Of a stretch of DNA of 41,970 bases, positions 1-41,970 are shown one piece after another. A program made the position numbers and the translations under genes. The number at the start of each line of letters is the position of its first letter. Within the stretch, counting starts at the first letter, position 1. The DNA is from a virus. A model generated the notes under the pieces. That model did not search any database. It was not told the DNA's origin and was given only the letters and a program-made list of their open reading frames with translations. The DNA lies in the IMG/VR virus record IMGVR_UViG_3300042556_001650, positions 1 through 41,970 of that record; one strand, written 5' to 3'.

Positions 1-61
1 GCGGCATCCTTCCACACGCCCATAGCGCGATCAACGGCTAAGTGCCGCCCCGTGTACAACT

Positions 62-127
62 TACGGAATCCTACGGACTGGGTGCGGAATTGTGTTGACA
101 TTTGTCCGTAGGATTCCGTAGGATTCC
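62..127. promoter_or_regulatory. Operator region of the lysis-lysogeny switch
   Basis: A perfect 17-bp inverted repeat lies at 62-78 and 104-120, separated by 25 bp. Its core GTAGGATTCC is repeated directly at 108-117 and 118-127, giving three half-sites between two divergent HTH genes: the repressor on the minus strand and the Cro-like gene on the plus strand. The arrangement fits binding sites for one or both regulators. The same sites recur at 41701-41766 in the overlapping end. Which protein binds which site cannot be read from the sequence. Confidence 0.7.
95..124 (+). promoter_or_regulatory. Candidate early promoter for the Cro-like gene
   Basis: A perfect TTGACA at 95-100 is followed after 18 bp by TAGGAT at 119-124, which matches four of six positions of the sigma70 -10 box. 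The -10 lies inside the operator half-sites, so a bound regulator would block it. Transcription would begin close to 131, at or next to the ATG at 132, which suggests a leaderless message. An alternative -10, the earlier TAGGAT at 109-114, is only 8 bp from the -35 and is too close. Confidence 0.5.
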
Positions 128-131
128 ATCC

Positions 132-347
132 ATGGCACTGCAGCACTTGCGCGAGTCGCGTGGATGGACTCAGCGGCGGCTCTCCGCTGAGTCGGGCATC
201 CCTGCGGACGTGATTTCCACCATCGAGACCGGCCGGGTCAAGAACCCCACCTGGCGCACGGTCCGGGCCTTGGCCGCCGCGCTCGAGGTCGAGCCCGACG
301 CCCTGTTCACCGACGCCAGTGTGGCCCCTGAGCGGGCCAGCGCCTAG
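132..347 (+). CDS. Cro-like XRE-family HTH regulator
   Basis: A 71-residue protein that is almost entirely one helix-turn-helix domain of the HTH_3/XRE type (residues about 3-58), with the usual order of a helix ending in GWTQ, the turn around ESGIPADVIS, and the conserved IETG after the recognition helix. Small stand-alone XRE proteins divergent from a phage repressor normally act like lambda Cro. The ATG at 132 is preferred over an upstream TTG at 102, because the upstream codons would translate the operator itself. No Shine-Dalgarno sequence precedes the ATG, in keeping with the leaderless start. A second, truncated copy lies at 41771-41970 with three silent changes and one Pro-to-Ser change. 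Confidence 0.8.
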   Translation: MALQHLRESRGWTQRRLSAESGIPADVISTIETGRVKNPTWRTVRALAAALEVEPDALFTDASVAPERASA

Positions 348-376
348 CTGCGCGGGCAGAGCGAAGGTTCCGGCGA

Positions 377-856
377 ATGGACATCGACATGGACCCGGTC
401 AGCGTACGCGCGGTCGAGCAGAAGCGGGCGTTGTGCGCCACGCTCGACGGCGCCCGTCGTCCCCTCAAGGCGATCGCCGACATCGTCGGCGTGGCGCCGC
501 AGACGCTCTGCGCGTGGCGCGACGAGACGGTCGACGCGCACATGCCCTCGGCGCGCATCCCGGCCATCCTCGCCGCCGCGCCCGAGGACGACAGCCTGGT
601 CCGCTACTGGGCCAGCCTGCAGAACCGCACGGTGGTCGCGCTGCCGAGCGCGGGCATTGCGCCGGCCGATGTGCTGCAGCTCGCGGAGCTGGCCGGCGCC
701 TTCGCCGCGCTCCTGCAGTGCCAGGTTGAGTGTGCGAAGGACGGGCGCTGGACGGCGCGCGAAGTCGAGCAGCTCCGGCCCATCGCCCATGAACTCGCCG
801 CCCGTGCCCTCGCGCATCTGGCGTACGCCGAGCGCGCTGTGGGGAGGCCCGTATGA
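377..856 (+). CDS. Putative CII-like phage regulatory protein
   Basis: A 159-residue protein. Residues about 15-50 form a plausible HTH (AIADIVGVAPQTLCAWRDE). The rest is helical with a DGRWTAREVE segment near the C-terminus, a layout that resembles the CII (CP76) regulators of P2/186-type phages. It is the second gene of the rightward operon, 29 bp behind the Cro-like gene and overlapping the next by ATGA, which is where a CII-type activator or early regulator would sit. Resemblance is by domain layout only. It could be another early DNA-binding protein. An in-frame ATG at 389 is an alternative start. Confidence 0.5.
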   Translation: MDIDMDPVSVRAVEQKRALCATLDGARRPLKAIADIVGVAPQTLCAWRDETVDAHMPSARIPAILAAAPEDDSLVRYWASLQNRTVVALPSAGIAPADVLQLAELAGAFAALLQCQVECAKDGRWTAREVEQLRPIAHELAARALAHLAYAERAVGRPV

Positions 857-1107
857 GCTATCAGCCGGTCCGTCTCGCTGACCTGCCGGATGTCCTGACC
901 GACCGCGATCTGTGCGCGCTGCTGCAGGTCTCGCCGCGCTGGGCGGAAGTGCAGCGCCGTGACGCCAAGAAGGCGGGCGTGGCGCCGAACCTGCCCGCGA
1001 CGATCCCCGGCATCACGCAGCCGCGCTACCGGCGCGAAGACGTCGCGTACTGGCTGCGCACCGGGCGGAGCAGTGCGCCGGTCATCGCACATCGGAGGGT
1101 GTCATGA
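853..1107 (+). CDS. Small HTH DNA-binding protein
   Basis: An 84-residue protein with an excisionase or MerR-like wHTH look: LTDRDLCALLQVSPRW is the HTH start and PRYRREDVAYWLRTG is the typical wing and last helix, in which a site-reading Arg-Arg precedes a WL helix. It overlaps the CII-like gene by ATGA and has a strong GGGGAGG ribosome site 5 bases before the ATG. Excisionases of temperate phages often have this fold, and no other excisionase candidate is visible, so it may control integrase direction. The integrase is far away on the other strand, so that role is inference. Confidence 0.5.
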   Translation: MSYQPVRLADLPDVLTDRDLCALLQVSPRWAEVQRRDAKKAGVAPNLPATIPGITQPRYRREDVAYWLRTGRSSAPVIAHRRVS

Positions 1108-1445
1108 GCATCACCTTTGCCGGCAACCCGAACGAAGCCCGCCGCCTGGCCTCCAGCAAGGCGCAGATCCTCGCGGCCTTGCAGGCCGCGGGGCCGACGG
1201 GCTGCACCAATGCCGAGCTGAACGCCATCAGCTTTCGCTACGGCGGGCGCATTCACGAACTGCGGCAGCAAGGACACGTCATCGAGTCGGTCGATGAACA
1301 CGACGGCGCGTGGCGCTTCATCTTGCGCCCGTCCCCCCAGCCGGGTTCCCCCGGCTACCTGGCCAGCCTGTCCGCCGTCAATCCGACGCGCGTGGTGCTG
1401 GTCGACCCAGGCGTCCCGGCGGCAACCGGCGACCGCCTGTTCTGA
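1104..1445 (+). CDS. Winged-helix domain protein of unknown role
   Basis: A 113-residue protein. Residues 17-60 read as a winged helix: a helix SKAQILAALQAAG, then GCTNAELN, a recognition helix around RYGGRIHELRQQGHVIE, and a short wing ending in WRFIL. The pattern of sorting by a short N-terminal helix followed by RI.ELR..G matches the small HTH family often found in phages (PF14090-like). The C-terminal 35 residues are Pro- and Gly-rich and probably unstructured. Start ATG 1104 has GGAGGG four bases upstream and overlaps the preceding stop. Target unknown. Confidence 0.55.
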   Translation: MSITFAGNPNEARRLASSKAQILAALQAAGPTGCTNAELNAISFRYGGRIHELRQQGHVIESVDEHDGAWRFILRPSPQPGSPGYLASLSAVNPTRVVLVDPGVPAATGDRLF

Positions 1446-1461
1446 GACTCGGAGGAGAGTC

Positions 1462-1749
1462 ATGAGCACCCTGTCCCCCTTCGCGCAGGCCGCGCTCGAC
1501 CGCATCGGATCGCGCGACGACCTGCAGCTCCGCACCACGCTCCGGCGTGACGACGTGCATGTCTGGACGAGCGCCGACCTGCTGTCGGATCGCTACTTCA
1601 CGCTGGCCAAGATCCCCGCCGACCTCCGTGAGGCGTTCGGCTGGGACGACGAGGTCGTCACGCGCAGCCTGGTCGACGCCGAAGCCGCCCACGAGGCGAT
1701 GGTGGCCCGTGTCCAGCGGATGCTCGACGCGCAGCGGGTGTCGGCGTGA
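1462..1749 (+). CDS. Hypothetical protein, 95 residues
   Basis: Not recognised. The reading frame is open further upstream, but the ATG at 1462 has a very good GGAGGAG site and begins just after the previous gene, so I take it as the start. The protein is acidic and mostly helical, with an ALDRIGSRDDLQLR start and a helical C-terminus (AEAAHEAMVARVQRMLDAQ) that could form a coiled coil. It shares its stop codon with the GTG of the next small gene, so it belongs to the same early operon. Confidence 0.6.
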   Translation: MSTLSPFAQAALDRIGSRDDLQLRTTLRRDDVHVWTSADLLSDRYFTLAKIPADLREAFGWDDEVVTRSLVDAEAAHEAMVARVQRMLDAQRVSA

Positions 1750-1892
1750 GCGGGCGCTTCCTGACCTTCTGGTGCTGGCTGGGCGGGCACGGCGAACCCC
1801 TCTGGCACAGCGGTCCCAAGGGGCCGTCGTGGCGCTGCCCGGATTGTCAGCGTGTCCGCGTCTCCCCGGTGCTGCGGGAGTTGGCGCGATGA
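1746..1892 (+). CDS. Small single-knuckle zinc-binding protein, 48 residues
   Basis: A 48-residue frame starting with GTG that overlaps the previous stop by GTGA and the next start by ATGA, the coupling used throughout this operon. It is Trp-rich at the start (FWCWLG) and carries one CPDC knuckle; the Cys in the FWC stretch and the His residues could complete a zinc site. No other frame in 1750-1888 continues the operon, which supports it as a real gene. Function unknown. Confidence 0.5.
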   Translation: MSGRFLTFWCWLGGHGEPLWHSGPKGPSWRCPDCQRVRVSPVLRELAR

Positions 1893-2110
1893 GGGGCGAC
1901 ACGTTGACCCCGAGCGCCTGGCGCCTCGAACAGGACACGCGCGAGATCGATGCGGCCCCGGTGCGGGTGCCGTGTGAGCAGTGCGGGCGGGAGTTCCCGC
2001 TCGCGCAGGAAGACGCCGCCGACGAGACCCGCCTGTGTGTGGCGTGTGTGCGGGCGGTGGCGCGGGCTCCACTGGTGATTCCGGTGTGGCCGGAAGACCT
2101 GTGGTTCTAG
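1889..2110 (+). CDS. Small zinc-ribbon protein, 73 residues
   Basis: The ATG at 1889 overlaps the TGA of the 48-residue gene. The protein has two CxxC knuckles, CEQC and CVAC, spaced about 20 residues apart, as in zinc ribbons that bind nucleic acid or RNA polymerase. The C-terminal tail is short, hydrophobic and ends in WPEDLWF. Position before a hairpin at 2118-2149 suggests it ends the first early transcription unit. No specific family recognised. Confidence 0.55.
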   Translation: MRGDTLTPSAWRLEQDTREIDAAPVRVPCEQCGREFPLAQEDAADETRLCVACVRAVARAPLVIPVWPEDLWF

Positions 2111-2117
2111 ACAACAC

Positions 2118-2153
2118 GAGCCGGGTGGGCGGCAACCCGATCCCGGCTCTTTC
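2118..2153 (+). terminator. Possible terminator or attenuator hairpin
   Basis: GAGCCGGG at 2118-2125 pairs perfectly with CCCGGCTC at 2142-2149, and the 3' arm runs into CTTTC. The U tract is short, so termination may be partial. It lies in a 62-bp gap, one of the few gaps in the early operon, between the zinc-ribbon gene and a gene with a fresh ribosome site. Confidence 0.45.
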
Positions 2154-2172
2154 TCAGCGGAGGAGCTGAGTC

Positions 2173-2457
2173 ATGCAGACCAACGACAACACCATCCAGC
2201 GTATCACGACGACCGAGATCGAGACACAGATGATGACCGATCTGACCACCGCCCTGATCGATCAGGGCCTCGCGGCGGGCCTGATGGGCCTCGCCTTCAC
2301 CTACGGCGTCAGCATCGACGCCCGGCTGAAGTACGACGTGCCGGCGGTCGCCGCGCTGCGCCTGCTCACCAGCCTGCCGCCGCAGGTCACGGTCGGGGAA
2401 GTCGTCGCCCGCCTGCAGGCCCGCGCCATCACCCTCGCGCCCGTGGAGGTGATGTGA
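2173..2457 (+). CDS. Hypothetical protein, 94 residues
   Basis: Not recognised. The start ATG at 2173 is preceded by GGAGGAG. The protein is helical, Thr-rich at the N-terminus, with a short Gly/Ala-rich hydrophobic stretch (LAAGLMGLAFTYGVSI) that is too polar at its ends to call a membrane helix. It overlaps the following SSB-like gene (TGATG), so it is probably made in step with the replication module. Confidence 0.55.
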   Translation: MQTNDNTIQRITTTEIETQMMTDLTTALIDQGLAAGLMGLAFTYGVSIDARLKYDVPAVAALRLLTSLPPQVTVGEVVARLQARAITLAPVEVM

Positions 2458-2957
2458 TGCCCATCACCGCGAGAGAACCCGAGAGCAAGTTCACGCCGGC
2501 GCCCGAGGGGCTGTTCCTGGCGGCCTGCTGCGATGTCGTCGACCTCGGCATGGTCGATGACGGCTTCGGCATCAAGCACAAGGTCGAGATTTGGTGGCAG
2601 CTCGACGAGCGCAACACCGAGACCGGCGCACGGTTCACCGTGCGCAAGCGGTACACCAACTCGCTGCACGAGAAGGCCGCGCTCCGCAAGGACCTGGAGA
2701 TGTGGCGCGGGCGGAAGTTCAACGCCGAGGAGTTGCGCGGGTTCGACCTCGAGAAGCTGCTCGGCGTGCCGTGCCAGCTCCAGACCGTGCACAAGACGAC
2801 CGACGACGGCAAGACGTTCTGCAACGTCGGGGCGGTCATCACCGCGCGTGGGCAGCGCCTCGAGGTCGAGGCATTCACGCGCCACAAGGACCGCCAGCCG
2901 GCGTCCAACGGCCCCTCGCACAGCAGCCCGGTCGACGACGACCCGATCCCGTTCTAG
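2457..2957 (+). CDS. SSB-like / OB-fold ssDNA-binding protein
   Basis: A 166-residue protein that begins with the phage OB-fold pattern (LFLAACCDVVDLG, KVEIWWQLD, GARFTVRKRYT) and ends in the acidic tail DDDPIPF (residues 160-166), which closely resembles the protein-docking tip of bacterial SSBs (DDDIPF). The tail in SSBs recruits replication and repair enzymes. An overall sequence match to Escherichia coli SSB is not apparent, so this is likely one of the divergent phage ssDNA-binding or recombination proteins. It heads the replication block and is followed by an exonuclease, a common pairing in phage recombination modules. Confidence 0.7.
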   Translation: MPITAREPESKFTPAPEGLFLAACCDVVDLGMVDDGFGIKHKVEIWWQLDERNTETGARFTVRKRYTNSLHEKAALRKDLEMWRGRKFNAEELRGFDLEKLLGVPCQLQTVHKTTDDGKTFCNVGAVITARGQRLEVEAFTRHKDRQPASNGPSHSSPVDDDPIPF

Positions 2958-2966
2958 GAGGCCACC

Positions 2967-3665
2967 ATGGGATACGTCGACAGTAAGTTTCGTCCGTGGC
3001 TGATCCACGACTTCGAGACGACGGCCCGCGAGGATATCGACCAGTTCGCCGACGACATGAAGGTCGACCGGCGCCTGGTCGACCCGGAGAAGATCGCCGC
3101 CGCCAAGGCGAAGCGGATCGAGATGGCCGCCGTGGACATCGACTATGCCCGCGTCGTGTGCTCGGGGATCTGGACGAGCGACCACGAGGCGCCGTACATC
3201 CTGGCCGGCCTGACCGCCGAGAGTGAGCGCGAGCAGCTCACGGCGCTGGCCACGGCGTACGAGGACATCGTCCTCAACCGCGGGGGCGTCATCGTCGGCT
3301 TCAACAACCGGACGTACGACCTCCCGCTGGCCATGCGCCGGGCGCGTCTGCTCAACGTGCCATTCCCGCGCGTGCCGATTGACAAGTACCGCAGCAACCA
3401 GATCGTCGACCTGCTGCGGGTGCTGACGTTCGGGTACGAGATCGACCGGATGCAGTGGAAGAAGCTCGACGTCTACTGCCGGCTGCACGGCATCCATGTC
3501 GCGGACGGGGCGACCGGGGCCGAGGTGCCGGAGTTGATCGCGCGCGGGGATCTCGACGCCGTCATCGCGCACAACCTGGCCGACCTGCAGCGGTGCCATG
3601 CGCTGGCCTGCGTGCTCGGCGAGATCACCAGCCCGTTCTATGCGGCCGGTCAGGCGGTGGCGTGA
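2967..3665 (+). CDS. DnaQ-like 3'-5' exonuclease
   Basis: A 232-residue DEDD-type nuclease. The Exo I motif is HDFETT (residues 14-19), Exo II is GFNNRTYD (about 109-116) and Exo III is near the C-terminus in AHNLADLQ, with the final Asp four residues after a His where PolB-type enzymes have Tyr. These three motifs bind the two catalytic metals. Strong AGGAGG ribosome site before ATG 2967. Next to the SSB-like gene and the primase-helicase, it probably trims or proofreads replication or recombination intermediates. No polymerase domain is attached and none is seen elsewhere in the genome, apart from the Prim-Pol domain. Confidence 0.8.
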   Translation: MGYVDSKFRPWLIHDFETTAREDIDQFADDMKVDRRLVDPEKIAAAKAKRIEMAAVDIDYARVVCSGIWTSDHEAPYILAGLTAESEREQLTALATAYEDIVLNRGGVIVGFNNRTYDLPLAMRRARLLNVPFPRVPIDKYRSNQIVDLLRVLTFGYEIDRMQWKKLDVYCRLHGIHVADGATGAEVPELIARGDLDAVIAHNLADLQRCHALACVLGEITSPFYAAGQAVA

Positions 3666-4171
3666 TGAATGCCCTCCACAGCAAGGCCACACCGGAGTGG
3701 TACACGCCCGTCGAGTACGTCGAGGCCGCCCGTCGCGTGATGGGTGGGATCGACCTCGACCCGGCGTCGTGCGCGCTGGCCAACCTGACCGTCAAGGCGG
3801 CCCGGTTCTTCAACAAGGACGATGACGGGCTGGCGCAGTCGTGGTCCGGGCGCGTGTTCCTGAACCCGCCGGGTGGGCTGGTGCGCGAGTTCTGGCGCAC
3901 GCTGCTGGCCGAAACCAGCCCGGGCCGTGGCGTGCGCGAGGCCATCTGGATCGGCTACTCGCTTCAGCAGTTGCAGACGCTCCAGACGGCCGACACGTTC
4001 GGCCCGCTGGAGATGGCCGACGCGATCTGCGTCCCGCGTCGCCGGATCGCCTTCATCGACGCGACCGGCAAGCCGTCCAAGTCGCCGACGCACGCGAACT
4101 ACATCGCGTACATCGGCCCAGACGCGCAGTTGTTCCGCGACGTGTTCCGCCCCTTCGGGGAGGTGCGGTGA
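3665..4171 (+). CDS. Phage Dam-like DNA N6-adenine methyltransferase
   Basis: A 168-residue protein of the phage DNA adenine methylase family (PF05869-like): WYTPVEYVEAARR, the SAM-region DLDPASC, WSGRVFLNPPGG and a late PRRRIAF. Members methylate adenine in short sites and often protect phage DNA from restriction or mark replication. The usual motif is NPPY/W/F; here it reads NPPG at residues 67-70, so the aromatic residue that stacks on the flipped adenine is not at the expected place. It may be supplied elsewhere or activity may be altered. Start ATG 3665 overlaps the exonuclease stop. Confidence 0.75.
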   Translation: MNALHSKATPEWYTPVEYVEAARRVMGGIDLDPASCALANLTVKAARFFNKDDDGLAQSWSGRVFLNPPGGLVREFWRTLLAETSPGRGVREAIWIGYSLQQLQTLQTADTFGPLEMADAICVPRRRIAFIDATGKPSKSPTHANYIAYIGPDAQLFRDVFRPFGEVR

Positions 4172-4446
4172 TGGACTACCAGGAACTCCTCAACCGCACC
4201 GCTGATCCCTCCGGCCGTCAGACGCCGGTGCCGCCCGCCTGGCCGGAGTTTGCGTATCCGGCCAGCATCGACGTCGCCGCCAACCAGCGCGGCATGACCC
4301 TCCGGGACCACTTCGCCGGGCTGGCCCTGCAGGCCATGCTCGCGCGGGGGGCCGACATCACCACGCGCGGCCGGCAGTACGTCTGTCAGGAGGCGTACGT
4401 CCTGGCCGACCTGATGCTCAAGGCGCGCGAAGGGCGGGAGCTGTGA
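4171..4446 (+). CDS. Hypothetical protein, 91 residues
   Basis: Not recognised by family. The centre has the pattern GMTLRDHFAGLALQAMLA and the C-terminus reads EAYVLADLMLKAREGREL. Short phage proteins with a GMTLRDYFA-like segment followed by a helical A.ADAML tail are common among environmental phages and prophages, mostly annotated as unknown. ATG 4171 overlaps the methylase TGA, so it is translated with it. Confidence 0.6.
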   Translation: MDYQELLNRTADPSGRQTPVPPAWPEFAYPASIDVAANQRGMTLRDHFAGLALQAMLARGADITTRGRQYVCQEAYVLADLMLKAREGREL

Positions 4447-4910
4447 GCCTCCCGCCCCACATCGAGCAGACGCTCACCGACATCGCTGCCCAGCGCGCAC
4501 GGCTCGACGAGGCCGAGCGCGTGCTGCGCCTCCTCTATGCGCCGGCCGGGCACGTTGCCCTTGCCTCAGTCCGCCCGTCCGGGCGCCGGCCTGCGCCAGA
4601 GGTGCCCACGCCGTCACGGGTCGCCACGCCCGTGGCGGCGGCCCGCCCGCGCGCGAAGGTCAAGCCGGCAGCCGCGCCGTCGGCCTCCCGGACGGGGCAG
4701 TGGGACGGCGAGGTGCGGGACGCGCTGGCCCTCGCGCCGGCCACCGGCGTGACCGTGACCGAGATCGCGCGCCGCCTGGTGTCGCCCAACGCGCCGAAGG
4801 CCGACCTCGAGCAGATGGTGCAGCGCGTGTGGGGCGCCCTGCAGCGGTTCTGTGCGGCGGGGGAGGCGGTCAGGGATGGCCGGCACTACCGGCGTGCGGA
4901 GGCCGCGTGA
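4443..4910 (+). CDS. Hypothetical protein with coiled coil and winged-helix-like C-terminus
   Basis: A 155-residue protein in three parts: a helical N-terminus (about 5-38, HIEQTLTDIAAQRARLDEAE) likely to be a coiled coil, a Pro/Ala/Arg-rich linker (about 45-85), and a C-terminal domain with VTVTEIARRL, QRVWGALQRF and GRHYRRA that looks like a winged helix. A tethered DNA-binding domain is the simplest reading. GTG start at 4443 is set by the GTGA overlap with the preceding stop. Role in replication is possible from position only. Confidence 0.55.
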   Translation: MSLPPHIEQTLTDIAAQRARLDEAERVLRLLYAPAGHVALASVRPSGRRPAPEVPTPSRVATPVAAARPRAKVKPAAAPSASRTGQWDGEVRDALALAPATGVTVTEIARRLVSPNAPKADLEQMVQRVWGALQRFCAAGEAVRDGRHYRRAEAA

Positions 4911-5182
4911 TGTCGCTCCGTCAGGGGTACGACTGGCACAGTCGCCGCCTCACCGTGTCGCTGTATCGCGATGCGGCGCCCAACGCCATCAGCCTCTTGC
5001 GGGCCGACGCCACGCTGGTCCCGGTCCTCGGGTCGCTCGAGTTGGATCTCGCCATCGGCGGGCTGCATCTCCTGCTGTCGGTGGTCTACCGGCCCGAAGC
5101 CGTCGATGCCTTCCTGGCCGACATGCAGGCCCGCCTCCGTGTCCTCGACCAGGAGCGCGGGATCGACGGGGAGGCGGCATGA
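4910..5182 (+). CDS. Hypothetical protein, 90 residues
   Basis: Not recognised. A small, mostly beta-then-helix protein with a hydrophobic centre (LELDLAIGGLHLLLSVVY) that is amphipathic rather than a clean membrane span, and a helical C-terminal end (VDAFLADMQARLRVLDQE). It sits directly before the primase-helicase gene and overlaps it by ATGA, so co-production with the replication enzymes is likely. ATG 4910 overlaps the upstream TGA. Confidence 0.55.
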   Translation: MSLRQGYDWHSRRLTVSLYRDAAPNAISLLRADATLVPVLGSLELDLAIGGLHLLLSVVYRPEAVDAFLADMQARLRVLDQERGIDGEAA

Positions 5183-6816
5183 GCCTCACGCCCCTGCAGT
5201 GGGCTGAGGCGTATTTGGCGCGGGGGCTCCGGCCCCTGCCCGCCGCCAAGGGCACGAAGTTTCCTCGCGTCCCGTGGACGCCGTACCAGGAGGCCCCGCC
5301 GTCCCTCGAGCAGGTCCGCGCGTGGTGGACCGAAACGCCCGAGGACGGGATTGCCTTGGTGGTCGGCGCCCAGTCCGAACTGCTCGTCGTCGACCTCGAC
5401 GGCGGGGAAGCGGCCGAGCGTCTCCTGACCGAGCGCGGCATCCATTTGCCGCATGCCGCCCCGCGTGTCCGTACGCGCCACGGCTGGCATGTGTACCTGC
5501 GCAGCACCGTCCCGGTGCCCGATCGGATCGCCCTGTTCTCCTCCGAGGTGCCGAAGGCCCAGGTCGACATCCGGGGGCAGGGCATCGTCATCGCCCCGCC
5601 GTCGGTGCATCCCAGCGGCCACGTGTACCAGTGGGAGACGCCGCTCCCTCCGTTCCACGACACGCCGCTCCCGCTGGCCCCGCCGCTCCTGATCGACGCC
5701 CTGCGGGCGCAGGCCCGCGCCAGCGTCTCCGGGGGCCTCATCGCGCGCGACCCCGCGGCCGAGGGCTGGGTGTCCTCGGCGCTCCGCAACGGCGCCCCTG
5801 CCGGCCAGCGCAACGTCACATGCGCCCGCCTGGCCGGGTACCTGCTCGGCAAGGGCCTCCCCGAAGATGTCGTCGAGACCATGCTCCTCGGCTTCGCGGC
5901 CCGGTGCGTCCCGTCCCTGCCCGACCGCGAAGTCACCCGCGCCGTGCAGTCGGTCGCCCGCCGGGAACGGGCCAGCGGGTCGACCGAGGTGCCCGGACAC
6001 GCCGTCCACATCGGCGCCCTGGTGCAGGCCGTCAAGGCCAGCTATGCCGACGGCCCCACGCCGTTCCTCGAGACCCCGCTCCCGACGCTGAACCTGTACC
6101 TCGAAGGCGGGTTCTCGCCGGGCGAACTGATCTACGTCGGCGCTCGGCCCGGCGTCGGGAAGTCGGCGCTCGCGTTGCAGGTCGCCAAGCATGCCGCCGA
6201 GCGCGGCAGCTCGGTCCTGGTCATCAATGCCGAGATGAAGAACCGGATGTCGGCCCAGCGCCTCCTCGCGCAGGAGAGCCGGGTGGGCGCCGGCGTCATC
6301 AAGCGGGGCACGTTCTCGACCGACCAGTGGCGCACCTTCGAGGGCGCGGTGCAGGCCCTCAGCAAGTTGCCCATCTGGTTCGCGGACGACGCCTACACCC
6401 TCGAACAGATCAGCGCCATCGTCGCGCAGGCCACCAGTCTCGGCCTCATCGTCGTCGACTACCTGCAGCTCCTCAAGGCGACCGCCGGCATCCGGGAGCG
6501 CCGGCATCAGGTCGAGGACTTGAGCAAGGGCCTGCAGCGCCTCGCCCACACCTACGACGTCCCCGTCCTGGCGCTGTCGTCCCTGTCGCGTCCCGCCAAC
6601 GGTGGCGCGCCCACCCTCGCGTCCCTGCGGGAGTCCGGGGAGCTCGAGCACGACGCCGACACCGTCCTCCTGCTGCACCGCGACGAGCACGACGACACGC
6701 CCTACCACCAGGGCAAGACCGAACTGACCATCGCCAAGGCGCGGAGCGGGCGCCTCGGGAAGATCGACCTCTACTTTTCCGGCGAGGCCCAGACCTTCGC
6801 CGAGGCGGTGATGTGA
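5179..6816 (+). CDS. Prim-Pol / DnaB-type helicase fusion
   Basis: A 545-residue replicative enzyme. Residues 1-180 form a bifunctional primase/polymerase domain (PF09250 type): the acidic metal motif is VVDLDGG (about 71-77), followed by GWHVYLRS and GIVIAPPSVHPSG. A helical linker follows (about 185-275, GQRNVTCARLAGYLL). The C-terminal part is a RecA-fold DnaB helicase with Walker A GARPGVGKS (about 321-329), an NAEM switch (DnaB ExE-like), Walker B VVDYLQLL (about 424-431) and a late DADTVLLLHRD. It should unwind the fork and prime synthesis in one polypeptide. Start ATG 5179 follows GGGGAGG and overlaps the previous gene; a longer open frame upstream is out of register with that site. 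No stand-alone primase or helicase is present. Confidence 0.88.
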   Translation: MSLTPLQWAEAYLARGLRPLPAAKGTKFPRVPWTPYQEAPPSLEQVRAWWTETPEDGIALVVGAQSELLVVDLDGGEAAERLLTERGIHLPHAAPRVRTRHGWHVYLRSTVPVPDRIALFSSEVPKAQVDIRGQGIVIAPPSVHPSGHVYQWETPLPPFHDTPLPLAPPLLIDALRAQARASVSGGLIARDPAAEGWVSSALRNGAPAGQRNVTCARLAGYLLGKGLPEDVVETMLLGFAARCVPSLPDREVTRAVQSVARRERASGSTEVPGHAVHIGALVQAVKASYADGPTPFLETPLPTLNLYLEGGFSPGELIYVGARPGVGKSALALQVAKHAAERGSSVLVINAEMKNRMSAQRLLAQESRVGAGVIKRGTFSTDQWRTFEGAVQALSKLPIWFADDAYTLEQISAIVAQATSLGLIVVDYLQLLKATAGIRERRHQVEDLSKGLQRLAHTYDVPVLALSSLSRPANGGAPTLASLRESGELEHDADTVLLLHRDEHDDTPYHQGKTELTIAKARSGRLGKIDLYFSGEAQTFAEAVM

Positions 6817-7694
6817 TGGCACGCATCAGGACCATCAAGCCGGAGTTCTTTCTGCACGAGGAGCTGGCCGAGCTGCCCCCGCTGCATCGGCTGTTGTTCA
6901 TCGGGTTGTGGACGCTTGCCGACCGCCACGGGCGCCTCCAGGACCGCCCGAAACGCATCAAGGCCGAGGTGCTGCCGTACGACTCCGCGGACGTTGCGCG
7001 CATGCTCGATCGCCTCTCCGAGGCCGGTTTTATCGTCCGGTATCAGGTCGGAGTGGGATCGGAGGGGCGATTTATTGCCATCCCCGGCTTTGCGACCCAT
7101 CAGCGGATAAATGGACGCGAAGCCAACGCAGATACACGCATCCCCCCGCCACCCAGTGACCTGCCCGATCCGCCTACGCCGCGTAGCACAACCGACGACG
7201 ACGGGAAGCACCACGGAAGCACCACGGAAGCACCCACGCCTGACCACGGAAGCGACGGGGATCACAGGAAGGGAAGGGAAGGGAAGGGAAGGGAAGGGAG
7301 AGAGCACGCACTCCCTGTTGCTTCCCCGATCGCACCCGTCGTGATGCGCCGCCGGCTCGACGTGGTGCACGAGTCGGCCATCGGCATCGACGTCACCGAG
7401 CGCATGCACCAGCAGTTCCTGGCGCAGCTCCAGAACGTCCGGGTGGCCAACGCCGACACCGTCCTGCGGGCGTTCTACCACCAGACCGAACAGACCTGGC
7501 GCGGCAAGCCAACCGGCAAGCCGTGGCCGTTCTGGGAGGCCCGCGTCGAGGAGCTGGTGAAGCACAAGCACCGGCCGGCGTCCTCGGGCCCGTTCGCCTG
7601 GCGGTGCAAGCACTGCGGACAGCCGCACGAGGTGGCCCGCCGCGAGGACTACGCCACGTTCCGGTGCCCCAGCCTGACCGAGGTGGCGTCATGA
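6816..7694 (+). CDS. Replication initiator / replisome organiser-like protein
   Basis: A 292-residue protein. The N-terminal 95 residues (ARIRTIKPEFFLHEEL, LLFIGLWTLADRHGRL, DRLSEAGFI) are the winged-helix domain common in phage replication organisers. Residues about 108-170 are a low-complexity, charged linker, whose DNA carries two repeat arrays (7199-7264 and 7267-7299). The C-terminus contains an initiator-like helical part and a small zinc knuckle CKHC with a later Cys. It likely binds origin DNA and loads the upstream Prim-Pol/DnaB helicase, as lambda O or DnaD-like proteins do. The pairing with a helicase gene supports this. Start overlaps the helicase stop. Confidence 0.7.
   Translation: MARIRTIKPEFFLHEELAELPPLHRLLFIGLWTLADRHGRLQDRPKRIKAEVLPYDSADVARMLDRLSEAGFIVRYQVGVGSEGRFIAIPGFATHQRINGREANADTRIPPPPSDLPDPPTPRSTTDDDGKHHGSTTEAPTPDHGSDGDHRKGREGKGREGREHALPVASPIAPVVMRRRLDVVHESAIGIDVTERMHQQFLAQLQNVRVANADTVLRAFYHQTEQTWRGKPTGKPWPFWEARVEELVKHKHRPASSGPFAWRCKHCGQPHEVARREDYATFRCPSLTEVAS
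7199..7264. repeat. Phased 11-bp iteron-like array (candidate replication origin)
   Basis: ACCACGGAAGC occurs exactly at 7210-7220, 7221-7231 and 7243-7253, with weaker units in register at 7199-7209, 7232-7242 and 7254-7264. Starts are 11 or 22 bp apart, about one and two helical turns. Because 11 is not a multiple of three, the repeat is not a protein repeat and is kept at DNA level. Its place inside a replication initiator gene mirrors the lambda origin inside gene O. Confidence 0.6.
7267..7299 (+). repeat. GGGAA pentanucleotide tandem repeat
   Basis: About 6.5 units of GGGAA run from 7267 to 7299 immediately after the 11-bp array. The strand is pure purine over more than 30 bases. The unit is 5 bp, so gain or loss of one unit would shift the initiator frame before its C-terminal domain. 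It might be the strand-opening or polypurine part of the origin, or a slippage-prone site. Confidence 0.75.
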
Positions 7695-8173
7695 GCTCTG
7701 AGAGCCCCGTACAGGCCGCCCACCCCATGCAGCGCGACATCCCCGAGCCCCGGTGTGTCGATTGCGGGTGCGCCATCCCCCGGCTGGTGCGTCGGACCCG
7801 GTGCGCGGACTGCACCCAGGCGGCGAGGCGGGCCGCGACCCAGCGGTGCCGCAGCAAGGCCCTGCGCGAACGGCGCCGCTGTGTCGCCTGTGGTGGCGAG
7901 TTCTTCATCCCGAAGGGCAAGCGGCGCGAGCAAGTCTGCTGCAGCCGCCGGTGTGGCTGGAATCATTCCGCCCAGGTGCGCGCGGACCGGCAAGGCTGGG
8001 CCGGCGAGAGTCCCGCCGTCATCGAGGCGAAGCTCGAGGCGGCCCGGGCGGCCCGGCTGGCCGAGGAGCGCCGGCAGGGGCAGCGCCGCTACACCATCGA
8101 GACCGGGTGGATGCAGCGCAGTGACGCCACCAGCTACTTCGAGCGGGACGGTGTGGACGGGGGTGGCTGGTGA
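7691..8173 (+). CDS. Multi-zinc-knuckle protein, possibly HNH-related
   Basis: A 160-residue basic protein with CVDCGC...CADC in the first 45 residues and CVACGG...CCSRRC at about 64-90, two zinc sites of four Cys each. The second site with its Arg/Lys-rich loop looks like the zinc part of HNH or recombination-mediator proteins, but I see no HNH catalytic His-Asn-His triad (only a WNH after the last Cys). The C-terminus is a charged helix (VIEAKLEAARAARLAEERR). Probably binds nucleic acid. ATG 7691 overlaps the initiator stop. Confidence 0.55.
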   Translation: MSSESPVQAAHPMQRDIPEPRCVDCGCAIPRLVRRTRCADCTQAARRAATQRCRSKALRERRRCVACGGEFFIPKGKRREQVCCSRRCGWNHSAQVRADRQGWAGESPAVIEAKLEAARAARLAEERRQGQRRYTIETGWMQRSDATSYFERDGVDGGGW

Positions 8174-8337
8174 GCCTCGCGGACGTCTTCCCGGCCGACC
8201 ACGGCGATCTCACCGCCGCCCGTGCGGAGGTGGCGCGGCTGCGGGAGGCGCTGGAGTGGCTGCGGCCCCGCGTTGACGGTGACGAGCTTGACCACATCGA
8301 CGCCGCCCTTGCGGCGAAGGAGGCCGACCGTGGGTGA
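8170..8337 (+). CDS. Small helical protein, 55 residues
   Basis: A short frame that begins with GTG overlapping the preceding TGA (GTGA). Its centre (TAARAEVARLREALEWL) is a likely coiled coil. The last residues KEADRG are encoded by an 18-bp stretch, 8318-8335, that also holds the AGGAGG ribosome site and GTG of the next gene; the same stretch ends the next gene too. Function unknown. Confidence 0.5.
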   Translation: MSLADVFPADHGDLTAARAEVARLREALEWLRPRVDGDELDHIDAALAAKEADRG

Positions 8338-8662
8338 GTGGCGACCGATTGAGACTGAGATGCCAAAGGGACAGGACACCTTGGTGGTGTTCTCTGACGG
8401 CTCCATGCAGGTGGCTAAGTGGGACGCGGGCTGCGACGACCATTTGATGGCGTTCGGTGATGGGCTCCCCACCCACTGGATGCCCCTCCCCGCCCCACCG
8501 CAGGAGGCCGACCGTGGGTAACTACGTGACCGACCTCCAGTGGTGGACCGCCACGACGACGTACACGCACACGCCGCCGACCTGGGTTGACCTGTACCGG
8601 CGCATTCCAGCCGATGGGCCGCTGGGCCTGACCCGGCTGCGATACGAGGAGGCCAACCGTGG
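8318..8662 (+). repeat. Three-copy gene-junction repeat carrying ribosome site and start
   Basis: AGGAGGCCGACCGTGGGT is identical at 8318-8335 and 8502-8519, and AGGAGGCCAACCGTGG follows at 8647-8662. In each copy the first six bases are the ribosome site and a GTG start lies 12 bases in. Upstream genes end in the same residues, EADRG or EANRG. The copies bracket two small genes, like cassette borders. Confidence 0.8.
8330..8521 (+). CDS. DUF551-like protein
   Basis: A 63-residue protein with the order typical of DUF551 (PF04448): an N-terminal WRPIET, the strand VVFSDGSMQVAKW, and a C-terminal HWMPLPAPP. Proteins of this family are common in phages and their function is unknown. The frame is open upstream, but the GTG at 8330, six bases after AGGAGG in the shared junction repeat, gives the expected short product starting MGEWRPIE. 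Confidence 0.75.
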   Translation: MGEWRPIETEMPKGQDTLVVFSDGSMQVAKWDAGCDDHLMAFGDGLPTHWMPLPAPPQEADRG

Positions 8663-8669
8663 CGAGTGA
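8514..8669 (+). CDS. Hypothetical protein, 51 residues
   Basis: Begins with GTG in the second copy of the 18-bp junction repeat (8502-8519) and ends in the third, degenerate copy. The sequence is Trp/Tyr/Thr-rich (LQWWTATTTYTHTPP) and not recognised. Overlap on both sides and exact placing of the ribosome site argue that it is translated, in spite of its length. Confidence 0.5.
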   Translation: MGNYVTDLQWWTATTTYTHTPPTWVDLYRRIPADGPLGLTRLRYEEANRGE

Positions 8670-9105
8670 GCCGGTGACGTTCTTCATCGCCTGCGTGCCG
8701 CCGCGCACCTCGCATCACCACAAGCGCATCGTCCGCATAGGGCAGTTCTCCCGGCTGGCCGACAAGCCCGAACTCGTGCAGGCCAAGGCCACGCTGGACG
8801 CGCTGCTCCTGCCCCACCAGCCGCTCGTGCCGGTGTTCGGGCCGGTGCGGCTCGACCTGGAGTTCACCTGGCCGTGGCGGGCGTCCGAACCGCGCAAGGT
8901 GCGCGCCCTCGGCCGTGTCCCGCACACCAGCAAGCCGGATTGCTCGAACGTCCTGAAGACGCTCGAAGACCGGCTGGTGGCGCTGCGGTTCATCGGGGAT
9001 GACGCCAACGTCGTCGAGGTCACGGTGCGGAAGTTCTGGGGCGACGAGCCGGGCATCCGCATCAGCATCACGCCGCTCACACAGGCGGCGCGGGAGGTCG
9101 CATGA
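8659..9105 (+). CDS. RusA-like Holliday junction resolvase
   Basis: A 148-residue protein with the RusA layout (PF05866): a basic N-terminus, a central strand FGPVRLDLEFTWPW, the core KPDCSNVLKTLEDRL (from residue 92) and GDDANVVEV (113-121). RusA dimers cut four-way junctions with three Asp residues, of which the first two are in PDxDN; here the second is Ser (PDCSN). The DD pair is kept. It is well placed, at the end of the replication block and before packaging, to clear branched DNA. GTG start at 8659 lies in the third junction repeat. Confidence 0.78.
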   Translation: MASEPVTFFIACVPPRTSHHHKRIVRIGQFSRLADKPELVQAKATLDALLLPHQPLVPVFGPVRLDLEFTWPWRASEPRKVRALGRVPHTSKPDCSNVLKTLEDRLVALRFIGDDANVVEVTVRKFWGDEPGIRISITPLTQAAREVA

Positions 9106-10478
9106 GCAACGCCAAGAAGACGCAACAATTCGGGCATATCAAGGATTTGACACACGATCCGCGCAATGCCCGCAAGCACACCCCGCGCAACGTCGGGGAT
9201 ATCGTGTCGGCCCTACAGGAGGTCGGAGCGGCCCGGTCGATTGTCATCGACGAGGACGGCATCATCCTGGCCGGCAACGCGACCATCGACGCGGCAGCCG
9301 AGGCGGGCATCACGAAGCTACAGGTGGTCGACGTGGACGGCGATACGGTCGTGGCCGTGCGGCGAACCGGCCTGACGCCCGCGCAGAAGACGCGGCTCGC
9401 GCTGTTCGACAACCGCGCCGCTGAGCACGCGCAGTGGGACACGGAGGTGCTGCTGGCGCTGGCCGACGAAGGCGCGCTGGTTGGCATGTGGACGGATGAC
9501 GAGATCGCGGCGCTGCAGGCGCTGCAGCAGGAAGCGCCCGACGGCGACGGTGAGGGCGGGGCGGGCAGTCTCGCGGCGAAGTTCGGCGTGCCGCCGTTCT
9601 CCGTCCTGAACGCCCGTGAGGGCTGGTGGCAGGATCGCAAGCGCGGCTGGCTTTCGCTCGGGATAGCAAGCGAACTTGGGCGGGATGCTGCGGTTGGCGG
9701 ATCGAAAATGGTGGCTGGATATGAAGGTGGCGAGCGCAAGACAGGACTCGTGAGTGAAACCGACACATCAATCTTCGATCCGGTCCTCTGCGAACTGGCG
9801 TATCGCTGGTTCTGCCCGCCTGGCGGCGTCGTGCTCGACCCCTTCGCGGGCGGCAGCGTGCGCGGTATCGTCGCCAGCAAGCTTGGGCGCGCCTACGTCG
9901 GCGTCGAACTCCGCGCCGAGCAAATCGCGGCCAATCGCGCACAGGCCGACACGATCTGCGCCGACCCCATGCCGGTCTGGCAAGAGGGCGACAGCCGGTA
10001 CCTCGACACGCTCTGCGCCGGGCTCGCCGCCGATCTCGTCTTCACATGCCCGCCGTACGCCGACCTTGAACGGTACAGCGACGACCCGCGCGACCTTTCG
10101 ACGATGCCCTACGCGGCCTTCGTCGAGGCGTACACGGCCATCATCGCGGGCGCCTGTGCGCTCCTGAAGCCTAACCGCTTCGCCTGTGTTGTTGTCGGCG
10201 AGGTCCGCAGCAAGCATGGCGGTTACTACGGCTTCGTCCCTGACACCATCGCGGCGTTTCGCTCGGCTGGCCTGAGCTATTACAACGAAGCAATCCTCGT
10301 GACGGCCGCGGGGAGCCTGCCGATTCGCGTCTCTGGGCAGTTCACGTCCAGCCGGAAGGTCGGCAAGACGCACCAGAACGTGCTCGTCTTCGTGAAGGGC
10401 GACGCGAAGAAGGCGACACAGGCGGTCGGGCCTGTCGAGTTCGGGGAGATACCCATCGACGAGGAGGCCACTCCATGA
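9102..10478 (+). CDS. ParB-domain / DNA methyltransferase fusion
   Basis: A 458-residue protein. Residues 1-110 are a ParB-like nuclease-fold domain (IKDLTHDPRNARKHTPRN, then AGNATIDAA). The C-terminal half is an amino-methyltransferase: SAM motif I is LDPFAGGSVRG (about 243-253), SDDPRDLS follows the catalytic CPPY at 316-319. The order is typical of phage ParB-MTase proteins that modify cytosine N4 or adenine N6. It is between RusA and terminase, where such proteins often lie, and may mark DNA against host restriction or for packaging. It starts with ATGA overlap and a GGGAGG site, and ends by overlapping the small terminase. Confidence 0.85.
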   Translation: MSNAKKTQQFGHIKDLTHDPRNARKHTPRNVGDIVSALQEVGAARSIVIDEDGIILAGNATIDAAAEAGITKLQVVDVDGDTVVAVRRTGLTPAQKTRLALFDNRAAEHAQWDTEVLLALADEGALVGMWTDDEIAALQALQQEAPDGDGEGGAGSLAAKFGVPPFSVLNAREGWWQDRKRGWLSLGIASELGRDAAVGGSKMVAGYEGGERKTGLVSETDTSIFDPVLCELAYRWFCPPGGVVLDPFAGGSVRGIVASKLGRAYVGVELRAEQIAANRAQADTICADPMPVWQEGDSRYLDTLCAGLAADLVFTCPPYADLERYSDDPRDLSTMPYAAFVEAYTAIIAGACALLKPNRFACVVVGEVRSKHGGYYGFVPDTIAAFRSAGLSYYNEAILVTAAGSLPIRVSGQFTSSRKVGKTHQNVLVFVKGDAKKATQAVGPVEFGEIPIDEEATP

Positions 10479-10912
10479 CCACAAAGAAGAAGAACCGCCC
10501 GCCGCATCCCGGCGAGTCCGAGACCATCGTGGCCCGCCGCGTCAAGGCGCTCGACCTTCGCAAGGCCGGCCTGACGTACCGGCGCATCGCCGAAGAACTC
10601 AAGGTCAACGTCCGCACCGCCTACACCGACGTACAGGACGAACTGGCCGCACTCAAGACGCTGACCGGCAAGGCGGCCGAGGACATCCGCGAGTTGGAAC
10701 TGCGCCGCCTCGACGATTACACGCTTGGCCTGACGCCAGCCGCGCGCCGGGGCGACGTCCGCGCCGTGATCGCCCTCGTCCGCGTGCAGGAGCGGCGCGC
10801 CAAGCTGCTCGGCATTGACGCGCCAACGAACCACACGATGTCCGCACCTGGCGGTGGCCCAATCGCCGTCATCGAGCGCCGCATCCTGCATGGCAAAGAT
10901 CCTCAGGATTGA
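10475..10912 (+). CDS. Putative small terminase subunit
   Basis: A 145-residue protein directly upstream of, and overlapping by 23 bases, the large terminase. Its N-terminal half has an HTH (LRKAGLTYRRIAEELKVNVRTAYTDV, about 29-54) that would read the packaging site; the middle is helical and suited to ring formation, and the tail is short and flexible. Such HTH-plus-helical proteins before terL are the usual small subunits that choose phage DNA. Strong GAGGAGG site before ATG 10475. No separate packaging site motif is recognised. Confidence 0.72.
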   Translation: MTTKKKNRPPHPGESETIVARRVKALDLRKAGLTYRRIAEELKVNVRTAYTDVQDELAALKTLTGKAAEDIRELELRRLDDYTLGLTPAARRGDVRAVIALVRVQERRAKLLGIDAPTNHTMSAPGGGPIAVIERRILHGKDPQD

Positions 10913-12110
10913 CACGCCGCCCGTGTTCGCGCCGCTCTTGGACCGCGCACGGTACAAGGGCGCCAAGGGTGGGCGCGGCTCAGGGAAGTCGCACCACTTC
11001 GCCGAGGCGGTGGTGGAGCGATGCCTCCTGCAGCCGGGGTGCCGTGTCGTGTGCGTGCGCGAAATTCAGAAGTCACTGCAGGAGTCGGCCAAGCGGCTGA
11101 TCGACGACAAGATCGCCGCCTTCGGCGTGCCGGGTTTCATCCCACGCGCGTCAAGCATCGACACGCCAGGCGGGGGCGTGATCCTGTTTCAGGGGATGCA
11201 GAATCACACCGCCGAGTCGATCAAGTCGCTTGAAGGCATCGACGTCGCGTGGGTCGAGGAAGCGCAATCCCTCTCCCAGCGGTCGCTCGACCTGTTGCGC
11301 CCGACCATCCGCAAGGACGGGTCCGAGTTGTGGTTCTCGTGGAATCCACGCCGCCCCTCTGACCCGGTGGATGCGTTCTTTGCTGACCCGCCACCGGATT
11401 CCGTGGTGGTCACAGCCAACTTTGACGACAACCCGTGGCTCCCGGATGTCCTGCGCGCCGAGATGGAGTTGGACCGCGCCCGCGATCCCGAGAAGTACGC
11501 GCACATCTGGCTCGGCGAGTACGAGCGGCACAGTGAGGCCCGCGTCTTCCGCAACTGGAAGATCGAGGCGTTCGACAGCCCTGCCGATGCGACCTGGTAC
11601 CTCGGCGCGGACTGGGGCTTTGCCTCCGACCCGACGGTCCTGGTCCGCTGCCGCCTCGACGGTCGGACGCTGTACGTCGACCGCGAGGTGTACCGGGTGG
11701 GCTGCGAGATCGACCACACGCCGGCGCTATTCGACACGCTGGTCCCGGAGTCGCCGGGGTGGGCCAGGCGCTGGCCGCTGGTGGCCGACAGCGCGCGGCC
11801 CGAAACCATCAGCTACATGCGGCGGCACGGCTACCGCAACGTGACCGCCGCGGCCAAGGGGACGGGCAGTGTGCAGGAGGGCATCACGTTCCTGCAGGCG
11901 TACGACATCGTCGTGCATCCGCGCTGCCAGCACACGATCGACGAGCTCACGCTGTACCGCTACAAGACGGACCCGCTCACTGGGCACGTGCTGCCGGTGC
12001 TGCAGGACACCAAGAACCACGTGATCGACGCGCTGCGCTATGCGATTGAGCCGCTCCGGCGCAACCGTGCACCGGTCGCGTCGGCGATCTGGTCGGAGAG
12101 CTACCTGTGA
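10890..12110 (+). CDS. terL: Terminase large subunit, PBSX-like
   Basis: A 406-residue packaging motor. The ATPase half has Walker A GGRGSGKS (27-34), VAWVEEAQS as Walker B with catalytic Glu, and FSWNPRRPSDPVDAFF. The nuclease half has GADWGFASDPT with the first metal Asp, VADSARPE, and KNHVIDALRYA with the last Asp. This order matches the PBSX/Terminase_3 type, whose members include headful packagers; that fits the circular map but does not prove it. The ATG at 10890 is used since an upstream in-frame start would overlap most of the small-subunit end. Confidence 0.92.
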   Translation: MAKILRIDTPPVFAPLLDRARYKGAKGGRGSGKSHHFAEAVVERCLLQPGCRVVCVREIQKSLQESAKRLIDDKIAAFGVPGFIPRASSIDTPGGGVILFQGMQNHTAESIKSLEGIDVAWVEEAQSLSQRSLDLLRPTIRKDGSELWFSWNPRRPSDPVDAFFADPPPDSVVVTANFDDNPWLPDVLRAEMELDRARDPEKYAHIWLGEYERHSEARVFRNWKIEAFDSPADATWYLGADWGFASDPTVLVRCRLDGRTLYVDREVYRVGCEIDHTPALFDTLVPESPGWARRWPLVADSARPETISYMRRHGYRNVTAAAKGTGSVQEGITFLQAYDIVVHPRCQHTIDELTLYRYKTDPLTGHVLPVLQDTKNHVIDALRYAIEPLRRNRAPVASAIWSESYL

Positions 12111-12490
12111 GGATGCCGCCGATGTCCACGCCGAGCCCTGATCCGCATCTGCCGCTGCTGCGTTGCCCACAGTGCGGCTCCGTGTACGCCGCCCTCGACG
12201 GCGCGGCGCCGGTCACCCTCCAGCGGGCCCTGTGGGCCTGCGAGGCGTGCGCCTCCTTGGAGTCCTGGCGCCCGCGTGAGTCGCTGCGCACCACGGGCGT
12301 CATCGTCACGATGCGCCTGACGGCCTGCGAGTTTGCGCACCTCCGCGATGTCGCGGCCCAGTCCGACGAGACGATGAGCGACGTCATCCGCGAGGCCCTC
12401 TACGAGTGGTACGGCATCGGGGACTTGCACGCCAACTCGCTGAGCGCGGCCTCGCTGGTGGCGGTCCGTGCAGCGCGGGGCGCGGCGTGA
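12107..12490 (+). CDS. Zinc-ribbon plus ribbon-helix-helix protein
   Basis: A 127-residue protein. Near the N-terminus CPQC and CEAC are spaced as in a zinc ribbon (about 20-48). Residues about 65-100 read as a ribbon-helix-helix: a strand IVTMRLT, helix CEFAHLRDVAAQ, and a second helix MSDVIREALYEWYG. RHH proteins bind DNA as dimers, so this is probably a regulator of late genes or a DNA-packaging accessory. GTG 12107 overlaps the terL stop; ATG at 12113 and 12122 are other possible starts. Confidence 0.6.
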   Translation: MRMPPMSTPSPDPHLPLLRCPQCGSVYAALDGAAPVTLQRALWACEACASLESWRPRESLRTTGVIVTMRLTACEFAHLRDVAAQSDETMSDVIREALYEWYGIGDLHANSLSAASLVAVRAARGAA

Positions 12491-12554
12491 GTGCGGTAAC
12501 ACGCTCGGTCGTACCGCCTCGCATGCTGGGAGTGCCGCCGAGCCCCTCCCCCGG

Positions 12555-12614
12555 TGGTGGACCCGATCGGGCCCTTTCTTCGGATGGTGGTCCCGGTCGG
12601 GCCCTTTCGTCGGA
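12555..12614. repeat. Two 30-bp tandem repeats between terminase and portal
   Basis: TGGTGGACCCGATCGGGCCC begins the unit at 12555-12584, and a second unit with three changes follows at 12585-12614. Each holds a GC palindrome followed by CCCTTTC. They occupy most of a 143-bp non-coding gap, rare in this genome. They could be a terminator pair, a protein-binding site or a packaging-related site; only the repeat is certain. Confidence 0.8.
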
Positions 12615-12633
12615 GATGATCTAGTCCTGCCCT

Positions 12634-14211
12634 ATGGCGACCACGACGACGCCCTCCACGCTGCGTGATGCCATCGGGCCCACGCATCCGCTGTACGACA
12701 CGTGGCGGCACGTGTGGGTCCAGCTCGCCCATGTGGCCGAAGGCGCGGGCGGCTTCCTCACCGGCGATTACCTCATCCCGCATCCCCGCGAGTGGAAGGA
12801 TCACGAGGCCGCCACGCCGACCCAGCCCACCAAGAAGCTGCTCGAGCGGCGCACGCTGGCCCGCTACGAGAACGTGGCGCGGCTCATCCTGGACGCCAAG
12901 CTGTCCGGGCTCTTCCGTGAGCCGCCGATCCGCCGCTGCATCTCGCCGGCGGGCGCGGTCATCGAGGCGCATCCCTTCCTCGACTGGACGACCAACGTCG
13001 ACGGCGCGGGCACTAGCCTGGCCGACTGGATGCGGGTCGAGTTCATGGCGGCGCTCATCTATGGGCACGACGTGCTCGTGATGGACCGGGCCGGCGATGA
13101 CGGGCAGACGGCGGCCGACCGGGCCGCGCTGGTGCTGCGCGGCTTCACGCCGCTGGACGTGCCCGACTGGCTGCAGAGCTCCACGGGGCACCTCACGGCG
13201 GTCAAGGTCGTCGAGCCGGTCCTGCGCGAGTCGCTCCAGCGGCCGATGCTCGGCACCGATGTGCAGTTCCGCGTCACCGAGATCACCGCCGACGGCGCGA
13301 CCACGTACCAGGCCGGCGTGTCGGAGCGGACCACGGTCGATCACGGGTTCGGCGTGCTGCCGGTGGTGGTGCTGTACGCGCATCGGCGGGCCACGCTGCC
13401 GGTCCTTGGCCAGTCGGCGCTCAGCGACCCGATGTTGTACATCGACCTGTACAACCTCACGAGCGAGGAGCGCGAGCTGCTGCGCAAGCAGACGTTCTCT
13501 ATCCTCAACATCCCGCTCGGCACGTCGGCCGATGGCGGCCCCGCCATGTCGCTCGAGCAGGCGCAGTCGCTGCTCGGGCAGACCACCTCCACCGCGGCGG
13601 TGTTGTTCTCAGGCCAGCCGGCGGGCTACATCACCGCCGACACCAGCACCGTCGAGGTGTACCAGCAGGCGCGGCAGGAGTTGATCCGCACGATCTTCCG
13701 GCTGTGTGCGATCCCCTACGACCAGGACAGCCGCGATGCCGAGTCGGCCGAGTCGCGCCGCCTGAAGCGGACCGATTACGCGACGGTGCTGGCCGGGTAC
13801 GCCGACGAGCTGACGCGCGCCGAGTTGGCGATCGCGCGGCTGTGGTTCCGGGGCACGTACGGCGACCGCTGGGAAGCCGAGTGGGAGCGGGCGGGCCTGC
13901 AGATCCAGTACGCCACCCACTTCGACGCGCCCGAGGCGTCTGAGCTGCTTGGGATGGCCCAGGCCGCGCTCGCGCTACCGATCGGCGAGTCGGCGACGTT
14001 CCGTACCGAGCTCGGGACCAAGATGATCCCGACGTTCCTGCCGGACGCGGCGCCCGACCTGCAGAGCACCATCCGCGCCGAACTCGAAGCCGCACCGACG
14101 CCGGCCGAGGCGCGGCAGGCCAACATGCAGGCGATGGCCGCACGCTTCGCGTCCGTCCCGGCCCGCCGCGACGACCGCGCCGACGACGACGCCGACGACA
14201 GCGAGCGCTAG
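12634..14211 (+). CDS. Portal protein
   Basis: A 525-residue protein after terminase. It carries features of phage portals of the DUF4055/SPP1 gp6 group: an N-terminal region with ARLILDAKLSGLFRE, a central strand-rich clip and wing (GFGVLPVVVLYAHRR), DLYNLTSEERELLRKQTF, and a helical C-terminus (RLKRTDYATVLAGYADELTRAE), ending in a strongly charged Asp/Arg tail. Twelve copies would form the vertex through which DNA enters and to which the connector binds. No clear Shine-Dalgarno precedes ATG 12634, unlike neighbours, which may point to control through the upstream repeats. Confidence 0.8.
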   Translation: MATTTTPSTLRDAIGPTHPLYDTWRHVWVQLAHVAEGAGGFLTGDYLIPHPREWKDHEAATPTQPTKKLLERRTLARYENVARLILDAKLSGLFREPPIRRCISPAGAVIEAHPFLDWTTNVDGAGTSLADWMRVEFMAALIYGHDVLVMDRAGDDGQTAADRAALVLRGFTPLDVPDWLQSSTGHLTAVKVVEPVLRESLQRPMLGTDVQFRVTEITADGATTYQAGVSERTTVDHGFGVLPVVVLYAHRRATLPVLGQSALSDPMLYIDLYNLTSEERELLRKQTFSILNIPLGTSADGGPAMSLEQAQSLLGQTTSTAAVLFSGQPAGYITADTSTVEVYQQARQELIRTIFRLCAIPYDQDSRDAESAESRRLKRTDYATVLAGYADELTRAELAIARLWFRGTYGDRWEAEWERAGLQIQYATHFDAPEASELLGMAQAALALPIGESATFRTELGTKMIPTFLPDAAPDLQSTIRAELEAAPTPAEARQANMQAMAARFASVPARRDDRADDDADDSER

Positions 14212-14214
14212 GCC

Positions 14215-15189
14215 ATGGGCGAACTGACGCCCGCCGATCTCGTCGCCCTCGCGGAAATGCTGGCTGAGGATGCGGACCAGCTCTCCGACGCCTTCGCGCG
14301 CGAGCTGGCCGACGTCCTCCGGCGTCTTGAGCGGCGCCTCCCCGAGGTCATCACCGAGGCCACCAGCGGACGCACCGGATCGGCGGTCCGGGCGGCGGCG
14401 CTCGGGCGGGCCCGGGCCAACCTGCGGCGCCTGCTCACCGAGGCCGGGTACGACGACCTCATCGACACCTCGGTCACCGTCAGCGTGGACCGCGCCCTGG
14501 CGCGGCTCGCCGCCAGCAGCCCCGCGTATCGCCAGGCGCTGGCCTTCGACACGACGGGACGGCCGACGGCGTTCACGGGGCTCCTGCGGGCGCTGGTGGA
14601 GACCGGGCGCGAGGACTTGCGGCTGTGGGGCGACGAACTGGCCACGGCGCTGTGGCGCGCGACCGCACGGGGTGTCCTTGGCGCCGAGCCACCCGAGCGG
14701 CTGATCGCGTCCCTGACGTCGGTGCTGGATGGCCAGCGGGCCCGGGCGGCCACGCTCTACGACACGAACGTGTCGATCGTCCAGCGGGTCGCGGTGCAGA
14801 CCATCGTCCCGACGCTCGACGCGACGATCAACGACCCGACCGCGCCGGCGCCGCTGGCGACCGGCGGCGATGTCCTGCCGGTGCCCGACGACCAGCTCTA
14901 CGCCTACGTCGGGCCGGTGGACAGTCTCATCCGGCCGTTCTGCCTGCGGCACATCGGGAAGGTGTACACGCGGGCCGAGATTGAGGCGCTCGACAACGAG
15001 CAGCTCCCCAACCCGTTCCTGACGGGCGGCGGGTACAACTGCCGGCACCTGTGGGCGCCGATCTCGCGGTTCAGTGCGTCGGCCGACCTGCGCGGGACGG
15101 ACGGGCGTCTGCCGGAAGTCGAGGCCGAGCTGGCGCGCGTCCGTCCGCAGGCGCGCACGCGGACCCTGCGCGGCCGAAGGACCGCGTGA
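14215..15189 (+). CDS. Phage head morphogenesis protein (Mu F / SPP1 gp7-like)
   Basis: A 324-residue protein three bases after the portal. The N-terminal two-thirds is helical. The C-terminal domain has the family hallmark: RPFCLRHIGKVYTRAEIE, then GGGYNCRHLWAPIS, whose Cys and His residues form the conserved core seen in minor head proteins of the Mu gpF type. These proteins bind the portal and are carried in the capsid in a few copies, helping DNA exit or head assembly. Position after the portal is standard. Confidence 0.8.
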   Translation: MGELTPADLVALAEMLAEDADQLSDAFARELADVLRRLERRLPEVITEATSGRTGSAVRAAALGRARANLRRLLTEAGYDDLIDTSVTVSVDRALARLAASSPAYRQALAFDTTGRPTAFTGLLRALVETGREDLRLWGDELATALWRATARGVLGAEPPERLIASLTSVLDGQRARAATLYDTNVSIVQRVAVQTIVPTLDATINDPTAPAPLATGGDVLPVPDDQLYAYVGPVDSLIRPFCLRHIGKVYTRAEIEALDNEQLPNPFLTGGGYNCRHLWAPISRFSASADLRGTDGRLPEVEAELARVRPQARTRTLRGRRTA

Positions 15190-15488
15190 GCATGCCCGTC
15201 ACCCTGACCAGCACCGTCCGCATGCCGTCGTCGATCCGGCTCACCGACAAGGCGCTGATGCGTGAGCTCGGGCTGCTGGCGCTGGAGCAGATCCGGTCGC
15301 GCACCCGGCAAGGACGGGACCAGCACGGCCAGCCGTTCGCGCCGTACACCCAGGCGTACGCGAAAGAGAAAGCCGCCGAGGTGGGGGCGGCGGGCACGGT
15401 GAACCTGACCGTGTCGGGCGACCTGCTCAACACGCTGCAGATCGTCGAGGTCACCGACACGTCCGTCACCCTCGGCTGGACGCGGTAA
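15186..15488 (+). CDS. Virion morphogenesis protein (gpS/HK97 gp10-like), N-terminal part
   Basis: A 100-residue product if the GTG at 15186 is used (GTGA overlap, AAGGA upstream) and 98 if the ATG at 15192. LLALEQIRSRTRQGRDQHGQPFAPYTQAY followed by VNLTVSGDLLNTLQ and VTLGW is the opening of tail-completion proteins of the gpS group. The expected end (HQ.G...R.FLGL) is missing here but appears in the next frame, at 15538-15738, so the family protein is split in two. Family members close the tail top or join head to tail. Confidence 0.65.
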   Translation: MSMPVTLTSTVRMPSSIRLTDKALMRELGLLALEQIRSRTRQGRDQHGQPFAPYTQAYAKEKAAEVGAAGTVNLTVSGDLLNTLQIVEVTDTSVTLGWTR

Positions 15489-15537
15489 TACACCACGGCT
15501 CCCCGCTCCGCATGCTGGTCATGGAGAGACGCAGGTC

Positions 15538-15738
15538 ATGGCACGACGGGCGGGACCGACCTTGGTGCAACGCTCACGCCGCGTGAGCCCGCAGGACAAG
15601 GCCGTGTTTCACCAGGTCACGGGAGCCGGGAAGGCGCGCACCAAGCGCGAGTTTCTCGGCCTCACCGAGCCGGAGATCGCCGCCCTGACCAAGCGCCTCG
15701 ACACGGGCATCCGCCGCACGGCAGATCGCCCGTCCTAG
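15538..15738 (+). CDS. Virion morphogenesis protein, C-terminal part in another frame
   Basis: A 66-residue frame with AVFHQVTGAGKARTKREFLGLTEPEIA, which matches the closing segment of gpS-like morphogenesis proteins. This frame is shifted +1 relative to the upstream part and stays open back to at least 15484, with no stop between. Either a frameshift has split the gene, or the two parts are made separately (ATG 15538) or joined by recoding. A sequencing error would also do this. Confidence 0.5.
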   Translation: MARRAGPTLVQRSRRVSPQDKAVFHQVTGAGKARTKREFLGLTEPEIAALTKRLDTGIRRTADRPS

Positions 15739-15802
15739 CCTTCGGCGACCCGGCGCAAGTGGTCGCCTTCGTAGGTCACAGCCGTCCTGCCGGCGCAACG
15801 CC

Positions 15803-15819
15803 AGGAGATGCACCACGTG
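15803..15819 (+). promoter_or_regulatory. Ribosome site that sets the scaffold start
   Basis: AGGAG at 15803-15807 touches the ATG at 15808, too close to serve it, but is nine bases from the GTG at 15817. The GTG is therefore the likely start of the scaffold gene. Confidence 0.6.
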
Positions 15820-16551
15820 AGTGAGACGCCGCCGGTCCCGCAGGGGACCGCCTCCGAGACGACGACGCCCCCGGTTCTGTCCGTGCCGCTGAATGCGGAC
15901 GGCACGATCGGGACCTTGCCTGAACCGTTGCAGCGCCTGGTCGATGCGCGGATTCGGGAAGCGACCCAGCGGGCGAAAGCCAAGGCCAGCCCCGACCCGG
16001 TGGCGGTCGAGCAGGTCAAGACGCTGGAGTCGGAGCTCGAGACGTACAAGCTCCGGGATCTGGAATCCCGGAACCAGTACGAGCAGGCGATGAAGCTGCG
16101 CGAAGAGCGCGAGGCGAAGGAGCGCGACAAGCTCCTGGCCGAAGTGGAGCGGCGCACGGACCGCCTCAAGCGGGCCATCGCGAGCGACATCAAGGCCGAG
16201 GCCCTCGCGGCCGGCGCGCGGGAGGAATCGCTCGACGAACTCACGGAGCTGCTGGGCAAGCGGGTAACGCTCAACGACGAGCTGGACCCGGTCGTCCTCG
16301 GCGCAGATGGACAGCCGCTCGACGGCGGCATCACGGCGTTGGTCGCCAGCTACCTGGAGGCCAAGCCGCATCACCGGAAGCCGACCGGCGGCCAGACGAT
16401 GGGCACCACCGGCGGCGTGGCACGGCAGACCGGCAGCGGCGTGGTGGGCAACCCCCTCGCGCAACTGCAGGCCGACATCAAGAGCGCCGGCAAGTTGACC
16501 GGCGAGCATTTGCGCCGACGGCGCGAGATTCAGGCGCAGCAGGGCTCGTAA
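15817..16551 (+). CDS. Capsid scaffold protein
   Basis: A 244-residue acidic, helical protein just before the major capsid gene. It has a flexible, Pro/Thr-rich start, a long coiled coil (about 45-125: VEQVKTLESELETYKLRDLES, QAMKLREEREAKERDKLLAEVE), and a basic C-terminus (EHLRRRREIQAQQ), the usual capsid-binding end of scaffolds. The place, size and composition match phage scaffolding proteins, which shape the procapsid and then leave. No protease domain is seen. Confidence 0.78.
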   Translation: MSETPPVPQGTASETTTPPVLSVPLNADGTIGTLPEPLQRLVDARIREATQRAKAKASPDPVAVEQVKTLESELETYKLRDLESRNQYEQAMKLREEREAKERDKLLAEVERRTDRLKRAIASDIKAEALAAGAREESLDELTELLGKRVTLNDELDPVVLGADGQPLDGGITALVASYLEAKPHHRKPTGGQTMGTTGGVARQTGSGVVGNPLAQLQADIKSAGKLTGEHLRRRREIQAQQGS

Positions 16552-16578
16552 CGGAGTTCCTGCGAAGGAGACGAGACA

Positions 16579-17718
16579 GTGCCTCTGCAGAACACGTACA
16601 CCCTCAACCTGGCGGCCAACCGCCTCGCGGCCGAAGACGTCAGCGACATCGCGATCCCCCTCATCCCGAAGGAGACGCCGCTGCTGGCGTTCTTGGGCGG
16701 GCCGAACCGCTTCGCGGCGCGCAATGTCCTCCACGAGTACGTGGAGGACTTCATGCTGCCGAACTTCATCACCACGTCGACCGCGATCAACTCGGCGACG
16801 GCGGCGACGGCGTTCCAGGTCAACGGGCTGGGTGAGGCGCTGACCATCGGCACGATCCTGCAGAACGAGACCTCGGCCGAGTTCGTCCAGGTGTCCTCGA
16901 TCATCGGGCCGAACTCGATCGCCGTGACCCGCAACTACGACGGCTCCGGCATCGGCTCGCTCGCGGCCGGCGGCCAGCTCCGCGTGCTCGCGCACGCCGG
17001 GCTCGAAGGCGCGGATCACCGCAGCGACCACACCGCGCGCATGGGCGTGCGCCGGGCCAACACGGTCGGCTACTACGCCATCCCGTTCGGCACGTCGGGC
17101 AGCCAGCTCCAGCTCACGACGTACGGCAGCAACAGCTACGACGACGCCCTGGCCAAGGGCATCGTGCAGTCGCTGTACATGCTGGAGAACGAGATCGTGG
17201 CCGGCGTGCTGAACGCGGCCAACTCGCTCGGCACGTCGACGACGTTCCGCACGATGCGCGGTCTGCGCGGCCACCTCACCTCGGTCAACTCGACGGTGAC
17301 GGCGTCCTCGCTGGCGGCCAACCCGCACCTGTACCTCGGCGACGTGTTCGACGCCATGTACGCCAACGGCGCGAGCCCGACCGAGAACTGGGCCATCGTG
17401 GCGGGCCGCACGCTGTACCGCTCGATCTCGAACCTGAACGACACCAAGGTTGAGGACAGCCAGCAGACCGAGGACTTCAAGCGGGTCGTCAGGCGCTACA
17501 CCGGGCCCTTCGGCTCGGCCGAGGTCATCCTCTCGCGCGCGCTCGGCGCCAACGAGGGCCTGATCGTCAGCCAGGAGCGTGTCCGTCCGGGCACCTTCCG
17601 CCCGTGGACCCGCATCCCGATCGCGCAGACCGGCGACAACCAGCGCGACCTGGTGGTCGGCGAGTTCACGCTCGAAGTGCACCACGAGTCGGCGCTCGGC
17701 CGCATCCGCGGCATCTAA
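16579..17718 (+). CDS. Major capsid protein, SU10-like
   Basis: A 379-residue protein of the SU10/DUF5309 major capsid group, an HK97-fold variant. It has an N-terminal segment with IAIPLIPKETPLLAFLGGPNRFAARN, central ENETFAEF-like variable strands, ALAKGIVQSLYMLENEIVAGV on the spine helix, and a C-terminal GPFGSAEVILSRALGANEG with LVVGEFTLEVHHE. It follows the scaffold and has a strong GAAGGAG ribosome site before GTG 16579. Hundreds of copies form the head. Surface Ser/Thr-rich loops (TSTAINSATAATA) could accept sugar from the enzyme at 17972, but that is inference. Confidence 0.85.
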   Translation: MPLQNTYTLNLAANRLAAEDVSDIAIPLIPKETPLLAFLGGPNRFAARNVLHEYVEDFMLPNFITTSTAINSATAATAFQVNGLGEALTIGTILQNETSAEFVQVSSIIGPNSIAVTRNYDGSGIGSLAAGGQLRVLAHAGLEGADHRSDHTARMGVRRANTVGYYAIPFGTSGSQLQLTTYGSNSYDDALAKGIVQSLYMLENEIVAGVLNAANSLGTSTTFRTMRGLRGHLTSVNSTVTASSLAANPHLYLGDVFDAMYANGASPTENWAIVAGRTLYRSISNLNDTKVEDSQQTEDFKRVVRRYTGPFGSAEVILSRALGANEGLIVSQERVRPGTFRPWTRIPIAQTGDNQRDLVVGEFTLEVHHESALGRIRGI

Positions 17719-17746
17719 GCCGCACCGGCCACCACGGCCACACCCT

Positions 17747-17783
17747 GTCCCAGCTCGCCCCGGTGGCGGGCTGGGACCGTCTC
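17747..17783 (+). terminator. Strong hairpin after the capsid gene
   Basis: GTCCCAGC at 17747-17754 pairs exactly with GCTGGGAC at 17770-17777, and four further inner pairs (CGCC with GGCG) extend the stem around a short loop; CGTCTCT follows. There is no long U tract, so it may attenuate transcription or protect the capsid message rather than end it. That would lower output of the genes behind it. Confidence 0.55.
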
Positions 17784-17801
17784 TGGGGAGGGACGACGTT
17801 C

Positions 17802-17975
17802 ATGCATCCACTGCTCGCCGAAATCATCGCGTGCAAGGACGCGCCACGCACCGACGTGCTGCGGCGCTGGCAGCAGCAGCTCCGCGACGAGATCGCGCCG
17901 CTGGTGGCCGCGGGCGAAGCCGCACGGGCCGCCGCGGCCGAGGCCAAGGGGCGCGGCAAGGCGGTGACGGCATGA
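17802..17975 (+). CDS. Hypothetical protein, 57 residues
   Basis: A small, helical, Ala/Arg-rich protein (MHPLLAEIIACKDAPRTDV, then a helix AAGEAARAAAAEAK). It has GGGAGGG 10 bases upstream, starts after the hairpin and overlaps the glycosyltransferase gene by four bases. Its place between capsid and glycosyltransferase and strict coupling to the latter suggest a partner or a translation leader for that gene. Not recognised as a family. Confidence 0.5.
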   Translation: MHPLLAEIIACKDAPRTDVLRRWQQQLRDEIAPLVAAGEAARAAAAEAKGRGKAVTA

Positions 17976-20900
17976 CGCCGTACACGTGGGCCTTCTACGT
18001 CCACTCGGTGCCCATCACGCAGGACATCCGTGACGGGCGCGGCGGCCTTGGTGGGTCGGAGTCGGCCTGCTTCGGGCTGGCCCGCGCGCTGGCGCAGGCC
18101 GGGCAGGTCGTGCACATCCTCGCGCAGCGGCTCGCGCCAGACGCGACGGGGCGCGATGCGTGGGGCGTGACCTGGCACGATGCCGGGGAGCACGACGCGC
18201 ACGTGTACGCCTGGTGCGATGTCGTCGAGCCCGACGTGTTCGTGGCCCTGCGCATGGGGCACATCTTCCAGCACCCGATCCGCGCGCGGTACCGGATGCT
18301 CTGGAATCAGGATCTGCTGGTCAACGCCCAGGGCGCGCAGGCCCTCATGGCGACCTCGTGGCAGGTCGACCGGTACGTGTACGTCTCGGACTACCACCGG
18401 CAGCAGTGGGAAGGGCAGTGTCCCGACCTGAAGGGGCTGGCGTACGTCACGCGCAACGGGTTCGACCCGGCGCACGTGCCCGACGTGCCGAAGGTCCCCG
18501 GGCGGATCTGCTACATCACGCGGCCGGAGCGCGGCCTCGGGCCGCTCCTGCAGATGTGGCCGGCACTCAAGGCCGCGGTGCCGCATGCCGAGCTGCACCT
18601 GACCCGCTACAGCAGCATGTACGACGGCGAGGGCAGTGCCGTCGCGCAGATGTGCCAGCACTACGACCGGCTGACGGCGAAGGTGCAGGCCGAGGTCGGC
18701 GGCATCGTCACGTACGACGGCGGGCTGGGCAAGGCCGACCTCTACCGGCTCATCGCCTCCTCGGAGGTGATGTGGTACCCGGGTGTGGCCGACTTCGCGG
18801 AGACGTCCTGCGTGGCCGCCGTGGAAGCGCAGGCCTGCGGGACGGCGTTTGTCGGCTCGGCCAAGGGCGCCCTGCCGGAAACCGTGCCCAACGGTGTCCT
18901 GCTCGCCGGTGACGCCTACTCGCCGGAGTATCAAGCCACCAGCGTGGCGACCGTCGCCGCGATCCTGAACGGCACGCGCCCCGGCTTCGTGGGGGCAGGC
19001 CGCATGCACGTCCAGTCCTACAGCTACGCCGCCATCGCGCAGGACTGGATCGCGGACGTCATGGGCTTCTTCGCGGCCCGGTACGAGGCGCACAAGCCCG
19101 GCGTCCTGCGCCAGCTCCTCCAGTACGACGACCACACCGCGGCGCTGCTCTGCGCCCGCGAGCTGCACGACGACGCGGCGGTGGCGTTCTGTCACCGCGT
19201 CATCGACGGGAAGGACCAGACCGCCGAGGACTACGGCGACCGGGCCAATCACGACGTCCTGCGCGAGATCGAGATGGACGGGCGCCTGCGCGAAGCGATG
19301 GCGCGCTTTGAGGGCTGCACGCGCGTCCTCGATGTCGCCTGCGGCAACGGCGCCTTCGCGCTCGGCCTGGCGCTGCAGTTTCCCGACGTCCGTGTGGTCG
19401 GGGTCGACTACGCGGCCGACAACATCGCCCGGGGCACCGAGGCGGCGATCCGGCTCGGGCTGGCCGACCGGGTGACGTTCCAGCAGGGCGTCATCTACGA
19501 CTTCGAGCACCACACCGTCGACGAGCGGTTCGCGGCGCTGGTGGCCCAGGACGCCGAGGGCTTCGACGGCGTGTTCGTGGGCGAGTTCCTCGAGCACATC
19601 GCGAACGTCCAGGCCGTCCTCGCCGCCGTGCATGCCGGGGTCCGTCCGGGCGGCCGGGTGATTGCCACGATGCCGTCGGGGCCGTTCACGGAGATGATGC
19701 CGCCCGGCGTGCCCATCAAGCGCGGGCACGTGCACCACTTCGCGTACGACGACCTCACGGCGATCTTCGGGACGCAGACCGACGCGACCATCGACGTGCT
19801 GCAGATCGCGCAGGCCACGCCCCGCGGCAACCCCGTGGCCCACTGGCTGGTGACGTACACGCCGTCGGGCCAGCCGCTCGGCACGCGGCCCTACGACAAG
19901 CGCCTCCGCACGACGCGCCCGATGCCGACGTTGTCGGTCGGGCTCATCGTCGGCCCGGGCGCGCGGCTCGACCTGCCCAAGTGCCTGGAGACCGTCGTCA
20001 AGATTGCCGACGACCTGGTCATCGGACGCATGGGCCCGGACGCCAACGTCAGCGCGGCGGCCGAGTATGGCGCGCGGGTGATCGAGCTGCCGCCGGTGGC
20101 GGATCTCGCGGGCGGCTTCGCCGAGGCGCGCAACCGCGTCCTGGCGGCGTGCACCGGCGAGTGGTTCCTGTGGATCGACGCCGACGAGCAGCTCCTCGGC
20201 GCGGCCGGGCTGCGGAAGTACCTCGAGGCGCATACGTTCCACGGGTACGTCTTGAAGCAGAACCACCTCCAGATCGACGCGCCCACGTTCGCCGACGAGC
20301 CGGTCCGACTGTTCCGCCGGCGGCCCGACATCGCGTTCCACGGCGCGGTCCACGAGCAGCCCCAGATGGGGGACAGCAACACGGACATCTGGCCGACGCT
20401 GGCCCCGCTCGACGTCCAGATCGCGCACTACGGCTACCTGACCGAGCCGGTGCGCCGGCGCAAGGCGCTGCACCGGAACCTCGCGCTCCTGGTGCGCGAC
20501 CGGCAGATGTTCCCGGACCGGCGCCTCGGCCGCGTGCTGTGGCTGCGGGAGTTCGCGACGTGGCTCCGCGAGATCGGCGCCCGGCAGTCGACCTACCAGG
20601 ACGCCGTGCAGATCATGGTCGACGCGGTCGGCGTCGAGGCCGTGTCGGCGCTGGTGTTCGAGGGCGCGCCGATTCCAGCGTCGGGGCTGGCGCTGGCGCG
20701 GTTCGCGGCCGACCACTACGAGCGGCACTTCCCGGTGCCGACCGACAAGCTCGCGCAGCTCGCGCGGCCCTTCTACGAGACCGCGCTCCGCGTCCTGCCG
20801 GAAGCGTGGGAGGTCGACTTCGCGTTCGCGGCCACGCAGGGCGGGATGCGGGGCCGGCGGGCCAAGGCCACGCCGTTCTGGACGCGCTCGCTCGACGACG

Positions 20901-21004
20901 TGCACCGGATGCTCGACGCCTCGGTGCAGCCGCTGGCGCAGGCGGTGGCGCCGACGCCGATTCACACCGACCCGTTCCCCCGTGAGGAGGCGCCTGCGGC
21001 ATGA
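17972..21004 (+). CDS. Three-domain glycosyltransferase / methyltransferase / glycosyltransferase
   Basis: A 1010-residue protein. Domain 1 (about 1-380) is a GT-B fold of the GT4 type: GGLGGSES (24-31), which binds the acceptor side, and VEAQACGT (about 284-291), with the Glu that holds the nucleotide sugar. Domain 2 (about 430-640) is a Rossmann methyltransferase: motif I VLDVACGNG (about 452-460), VVGVDYA and FLEHI. Domain 3 (about 650-870) is a GT2 (GT-A) enzyme with DADE (736-739), the metal and sugar-nucleotide site, and HYGY...K..RN, a layout of SunS-like and LPS glucosyltransferases. A helical C-terminal region follows. It probably builds and methylates a short glycan. It lies between the capsid and connector genes, overlapping both neighbours, so its target may be a virion protein; host surface polysaccharide is the alternative. 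Confidence 0.85.
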   Translation: MTPYTWAFYVHSVPITQDIRDGRGGLGGSESACFGLARALAQAGQVVHILAQRLAPDATGRDAWGVTWHDAGEHDAHVYAWCDVVEPDVFVALRMGHIFQHPIRARYRMLWNQDLLVNAQGAQALMATSWQVDRYVYVSDYHRQQWEGQCPDLKGLAYVTRNGFDPAHVPDVPKVPGRICYITRPERGLGPLLQMWPALKAAVPHAELHLTRYSSMYDGEGSAVAQMCQHYDRLTAKVQAEVGGIVTYDGGLGKADLYRLIASSEVMWYPGVADFAETSCVAAVEAQACGTAFVGSAKGALPETVPNGVLLAGDAYSPEYQATSVATVAAILNGTRPGFVGAGRMHVQSYSYAAIAQDWIADVMGFFAARYEAHKPGVLRQLLQYDDHTAALLCARELHDDAAVAFCHRVIDGKDQTAEDYGDRANHDVLREIEMDGRLREAMARFEGCTRVLDVACGNGAFALGLALQFPDVRVVGVDYAADNIARGTEAAIRLGLADRVTFQQGVIYDFEHHTVDERFAALVAQDAEGFDGVFVGEFLEHIANVQAVLAAVHAGVRPGGRVIATMPSGPFTEMMPPGVPIKRGHVHHFAYDDLTAIFGTQTDATIDVLQIAQATPRGNPVAHWLVTYTPSGQPLGTRPYDKRLRTTRPMPTLSVGLIVGPGARLDLPKCLETVVKIADDLVIGRMGPDANVSAAAEYGARVIELPPVADLAGGFAEARNRVLAACTGEWFLWIDADEQLLGAAGLRKYLEAHTFHGYVLKQNHLQIDAPTFADEPVRLFRRRPDIAFHGAVHEQPQMGDSNTDIWPTLAPLDVQIAHYGYLTEPVRRRKALHRNLALLVRDRQMFPDRRLGRVLWLREFATWLREIGARQSTYQDAVQIMVDAVGVEAVSALVFEGAPIPASGLALARFAADHYERHFPVPTDKLAQLARPFYETALRVLPEAWEVDFAFAATQGGMRGRRAKATPFWTRSLDDVHRMLDASVQPLAQAVAPTPIHTDPFPREEAPAA

Positions 21005-21867
21005 GCTGGCACCCGAACGACCTGCTGACCGACGCCGACCTGCTCGCGTACGAGCCGACCATCCTGACGCAGTTCGGCCGCGTCGAGTGGATCGACAAGC
21101 GCGCCAAGGCGCTGGAGGACTGGCTCTGGCCGTCCCTGCAGACGCGCGGGCTCGACCCGGAACGCCTGCGGACGCGCGTCCAGCCGGCGCAGGTCTGGTC
21201 GTTCCAGTCCAGCACCTTCACCGACTGCACCGAGGCGGCCATCTCGCAGACCACCGACGACGTGGCGATCGGCTCGTGGCTCACCAACACCACCGACGCC
21301 CTGTTCATCGGCAGCGCCAGCATGTTCCGGGGCCTGTCGCTGCGGGTGGCGGATCTGCCGTCCTCGGCGGCCTCCGCGCTGACCATCGACGTGTGGCAGG
21401 ACGCGTGGACGCCGATCGCGGTGACTGACGGGACGCAGGCCACGGCGGAGCAGTCCTTCAGCCGCGGCGGGGCCATCACGTGGCGCCCGCCCGCCGGGTG
21501 GGTAGTGCGGAGCGTGAACAACGCCGGCCCGCGCTACTGGGTGCGCCTGCGGGTGTCGGCGGCGGTCACCAGCGGTGCGCGGGCGGGCCAGCTCTCGGTG
21601 ATCCGGCGGTCGGTGTTCGGGGCGCCGGTCACGTACAAGACGCTGGAGTGGATCTTCCGCGCCGCGCCGACCTCGCAGGACGGCCCGTGGCGCGACAAGG
21701 CGGAGTTCTACGCCGATGCCGCGGAGGTCGCGCTACAGCGGGCCCTGCAGGCCGGTGGTGGCGAGTTCGACACGGTCACCGAGGACGACGTGATCGACGT
21801 CGACGAGGCGGCCCAGACCACCGAGGAAGCGGGCGGCGCGACCGCCTGGACGCTGGAGCGGGGCTGA
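21001..21867 (+). CDS. Putative head-tail connector / structural protein
   Basis: A 288-residue protein of the structural operon. The N-terminal part (LTDADLLAYEPTILTQFG, DKRAKALEDWLWPSLQTRG) is helical like head-tail adaptors. The middle is beta-rich with several WxxR strands (YWVRLRVSAAV) like a small decoration or tail module. The final part is helical and acidic. Such a two-part layout and the place before the tail terminator fit a connector. No specific family is recognised. ATG 21001 overlaps the glycosyltransferase stop. Confidence 0.5.
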   Translation: MSWHPNDLLTDADLLAYEPTILTQFGRVEWIDKRAKALEDWLWPSLQTRGLDPERLRTRVQPAQVWSFQSSTFTDCTEAAISQTTDDVAIGSWLTNTTDALFIGSASMFRGLSLRVADLPSSAASALTIDVWQDAWTPIAVTDGTQATAEQSFSRGGAITWRPPAGWVVRSVNNAGPRYWVRLRVSAAVTSGARAGQLSVIRRSVFGAPVTYKTLEWIFRAAPTSQDGPWRDKAEFYADAAEVALQRALQAGGGEFDTVTEDDVIDVDEAAQTTEEAGGATAWTLERG

Positions 21868-22292
21868 TGGCCGAGCACGTCGCCTCGTCGATCGTCGGGT
21901 TCGTCCGCGCCGTCGTCGAGGCCGATCCGTTCTACCTGACGCCGGCGGCCTCGCCGTACGGGTTCGAGTTGTCGCCGCAGGACACGATTTCGGGCGCGTA
22001 CCGGCTGGTGCCGCTGTCCTATCGCACGGTCGGCGCGTTCGACTTCAGTGAGACGCGGTACGACACGTTCGAGCTGACTGTGGCACGGTCACATGGGGGA
22101 GACATGACGGCGGCGATGGACGGATTGGTCACGTTGGCCAGTTCGCTCGTGGCGGCTGTCGCGCGCGAGGGCCAGGTGCGGGACTTCGACCTGCTCGACG
22201 AAGGCCGGACGTATGAAGTCGGACGCGACCCGGGGCAGACCTATGCCACGGCGCGTCTCGTGTTGCCGCTGTCGTATGCGGCCCGTTTGTAA
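21867..22292 (+). CDS. Putative tail terminator
   Basis: A 141-residue protein immediately before the tail tube gene. It shows the alternating helix and sheet of tail terminators: VGFVRAVVEADPF, RYDTFELTVARS, a helix AAMDGLVTLASSLVAAVA and a last strand TYATARLVLPLSYAAR. Terminators cap the finished tail tube and bind the head. Sequence identity in this class is usually low, so the call rests on size, order and position. ATG 21867 overlaps the TGA before it. Confidence 0.55.
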   Translation: MAEHVASSIVGFVRAVVEADPFYLTPAASPYGFELSPQDTISGAYRLVPLSYRTVGAFDFSETRYDTFELTVARSHGGDMTAAMDGLVTLASSLVAAVAREGQVRDFDLLDEGRTYEVGRDPGQTYATARLVLPLSYAARL

Positions 22293-22304
22293 CAGGAGCC
22301 CCTC

Positions 22305-23372
22305 ATGTCTGTCACTGGTCGCAACAGCCGCGCGGGATTTGCCGTGTACGGCGCCAACTCGTGGGGCGTGGCCGCCTCGGTCACCCGCGCCCTGCACGTC
22401 ACCTCGGACGCCGGGCTCACGCTGCAGCCGCAGTTCTCCGAGAACGAAACCTTCAACCAGGGCTTCTTCCGCAACGCCAGCGTGGGCGACATCACCGCGC
22501 CCGACCTGACGCTGCAGACCGACGCCCGGTACGAGGACTTCAACTACGTCCTCGAAGCCTGCGCGATGGGCTCGCCGGTGGCCCCCACGGTGGTCTCGTC
22601 CACCGGCGGCAACGCCTACCAGCACATCATCGACCTGGCGCCCTCGGTCTCGGGCCGTGGCATCACGTTCGCGGTCGAGTACGGCGGCGCGGGCTTCAAC
22701 CCGTTCATTCAGGAGCTCACCAGCGCCCGGGTGTACGGCTTCAGCGAGGCCGTCGGCGGCGCGGGCGTGATCACGCAGTCGTTCCGGCTGCTCGGCTCCA
22801 AGCCGACCATCACGTCCTCGATCAACTTCAACAGCACCCTCGCGTCGATGTCGGTCCCCGGCTTCGGCACGAAGGTGTTCCGCAAGAACGGCGTCTTCCG
22901 GCTGAACGCGCAGGCGGGCGGCTCGCTGGTGGCGGCCGACGCGGTGCAGATCGAGGATCTGTCCTTCGAGTTCACGCGCGTGAACGATGCGCCGTACGTG
23001 TACGGCCAGGACTTCATCGCCGAGCCGGCCGACAACGGGTTCCCGACCGTCCGTGTGGCGGTGACGTTCCCGCGCATGACGACGGTGTCGGCCAACAGCA
23101 TGTACACGCTGCTCCAGGCTGGCGGCGCCTGGAAGGGCGACGTGCTGTACACGGGCGCGCTGATCAACAGCGCGACCAGCTACACGAAGCTGATCCAGTG
23201 GCCGTACCTCGAGCCGCAGGAGATCACGCTCAACCTGGCCGGGGCGCAGCAGGTCAAGCCGACCGTGACCTTCATGGCGAAGGAAGTGGCGGCGGCGCCG
23301 ACCGGCATGGCGGGCGTCACGCGCCCGTTCCGCATCACGCGCACGATGGCGAACTCACTGGCCGCCTTCTAA
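22305..23372 (+). CDS. Major tail (tube) protein
   Basis: A 355-residue, beta-rich protein with an AGGAG ribosome site. It resembles phage tail tube proteins of the Phage_tube_2 type: SDAGLTLQPQFSENETFNQGFF, DLTLQTDARYEDFNYVLEACAMG, GVITQSFRLLGSK, and repeated strands near the end. It stands directly before the frameshifted chaperones and tape measure, which is the position of the tube gene in siphoviruses. Its rings form the tail shaft. Confidence 0.8.
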   Translation: MSVTGRNSRAGFAVYGANSWGVAASVTRALHVTSDAGLTLQPQFSENETFNQGFFRNASVGDITAPDLTLQTDARYEDFNYVLEACAMGSPVAPTVVSSTGGNAYQHIIDLAPSVSGRGITFAVEYGGAGFNPFIQELTSARVYGFSEAVGGAGVITQSFRLLGSKPTITSSINFNSTLASMSVPGFGTKVFRKNGVFRLNAQAGGSLVAADAVQIEDLSFEFTRVNDAPYVYGQDFIAEPADNGFPTVRVAVTFPRMTTVSANSMYTLLQAGGAWKGDVLYTGALINSATSYTKLIQWPYLEPQEITLNLAGAQQVKPTVTFMAKEVAAAPTGMAGVTRPFRITRTMANSLAAF

Positions 23373-23403
23373 GGCGGCTGGACGGGGGAGGGGCCCCGTA
23401 CCT

Positions 23404-23811
23404 ATGGCTCGACTCTTGACGGCGCAGGACGCGCCACAGACCGTCACCGTTCGGGAGCTGGATCTGCCCACGCTGGCCGATCCCGACCCGGAGGTGAGCT
23501 ACACCATCCGCCTGTTGCCCGAGCGCCACTTCCAGTCGCTGCGCAAGGCGCACACGACGCGCCGGCCCAAGGGCGGGCAGATGGTCGAGGACGTCGACGA
23601 CCGGGGCCTGTCGGCCGCGATCATCGACTGGGTGATCCAGGACTGGACCGGCATCGTGGCGCGCGACGAGGACGGCGGGCTCGTGCCGGTGCCGTGCACG
23701 CCGGACGCCAAGCTCGGGCTCGACCCGTACGTGCGGGGCGCGCTCGTCGACCTGGCGACCAAGAACCAGCGGGTGGAGGCGTCGGCCGCCTCCTTTCGCG
23801 CAGCTCCGTAG
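23404..23811 (+). CDS. Tail assembly chaperone (G-like)
   Basis: A 135-residue protein between tube and tape measure. It is acidic and follows the usual G-protein layout: a start with RELDLPTLADPDPEVSYTIR, then a core ending DPYVRGALVDLATKNQR. Tail chaperones bind the tape measure and help the tube form. The next domain lies in the +1 frame without its own start before 23939, so this gene is probably also read through into a longer product. A stop codon ends the short form at 23809-23811. Confidence 0.75.
   Translation: MARLLTAQDAPQTVTVRELDLPTLADPDPEVSYTIRLLPERHFQSLRKAHTTRRPKGGQMVEDVDDRGLSAAIIDWVIQDWTGIVARDEDGGLVPVPCTPDAKLGLDPYVRGALVDLATKNQRVEASAASFRAAP
23791..23811 (+). promoter_or_regulatory. 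Candidate +1 frameshift site in the tail chaperone
   Basis: In the G frame the end reads TCC TTT CGC GCA GCT CCG TAG. A ribosome on TTT can slip one base to TTC (TTTC at 23794-23797) and keep the same Phe tRNA, entering the frame that stays open to 24139. The estimated fusion is 244 residues. A -2 slip would give the same frame. Confidence 0.55.
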
Positions 23812-24139
23812 CTTCTGCCAGTTCTGGGTCGACGACGGGCCGGCACGGACGCCGTGCTGCCTGTTCCGGGACGAGGCCGACATCGAGACGGAGCTCGAGC
23901 AGTACGACTGTGACGGGTGCGGCATCAAGGCCGCGCTCGTGGCGCTCGACGACGCTAACCGGTTCGCGTGGGAGGTGTGGCTGCAGGTCGCCCACCGGAT
24001 CGTCGTGGATCTGCAGGCGGGCGGGTACGTGCTGTCGCTGGCGTTGGCCGACCTGACGCCCGCCGAGGCGCTGGCGTGCGTGGATCGGCTGTCGATCATC
24101 TACGACATCCTCCAGCCGCCGCCGCAGAAGAGGGAGTAA
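23795..24139 (+). CDS. Tail assembly chaperone, shifted C-terminal part (T-like)
   Basis: An open frame that runs from well inside the G gene to 24139, seven bases before the tape measure. It encodes FCQFWVDDGPARTPCCLFRD, YDCDGC and a helical DDANRFAWEVWLQVAHR, ending in a Leu-rich helix (DLTPAEALACVDRL). There is no ATG, GTG or TTG start before 23939, in the middle of the domain, so it is most likely reached by a +1 shift from the chaperone. Domain order is that of the T part of lambda G/GT and its relatives. The four Cys may bind zinc. Confidence 0.7.
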   Translation, partial: FAQLRSFCQFWVDDGPARTPCCLFRDEADIETELEQYDCDGCGIKAALVALDDANRFAWEVWLQVAHRIVVDLQAGGYVLSLALADLTPAEALACVDRLSIIYDILQPPPQKRE

Positions 24140-24145
24140 GCCCGG

Positions 24146-27100
24146 ATGGCGCGCGAACTGCTGCAGTACCAGGTCACCGTCGACACCTCGCAGGGCACGG
24201 CGTCCCTGCGGTCGTTGGATCAGGTCACCAAGGACGTCGACAGCACCCTCAAGAAGCTCGGGATGACCGAGGAGGAGATCGCGAAGGACCGGGCGGCCTA
24301 CGCGAAGCTGTCCGAGGAGGCGCTGCGGCGCATCGAGCGCGGGACCAGCACGCTCGAGAAGGAAACCAAGAAGCTCGGCGACACCACCAAGGCCGAAGCG
24401 AGCACGATGTCCTCGGCGCTGACCTCGCTGGGGCAGCGCATCGTGGCGGTGTTCGCGGTCGAGCGCCTGATCTCGTTCGGCACGCAGGTCGTCAACACGG
24501 CCGGGCACATCAACGACCTGTCGGCCAAGACGGGCCTCTCCACTACCGCGATCCAGAAATTCGGCTACGCCGCCAACCTGTCGGGCAGCAGCATCGACGC
24601 GGTCGCCAATGCCATCAGCGCCATGTCTCGCAACCTGGTGTCGGGCGGCGGCGCCGTCGAGGCGTTGAACAAGCTCGGGCTGTCACAACGTGAGCTGTTG
24701 CGCCTGGAGCCCGAGCAGGCGTTCCTGCGCATCACCGAAGCCATTCGGAGCATGAAGAACCCGATGGAGCAGGCCGAGGTCACGATGCGGATCTTCGGCA
24801 AGGGCGGCAAGGAGATCCTGCCCGCCATCAAGGACGGGTTCGCCGAGGCCGGAGACGAAGCGCAGCGCCTCGGGGCGGTGATGTCGGAGCAAACCGTGCG
24901 TGACCTCGACGACCTCGGCGATGCGTGGGGCAAGGCGTACGCCACCATGCAGGGCCGGGCGGCGGGGCTGCTGGCGATCGTCGTGCGGATCGGCGGGTCG
25001 ATGTCGGAGCTCGCTGGGCAACTGCCCGCGTGGACGTCCCGGTGGACGAGCGCGCTCACCAGCATGACGAACATCCCCGGCTGGGCGGTGAAGTTCCTCG
25101 AGGAGGCCGAGACCCAGAAGAACTGGGTCGACTGGCAGCGTGGGCGAACGCCGATGCCGACCGATGGCGGCGACGTCACGCGCGGCTTCGGGAGCCCCAG
25201 CGGCGGCTATCAGGCGGCCGACCTGGACACGCTGCTCGCGGTGACCAAGGAGGTCGACACGGCCACGGGCCGCCTCGGCGAGACCAAGGCGCGGATGACG
25301 CAGGCCGTCCGTGTGCAGGAGGCGGCGGTGGTCAAGCTGACCGAGGCGCAGCAGTTCGCGCTGGGCGGCATGCAGGACTACCGCGACGAGATCACGCGCA
25401 CGGCGTTCGCGCTGCTCCAGATGGCCGAGGCGCAACGCCTGGCGGCCGAGGCCCAGCGCAATTTCGACCAGTTCGGCATCTACGGCATCAACCCCGGGTA
25501 CGGCAACGTGCCGGGCACCAGCCTGATCCCGAACGGCGCCAACCCGATCCCGACCACGATGGGCCTGCCCGGGGCGGTGCGTGGGACGACGCCGATGGGC
25601 GCGGTACCGAACGGGCCGGGCTTCTGGGACAGCCGAACGGGGCAGGCCGCCGCCACGGGCATCGGCATGGCGGGCTCGGCGGCCATGGGCGCCCTGACGG
25701 GAGGCGATCCGTACGCCTCGCTCGTCGGCAGCGGCGCGGCGGCCATCAGCGGCGTGATGCTGGCCGGCACCATCGGGTCGACGGTCGCCCTCGGCGCGGC
25801 GACCATGGGCATCGGCGCGGCGGCGGTCGGCGTGTACATGCTGGTCAAGCACTTCGCCAGTGTGTCGAAGGAAGTGAAACAGGCCCGCGTGGAAGTCGAC
25901 GCCTTCCAGGAAGGTCTGTGGAAGACGATGACCGCGCAACAGGTCAACGAGGCGGGCGGCGAGAAGTGGGCGGCCACGCTGATCGTGGTGCGCGATGCGT
26001 ACGAGCGCATGGGCCTCACCGCGGCGCAAGCTGAGGGCGACGTGGCCAAGCTGTTCGACACGCGCAACCCGGACCAGGCCCGCGAGGCGATGGCCCGGAT
26101 CAATGGCGTGGTGTCGGACTACCGCGCCATCCTCGCCGGCGTCAACGAGCAGATGGGCGACCTGCTCACGCAGGCCGACGCGCTCGGCATCCGGCTCCCG
26201 CAGGCGCTCCTCGATTCCCTGAATGCCGCGGTGCAGCTCGGCGACATGACCGAGGAGAACGCCCGCCTGATCGCCAGCCTGACGCAGGCGTCCGAGGTGG
26301 ACTGGGAGAAGTTCGAGGAGGCGGCGCAGCGGTACGGCATCGCGGTCGATGCGCTCGGCCAGCAGTTCCAGCAGCACCAGATTTCCAAGACGGCGCAGCA
26401 GATGGTCGACGACATGGATCTCCTGCTGCGGGGCGGGGCGACCATGGGCACGATCCTCTACGGCATGAAGGAGGAGATCAGCACGGTCGTCCAGAACGCG
26501 ATGAAGTTCGGGACCGAGCTGCCCGAGAACATGCGGCCCTGGATCGAGGAGTTGCAGCGGGCGGGTCTGCTCGTCGATGCGCAAGGACAGGCCCTCACCG
26601 ACATCACGAACCTTCGGTTCGGCGAGTCGATGCAGACGACGTTCCAGCGGGTCGCCGACAGCATTCAGGAGCTCGTCGACCTGCTGAAGGGGCCGCTCAC
26701 CAACGCGCTCGACACGGTCGGCACCAAGGTCGTCAAGCCGCGCGTCGAGGTGGAAGTCTCGGGCGGCGGCGACGGGTCGATCTGGGACGGCACGCGCAAC
26801 GGCTACGCCCACGGCGGCGTGGTGTACGCGGCGGGTGGGTGGGTGCCGCGGGGGACCGACACGGTCCCGGCGATGCTCACGCCTGGCGAAGGCGTGCTCT
26901 CGCGGCGCGGGATGGCCATGCTGGGGGCGCTCAACGCGGGCATGACGGGCGGCGGCGGATCGCCGGTCTCGGTGGCGGTCAACCTGCAGGGCGCGCTCCT
27001 CAACGACCGGCGCCAGGCCGAGGTCATCGCCGAGCAGGTCGGCGCGGCCATCGTGCGGCAGCTCTCGCGTGAACGGAAGTTCGCGGCGGTGATCCAGTAA
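24146..27100 (+). CDS. Tape measure protein
   Basis: A 984-residue protein, the second longest gene. It has a long helical N-terminus, a hydrophobic Gly/Ala-rich region at about 500-570 (VLAGTIGSTVALGAATMGIGA) that may cross the host membrane during DNA entry, helical repeats after it, and the C-terminal module YAHGGVVYAAGG...PRGTDTVPAMLTPGEGVLS typical of siphovirus tape measures. From about 0.15 nm per residue, its length suggests a tail of roughly 150 nm. It starts after AGGGAG. Confidence 0.92.
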   Translation: MARELLQYQVTVDTSQGTASLRSLDQVTKDVDSTLKKLGMTEEEIAKDRAAYAKLSEEALRRIERGTSTLEKETKKLGDTTKAEASTMSSALTSLGQRIVAVFAVERLISFGTQVVNTAGHINDLSAKTGLSTTAIQKFGYAANLSGSSIDAVANAISAMSRNLVSGGGAVEALNKLGLSQRELLRLEPEQAFLRITEAIRSMKNPMEQAEVTMRIFGKGGKEILPAIKDGFAEAGDEAQRLGAVMSEQTVRDLDDLGDAWGKAYATMQGRAAGLLAIVVRIGGSMSELAGQLPAWTSRWTSALTSMTNIPGWAVKFLEEAETQKNWVDWQRGRTPMPTDGGDVTRGFGSPSGGYQAADLDTLLAVTKEVDTATGRLGETKARMTQAVRVQEAAVVKLTEAQQFALGGMQDYRDEITRTAFALLQMAEAQRLAAEAQRNFDQFGIYGINPGYGNVPGTSLIPNGANPIPTTMGLPGAVRGTTPMGAVPNGPGFWDSRTGQAAATGIGMAGSAAMGALTGGDPYASLVGSGAAAISGVMLAGTIGSTVALGAATMGIGAAAVGVYMLVKHFASVSKEVKQARVEVDAFQEGLWKTMTAQQVNEAGGEKWAATLIVVRDAYERMGLTAAQAEGDVAKLFDTRNPDQAREAMARINGVVSDYRAILAGVNEQMGDLLTQADALGIRLPQALLDSLNAAVQLGDMTEENARLIASLTQASEVDWEKFEEAAQRYGIAVDALGQQFQQHQISKTAQQMVDDMDLLLRGGATMGTILYGMKEEISTVVQNAMKFGTELPENMRPWIEELQRAGLLVDAQGQALTDITNLRFGESMQTTFQRVADSIQELVDLLKGPLTNALDTVGTKVVKPRVEVEVSGGGDGSIWDGTRNGYAHGGVVYAAGGWVPRGTDTVPAMLTPGEGVLSRRGMAMLGALNAGMTGGGGSPVSVAVNLQGALLNDRRQAEVIAEQVGAAIVRQLSRERKFAAVIQ

Positions 27101-28383
27101 TGCCCGCCGCAGCCCGCTCCGGGGTCGCGCGGTCAGGGGATACAACCAGCGGCGATAGCACGCTGGAGCCGCTGACGATCACGATCGGCGGCACCACCGT
27201 CACCACGCAGATCGAGGACTTGGCAATCGCGCTGAACCTCGAAGGCCCGTCCACGGCGAGCGGGCGCTACCTGTCCTCCTCGATCGGGCCCGGGCAGGCG
27301 GTGGAGGTCTGGCGCGGCGGGGTGTCGGTGGGCGTGCCGCTGTTTGGCGGGTCGGCCATCCAGCTCGAGCCGCAAGCCACGCGGTTCTCCGAGCGTGTCA
27401 CGACGACCTTCACGGCGACCGACTATCGGTGGCTGATGGATCAGGGCGCCCGGGTCACGCGGCGCTTCCAGAACGTCGGCGTGAACATGGCGGTGCGGGC
27501 CATCCTGCCGGCCGGGTTCAGTGCGGGCTATCTGCCGTCGACCTTGGGCGACGTCGGCGAGCTGCAGTGCACCGATGAGCGTGTGAGCCGCGTCCTCGAC
27601 CGCCTGGCGGCGCAGGTCGACGGTGGCGCGTACTGGGGGATCTCGCCGACCAAGGTGGTGTCCATGTGGCGGGCCAGCGAGGACCCGCCGCACCTGTACA
27701 CGGCGCCGCTGGCGGTCACCGACGCCTCGACGCATCGCAACCCGGTCATCGATCTCGACCTCACCAACATTCGGACGCGCGTGCTGTGTGAAGGCGGCGG
27801 CGCGGGCACGTCCTCGGTCACGGGAGCGGGCGCGACGGTGGTGCCGGTGGATGAAACCGGCTGGTACGACCCGACCGGCGGCGGGGCACGGGCGGCGCAG
27901 ATCGTCTTCAGCTACACGGGCTGTTCGCCGGCCTCGGGGCCGGGTGTGCTGACCGGGTGTGCCGGTATTACGGAGGACATCCCCCAAGGGGAGACTGTCT
28001 ACGTACGCGAGCAGGCCGACGACACGGCGGCCCAGACGGCGCTGTTCAGCCTGATCGGGACCTCGCTGGCGGTGCACGTCGTCAAGGACGGCCGGATCAA
28101 CGCGGTGAGCGCGGCCTACCGGGCCAACGCGGAGTTGACCTTCTGGGACGACGTGGTGCGCGGGCTGGGGTACGAGCAGGCCGAGGATGTGGGCGTGGTG
28201 CCGGGGCGCACGGTGGCGGTGAGCATCACCCGGCCGGCGGTCATCCAGCAGACCTCCCGCCTGCAGCGGGTCCGCATCGAGAAGTACGGCGCGGTCACGG
28301 CGTCGAGCGCGGTCCTGGTGCGGCGGGTCGAGACGCGGCCCACGCAGATCACGCTGACGCAGATTCTCCGGGGAGACGGCTAG
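27100..28383 (+). CDS. Putative baseplate hub / minor tail protein
   Basis: A 427-residue protein coupled to the tape measure stop by ATG overlap. The first 100 residues are beta-rich (DLAIALNLEGP, GQAVEVWRGGVSVG), followed by a mixed core with DYRWLMDQGARVTRRF and a C-terminal strand VLVRRVETRPTQITLTQ. The order and size match hub proteins of siphovirus tail tips, gp27/Tal-like, which join the tube to the fibres. A precise family is not seen. It lies just before the S74 fibre. Confidence 0.6.
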   Translation: MPAAARSGVARSGDTTSGDSTLEPLTITIGGTTVTTQIEDLAIALNLEGPSTASGRYLSSSIGPGQAVEVWRGGVSVGVPLFGGSAIQLEPQATRFSERVTTTFTATDYRWLMDQGARVTRRFQNVGVNMAVRAILPAGFSAGYLPSTLGDVGELQCTDERVSRVLDRLAAQVDGGAYWGISPTKVVSMWRASEDPPHLYTAPLAVTDASTHRNPVIDLDLTNIRTRVLCEGGGAGTSSVTGAGATVVPVDETGWYDPTGGGARAAQIVFSYTGCSPASGPGVLTGCAGITEDIPQGETVYVREQADDTAAQTALFSLIGTSLAVHVVKDGRINAVSAAYRANAELTFWDDVVRGLGYEQAEDVGVVPGRTVAVSITRPAVIQQTSRLQRVRIEKYGAVTASSAVLVRRVETRPTQITLTQILRGDG

Positions 28384-28384
28384 C

Positions 28385-29677
28385 ATGCCCGCCAGCACGA
28401 TCAGTCGCGCCACGTGGACCGATGGCGTCAGCGGGACGTTGATCAACAACGCCCGGCTCCAAGCCGACATCTACGACCGGATCGACACGCTGATCGCCAG
28501 TGCGATCACGTTCGGCAGCACGATCACGGCCGAGGGCTTCGGCAATCACCTGTTCAGTGCGGCGGGGACGGGCGCCAATGCGCTGATCTCGCGCAACACG
28601 TCGGCCGGCACCGGCAATTACGCGGGCCTCGTGGTCGGCAACGATACCGCGTCAAACCTCGGCACGTTCCGCGGCCACAGCAGCACGTTCACCACGGGCA
28701 CGCTGTACCGCGCGTCGGGCTGCACGCTGGAGGCCACGGGCACGGGCGGGCTGGTGATCGCCGCCTCCAACGCCTCGGGGGCGCTGTGGTTCCTGTCGGC
28801 CAACACGCTCCGAACGACCGTCAACAGTGCAGGGCATTGGATCTTCGGCAGCAACGCGACCGAGTCCAACATTGTGAACTGGCAGCTCCGCACGACGGGC
28901 GGCAATCCCAGCGGGCAGCTCTGCATCAACGGGGACGGCACCGGCTACCGGTTCGCGATCGCGCGCAACAACGCGGGCACGGTCACCGACCAGATCTTCT
29001 TCCAGGACAACGGCGACATCCTGCCGGCGACGACGGGCGTGTCGAGTCTGGGCTCGGCCTCGCTGGCGTGGAATCGCCTGTTCATGGCGAACGGGTCGGC
29101 GGCCAATCCGTCCCTGACGGCGGGCAGCGACACCAACACGGGCATCTACTTCGACGGCGCGGACGCGCTGCTCATCAGCACCGGCGGCACGCAGCGGATC
29201 TCGGTCGGCACGGGCACGAGCATCACCGGCTCGTTGACGGTGTCGAGCGGCCTCTCGGTGACCGGCGCCGCCAATGCGGCCGGCGTGCTGCCGAACAGCG
29301 ACGACCTGTACGACCTCGGCGGCGTGTCGGATCGCTGGGATGACGTGTACGCGACCAACGCGACCATCCAGACCTCCGACCGGAACCTGAAGAAGGACAT
29401 TGCCGCGCTGCCGCTGGGCCTGGCGTTCCTGCGGGGCCTGCGGCCTGTCCAGTACCGCTGGAACCGTGAGGGTCGCAAGGGCACCGGGCGCCTGCATGCC
29501 GGATTCATCGCGCAAGAGGTCCTGACCGCCGCGCCGGACATCTCGGGCTTCGGGCTGGTCACGGGCGAGGGCACCGAGGCCAACCGGTACGGCCTGCGCT
29601 ACACCGAACTCATCGCGCCGCTGGTGGCGGCGGTGCAGGAATTGGCGGCCCGTCTCGAGGCCGTGGAGACGCGCTGA
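28385..29677 (+). CDS. Tail fibre with C-terminal S74 intramolecular chaperone
   Basis: A 430-residue protein. Residues 1-330 have the Gly/Ser/Thr/Asn-rich, short-strand repeat look of a trimeric fibre (GLVVGNDTASNLGTF, GSDTNTGIYFDGAD). The last 100 residues are a peptidase S74 domain: TSDRNLKKDI carries the Ser and Lys of the self-cleaving site, followed by GLAFLRGLRPVQYRW, HAGFIAQEV and LRYTELIAPLVAAVQEL. The chaperone folds the trimer and is then released. It should hold the receptor-binding role. It starts one base after the hub stop. Confidence 0.9.
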   Translation: MPASTISRATWTDGVSGTLINNARLQADIYDRIDTLIASAITFGSTITAEGFGNHLFSAAGTGANALISRNTSAGTGNYAGLVVGNDTASNLGTFRGHSSTFTTGTLYRASGCTLEATGTGGLVIAASNASGALWFLSANTLRTTVNSAGHWIFGSNATESNIVNWQLRTTGGNPSGQLCINGDGTGYRFAIARNNAGTVTDQIFFQDNGDILPATTGVSSLGSASLAWNRLFMANGSAANPSLTAGSDTNTGIYFDGADALLISTGGTQRISVGTGTSITGSLTVSSGLSVTGAANAAGVLPNSDDLYDLGGVSDRWDDVYATNATIQTSDRNLKKDIAALPLGLAFLRGLRPVQYRWNREGRKGTGRLHAGFIAQEVLTAAPDISGFGLVTGEGTEANRYGLRYTELIAPLVAAVQELAARLEAVETR

Positions 29678-29678
29678 C

Positions 29679-29996
29679 ATGGCCAAGACCTTCGACCGCT
29701 TCGAGCCTGCGGCCCGCATGGCGCAGCAGTACGCGCAACTCCTGCGCGACGTGCGCCGCGTCGGGCGCGAGCTGACCGAGTACCACCTCCAGAACGACTT
29801 CAGCGATGCCGGCACCGAGCCCCTCCCGGCGTACGTGCAGACCGACAGCGCCGGGCACATCCGCGGCCTGAACTACAGCCCCGCCAACTACGGGAACACG
29901 GTCAACCTCGCGATCCAGGTCGAGCGGTTGCTCACGAACCAGTCGGCGACCTCGGCCAACTACGTCGCCATCATCGAACAGGTGATCAAGCTGTGA
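29679..29996 (+). CDS. Hypothetical protein, 105 residues
   Basis: Not recognised. Helical, polar, with FEPAARMAQQYAQLLRDVR at the start and YHLQNDFSDAG in the middle. It follows the fibre gene by one base and comes before the lysis genes, so it may be a fibre assembly factor or a small tail protein. The protein has no signal or membrane segment. Confidence 0.5.
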   Translation: MAKTFDRFEPAARMAQQYAQLLRDVRRVGRELTEYHLQNDFSDAGTEPLPAYVQTDSAGHIRGLNYSPANYGNTVNLAIQVERLLTNQSATSANYVAIIEQVIKL

Positions 29997-30202
29997 CCCC
30001 CGAGGCGTACTGGCGGATCAAGGCCGCCCTGCTCCAGGTCGAACTCGCGCAGGAACGCGCCCGCCAGGTCATCGCCCCGGCACAGGCCGTGCTGGCCGAG
30101 GCGATGCGGCAGGCCGGGCTCAACCCGCACGACGAGTATCGCCTCGACGACGCCCAGCAGACCGTCATCCCGGTCACGCCGGCGGGGCAGGGCGATGCAT
30201 GA
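29993..30202 (+). CDS. Hypothetical protein, 69 residues
   Basis: GTG 29993 overlaps the preceding stop and its own end overlaps the membrane protein gene by eight bases. The protein is helical (WRIKAALLQVELAQERARQVIA) and likely forms a coiled coil. Not recognised. Confidence 0.5.
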   Translation: MTPEAYWRIKAALLQVELAQERARQVIAPAQAVLAEAMRQAGLNPHDEYRLDDAQQTVIPVTPAGQGDA

Positions 30203-30461
30203 GGCGCACTGGCTGACCGAGCAATTCACGCTCGGCAACGTGGTGACGGTGCTGTCGCTCGCGCTGTCGGTGGGCTGGCAACTGCACCGGCTCACGCAGA
30301 TCGAAACCGACCTCGCGGAGATCAAGCGGCAGCAGCTCCACGACATGCAGGTCATCGCCAGCACCTACGAGCGCAAGGACGTCATGTCGGCCACGCTGCA
30401 CTCGATCAACTTGCAGCTCCACACGATCAGCAACGCGGTCGCCCGGCTGGAGCAGCGGTGA
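30195..30461 (+). CDS. Single-pass membrane protein, holin- or spanin-like
   Basis: An 88-residue protein with one hydrophobic segment (VVTVLSLALSVGW, about 17-30) after a short polar N-terminus, then a long polar helix (about 35-88). No cleavage site is apparent, so the segment would anchor it. It lies directly before the cell wall hydrolase and overlaps it by four bases, as in lysis cassettes. A holin or an inner-membrane spanin-like part is possible; the second membrane protein at 31625 is the better holin candidate. Confidence 0.5.
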   Translation: MHEAHWLTEQFTLGNVVTVLSLALSVGWQLHRLTQIETDLAEIKRQQLHDMQVIASTYERKDVMSATLHSINLQLHTISNAVARLEQR

Positions 30462-30931
30462 CCACCGCGCAGATCAAGCGCGAGCTGACCGACCGGCTCG
30501 CCGTGGCGGCCACGGTGTTCGGCGAGGCGCGGCGTGAACCCCTGATCGGGCAGCACGCGGTGGCGTGGGTCATTCGCAACCGGCTGCAGCGGCCGGCGCG
30601 GTTCGGCGCGACGTGGAAAGACGTCTGTCTCCGGCCTGCGCAATTCTCGTGCTGGTACTCGTGGGGTGGGGCCGACAACTTCGCGGCGGTGATGACGGCG
30701 GCGCGGCAACTCCTCGACGGCCCGGCGCCGCGGCCCGGCTCGGCGCTGGCGCGGGCGCTGCAGGTCGCCGACGACGTGATGGCGGGCCTCGGGCACGACC
30801 CGACGCTGGGCGGGGATCACTACTACGCGCCCGCGGCGATGGTGCCCCCGGGGCGCGTCCCGCTCTGGGCGCAGGGACGCACGCCGTCCGCGGTGGTGGG
30901 CGCCCATCGGTTCTATCGGTTGGTGGCATGA
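30458..30931 (+). CDS. SleB/CwlJ-type cell wall hydrolase (endolysin)
   Basis: A 157-residue protein of the Hydrolase_2 (PF07486) type. Evident motifs are VFGEARREPLIGQHAVAWVIRNR (about 18-40, with the catalytic Glu of the family), FSCWYSW, and HYYAPAAM with the closing VVGAHRFYR. It should cut peptidoglycan glycan strands at the end of infection. There is no signal peptide, so it needs a holin. GTG start set by overlap with the membrane protein gene. Confidence 0.85.
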   Translation: MTTAQIKRELTDRLAVAATVFGEARREPLIGQHAVAWVIRNRLQRPARFGATWKDVCLRPAQFSCWYSWGGADNFAAVMTAARQLLDGPAPRPGSALARALQVADDVMAGLGHDPTLGGDHYYAPAAMVPPGRVPLWAQGRTPSAVVGAHRFYRLVA

Positions 30932-30996
30932 AGGGATTCCGACGCTTCGAGCTTCAGCCATGACGTTTGAAATGCGCGATAGAGGAGACGACGAGC

Positions 30997-31620
30997 ATGA
31001 GGCGGTTACCGGATGACGTGTTCGCCACGCTGCAGGCGGTCTGTGCGGCGTACCCGTATGCCGCCGTGCAGTCGGCGGCCGACTTGGGCGCAGTGCTGAA
31101 CCGGGTGGCGTGGGCGCACCGCGGCGAGGGCTGGGGCGTGTCGCGCAAGGACTTCGGTACCTGCGTGCCGTCGCCTGTGGGCCTGATTGCCGAGGATGTG
31201 CTGCACCACCAGCCGACCAACCTGCACTGGGATGTGCTGGCCGGCGCAGGCGTGGGGCAGCCGCTGCGACCCATCCAGACGGACGCCATCGGCCCTATGA
31301 CGGACCCGCGTCGGCCCTGGGTGGCCCCGGCCGATCCTGGCGGCGATGCGCCCGTGGTGACGCCTCCGGTGGATGTGCATGCCTGCCGGTTCGCGGCCTG
31401 CGACTTCGGCCCGCTCACGGCGCTGGTCACGCAGCACCATGCGGCGCTGGTGCAGCAGGTGGCCGACCTGTCGGCGCAGGTGGCGGCGCTGTCGGCTGAC
31501 ATGCATGCGCTGTTTGCGGCACAGAACGTCGAGCACCTGGACGATCTCAAGCAGCGCATCGACGCACTGGCGCAGGCGGGCGGCGGCGGCACGGCATGCC
31601 GGTTCCCGCGCTGGAGGTAG
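30997..31620 (+). CDS. Hypothetical protein of the lysis region, 207 residues
   Basis: ATG 30997 has a GAGGAGA site nine bases upstream; a longer open frame from 30967 lacks one. The N-terminal half (CVPSPVGLIAEDVLHHQP, NLHWDVLAGAG) resembles short conserved phage proteins that sit near endolysins and have unknown function. The C-terminal half has a likely coiled coil (ALVQQVADLSAQVAALSAD). Five conserved Cys may matter. A fibre-tip or lysis helper role is possible. Confidence 0.5.
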   Translation: MRRLPDDVFATLQAVCAAYPYAAVQSAADLGAVLNRVAWAHRGEGWGVSRKDFGTCVPSPVGLIAEDVLHHQPTNLHWDVLAGAGVGQPLRPIQTDAIGPMTDPRRPWVAPADPGGDAPVVTPPVDVHACRFAACDFGPLTALVTQHHAALVQQVADLSAQVAALSADMHALFAAQNVEHLDDLKQRIDALAQAGGGGTACRFPRWR

Positions 31621-31624
31621 CCAC

Positions 31625-31906
31625 ATGGAGAGCGTCTATCAGGCGTTTCTGGTGTCGGTGCTGCGGTCGATGTTGCTGGTCGCCGGCGGCTGGCTGGTGT
31701 CGCGTGGGCTCGTCGACGACGGCCTGATGCGGGAGGTCGCCGCCGGGCTGGCGCTGATCGTGGTCAGCCAGGTCTGGGCGTTCGTCCGCATTCATCGGCG
31801 CGTGCTGTATCAGCGGGCGTTGCTGCTGCTCGGCATCGAGGCGGCGCCCGGGACGGACCCGGCCCTCGTCGAGACGGATGCGCGGGCGTGGGCGCGTCGT
31901 GGCTGA
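31625..31906 (+). CDS. Two-segment membrane protein, holin candidate
   Basis: A 93-residue protein with a first hydrophobic segment at about 8-26 (LVSVLRSMLLVAGGWLVSRG), a short turn (LVDDGLM), and a second at about 38-55 (AAGLALIVVSQVWAFVRI), followed by a charged tail. Two close membrane helices, small size and place after the hydrolase are typical of class II holins. It would form the lesion that releases the SleB-type endolysin. Confidence 0.65.
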   Translation: MESVYQAFLVSVLRSMLLVAGGWLVSRGLVDDGLMREVAAGLALIVVSQVWAFVRIHRRVLYQRALLLLGIEAAPGTDPALVETDARAWARRG

Positions 31907-32159
31907 CACGCCGCACGTGCCCATCGTGGCTTCGCCGCCGACGCAGGCCATGAGCCTGTCGGCCGCGCTGCGGCAGGCCGCGATCGATGTGCCGAAGGAC
32001 TTGCCGCCCGGCGTGCATCTGGCGGCCTCGGTGACGGCGCAGGAGGCCCGCGTGGTGGTGACGGTGCAGGCGCGCAACGCCTACGGCGTCGTGGCGTGGG
32101 AACACCGCTACGACGGCACGGGGCGGCGCTTGTCGGCGGGAGTCGGGATCACGTTCTGA
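31899..32159 (+). CDS. Hypothetical protein, 86 residues
   Basis: GTG 31899 overlaps the holin end by eight bases; an ATG at 31878 is in frame but deeper inside the holin gene. The protein has a hydrophilic start and a beta-rich middle (VHLAASVTAQEARVVVTVQAR) with a Gly-rich end. Not recognised. A pore or spanin role is not supported by a signal or membrane segment. Confidence 0.5.
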   Translation: MADTPHVPIVASPPTQAMSLSAALRQAAIDVPKDLPPGVHLAASVTAQEARVVVTVQARNAYGVVAWEHRYDGTGRRLSAGVGITF

Positions 32160-32339
32160 ACGAAGGCGGCCATGTGACCGCCGGACACGTCCGCGCACGA
32201 TGGGGAGACGCGCGGCTCGGATTGGGCCACTCACCGGGTGCGGGCCGCCTGACTCCCCCCAGGCGCTCCCGGTGCCATCAGGTCGCAGGCTGGGCGCAGG
32301 CGATCCGGTGGTCCGCGTCTCTGTCGTGAGGAGTGTTCC
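32160..32339. other. 180-bp non-coding gap before the second fibre block
   Basis: One of the longest gaps of the genome. A small GC hairpin (GGCGG with CCGCC, near 32165-32182) is visible, and GAGGAG directly before 32340 is the next ribosome site. A short frame from 32174 to 32329 has no family features and is not called. No clear promoter was found. Confidence 0.5.
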
Positions 32340-32774
32340 ATGGCCGCGCTGTCCAATTACCTCGAAAACAACCTGGTCGACTTCCTGCTGCGGGCGCAGT
32401 CCTTCACGCCCGGCACGGCGCGCTGGGTGGCGCTCTACACGGCGGCGCCTTCCGACAGCGGCGGCGGCACCGAGGTCACCGGCGGCAGCTACACGCGGGC
32501 GCAGCTCGACGCCTCCGCGACCAACTGGAAGAACACGCAAGACTCCGGCACGGGCGCCAGCGCGGGCACGGGCGGCGCGACGTCCAACGCGAGCACCATC
32601 ACCTTCCCGTCGCCGACGGCCAACTGGGGCGTCGTGACGCACTTCGGCGTGTTCGATGCGAGCAGCAGCGGCAATCTGCTGTTTCACGGCGCGCTCACGG
32701 CGAGCAAGACGATCAACAACGGCGACCCGGCTCCCACGTTCCCCACGGGCTCGCTGGTCATCACGTTCGCGTAA
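32340..32774 (+). CDS. Phage fibre / decoration protein
   Basis: A 144-residue, beta-rich protein of a widely distributed phage group: it begins SNYLENNLVDFLLRAQ, has ALYTAAPSDSGGGTEVTGG, and ends with VVTHFGVFDASSSGNLLFHG and SKTINNGD. Such proteins are usually annotated as tail fibre or virion decoration. It begins the second fibre block, behind lysis, with a good GAGGAG site. Confidence 0.75.
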   Translation: MAALSNYLENNLVDFLLRAQSFTPGTARWVALYTAAPSDSGGGTEVTGGSYTRAQLDASATNWKNTQDSGTGASAGTGGATSNASTITFPSPTANWGVVTHFGVFDASSSGNLLFHGALTASKTINNGDPAPTFPTGSLVITFA

Positions 32775-32785
32775 GGAAGCCCGCC

Positions 32786-33145
32786 ATGATCACGCTGACC
32801 ACGCCGCCCCAAGTTCGCACCGTTCTCGGCGGGGCGTCCACCACCGAGTACGACCGCTTCGTGCTGTCGCAGATCGTCTATGACCCGCCCGCAGGTACCA
32901 TCAACGGGCTGGTCAAGATCACCTCGTCGGCCGACCCGACCATGAACCCGATCATGGGGAGGTTCAAGATTGCCGGGGCCATTCTGGAAATCGAGGTTGA
33001 GCAGCTCGGCGTCTACCGGCGCGTGAGCCTCGACACGAACGCGCAGTCGGAGGTCGCGGGCTACATCAGCAGCGCGCAGGATACGCTCGAAACGGGCATG
33101 GTCAGCCTCGGCGTGATCGCGGGCGTCCAGGCGACGGGTGTCTAG
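32786..33145 (+). CDS. Hypothetical virion protein, 119 residues
   Basis: ATG 32786 is the first start after the preceding gene; an open frame upstream overlaps that gene. The protein is beta-rich (GLVKITSSADPTMNPIMGRF) without known family, and resembles small fibre-associated proteins by composition. Lies between two fibre-like genes, so a structural role is likely. Confidence 0.5.
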   Translation: MITLTTPPQVRTVLGGASTTEYDRFVLSQIVYDPPAGTINGLVKITSSADPTMNPIMGRFKIAGAILEIEVEQLGVYRRVSLDTNAQSEVAGYISSAQDTLETGMVSLGVIAGVQATGV

Positions 33146-33168
33146 GTCCGCAAGGACAACGAGTCACC

Positions 33169-34125
33169 GTGGCCCTCGTCCAGAGCGTTGTCGCGAGCAG
33201 TGATGGCGCCAGTCCGTCGGCGTCGGCCGCCACACTGACCAGCGTGGCGGCGGGCAATACGCTCGTCGTCACGATCGCGCAGACGACATCGGCCACGCGC
33301 ACCTACACGGTCAGCAGCAACCTTGACGGCTCGCTGACCGCGGCGGTGAGTCACAACGTGGGGCGGGGAGCGCACGTCTTCTACCTGCACAACGCCAGCG
33401 CGGGCAACCACACCCTGACGGCGACGGTCAGCAGCACGGTCATCAATTTCGAGATCTCCGCGCAGGAGTGGTCAGGTCTGGACACCGGCGCGTCCCCGAT
33501 TACCGGGACGTTCGACACGGGCTCCAACGCGACTGGGCATTTTTCGGCGGCCGTCGGGTCGATCGATACCACCACCGGGGCCGCCATCATCGTGTCGGCG
33601 GTGCTCAATGCCACCGGCTCGACGACCACGGCCGGCACCAACTACACGAAGATCACGCCCAACGGCGCGACGGCGCAGGCGTTTTTCCAGCACTACGACG
33701 CCGCGTCGGCCGTCACCGATGATCGCGGCGAGTGGTCGAGCAGTACCGCCCGGCAAGTGGTCGGCTGCATGGCGGCGTTCCCGGTCGCGGCGAGCTCCAC
33801 CCTCGCGGCCAGTGTGTCGGCGACGGGCAGCGTCACGGGCGCCCTGACCACCAGCATCACGGCGGCTGGGGCGTTATCGGCGCTGGCGACCGTCACGGCC
33901 GACCTGCAGGCGCTCAAGGTGGCGCGGCCGTCCTCGACGAGCGTGGCGGGCTCCTGGACGGCGGTCGGGGCGGCCACGCTGCACGCGGCCACCAACGACA
34001 GCAGCGACACGACGTACATCCAGTCGTCGGCCGGGGCGCCCACGGACACGTGTCTCCTCGGCTTCCCGGCGATGGGCACGCCCGAGGCGGGCCCGATCAC
34101 GGTGTTTCTGCGGTACCGGAGTTAA
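33169..34125 (+). CDS. Fibre-like protein with two 20-residue repeats
   Basis: A 318-residue protein. Residues 1-205 are Thr/Ser/Gly/Ala-rich strands with no charge clusters (TTTGAAIIVSAVLNATGST). Residues 212-251 contain two units of the 20-residue repeat that is found nine times in the gene at 36046 (LAASVSATGSVTGALTTSIT and the following one). A small C-terminal domain follows. The shared repeat suggests both proteins are parts of one fibre or have exchanged segments. GTG start at 33169. Confidence 0.6.
   Translation: MALVQSVVASSDGASPSASAATLTSVAAGNTLVVTIAQTTSATRTYTVSSNLDGSLTAAVSHNVGRGAHVFYLHNASAGNHTLTATVSSTVINFEISAQEWSGLDTGASPITGTFDTGSNATGHFSAAVGSIDTTTGAAIIVSAVLNATGSTTTAGTNYTKITPNGATAQAFFQHYDAASAVTDDRGEWSSSTARQVVGCMAAFPVAASSTLAASVSATGSVTGALTTSITAAGALSALATVTADLQALKVARPSSTSVAGSWTAVGAATLHAATNDSSDTTYIQSSAGAPTDTCLLGFPAMGTPEAGPITVFLRYRS
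33802..33921 (+). repeat. Two units of the 60-bp fibre repeat
   Basis: Two adjacent 20-codon units, the same type as the nine in 36298-36837, with the pattern A-SVxATxxVTxxLTxxIT. Confidence 0.75.
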
Positions 34126-34131
34126 GCACAC

Positions 34132-36039
34132 ATGGCTGACAATACGACCCTCAACGCGGGCAGCGGCGGCGACGTCATCGCGACCGACGACATCGGCGGC
34201 GTCAAGTACCAGCGGGTCAAGGTCACGCACGGGGCCGATGGCTCGGCAACCGACGCCTCGGCGACCAATGCCCTGCCCGTGCTGCTGCAGGCGATCCCGC
34301 TCGACTTCGCGCCCCACTACTCGGGCGCGTCGAGCACGGGCCAGCGCCAGGCCGCCGTCGATGAGGCGGGCGCCGTGGTGACGCGCGCGACCGTCCTCAC
34401 CGACGAGGGAACCTTCCGGTGCAACTTCGCCAACACGGGGCTGGCGGTCACCCTCGGCAGCGTCACGATCTCGGGCGCGACGGTGACCGGCACCGGGTTC
34501 CTCGCGGCCGACGTGCACCTGAATGACTACTTCAAGCTCGACGCCGACGCCGAGACGGCGTGGCGCCAGATCGAGAGCGTCGACAGCGATACCCAGCTCA
34601 CGCTGGTGAGCAGCTACGTCGGCGGCTCCAGCGGCAACGCCTCGCGCGCCATCGTCCAGCCCTTCACCGGGTCGGGCGGCTCGATCGCGGTGGGCTCGGG
34701 CCAGCTCACGCTGACCAGCGGCACCACCAACAACGCCGTGACGGGCGTGGCGCGGCAACTGGACTACGCGCCGATCGTGGCCCGGGCCCGCGTGTCGGTG
34801 TCCCAGCGCATCGCCAACCAGGAAACGCATATCGGCCTGGAGGAGGACGCCGCCACGCCGCGGTGGTTCGCGCGGTTCAGCCTGAGCGGCACCACGAACA
34901 CCACCGTGATCTGCGAGACGGGCCGCAACCCCACCGGGGCGCCGTCGGCCAGTGAGACCGAGCAGACGACGGTTACGCTGCCGAACGGCGCGACGACGGC
35001 GACGATGCGGGACTACCGCGTGGAGCTGCTGACGGAGTCGGTGCGCTTCTACGTCGATGCGGTGTTCGTCGCCGAGCACGTGCGGGTCCTGCCGGCCCAG
35101 CACGATCTGATGCGGCATCACTTGGAAGTCCGCAACGCCACCAGCGCCGCGAGCTCGACGACGGTGATTGCCGACTACATGACCGGCAAGAATCACAACA
35201 AGCTCGAGGTGGGCGTGACGTCCGACACCGAGCGGATCGTGGCGGCGGCCACGCCGGTGCAGACGTTCGCCTACTCGCAGGCGGGCACGATCACGATCAA
35301 CACCGACCTGCTGATCATCGACTGCAGCCAGATCCGCAGCTTCTCAATCCACTGCACGTCGATGGGCACCTCGGGCGTCGTCACGCCCGCGTTCAGCAAC
35401 GACGGGACCACCTGGGTCGGCGCGACGATGCTGTCGGAAGTGGGCGCGACGTCGACCACCTTCAACGCTGCGGTGCTGCGCGTGGTGAACGTCATGGGCC
35501 GGTTCTTCCGGCTGCGCCTGACCACGGGCGCGTCGGGCGGCACGACGACGATCACGGTCGCGGGTTTCCAGACGCCCCTGGTCCCGATCATCACGACGCA
35601 GCCGGTGTCGGGCACCGTCACCAGCAACATCGGCACGGGCAGCCTCGCGGCGGGCACCAACTTGATCGGCGACGTCGGCGTGCAGTACCGCGCCAACGCC
35701 ACCGGCGCGGGCACGGTGACCTCGATCAACTGCCCCGCCACGCCAGCGGTTCAGACGATCAAGGGCTCAGCCGGGAGATTGCTGGGGTTGTATCTCGTCA
35801 ACACCAACGCGACGATCCGCTGGCTCAAGGTCTACAACATCGTGTCGCCCACGCTGGCCTCCTCCACGGCGGCCATGCGCGTCCCGCTGCCGCAGAACCA
35901 GCCGGTCTACATCCAGTTCCCGGGCGGCATGGCCTTCGGCACGGCGATCACCTGTGCCGTCTGCTCGACGGCCTCGCTGACCGATGGCACCGGCGCGGTC
36001 AGCCTCGACGATGTGACCGGCTTCTCCGTCCACGCCTAA
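34132..36039 (+). CDS. Large virion protein, fibre or tail-tip candidate
   Basis: A 635-residue protein with the phage opening LNAGSGGDVIATDDIGGVKYQRVKV...ADGSATDASATN. The rest is beta-rich: a lectin-like part at about 160-330 (IVARARVSVSQRI, DYRVELLTESVRFYVDA) and a final Ser/Thr-rich part (FRLRLTTGASGGTTTITVAG). Similar long proteins sit among fibre genes of many phages. The lectin-like part may bind sugar. It follows the repeat-containing gene by six bases. Confidence 0.6.
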   Translation: MADNTTLNAGSGGDVIATDDIGGVKYQRVKVTHGADGSATDASATNALPVLLQAIPLDFAPHYSGASSTGQRQAAVDEAGAVVTRATVLTDEGTFRCNFANTGLAVTLGSVTISGATVTGTGFLAADVHLNDYFKLDADAETAWRQIESVDSDTQLTLVSSYVGGSSGNASRAIVQPFTGSGGSIAVGSGQLTLTSGTTNNAVTGVARQLDYAPIVARARVSVSQRIANQETHIGLEEDAATPRWFARFSLSGTTNTTVICETGRNPTGAPSASETEQTTVTLPNGATTATMRDYRVELLTESVRFYVDAVFVAEHVRVLPAQHDLMRHHLEVRNATSAASSTTVIADYMTGKNHNKLEVGVTSDTERIVAAATPVQTFAYSQAGTITINTDLLIIDCSQIRSFSIHCTSMGTSGVVTPAFSNDGTTWVGATMLSEVGATSTTFNAAVLRVVNVMGRFFRLRLTTGASGGTTTITVAGFQTPLVPIITTQPVSGTVTSNIGTGSLAAGTNLIGDVGVQYRANATGAGTVTSINCPATPAVQTIKGSAGRLLGLYLVNTNATIRWLKVYNIVSPTLASSTAAMRVPLPQNQPVYIQFPGGMAFGTAITCAVCSTASLTDGTGAVSLDDVTGFSVHA

Positions 36040-36045
36040 CGCGCC

Positions 36046-37014
36046 ATGCTGCTCTGGGCCTCCTCGCTCCTCGGTGCCTCCGGCACGTTGACCGTCCGCG
36101 TCAAGGACGGCGCAACGGTGATCCGCGAGGAGGTGTACGGCCCGTCGACGCTGACGACGGTCTCGTTCACCCTGACCACCGGGGAGCGGGCCGCCATCAC
36201 GAGCTGGCCGCCCACGATCGAGCTGGTCAAGGACGGCCAGCCCTTCGAGGTCACCGAGGTTTCGTGGACGCATCCGCCGGCGCCCGCTTCGAGCGAGTTG
36301 GCCGCCAGCGTGACCGGCACGGCGACCGTCTCGGCCGCGCTGACCACGGCGATCGAAGCGGCCGGCAGCCTCAGCGCCACCGTCACCACCACTGCGGCCC
36401 TGACGACGGCGATCACAGCGGCGGCCAGCGTCACCGCCACGGCCACGGTCACCGCCGACCTGACCGCGGGCTCGGGCCTGGCGGCGAGCGTGACCGGGAC
36501 CGCCACCGTCACCGGCGACCTGAGCACGGCAATCACGGCGGCGGCGGCAGTCAGTGCCACGGCCACCACGACGGCGGCGCTCACCACCGCGATCCAGGCT
36601 GCCGCGTCGGTGGCGGCGACCACGACGGTCACGGCCGACCTGACCACCGCGATCACCGCGGCGGCCTCGGTCACGGCGTCGGCCAGCGTGACGGCCGACC
36701 TCCTGACAGGCAGTGGGCTGACGGCCAGTGTGTCGGCGACCGCGACGGTCACCGGCGCCTTGACCACGGCGATCCGGTTCGCGGGCACGCTCGAGGCGCA
36801 AGCCACGGTGCTGGCCGACCTGCTCGCCGTCCCGCTCTACACCAACCCGGACGCCATCGCCGCGCCGCCGCGACGGACGCTGCAGGTCGCGCGCCGGGTG
36901 CCGTTCCTCGTGCCGCCCGTGGCGGCGCCCTCGACGCCTCGGCCGGCGTGGACGCCGGCGCCCGTGGTGCCCGACGCCCAGGTGGCCCGCGCTGCGAAAG
37001 GACTGACCCCGTGA
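36046..37014 (+). CDS. Fibre protein with nine 20-residue repeats
   Basis: A 322-residue protein. Residues 1-84 are a small beta domain that resembles the start of LamG-like or fibre head domains (TLTVRVKDGATVIREEVYG). Residues 85-264 are nine exact-length units of 20 residues with the pattern A-SVTATATVTADLTTAIT, all Ala/Thr/Ser/Val. Residues 265-322 are Pro/Arg-rich (VARRVPFLVPPVAAP). The regular repeat suggests an extended shaft, a beta-solenoid or trimeric fibre. No Cys. Confidence 0.65.
   Translation: MLLWASSLLGASGTLTVRVKDGATVIREEVYGPSTLTTVSFTLTTGERAAITSWPPTIELVKDGQPFEVTEVSWTHPPAPASSELAASVTGTATVSAALTTAIEAAGSLSATVTTTAALTTAITAAASVTATATVTADLTAGSGLAASVTGTATVTGDLSTAITAAAAVSATATTTAALTTAIQAAASVAATTTVTADLTTAITAAASVTASASVTADLLTGSGLTASVSATATVTGALTTAIRFAGTLEAQATVLADLLAVPLYTNPDAIAAPPRRTLQVARRVPFLVPPVAAPSTPRPAWTPAPVVPDAQVARAAKGLTP
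36298..36837 (+). repeat. Nine 60-bp coding tandem repeats
   Basis: Units start at 36298 and every 60 bases to 36778. Units 1, 4 and 8 begin with Leu, and units 3 and 7 end in GSG, a higher-order pattern of three or four units. Related units are in the gene at 33169. Length variants by recombination are expected. Confidence 0.85.
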
Positions 37015-37298
37015 TGACTGTGACGACCACGTATGTGAAGGACCCCGACACGACCGAACGCTTCGGCGTCAACTGGGGCCAGCGGCTCGCGGCCGATGCC
37101 GCGACCATCAGCACGGTCGCCTGGTCGGCCACGCCGGCCGGGCTCACGCTGTCGGGCGCGCTGAACACGACGACGCAAGCCTCCACACTGGTGGCGGGCG
37201 GGGTGCTCGGCACCACGTACGCGCTGACCTGCCGCGTCACCACGTCCGACGGGCAGACGCTCGACGCGACCGTCGGCATTGTGATCCAGCCGACCTGA
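37014..37298 (+). CDS. Small virion protein with Ig-like look
   Basis: A 94-residue protein that starts TTYVKDPDTTERFGVNWGQRLA and ends TYALTCRVTTSDGQTLDATVGIVI. This pattern (KDP..., GVDW, a late C.VTTS.G strand) is common in small phage virion proteins near fibres and looks like an Ig-type sandwich. It overlaps the previous stop (TGATG) and closes the second fibre block. Confidence 0.65.
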   Translation: MTVTTTYVKDPDTTERFGVNWGQRLAADAATISTVAWSATPAGLTLSGALNTTTQASTLVAGGVLGTTYALTCRVTTSDGQTLDATVGIVIQPT

Positions 37299-37331
37299 CG
37301 CGCCGTCGTCGACCGCTGAGGAAGGAGACGC

Positions 37332-38396
37332 ATGCCCACCAGACCGATGACCGACGCCCAGATGGCGGACACGCTGGCCCTCATCGAGCAGCACGGCACG
37401 CTCTCGGAAGCCGCCCGCGTCACCGGCATTCCCTACGGCACGCTCTCGAACCGCTGGCAACGCGCCAAAGCCGTCCGAGCCGCGCCCGTGCCGCGTGCGT
37501 CGGACTTTGACGTGCCCGTGCTGCCCGATGAACTCCCGACGGCCAGTGAGATCCTCAAGCGCCGCACGACGCAGTTCACGCGCAAGCGGGCCGCCAAGGA
37601 AGCCCGCAAGCTCGTCCCCGTGGACGTGAAGGTGGAGGGCCCGATCGGCATTGCGCACTTCGGGGACCCCCACGTCGATGACGACGGGTGCGACATCGCC
37701 AAGCTGCAAGCCCATGTTGAACTGTGCAACCGCACCGAGGGCCTGTTCGCGGCCTGCGTGGGCGACTACAGCAACAACTGGGTCGGTCGGCTGGCCCGGT
37801 TGTACGGCGAGCAGTCCCTCTCCGCGCGCGAGGCGTGGGTGCTCGTCGAGTGGCTGGTGCAGGCGACCGAATGGCTCTACCTCGTCGGCGGCAATCACGA
37901 CGCCTGGAGTGGGGCCGGCGACCCGATCCAGTGGATCGCGAAGCAGGCCGGGCAGACGTACACGGCCAACGGGGCGCGCCTGGAGCTGCGCCTCCCGAGC
38001 AAGCGGACGTTTCGAGTGTCGGCCCGGCACGAATTCCCCGGGCACAGCATGTACAACACCGCGCACGGACCCGCCAAGGCGGTCCTGATGGGACACCGCG
38101 ATCACATCCTGACCTGTGGGCACCAGCACACGAGCGGGTACGCGATCCTCAAGGACCCGGTGAGTGGCCTGATCTCGCACGCGCTCCGGGTCGCCAGCTA
38201 CAAGACCTACGACCGCTATGCCGATGAGCGTGGGCTGCGCGACCAGAACATCTTCGTGTGTCCCGTGACCATCCTCGACCCGGCGTACCCGGACACGGAC
38301 GTGCGCGCGGTGACGACGATCCTGGACCCGCACGAAGGCGCGGACTACCTGACCTGGAAGCGCAAGCGGTGGGCGCGCGGCCGGACGACCACGTAA
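37332..38396 (+). CDS. HTH / metallophosphoesterase fusion
   Basis: A 354-residue protein. Residues 10-45 are an HTH (ALIEQHGTLSEAARVTGI), and residues 105-300 are a calcineurin-like phosphoesterase with all five metal blocks: GDPHVDDD (111-118), GDYSNN (144-149), GGNHD (186-190), RHEFPGH (232-238) and GHQH (263-266). The enzymes hydrolyse phosphomono- or diesters, often nucleic acid ends or cyclic nucleotides. A DNA-binding front suggests a nucleic-acid target. It begins the accessory block after the fibres. Confidence 0.82.
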   Translation: MPTRPMTDAQMADTLALIEQHGTLSEAARVTGIPYGTLSNRWQRAKAVRAAPVPRASDFDVPVLPDELPTASEILKRRTTQFTRKRAAKEARKLVPVDVKVEGPIGIAHFGDPHVDDDGCDIAKLQAHVELCNRTEGLFAACVGDYSNNWVGRLARLYGEQSLSAREAWVLVEWLVQATEWLYLVGGNHDAWSGAGDPIQWIAKQAGQTYTANGARLELRLPSKRTFRVSARHEFPGHSMYNTAHGPAKAVLMGHRDHILTCGHQHTSGYAILKDPVSGLISHALRVASYKTYDRYADERGLRDQNIFVCPVTILDPAYPDTDVRAVTTILDPHEGADYLTWKRKRWARGRTTT

Positions 38397-38753
38397 ATGC
38401 CGGCCAAGCTGCGCCCCCCGGCAGACATGCTCGCCGAGCTGCGCGAGGAGTTCGACCGTGGCCGCGTGTATGAAGGCACGCTTCTGGCCAAGGACGCGTT
38501 CGTGTACGGGCTCTGCGATCACGCCAGCGGGGCGGTGATTGTCGATCCGGTGCCGTTCACCGTGGAGGTGCTGCTCCATGAGTTGCTGCATCGGCGCTAC
38601 CCGTCCTGGTCCGAAAGACGCGTAGAGCACGAAGCCGTGCGGCTCACGTCGAGCCTGACCCGTCGCCAGATGATGCACTGGTACCGCCGCTTCCAGGCGG
38701 TGAAGGCGCGACACCGCGCCGTCAACACCGACGACGAGGAGGACGACACGTGA
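38397..38753 (+). CDS. Small HExxH metalloprotease-like protein
   Basis: A 118-residue protein with VLLHELLHRRYP at about 60-71, the zinc-binding HExxH signature, followed by a downstream Glu (VEHEAVR) that could be the third ligand. It has no signal peptide, so it acts in the cytosol. It starts directly after the phosphoesterase stop. Small HExxH phage proteins can be proteases that process virion or host proteins, but the target cannot be told. Confidence 0.6.
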   Translation: MPAKLRPPADMLAELREEFDRGRVYEGTLLAKDAFVYGLCDHASGAVIVDPVPFTVEVLLHELLHRRYPSWSERRVEHEAVRLTSSLTRRQMMHWYRRFQAVKARHRAVNTDDEEDDT

Positions 38754-39097
38754 GCACCCGTGATGACCCGGCCTGGCGCAAGGCCCGCCCGCTGTACTCC
38801 GGGGTGCTGCGGTACTTCCCGGATGCGCTGCTCGAGGTCGCCCACGTCAGCGAGGTCGGGTCGCAGCAGCACAACCCGGGCCAGCCGCTGCAGTGGGACC
38901 GCGACAAGAGCACCGACGACGCGGACGCGTTGGCGCGCCACCTCCTGAAGGCGGGTGAGGTGGACACCGATGGCCTGCTGCACACCGCCAAGGCCGCGTG
39001 GCGGTGTCTGGCGCTGCTGCAGAAGCAGCTCGAACAGCGGCAAGCATCTGAGCGCACCCTGCAAATCGAACGCGGCGATCCCGATTTGCAAGGCTGA
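38750..39097 (+). CDS. dATP/dGTP diphosphohydrolase N-terminal-domain protein
   Basis: A 115-residue protein with the PF18909 look: KARPLYSGVLRYFPDALLEVAHVSEVGSQQ is followed by HNPGQPLQWDRDKSTDDADALARHL and HTAKAAWRCLALLQ. Phage members are often annotated as dATP/dGTP pyrophosphohydrolase, an enzyme that shapes the nucleotide pool. The conserved His, Asp and Glu are retained. There is no PurZ or DatZ gene here, so it is not evidence for 2-aminoadenine DNA. GTG 38750 overlaps the previous stop. Confidence 0.72.
   Translation: MSTRDDPAWRKARPLYSGVLRYFPDALLEVAHVSEVGSQQHNPGQPLQWDRDKSTDDADALARHLLKAGEVDTDGLLHTAKAAWRCLALLQKQLEQRQASERTLQIERGDPDLQG
39060..39090. repeat. Inverted repeat at the end of the late operon
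   Basis: TGCAAATCG at 39060-39068 pairs with CGATTTGCA at 39082-39090, across the last codons of the diphosphohydrolase gene. No U tract follows. It might be a weak terminator or an integration-related binding site near the att core. Confidence 0.5.
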
Positions 39098-39110
39098 CGG
39101 GCTGTTGGCC

Positions 39111-39137
39111 CCGCATGAATCCCCAATGATTCTGCGG
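39111..39137. repeat. Second inverted repeat next to attP
   Basis: CCGCATGAATC at 39111-39121 pairs with GATTCTGCGG at 39128-39137 apart from one bulged base. It lies five bases before the tRNA-like core, so it may be an arm-type site, or stop late transcription before attP. Confidence 0.45.
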
Positions 39138-39141
39138 GTGT

Positions 39142-39193
39142 GAGCGGCCTTTTAAGCCGTTGGTCGTGGGTTCGAGTCCCACCGGGCGCACCA
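39142..39193 (+). other. attP core: 3' half of tRNA-Lys(UUU)
   Basis: A perfect tRNA 3' half: anticodon stem GCGGC/GCCGT (39144-39148, 39156-39160), loop CTTTTAA with anticodon TTT, variable loop TGGTC, T stem GTGGG/CCCAC with loop TTCGAGT, acceptor CGGGCGC, discriminator A and an encoded CCA (39191-39193). The 5' half is absent, since no GCGCCCG acceptor partner or D arm precedes it. Phage integrases that use tRNA genes carry just this identity block, which restores the gene after insertion. The integrase lies 126 bp away. Confidence 0.85.
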
Positions 39194-39195
39194 CG

Positions 39196-39225
39196 AAAAA
39201 CACCGGGAATTTCGCACAATTCCGG
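39196..39225 (-). terminator. Rho-independent terminator of the integrase operon
   Basis: On the minus strand, CCGGAATT and AATTCCCGG (39225-39218 and 39211-39203) form a stem with one bulge and a six-base loop, then TG and five Ts (39200-39196). It lies downstream of the integrase stop and before attP. Confidence 0.75.
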
Positions 39226-39318
39226 CCTTGCCCCTGACGGCGGGGCCAACCGGCCCGCCCCACGGCTCAGCAGAAAACTCCACGGGAATGTGTCCCTCCC
39301 CACGGGGCCAACCGCCGG

Positions 39319-40395
39319 TCAGGGTTGGCCCCCGCGCTTCCGGGCGAACGTGTCGGCGGCGGCGAGCACGCGCGCATCGACGGACGTGAGGGTGTACCGC
39401 GCCGTGGTCGCGAGCGAGGTGTGGCCCGCCCACGCTTGCACGGCCCGCTCGTCGCGGCTGGTGACGGCGAGGTAGCTGAGGAGACTGTGCCGCAGGTCGT
39501 ACGGGCGCCAGTCGGTCGCCCCGTACCCGGCGGCCTCGCAGGCGGCGCGGAACCGCGTGTGCAACGACGACGCGCTGAACCGGCCCCACGCATCGACCCG
39601 TGCCAGAGCGCGCAAGGCGGGGCGGCTGTGGCGCGTCAAGGGCAACGCGCGCGGGGCCGTGCCGGCGCCCTTGCGGCGCCCCGACACCACCACCAGCCCG
39701 ACGTCCCACCGCACATCCTCGGGGCGCAGCCGCATGATCTCGGCGGGCGCCATGGCGGTGCTCGCCATGACCGCGAGCCTCGCGCGTGTCTTCGAGCGGG
39801 GCGTGAACTGCCGCAGGATCGCCGCGATGGCCAGCGGCGGGATGTACCGGGGCTGCGCCTGTGGCGCCGGCGGCATCGGGACCTCGCGCGCGGGGTTGCG
39901 GGCGCCGCGCCCGTCGAGCACGGTGTACCAGTGGCGCAGCACCTTCAGCAGATGCCGCAACGTCTCCGGGGCCAACGGCGGGCGGTCCGGCAGCGTGGGC
40001 CGCAGGGGAGGCCGGCGGGTGGTGGCCCACACCTGGAGCTGAGTGCGGATCTGCGCCGGGGTGAGCTGGTCACGCCGCACCGGGCCGAGCGCGGCCACCC
40101 AGCGATCGACGTACAAGGCGCGCGTGCGATACGACGGCATGGCGCGCACGGCCTCGAGGTAGGCCGCGGCATCGGCGGCCAGGGTGCCGGGGGGCGCGGT
40201 GCTGACGCGGCGCCGGCTGCGCCGCAGCGCGGCCTGCAACGCCTCGCGGTGCTGCTGGAGCTGCGCGAGCGGCGTGTCTGCCGGATAGCGCCGTTCGGCC
40301 CGCTGGTCGCCCACGATGGCGATGACGGACACGCCGCCGGTGTCGCGATAGATGCCGGGCGCGATCCGCGTGCGGGCGCCGCGGTGGCGGGGCAT
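39319..40395 (-). CDS. int: Tyrosine-recombinase integrase
   Basis: A 358-residue protein with an SAM-like N-terminal domain (about 70-160) and a catalytic C-terminal domain (about 185-345). Visible catalytic residues are Lys242, the YDLRHS box (299-304, Arg302), GH (324-325) and Tyr334. Two things are off: the first Arg (expected in TGxR) is Ala at 216 in STAMAPAE, and His-II is Tyr in YDLRH, which is common. The enzyme would join attP to a host tRNA-Lys. It is cotranscribed from upstream minus genes and ends before the terminator at 39196. Confidence 0.85.
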   Translation of the reverse strand: MPRHRGARTRIAPGIYRDTGGVSVIAIVGDQRAERRYPADTPLAQLQQHREALQAALRRSRRRVSTAPPGTLAADAAAYLEAVRAMPSYRTRALYVDRWVAALGPVRRDQLTPAQIRTQLQVWATTRRPPLRPTLPDRPPLAPETLRHLLKVLRHWYTVLDGRGARNPAREVPMPPAPQAQPRYIPPLAIAAILRQFTPRSKTRARLAVMASTAMAPAEIMRLRPEDVRWDVGLVVVSGRRKGAGTAPRALPLTRHSRPALRALARVDAWGRFSASSLHTRFRAACEAAGYGATDWRPYDLRHSLLSYLAVTSRDERAVQAWAGHTSLATTARYTLTSVDARVLAAADTFARKRGGQP

Positions 40396-40397
40396 GG

Positions 40398-40550
40398 CTA
40401 CGCCTTCGGGCGGGGCACGGGCGTCGGGCGCGGGCGCACGACGCGGGTGATGGTTAAGCCGGGGTTCTGCGTCACCGTCAGGGCCGGGGTGGGCCGTGGC
40501 TGCTCGGTGCGCGTGACGATGCGCAGCGGCGACTTTGGCGACTGGTTCAC
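40398..40550 (-). CDS. Small basic Pro-rich protein, 50 residues
   Basis: A short minus-strand frame whose GTG at 40550 overlaps the TGA of the exported-protein gene and whose TAG is two bases before the integrase ATG. It has many Arg and Pro (RTEQPRPTPALTVTQ, RVVRPRPTPVPRPKA). It might be a DNA-binding or directionality peptide; the tight coupling to the integrase supports translation. Not recognised. Confidence 0.5.
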   Translation of the reverse strand: MNQSPKSPLRIVTRTEQPRPTPALTVTQNPGLTITRVVRPRPTPVPRPKA

Positions 40551-41104
40551 CGCTTGCCCGCCAGCTTCAGGTCCGCGGTGATCGTGCTCCCGGACTCATA
40601 GACCGCGACGATCTCCCACGCGCCCGCAGGAATCGCCGAGCGGGGGAACCGCGCCGCGAGAATCTGCGCGGGCCACTGCGCGCCGACGTTGTTGGCGAAC
40701 GACTGCGGGATGGTCTCGGTGCCCATCGGTTGCAGCGCGCGGGCGGCATCTGTGCTGCCCTTGGGCCGCAACACGACGCGCACCGGGCTCAGGACCCCGG
40801 CTGGCCAGTACGGGCCGGGTTGCCGCACTCTCGGATAGGCCCACACCACCACCACGTCGTCCAGCAGCGCGGGCGCGAGGTCCGCGGCGGTCAGGGGCCG
40901 GAGCGCCTTGTCGGCGGTCCGCTTCTCCTCGACCACCCGGGCGTACGCCGTGGTCACCCGGAACGGGCCCATTTTGTACGCGCCGTCGTGGCGGGTGTCG
41001 GCGAGCGCCGCGGCGACCTGATCGGGCGGCAAGGGGTGGCCGTCTTGCGCCTGCAGCGGGGCGGCCACGAGGACGGCGCACAGCGCCAGCGCCAGGCGGG
41101 GCAT
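40547..41104 (-). CDS. Exported protein, lysogenic-conversion candidate
   Basis: A 185-residue protein with a signal peptide (RLALALCAVLVAAPLQA, likely cut before or near QDGHP at about residue 20). The mature part is about 165 residues, beta-rich, with no Cys and no membrane anchor, so it should be periplasmic or secreted. It belongs to the minus lysogeny operon with integrase, which suggests expression from the prophage. Host surface change or superinfection exclusion is possible; no family is recognised. A GGAGA ribosome site precedes the ATG. Confidence 0.6.
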   Translation of the reverse strand: MPRLALALCAVLVAAPLQAQDGHPLPPDQVAAALADTRHDGAYKMGPFRVTTAYARVVEEKRTADKALRPLTAADLAPALLDDVVVVWAYPRVRQPGPYWPAGVLSPVRVVLRPKGSTDAARALQPMGTETIPQSFANNVGAQWPAQILAARFPRSAIPAGAWEIVAVYESGSTITADLKLAGKR

Positions 41105-41126
41105 AGGGTCGGTCTCCAGTCGACAC

Positions 41127-41148
41127 GTCGGCGGGGAGGGACGCCGAC
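41127..41148. repeat. GC hairpin between repressor and exported-protein genes
   Basis: GTCGGCG at 41127-41133 pairs with CGCCGAC at 41142-41148. No U tract follows on the minus strand. It may regulate the passage from repressor to the integrase operon. Confidence 0.4.
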
Positions 41149-41203
41149 TGGTGAGGGTCTCAGTGTGTATCCCAGACGGACAGGCCGCGGCGCGTGAACG
41201 CCA

Positions 41204-41638
41204 CTACCCGCTCCCCTCCTTGGGGCGGGGCTCTTTTCCCAGGTCGGCCATGTCGAGCACCGACGCCTGGTGGTTCAGTTCGAGGATAAACGCGACTGCC
41301 CTGCTTCTCATCTCCAGCGGCAGGGCCATCAGCAATTGCTGCGCCCGCCGAGCCTTGTCCTCAGTCATGTCGTCGCCCTCCCGGGGAGAGTAATCCTCCC
41401 CCTGTGCCGAAGGCTGCACGCTATCAATGGCTGAGGTGGATTGCAACGGGGTCAGCGTGTCGGGGTCAACGCCGTAGAAATTGCCGAGGATCTGGCGGGT
41501 TTCCTCCCGCGGCGCGCGCAGCCCTTCCTCGGCATCCTTCAGCGTTTCGTTGTGGATGCCCATGGCCAGGGCGGCCTTGTACCGGCTCAGTCGTCGCGCC
41601 TTCCGCAGCGCGACCAGCCGCGTCCCGTAGTCCGACAC
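41204..41638 (-). CDS. XRE-family prophage repressor
   Basis: A 144-residue protein. Residues 3-62 are an HTH (YGTRLVALRKARRLSRYKAALAMGI, then a recognition helix and LRAPREETRQILGNFYGVD). The C-terminus (DDMTEDKARRAQQLLMALP to the end) is a different, helical region, with no sign of a LexA-type Ser/Lys peptidase, so induction would need another route. The GTG at 41638 has GGAAGGA seven bases before it. An ATG at 41662 lacks one. It faces the Cro-like gene across the operators, which makes it the likely lysogeny repressor. Confidence 0.75.
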   Translation of the reverse strand: MSDYGTRLVALRKARRLSRYKAALAMGIHNETLKDAEEGLRAPREETRQILGNFYGVDPDTLTPLQSTSAIDSVQPSAQGEDYSPREGDDMTEDKARRAQQLLMALPLEMRSRAVAFILELNHQASVLDMADLGKEPRPKEGSG

Positions 41639-41645
41639 CGCGGCA

Positions 41646-41652
41646 TCCTTCC
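41646..41652 (-). promoter_or_regulatory. Ribosome site that sets the repressor start
   Basis: GGAAGGA on the minus strand ends seven bases before the GTG at 41638. The upstream ATG at 41662 has no such site, so the shorter 144-residue product is preferred. Confidence 0.6.
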
Positions 41653-41700
41653 ACACGCCCATAGCGCGATCAACGGCTAAGTGCCGCCCCGTGTACAACT

Positions 41701-41766
41701 TACGGAATCCTACGGACTGGGTGCGGAATTGTGTTGACATTTGTCCGTAGGATTCCGTAGGATTCC
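41701..41766. promoter_or_regulatory. Operator region, second copy
   Basis: The same three half-sites as at 62-127 (41701-41717, 41743-41756 and the direct repeat up to 41766), with promoter elements TTGACA at 41734-41739 and TAGGAT at 41758-41763. Unlike the left copy, the base after the last half-site is G, which matches the earlier unit better. Confidence 0.7.
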
Positions 41767-41770
41767 GTCC

Positions 41771-41970
41771 ATGGCACTGCAGCACTTGCGCGAGTCGCGT
41801 GGATGGACTCAGCGGCGGCTCTCCGCTGAATCGGGCATCCCCGCCGACGTGATTTCCACCATCGAGACCGGCCGGGTCAAGAACCCCACCTGGCGCACGG
41901 TCCGGGCCTTGGCCGCCGCGCTCGAGGTCGAGCCCGACGCCCTGTTCACCGACGCCAGTGTGGCCTCTGA
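41771..41970 (+). CDS. Cro-like regulator, second copy, cut by the window end
   Basis: The first 66 codons of the Cro-like gene at 132-347, with three third-base changes and a Pro-to-Ser change in the last codon. The window ends within it. It is the same gene seen twice through circle closure, not a second locus. Confidence 0.8.
   Translation, partial: MALQHLRESRGWTQRRLSAESGIPADVISTIETGRVKNPTWRTVRALAAALEVEPDALFTDASVAS

Follow-up and report, generated by a model that had tools for sequence, protein, structure and literature searches.

A trifunctional GT4-methyltransferase-GT2 gene in the head-tail operon of an uncultured phage lineage: a candidate for virion glycosylation

Background

Glycosylation of virions has been documented, in the papers cited here, for a few mycobacteriophages only. 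In Corndog, a phage of cluster O, an O-methyltransferase, two glycosyltransferases and a GlcNAc-transferase are encoded between the genes of the portal and the capsid protease; these enzymes were detected in infected cells, not in virions, and modification of the capsid was proposed (PMC4351075). According to later papers that cite Freeman 2023, such mycobacteriophages have a modified capsid and tail tube (PMC11600133, PMC12363180, PMC12619734). Wildflower, also of cluster O, has the gene order portal, O-methyltransferase, three glycosyltransferases, protease, capsid. Among protein glycosyltransferases, GmaR of Listeria transfers GlcNAc to flagellin (PMC9638930).

The window analyzed here, i.e. 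the whole stretch of 41,970 nucleotides of the IMG/VR virus record IMGVR_UViG_3300042556_001650, carries close to its capsid gene a single gene whose product of 1010 residues combines a GT4 glycosyltransferase, a SAM methyltransferase and a GT2 glycosyltransferase.

Genome context and structure of the gene

The ends of the window form a direct repeat (positions 1–331 and 41640–41970; 331 nt with five mismatches), and because of these end repeats the record is probably a near-complete genome that is either circularly permuted or redundant at its termini. The plus-strand genes of the portal protein (12634–14211) and the tape measure protein (24146–27100), together with the terminase genes, surround the major capsid protein gene (16579–17718, plus strand; SU10_MCP, Pfam E-value 5e-41) and the trifunctional gene (17972–21004, plus strand). 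At 9102–10478, just before the terminase genes, a DNA methylase (N6_N4_Mtase) is encoded in fusion with a ParB-like domain, and 28385–29677 codes for a tail fibre with a Peptidase_S74 intramolecular chaperone domain. A tyrosine integrase gene (39319–40395) is located on the opposite strand, 18 kb from the trifunctional gene, and is adjoined by a minus-strand gene (40547–41104) for a protein of 185 aa with a signal peptide-like start and no Pfam match, which is possibly secreted and expressed during lysogeny.

The frame at 17972–21004 comprises 1010 codons without internal stops, and its third-position GC content of 0.95 equals that of the sure genes of the window; it is a real gene, and the coordinates, strand and chain length given in the initial annotation proved correct on re-reading the frame. 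An antisense frame of 1099 aa (17666–20965) was rejected as a shadow, because its high-GC position is codon position 1. An upstream start at 17579, which would yield 1141 aa, was not preferred, since the alignments of relatives begin at residues 1–5 counted from the start at 17972.

Four-nucleotide ATGA overlaps connect the gene with the ORF at 17802–17975 on one side and with the gene at 21001–21867 on the other, suggesting translational coupling. The initial annotation had described an overlap with structural genes on both sides; the overlaps themselves stand, but the plus-strand neighbours, coding for 57 and 288 aa, match no family and are not proven structural. By position only, the conserved 288-aa protein is a presumed head-tail connector and a conserved protein encoded at 22305–23372 (plus strand) a presumed major tail protein; family and structure searches with these two gave no match. 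Firmly structural are the capsid gene, which immediately precedes the 57-aa ORF, and the tape measure gene further downstream. The 57-aa protein shows the pattern MDPxxEEICRAR...FRRWQRxLRDEIxPxLDE in relatives, and its family sits between the capsid gene and the enzyme gene in most relatives examined; it may act with the enzyme as a partner or serve as its acceptor.

Domain architecture of the enzyme

In agreement with the initial annotation, Pfam domains of a GT4, a methyltransferase and a GT2 follow one another in this order in the chain; their motifs are intact, and structure prediction recovered the corresponding GT-B, methyltransferase and GT-A folds. Since a first AlphaFold model of the whole chain, built from 9 sequences, had low confidence over the GT2 unit, a second model was built with 30 sequences.

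The GT4 unit (17972–19087, residues 1–372) shows the GT-B fold and the E277-x7-E285 motif of the GT4 family, and matches Pfam Glyco_trans_1_4 at residues 185–311 with 27.5 bits (cut-off 27). Foldseek searches with its AlphaFold model returned MshA, GlgM, PimB, glycogen synthase and 7qsg, besides a methylmannose polysaccharide mannosyltransferase. The central unit (19283–19867, about residues 438–632) belongs to the class I SAM methyltransferases, having a Rossmann-like fold, the glycine-rich SAM motif D454-x-ACGxG, and D479; it matches Methyltransf_31 at residues 450–569 (E-value 5e-15), and its fold matches are carminomycin-4-O-methyltransferase, AtmM and MitM. Most of the enzymes matched in fold by these two units have small molecules or lipids as their substrates. 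Between the window protein and a 96% identical relative (L003), differences are concentrated in residues 291–345 of the GT4 unit, the remainder being nearly identical; this stretch looks like the result of local recombination or a diversified patch.

The GT2 unit (19919–20506, about residues 650–845) has a GT-A fold with D736-x-D738-E739 and H794-E795-Q796, and matches Pfam Glycos_transf_2 at residues 715–780 with 24.8 bits (cut-off 23.3). With residues 652–844 as single-sequence query, the top PDB match was GmaR (E-value 2.5e-11), and a 30-sequence profile of the unit retrieved GmaR (4e-30), SunS (4e-20) and ThuS (7msk; 1e-17), followed by chondroitin synthase (4e-12). The GT-A domain precedes a C-terminal region (20507–21001, residues 846–1010) which in the model consists mostly of helical hairpins and a short end domain, and in which no Pfam TPR matches were found. 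The model of the GT2 unit together with this region has a mean pLDDT of 90, and its best fold matches are SunS and ThuS (E-value about 1e-14, alignments of 296–314 columns; next match 5e-7). The GT-A fold, the D-x-D(E) motif and the closest similarity by both profile and fold assign the unit to the GmaR/SunS/ThuS kind; its nearest relatives thus appear to be cytoplasmic protein or peptide glycosyltransferases. In the PDB, SunS and ThuS carry the name S-glycosyltransferase. The acceptor of these two enzymes is a cysteine of a small peptide.

A hydropathy scan of the window protein and its relatives revealed no convincing membrane segment. The highest 19-residue hydropathy was 1.77 in the window protein and at most 1.69 in the other relatives, and the peak of 1.77 falls in a variable C-terminal stretch which is missing from most relatives.

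Conservation of the gene in the lineage

All three domains are kept in a single frame in 30 non-redundant relatives (<97% identity to each other), which share 44–51% identity with the window protein, and the comparison indicates that the three-domain chain is not a chance fusion. E277/E285, D454-x-ACGxG, D479, D736-x-D738-E739 and H794-E795-Q796 are invariant in the 30 sequences, so that the DADE and E-x7-E residues, for which the initial annotation had recommended a search, were indeed found; because the motifs are invariant down to 44% identity, the three units look catalytically alive. Between close relatives, dN and dS amounted to 0.005 and 0.059 for residues 1–290 of the GT4 unit and to 0.005 and 0.051 for the methyltransferase, and both units are under purifying selection.

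In a search of viral contigs with the capsid protein, in which the enzyme was not used as query, 62 loci were obtained, 15 of which end too soon; each of the 47 loci with room has the enzyme gene after its capsid gene. With the enzyme as query, the capsid gene was found upstream in 44/44 loci, and the 288-aa gene again followed the enzyme gene in 34/34, all counts including near-duplicate contigs (distinct enzymes of <97% identity, n = 30). A wider capsid search revealed four loci at 35–36% capsid identity which retain the enzyme gene and several at 26–31% without it, and among capsid relatives of >31% identity no locus lacking the enzyme gene was found. Sporosarcina phage Lietuvens and L169, which are such gene-less capsid relatives, encode a tail sheath, and in another one (L167) Pfam finds no separate glycosyltransferases after the capsid gene.

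Pairwise distances of the enzyme units track those of the capsid protein (r of 0.83, 0.73 and 0.78 for GT4, methyltransferase and GT2, respectively; 0 of 2000 permutations), and they follow them as well as the distances of the portal and the presumed connector do. Since it occurs at 47 of 47 capsid loci, is kept at 35% capsid identity and co-diverges with the capsid, the enzyme gene is, as judged from these comparisons, a core gene of the head-tail operon of the lineage and not a moron; unlike a mobile moron, it has been inherited vertically with the head genes.

Some relatives carry additional genes at this position. An extra gene of the Methyltransf_24 family, which also includes the methyltransferases of Wildflower and Che8, is located exactly between the capsid and trifunctional genes of L089 (11428–12042) and L027 (1098–1700), as if the glycan were modified further there. 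An ORF between the capsid gene and the enzyme gene of L013 (7456–7986) and L043 (9453–9983) unusually combines Thr/Ala-rich repeats with a weak HTH_3 match located after them. The lineage is uncultured, no isolated phage with the enzyme gene being present in the phage collection searched. Only two metagenome-assembled genomes, which bear the labels Xanthobacteraceae and Nitrospira, gave bacterial hits with the enzyme; because the binning of these genomes may be wrong, no host is claimed.

Proposed function

The initial annotation had suggested that the enzyme places a short methylated sugar on the capsid or tail of the phage itself, and this reading has gained in weight. Virion glycosylation is best supported because of the kinship of the GT2 unit with protein glycosyltransferases, the lack of a convincing membrane segment, the fixed place in the head-tail operon of every relative and the parallel in cluster O; the three intact units are likewise in its favour. 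We assign a probability of roughly 0.64 to the proposal that the enzyme decorates particle proteins of the phage with such a sugar, with GT2 acting first, GT4 second and the methyltransferase providing the cap. Several observations speak against it. The capsid protein of the window stops at the end of its core, without a C-terminal extension, whereas mycobacteriophage glycans are reported at the C-termini of capsid and tail tube (PMC12619734). No homology to the mycobacteriophage enzymes was detected, the fold matches of the GT4 and methyltransferase units point mostly to small-molecule or lipid substrates, and the immediate neighbours of the gene are structural by position only.

According to this proposal, the enzyme would be a soluble three-unit protein made late in infection together with the head and tail proteins. 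Its GT2 unit, being of the GmaR/SunS kind, would take the first sugar from a nucleotide sugar of the host and attach it to a side chain of a freshly synthesized virion protein, the presumably retaining N-terminal GT4 unit would add a second sugar, and the central methyltransferase would cap the sugar with a methyl group. The fusion would hold the three steps together and time them with the synthesis of the structural proteins. A more far-reaching version, in which one cytoplasmic chain would both assemble and methylate a short protein-linked glycan on the virion as a constant, possibly essential step of assembly, in a whole lineage outside the actinobacteria and independently of the mycobacteriophage systems, is put forward tentatively, the odds being somewhat against it.

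Alteration of a surface polysaccharide of the host, leading to receptor masking, superinfection exclusion or serotype conversion, is an unlikely role. The window phage does possess an integrase, but its gene lies far from the enzyme gene on the other strand, and eight records, which may be fragments, keep the enzyme gene without an integrase match. PHROGs classifies the best glycosyltransferase matches as moron genes, yet the enzyme is fixed in the structural operon of every relative and co-diverges with the capsid. The GT4 fold matches include envelope enzymes, e.g. PimB and the methylmannose polysaccharide mannosyltransferase; however, the protein itself is without a convincing membrane segment, and no flippase-like partner was detected in the neighbourhood examined. 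Membrane partners and a location beside the attachment/integrase module, which characterize gtr-type serotype conversion, were thus not found. A host polymer is a possible target, albeit one that agrees poorly with the unchanging structural setting of the gene and with an apparently soluble protein.

It is rather improbable that the protein serves mainly in assembly or as a minor structural component of the head-tail junction, with enzyme activity in second place. Its obligate place between the capsid gene and the presumed connector would suit such a function, but all three active sites are invariant in the 30 sequences, down to 44% identity, and the analogous Corndog enzymes were not detected in virions (PMC4351075). 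Glycosylation of modified bases of the phage DNA is very improbable: phage DNA glycosyltransferases do exist (literature cited in PMC12619734), but no base-hypermodification gene occurs among the window proteins scanned (a subset of the ORFs), the kin of the GT2 unit are protein glycosyltransferases, and the gene sits in the structural, not in the replication module.

Under the preferred reading of virion glycosylation, an unrelated fused enzyme that every relative found keeps next to its capsid gene points to more than one origin of glycosylated virions, and to virion glycosylation as a feature that may be constant within a phage lineage. Animal antibodies, whose role has been discussed for mycobacteriophages, would not explain such glycosylated virions. 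Combining two glycosyltransferases and a methyltransferase in one chain, the enzyme is in addition a candidate for a compact protein-tagging tool in bacteria.

Comparison with known systems

GmaR shares with the enzyme an alignment of about 190 residues of the GT-A domain, including DADE and HEQ, and is likewise a soluble protein glycosyltransferase, whereas its C-terminal part is an antirepressor (PMC9638930) and GT4 and methyltransferase units are absent. SunS and ThuS, the top fold matches of the GT2 and C-terminal model, are single glycosyltransferases without a methyltransferase or GT4.

In Podovirus ctKR88 (MW202524), a glycosyltransferase cluster begins two genes after the capsid gene, and its first enzyme is a fusion of GT2, TPR and GT4, the GT4 part being 29% identical. 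However, the order is GT2-GT4, the chain contains no methyltransferase, and there are several additional separate enzymes; no capsid match between ctKR88 and the lineage of the trifunctional enzyme was found. Che8 gp108–gp110 comprise glycosyltransferases as well; gp108 is a fusion of GT2 and Methyltransf_24, and gp110 is reported to modify the capsid (PMC12363180). In contrast to the trifunctional gene, the Che8 genes occupy the extreme right end of their genome, include a two-domain fusion at most, and show no BLAST similarity.

The notion of the initial annotation that phage glycosyltransferases usually occur apart and near lysogeny genes holds in part, but the sets of cluster O (Corndog gp35–gp38; Wildflower gp33–gp36) lie in the head operon. 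Like the locus described here, they combine a methyltransferase with glycosyltransferases near the capsid gene, with no sugar-nucleotide genes alongside (PMC4351075). They differ in consisting of four separate genes between portal and protease, in their actinobacterial hosts, and in their enzyme families, which are TylF/Methyltransf_24 and GT25-like. The linkage of a methyltransferase and glycosyltransferases to head genes is thus shared with the mycobacteriophage type, whereas no homology of the trifunctional enzyme to the enzymes of Wildflower and Che8 (for the latter, by BLAST) was found. Since no similarity was detected and the families differ, the enzyme does not appear to be a member of the cluster O set by descent; on this evidence, it rather resembles a fused version of that set.
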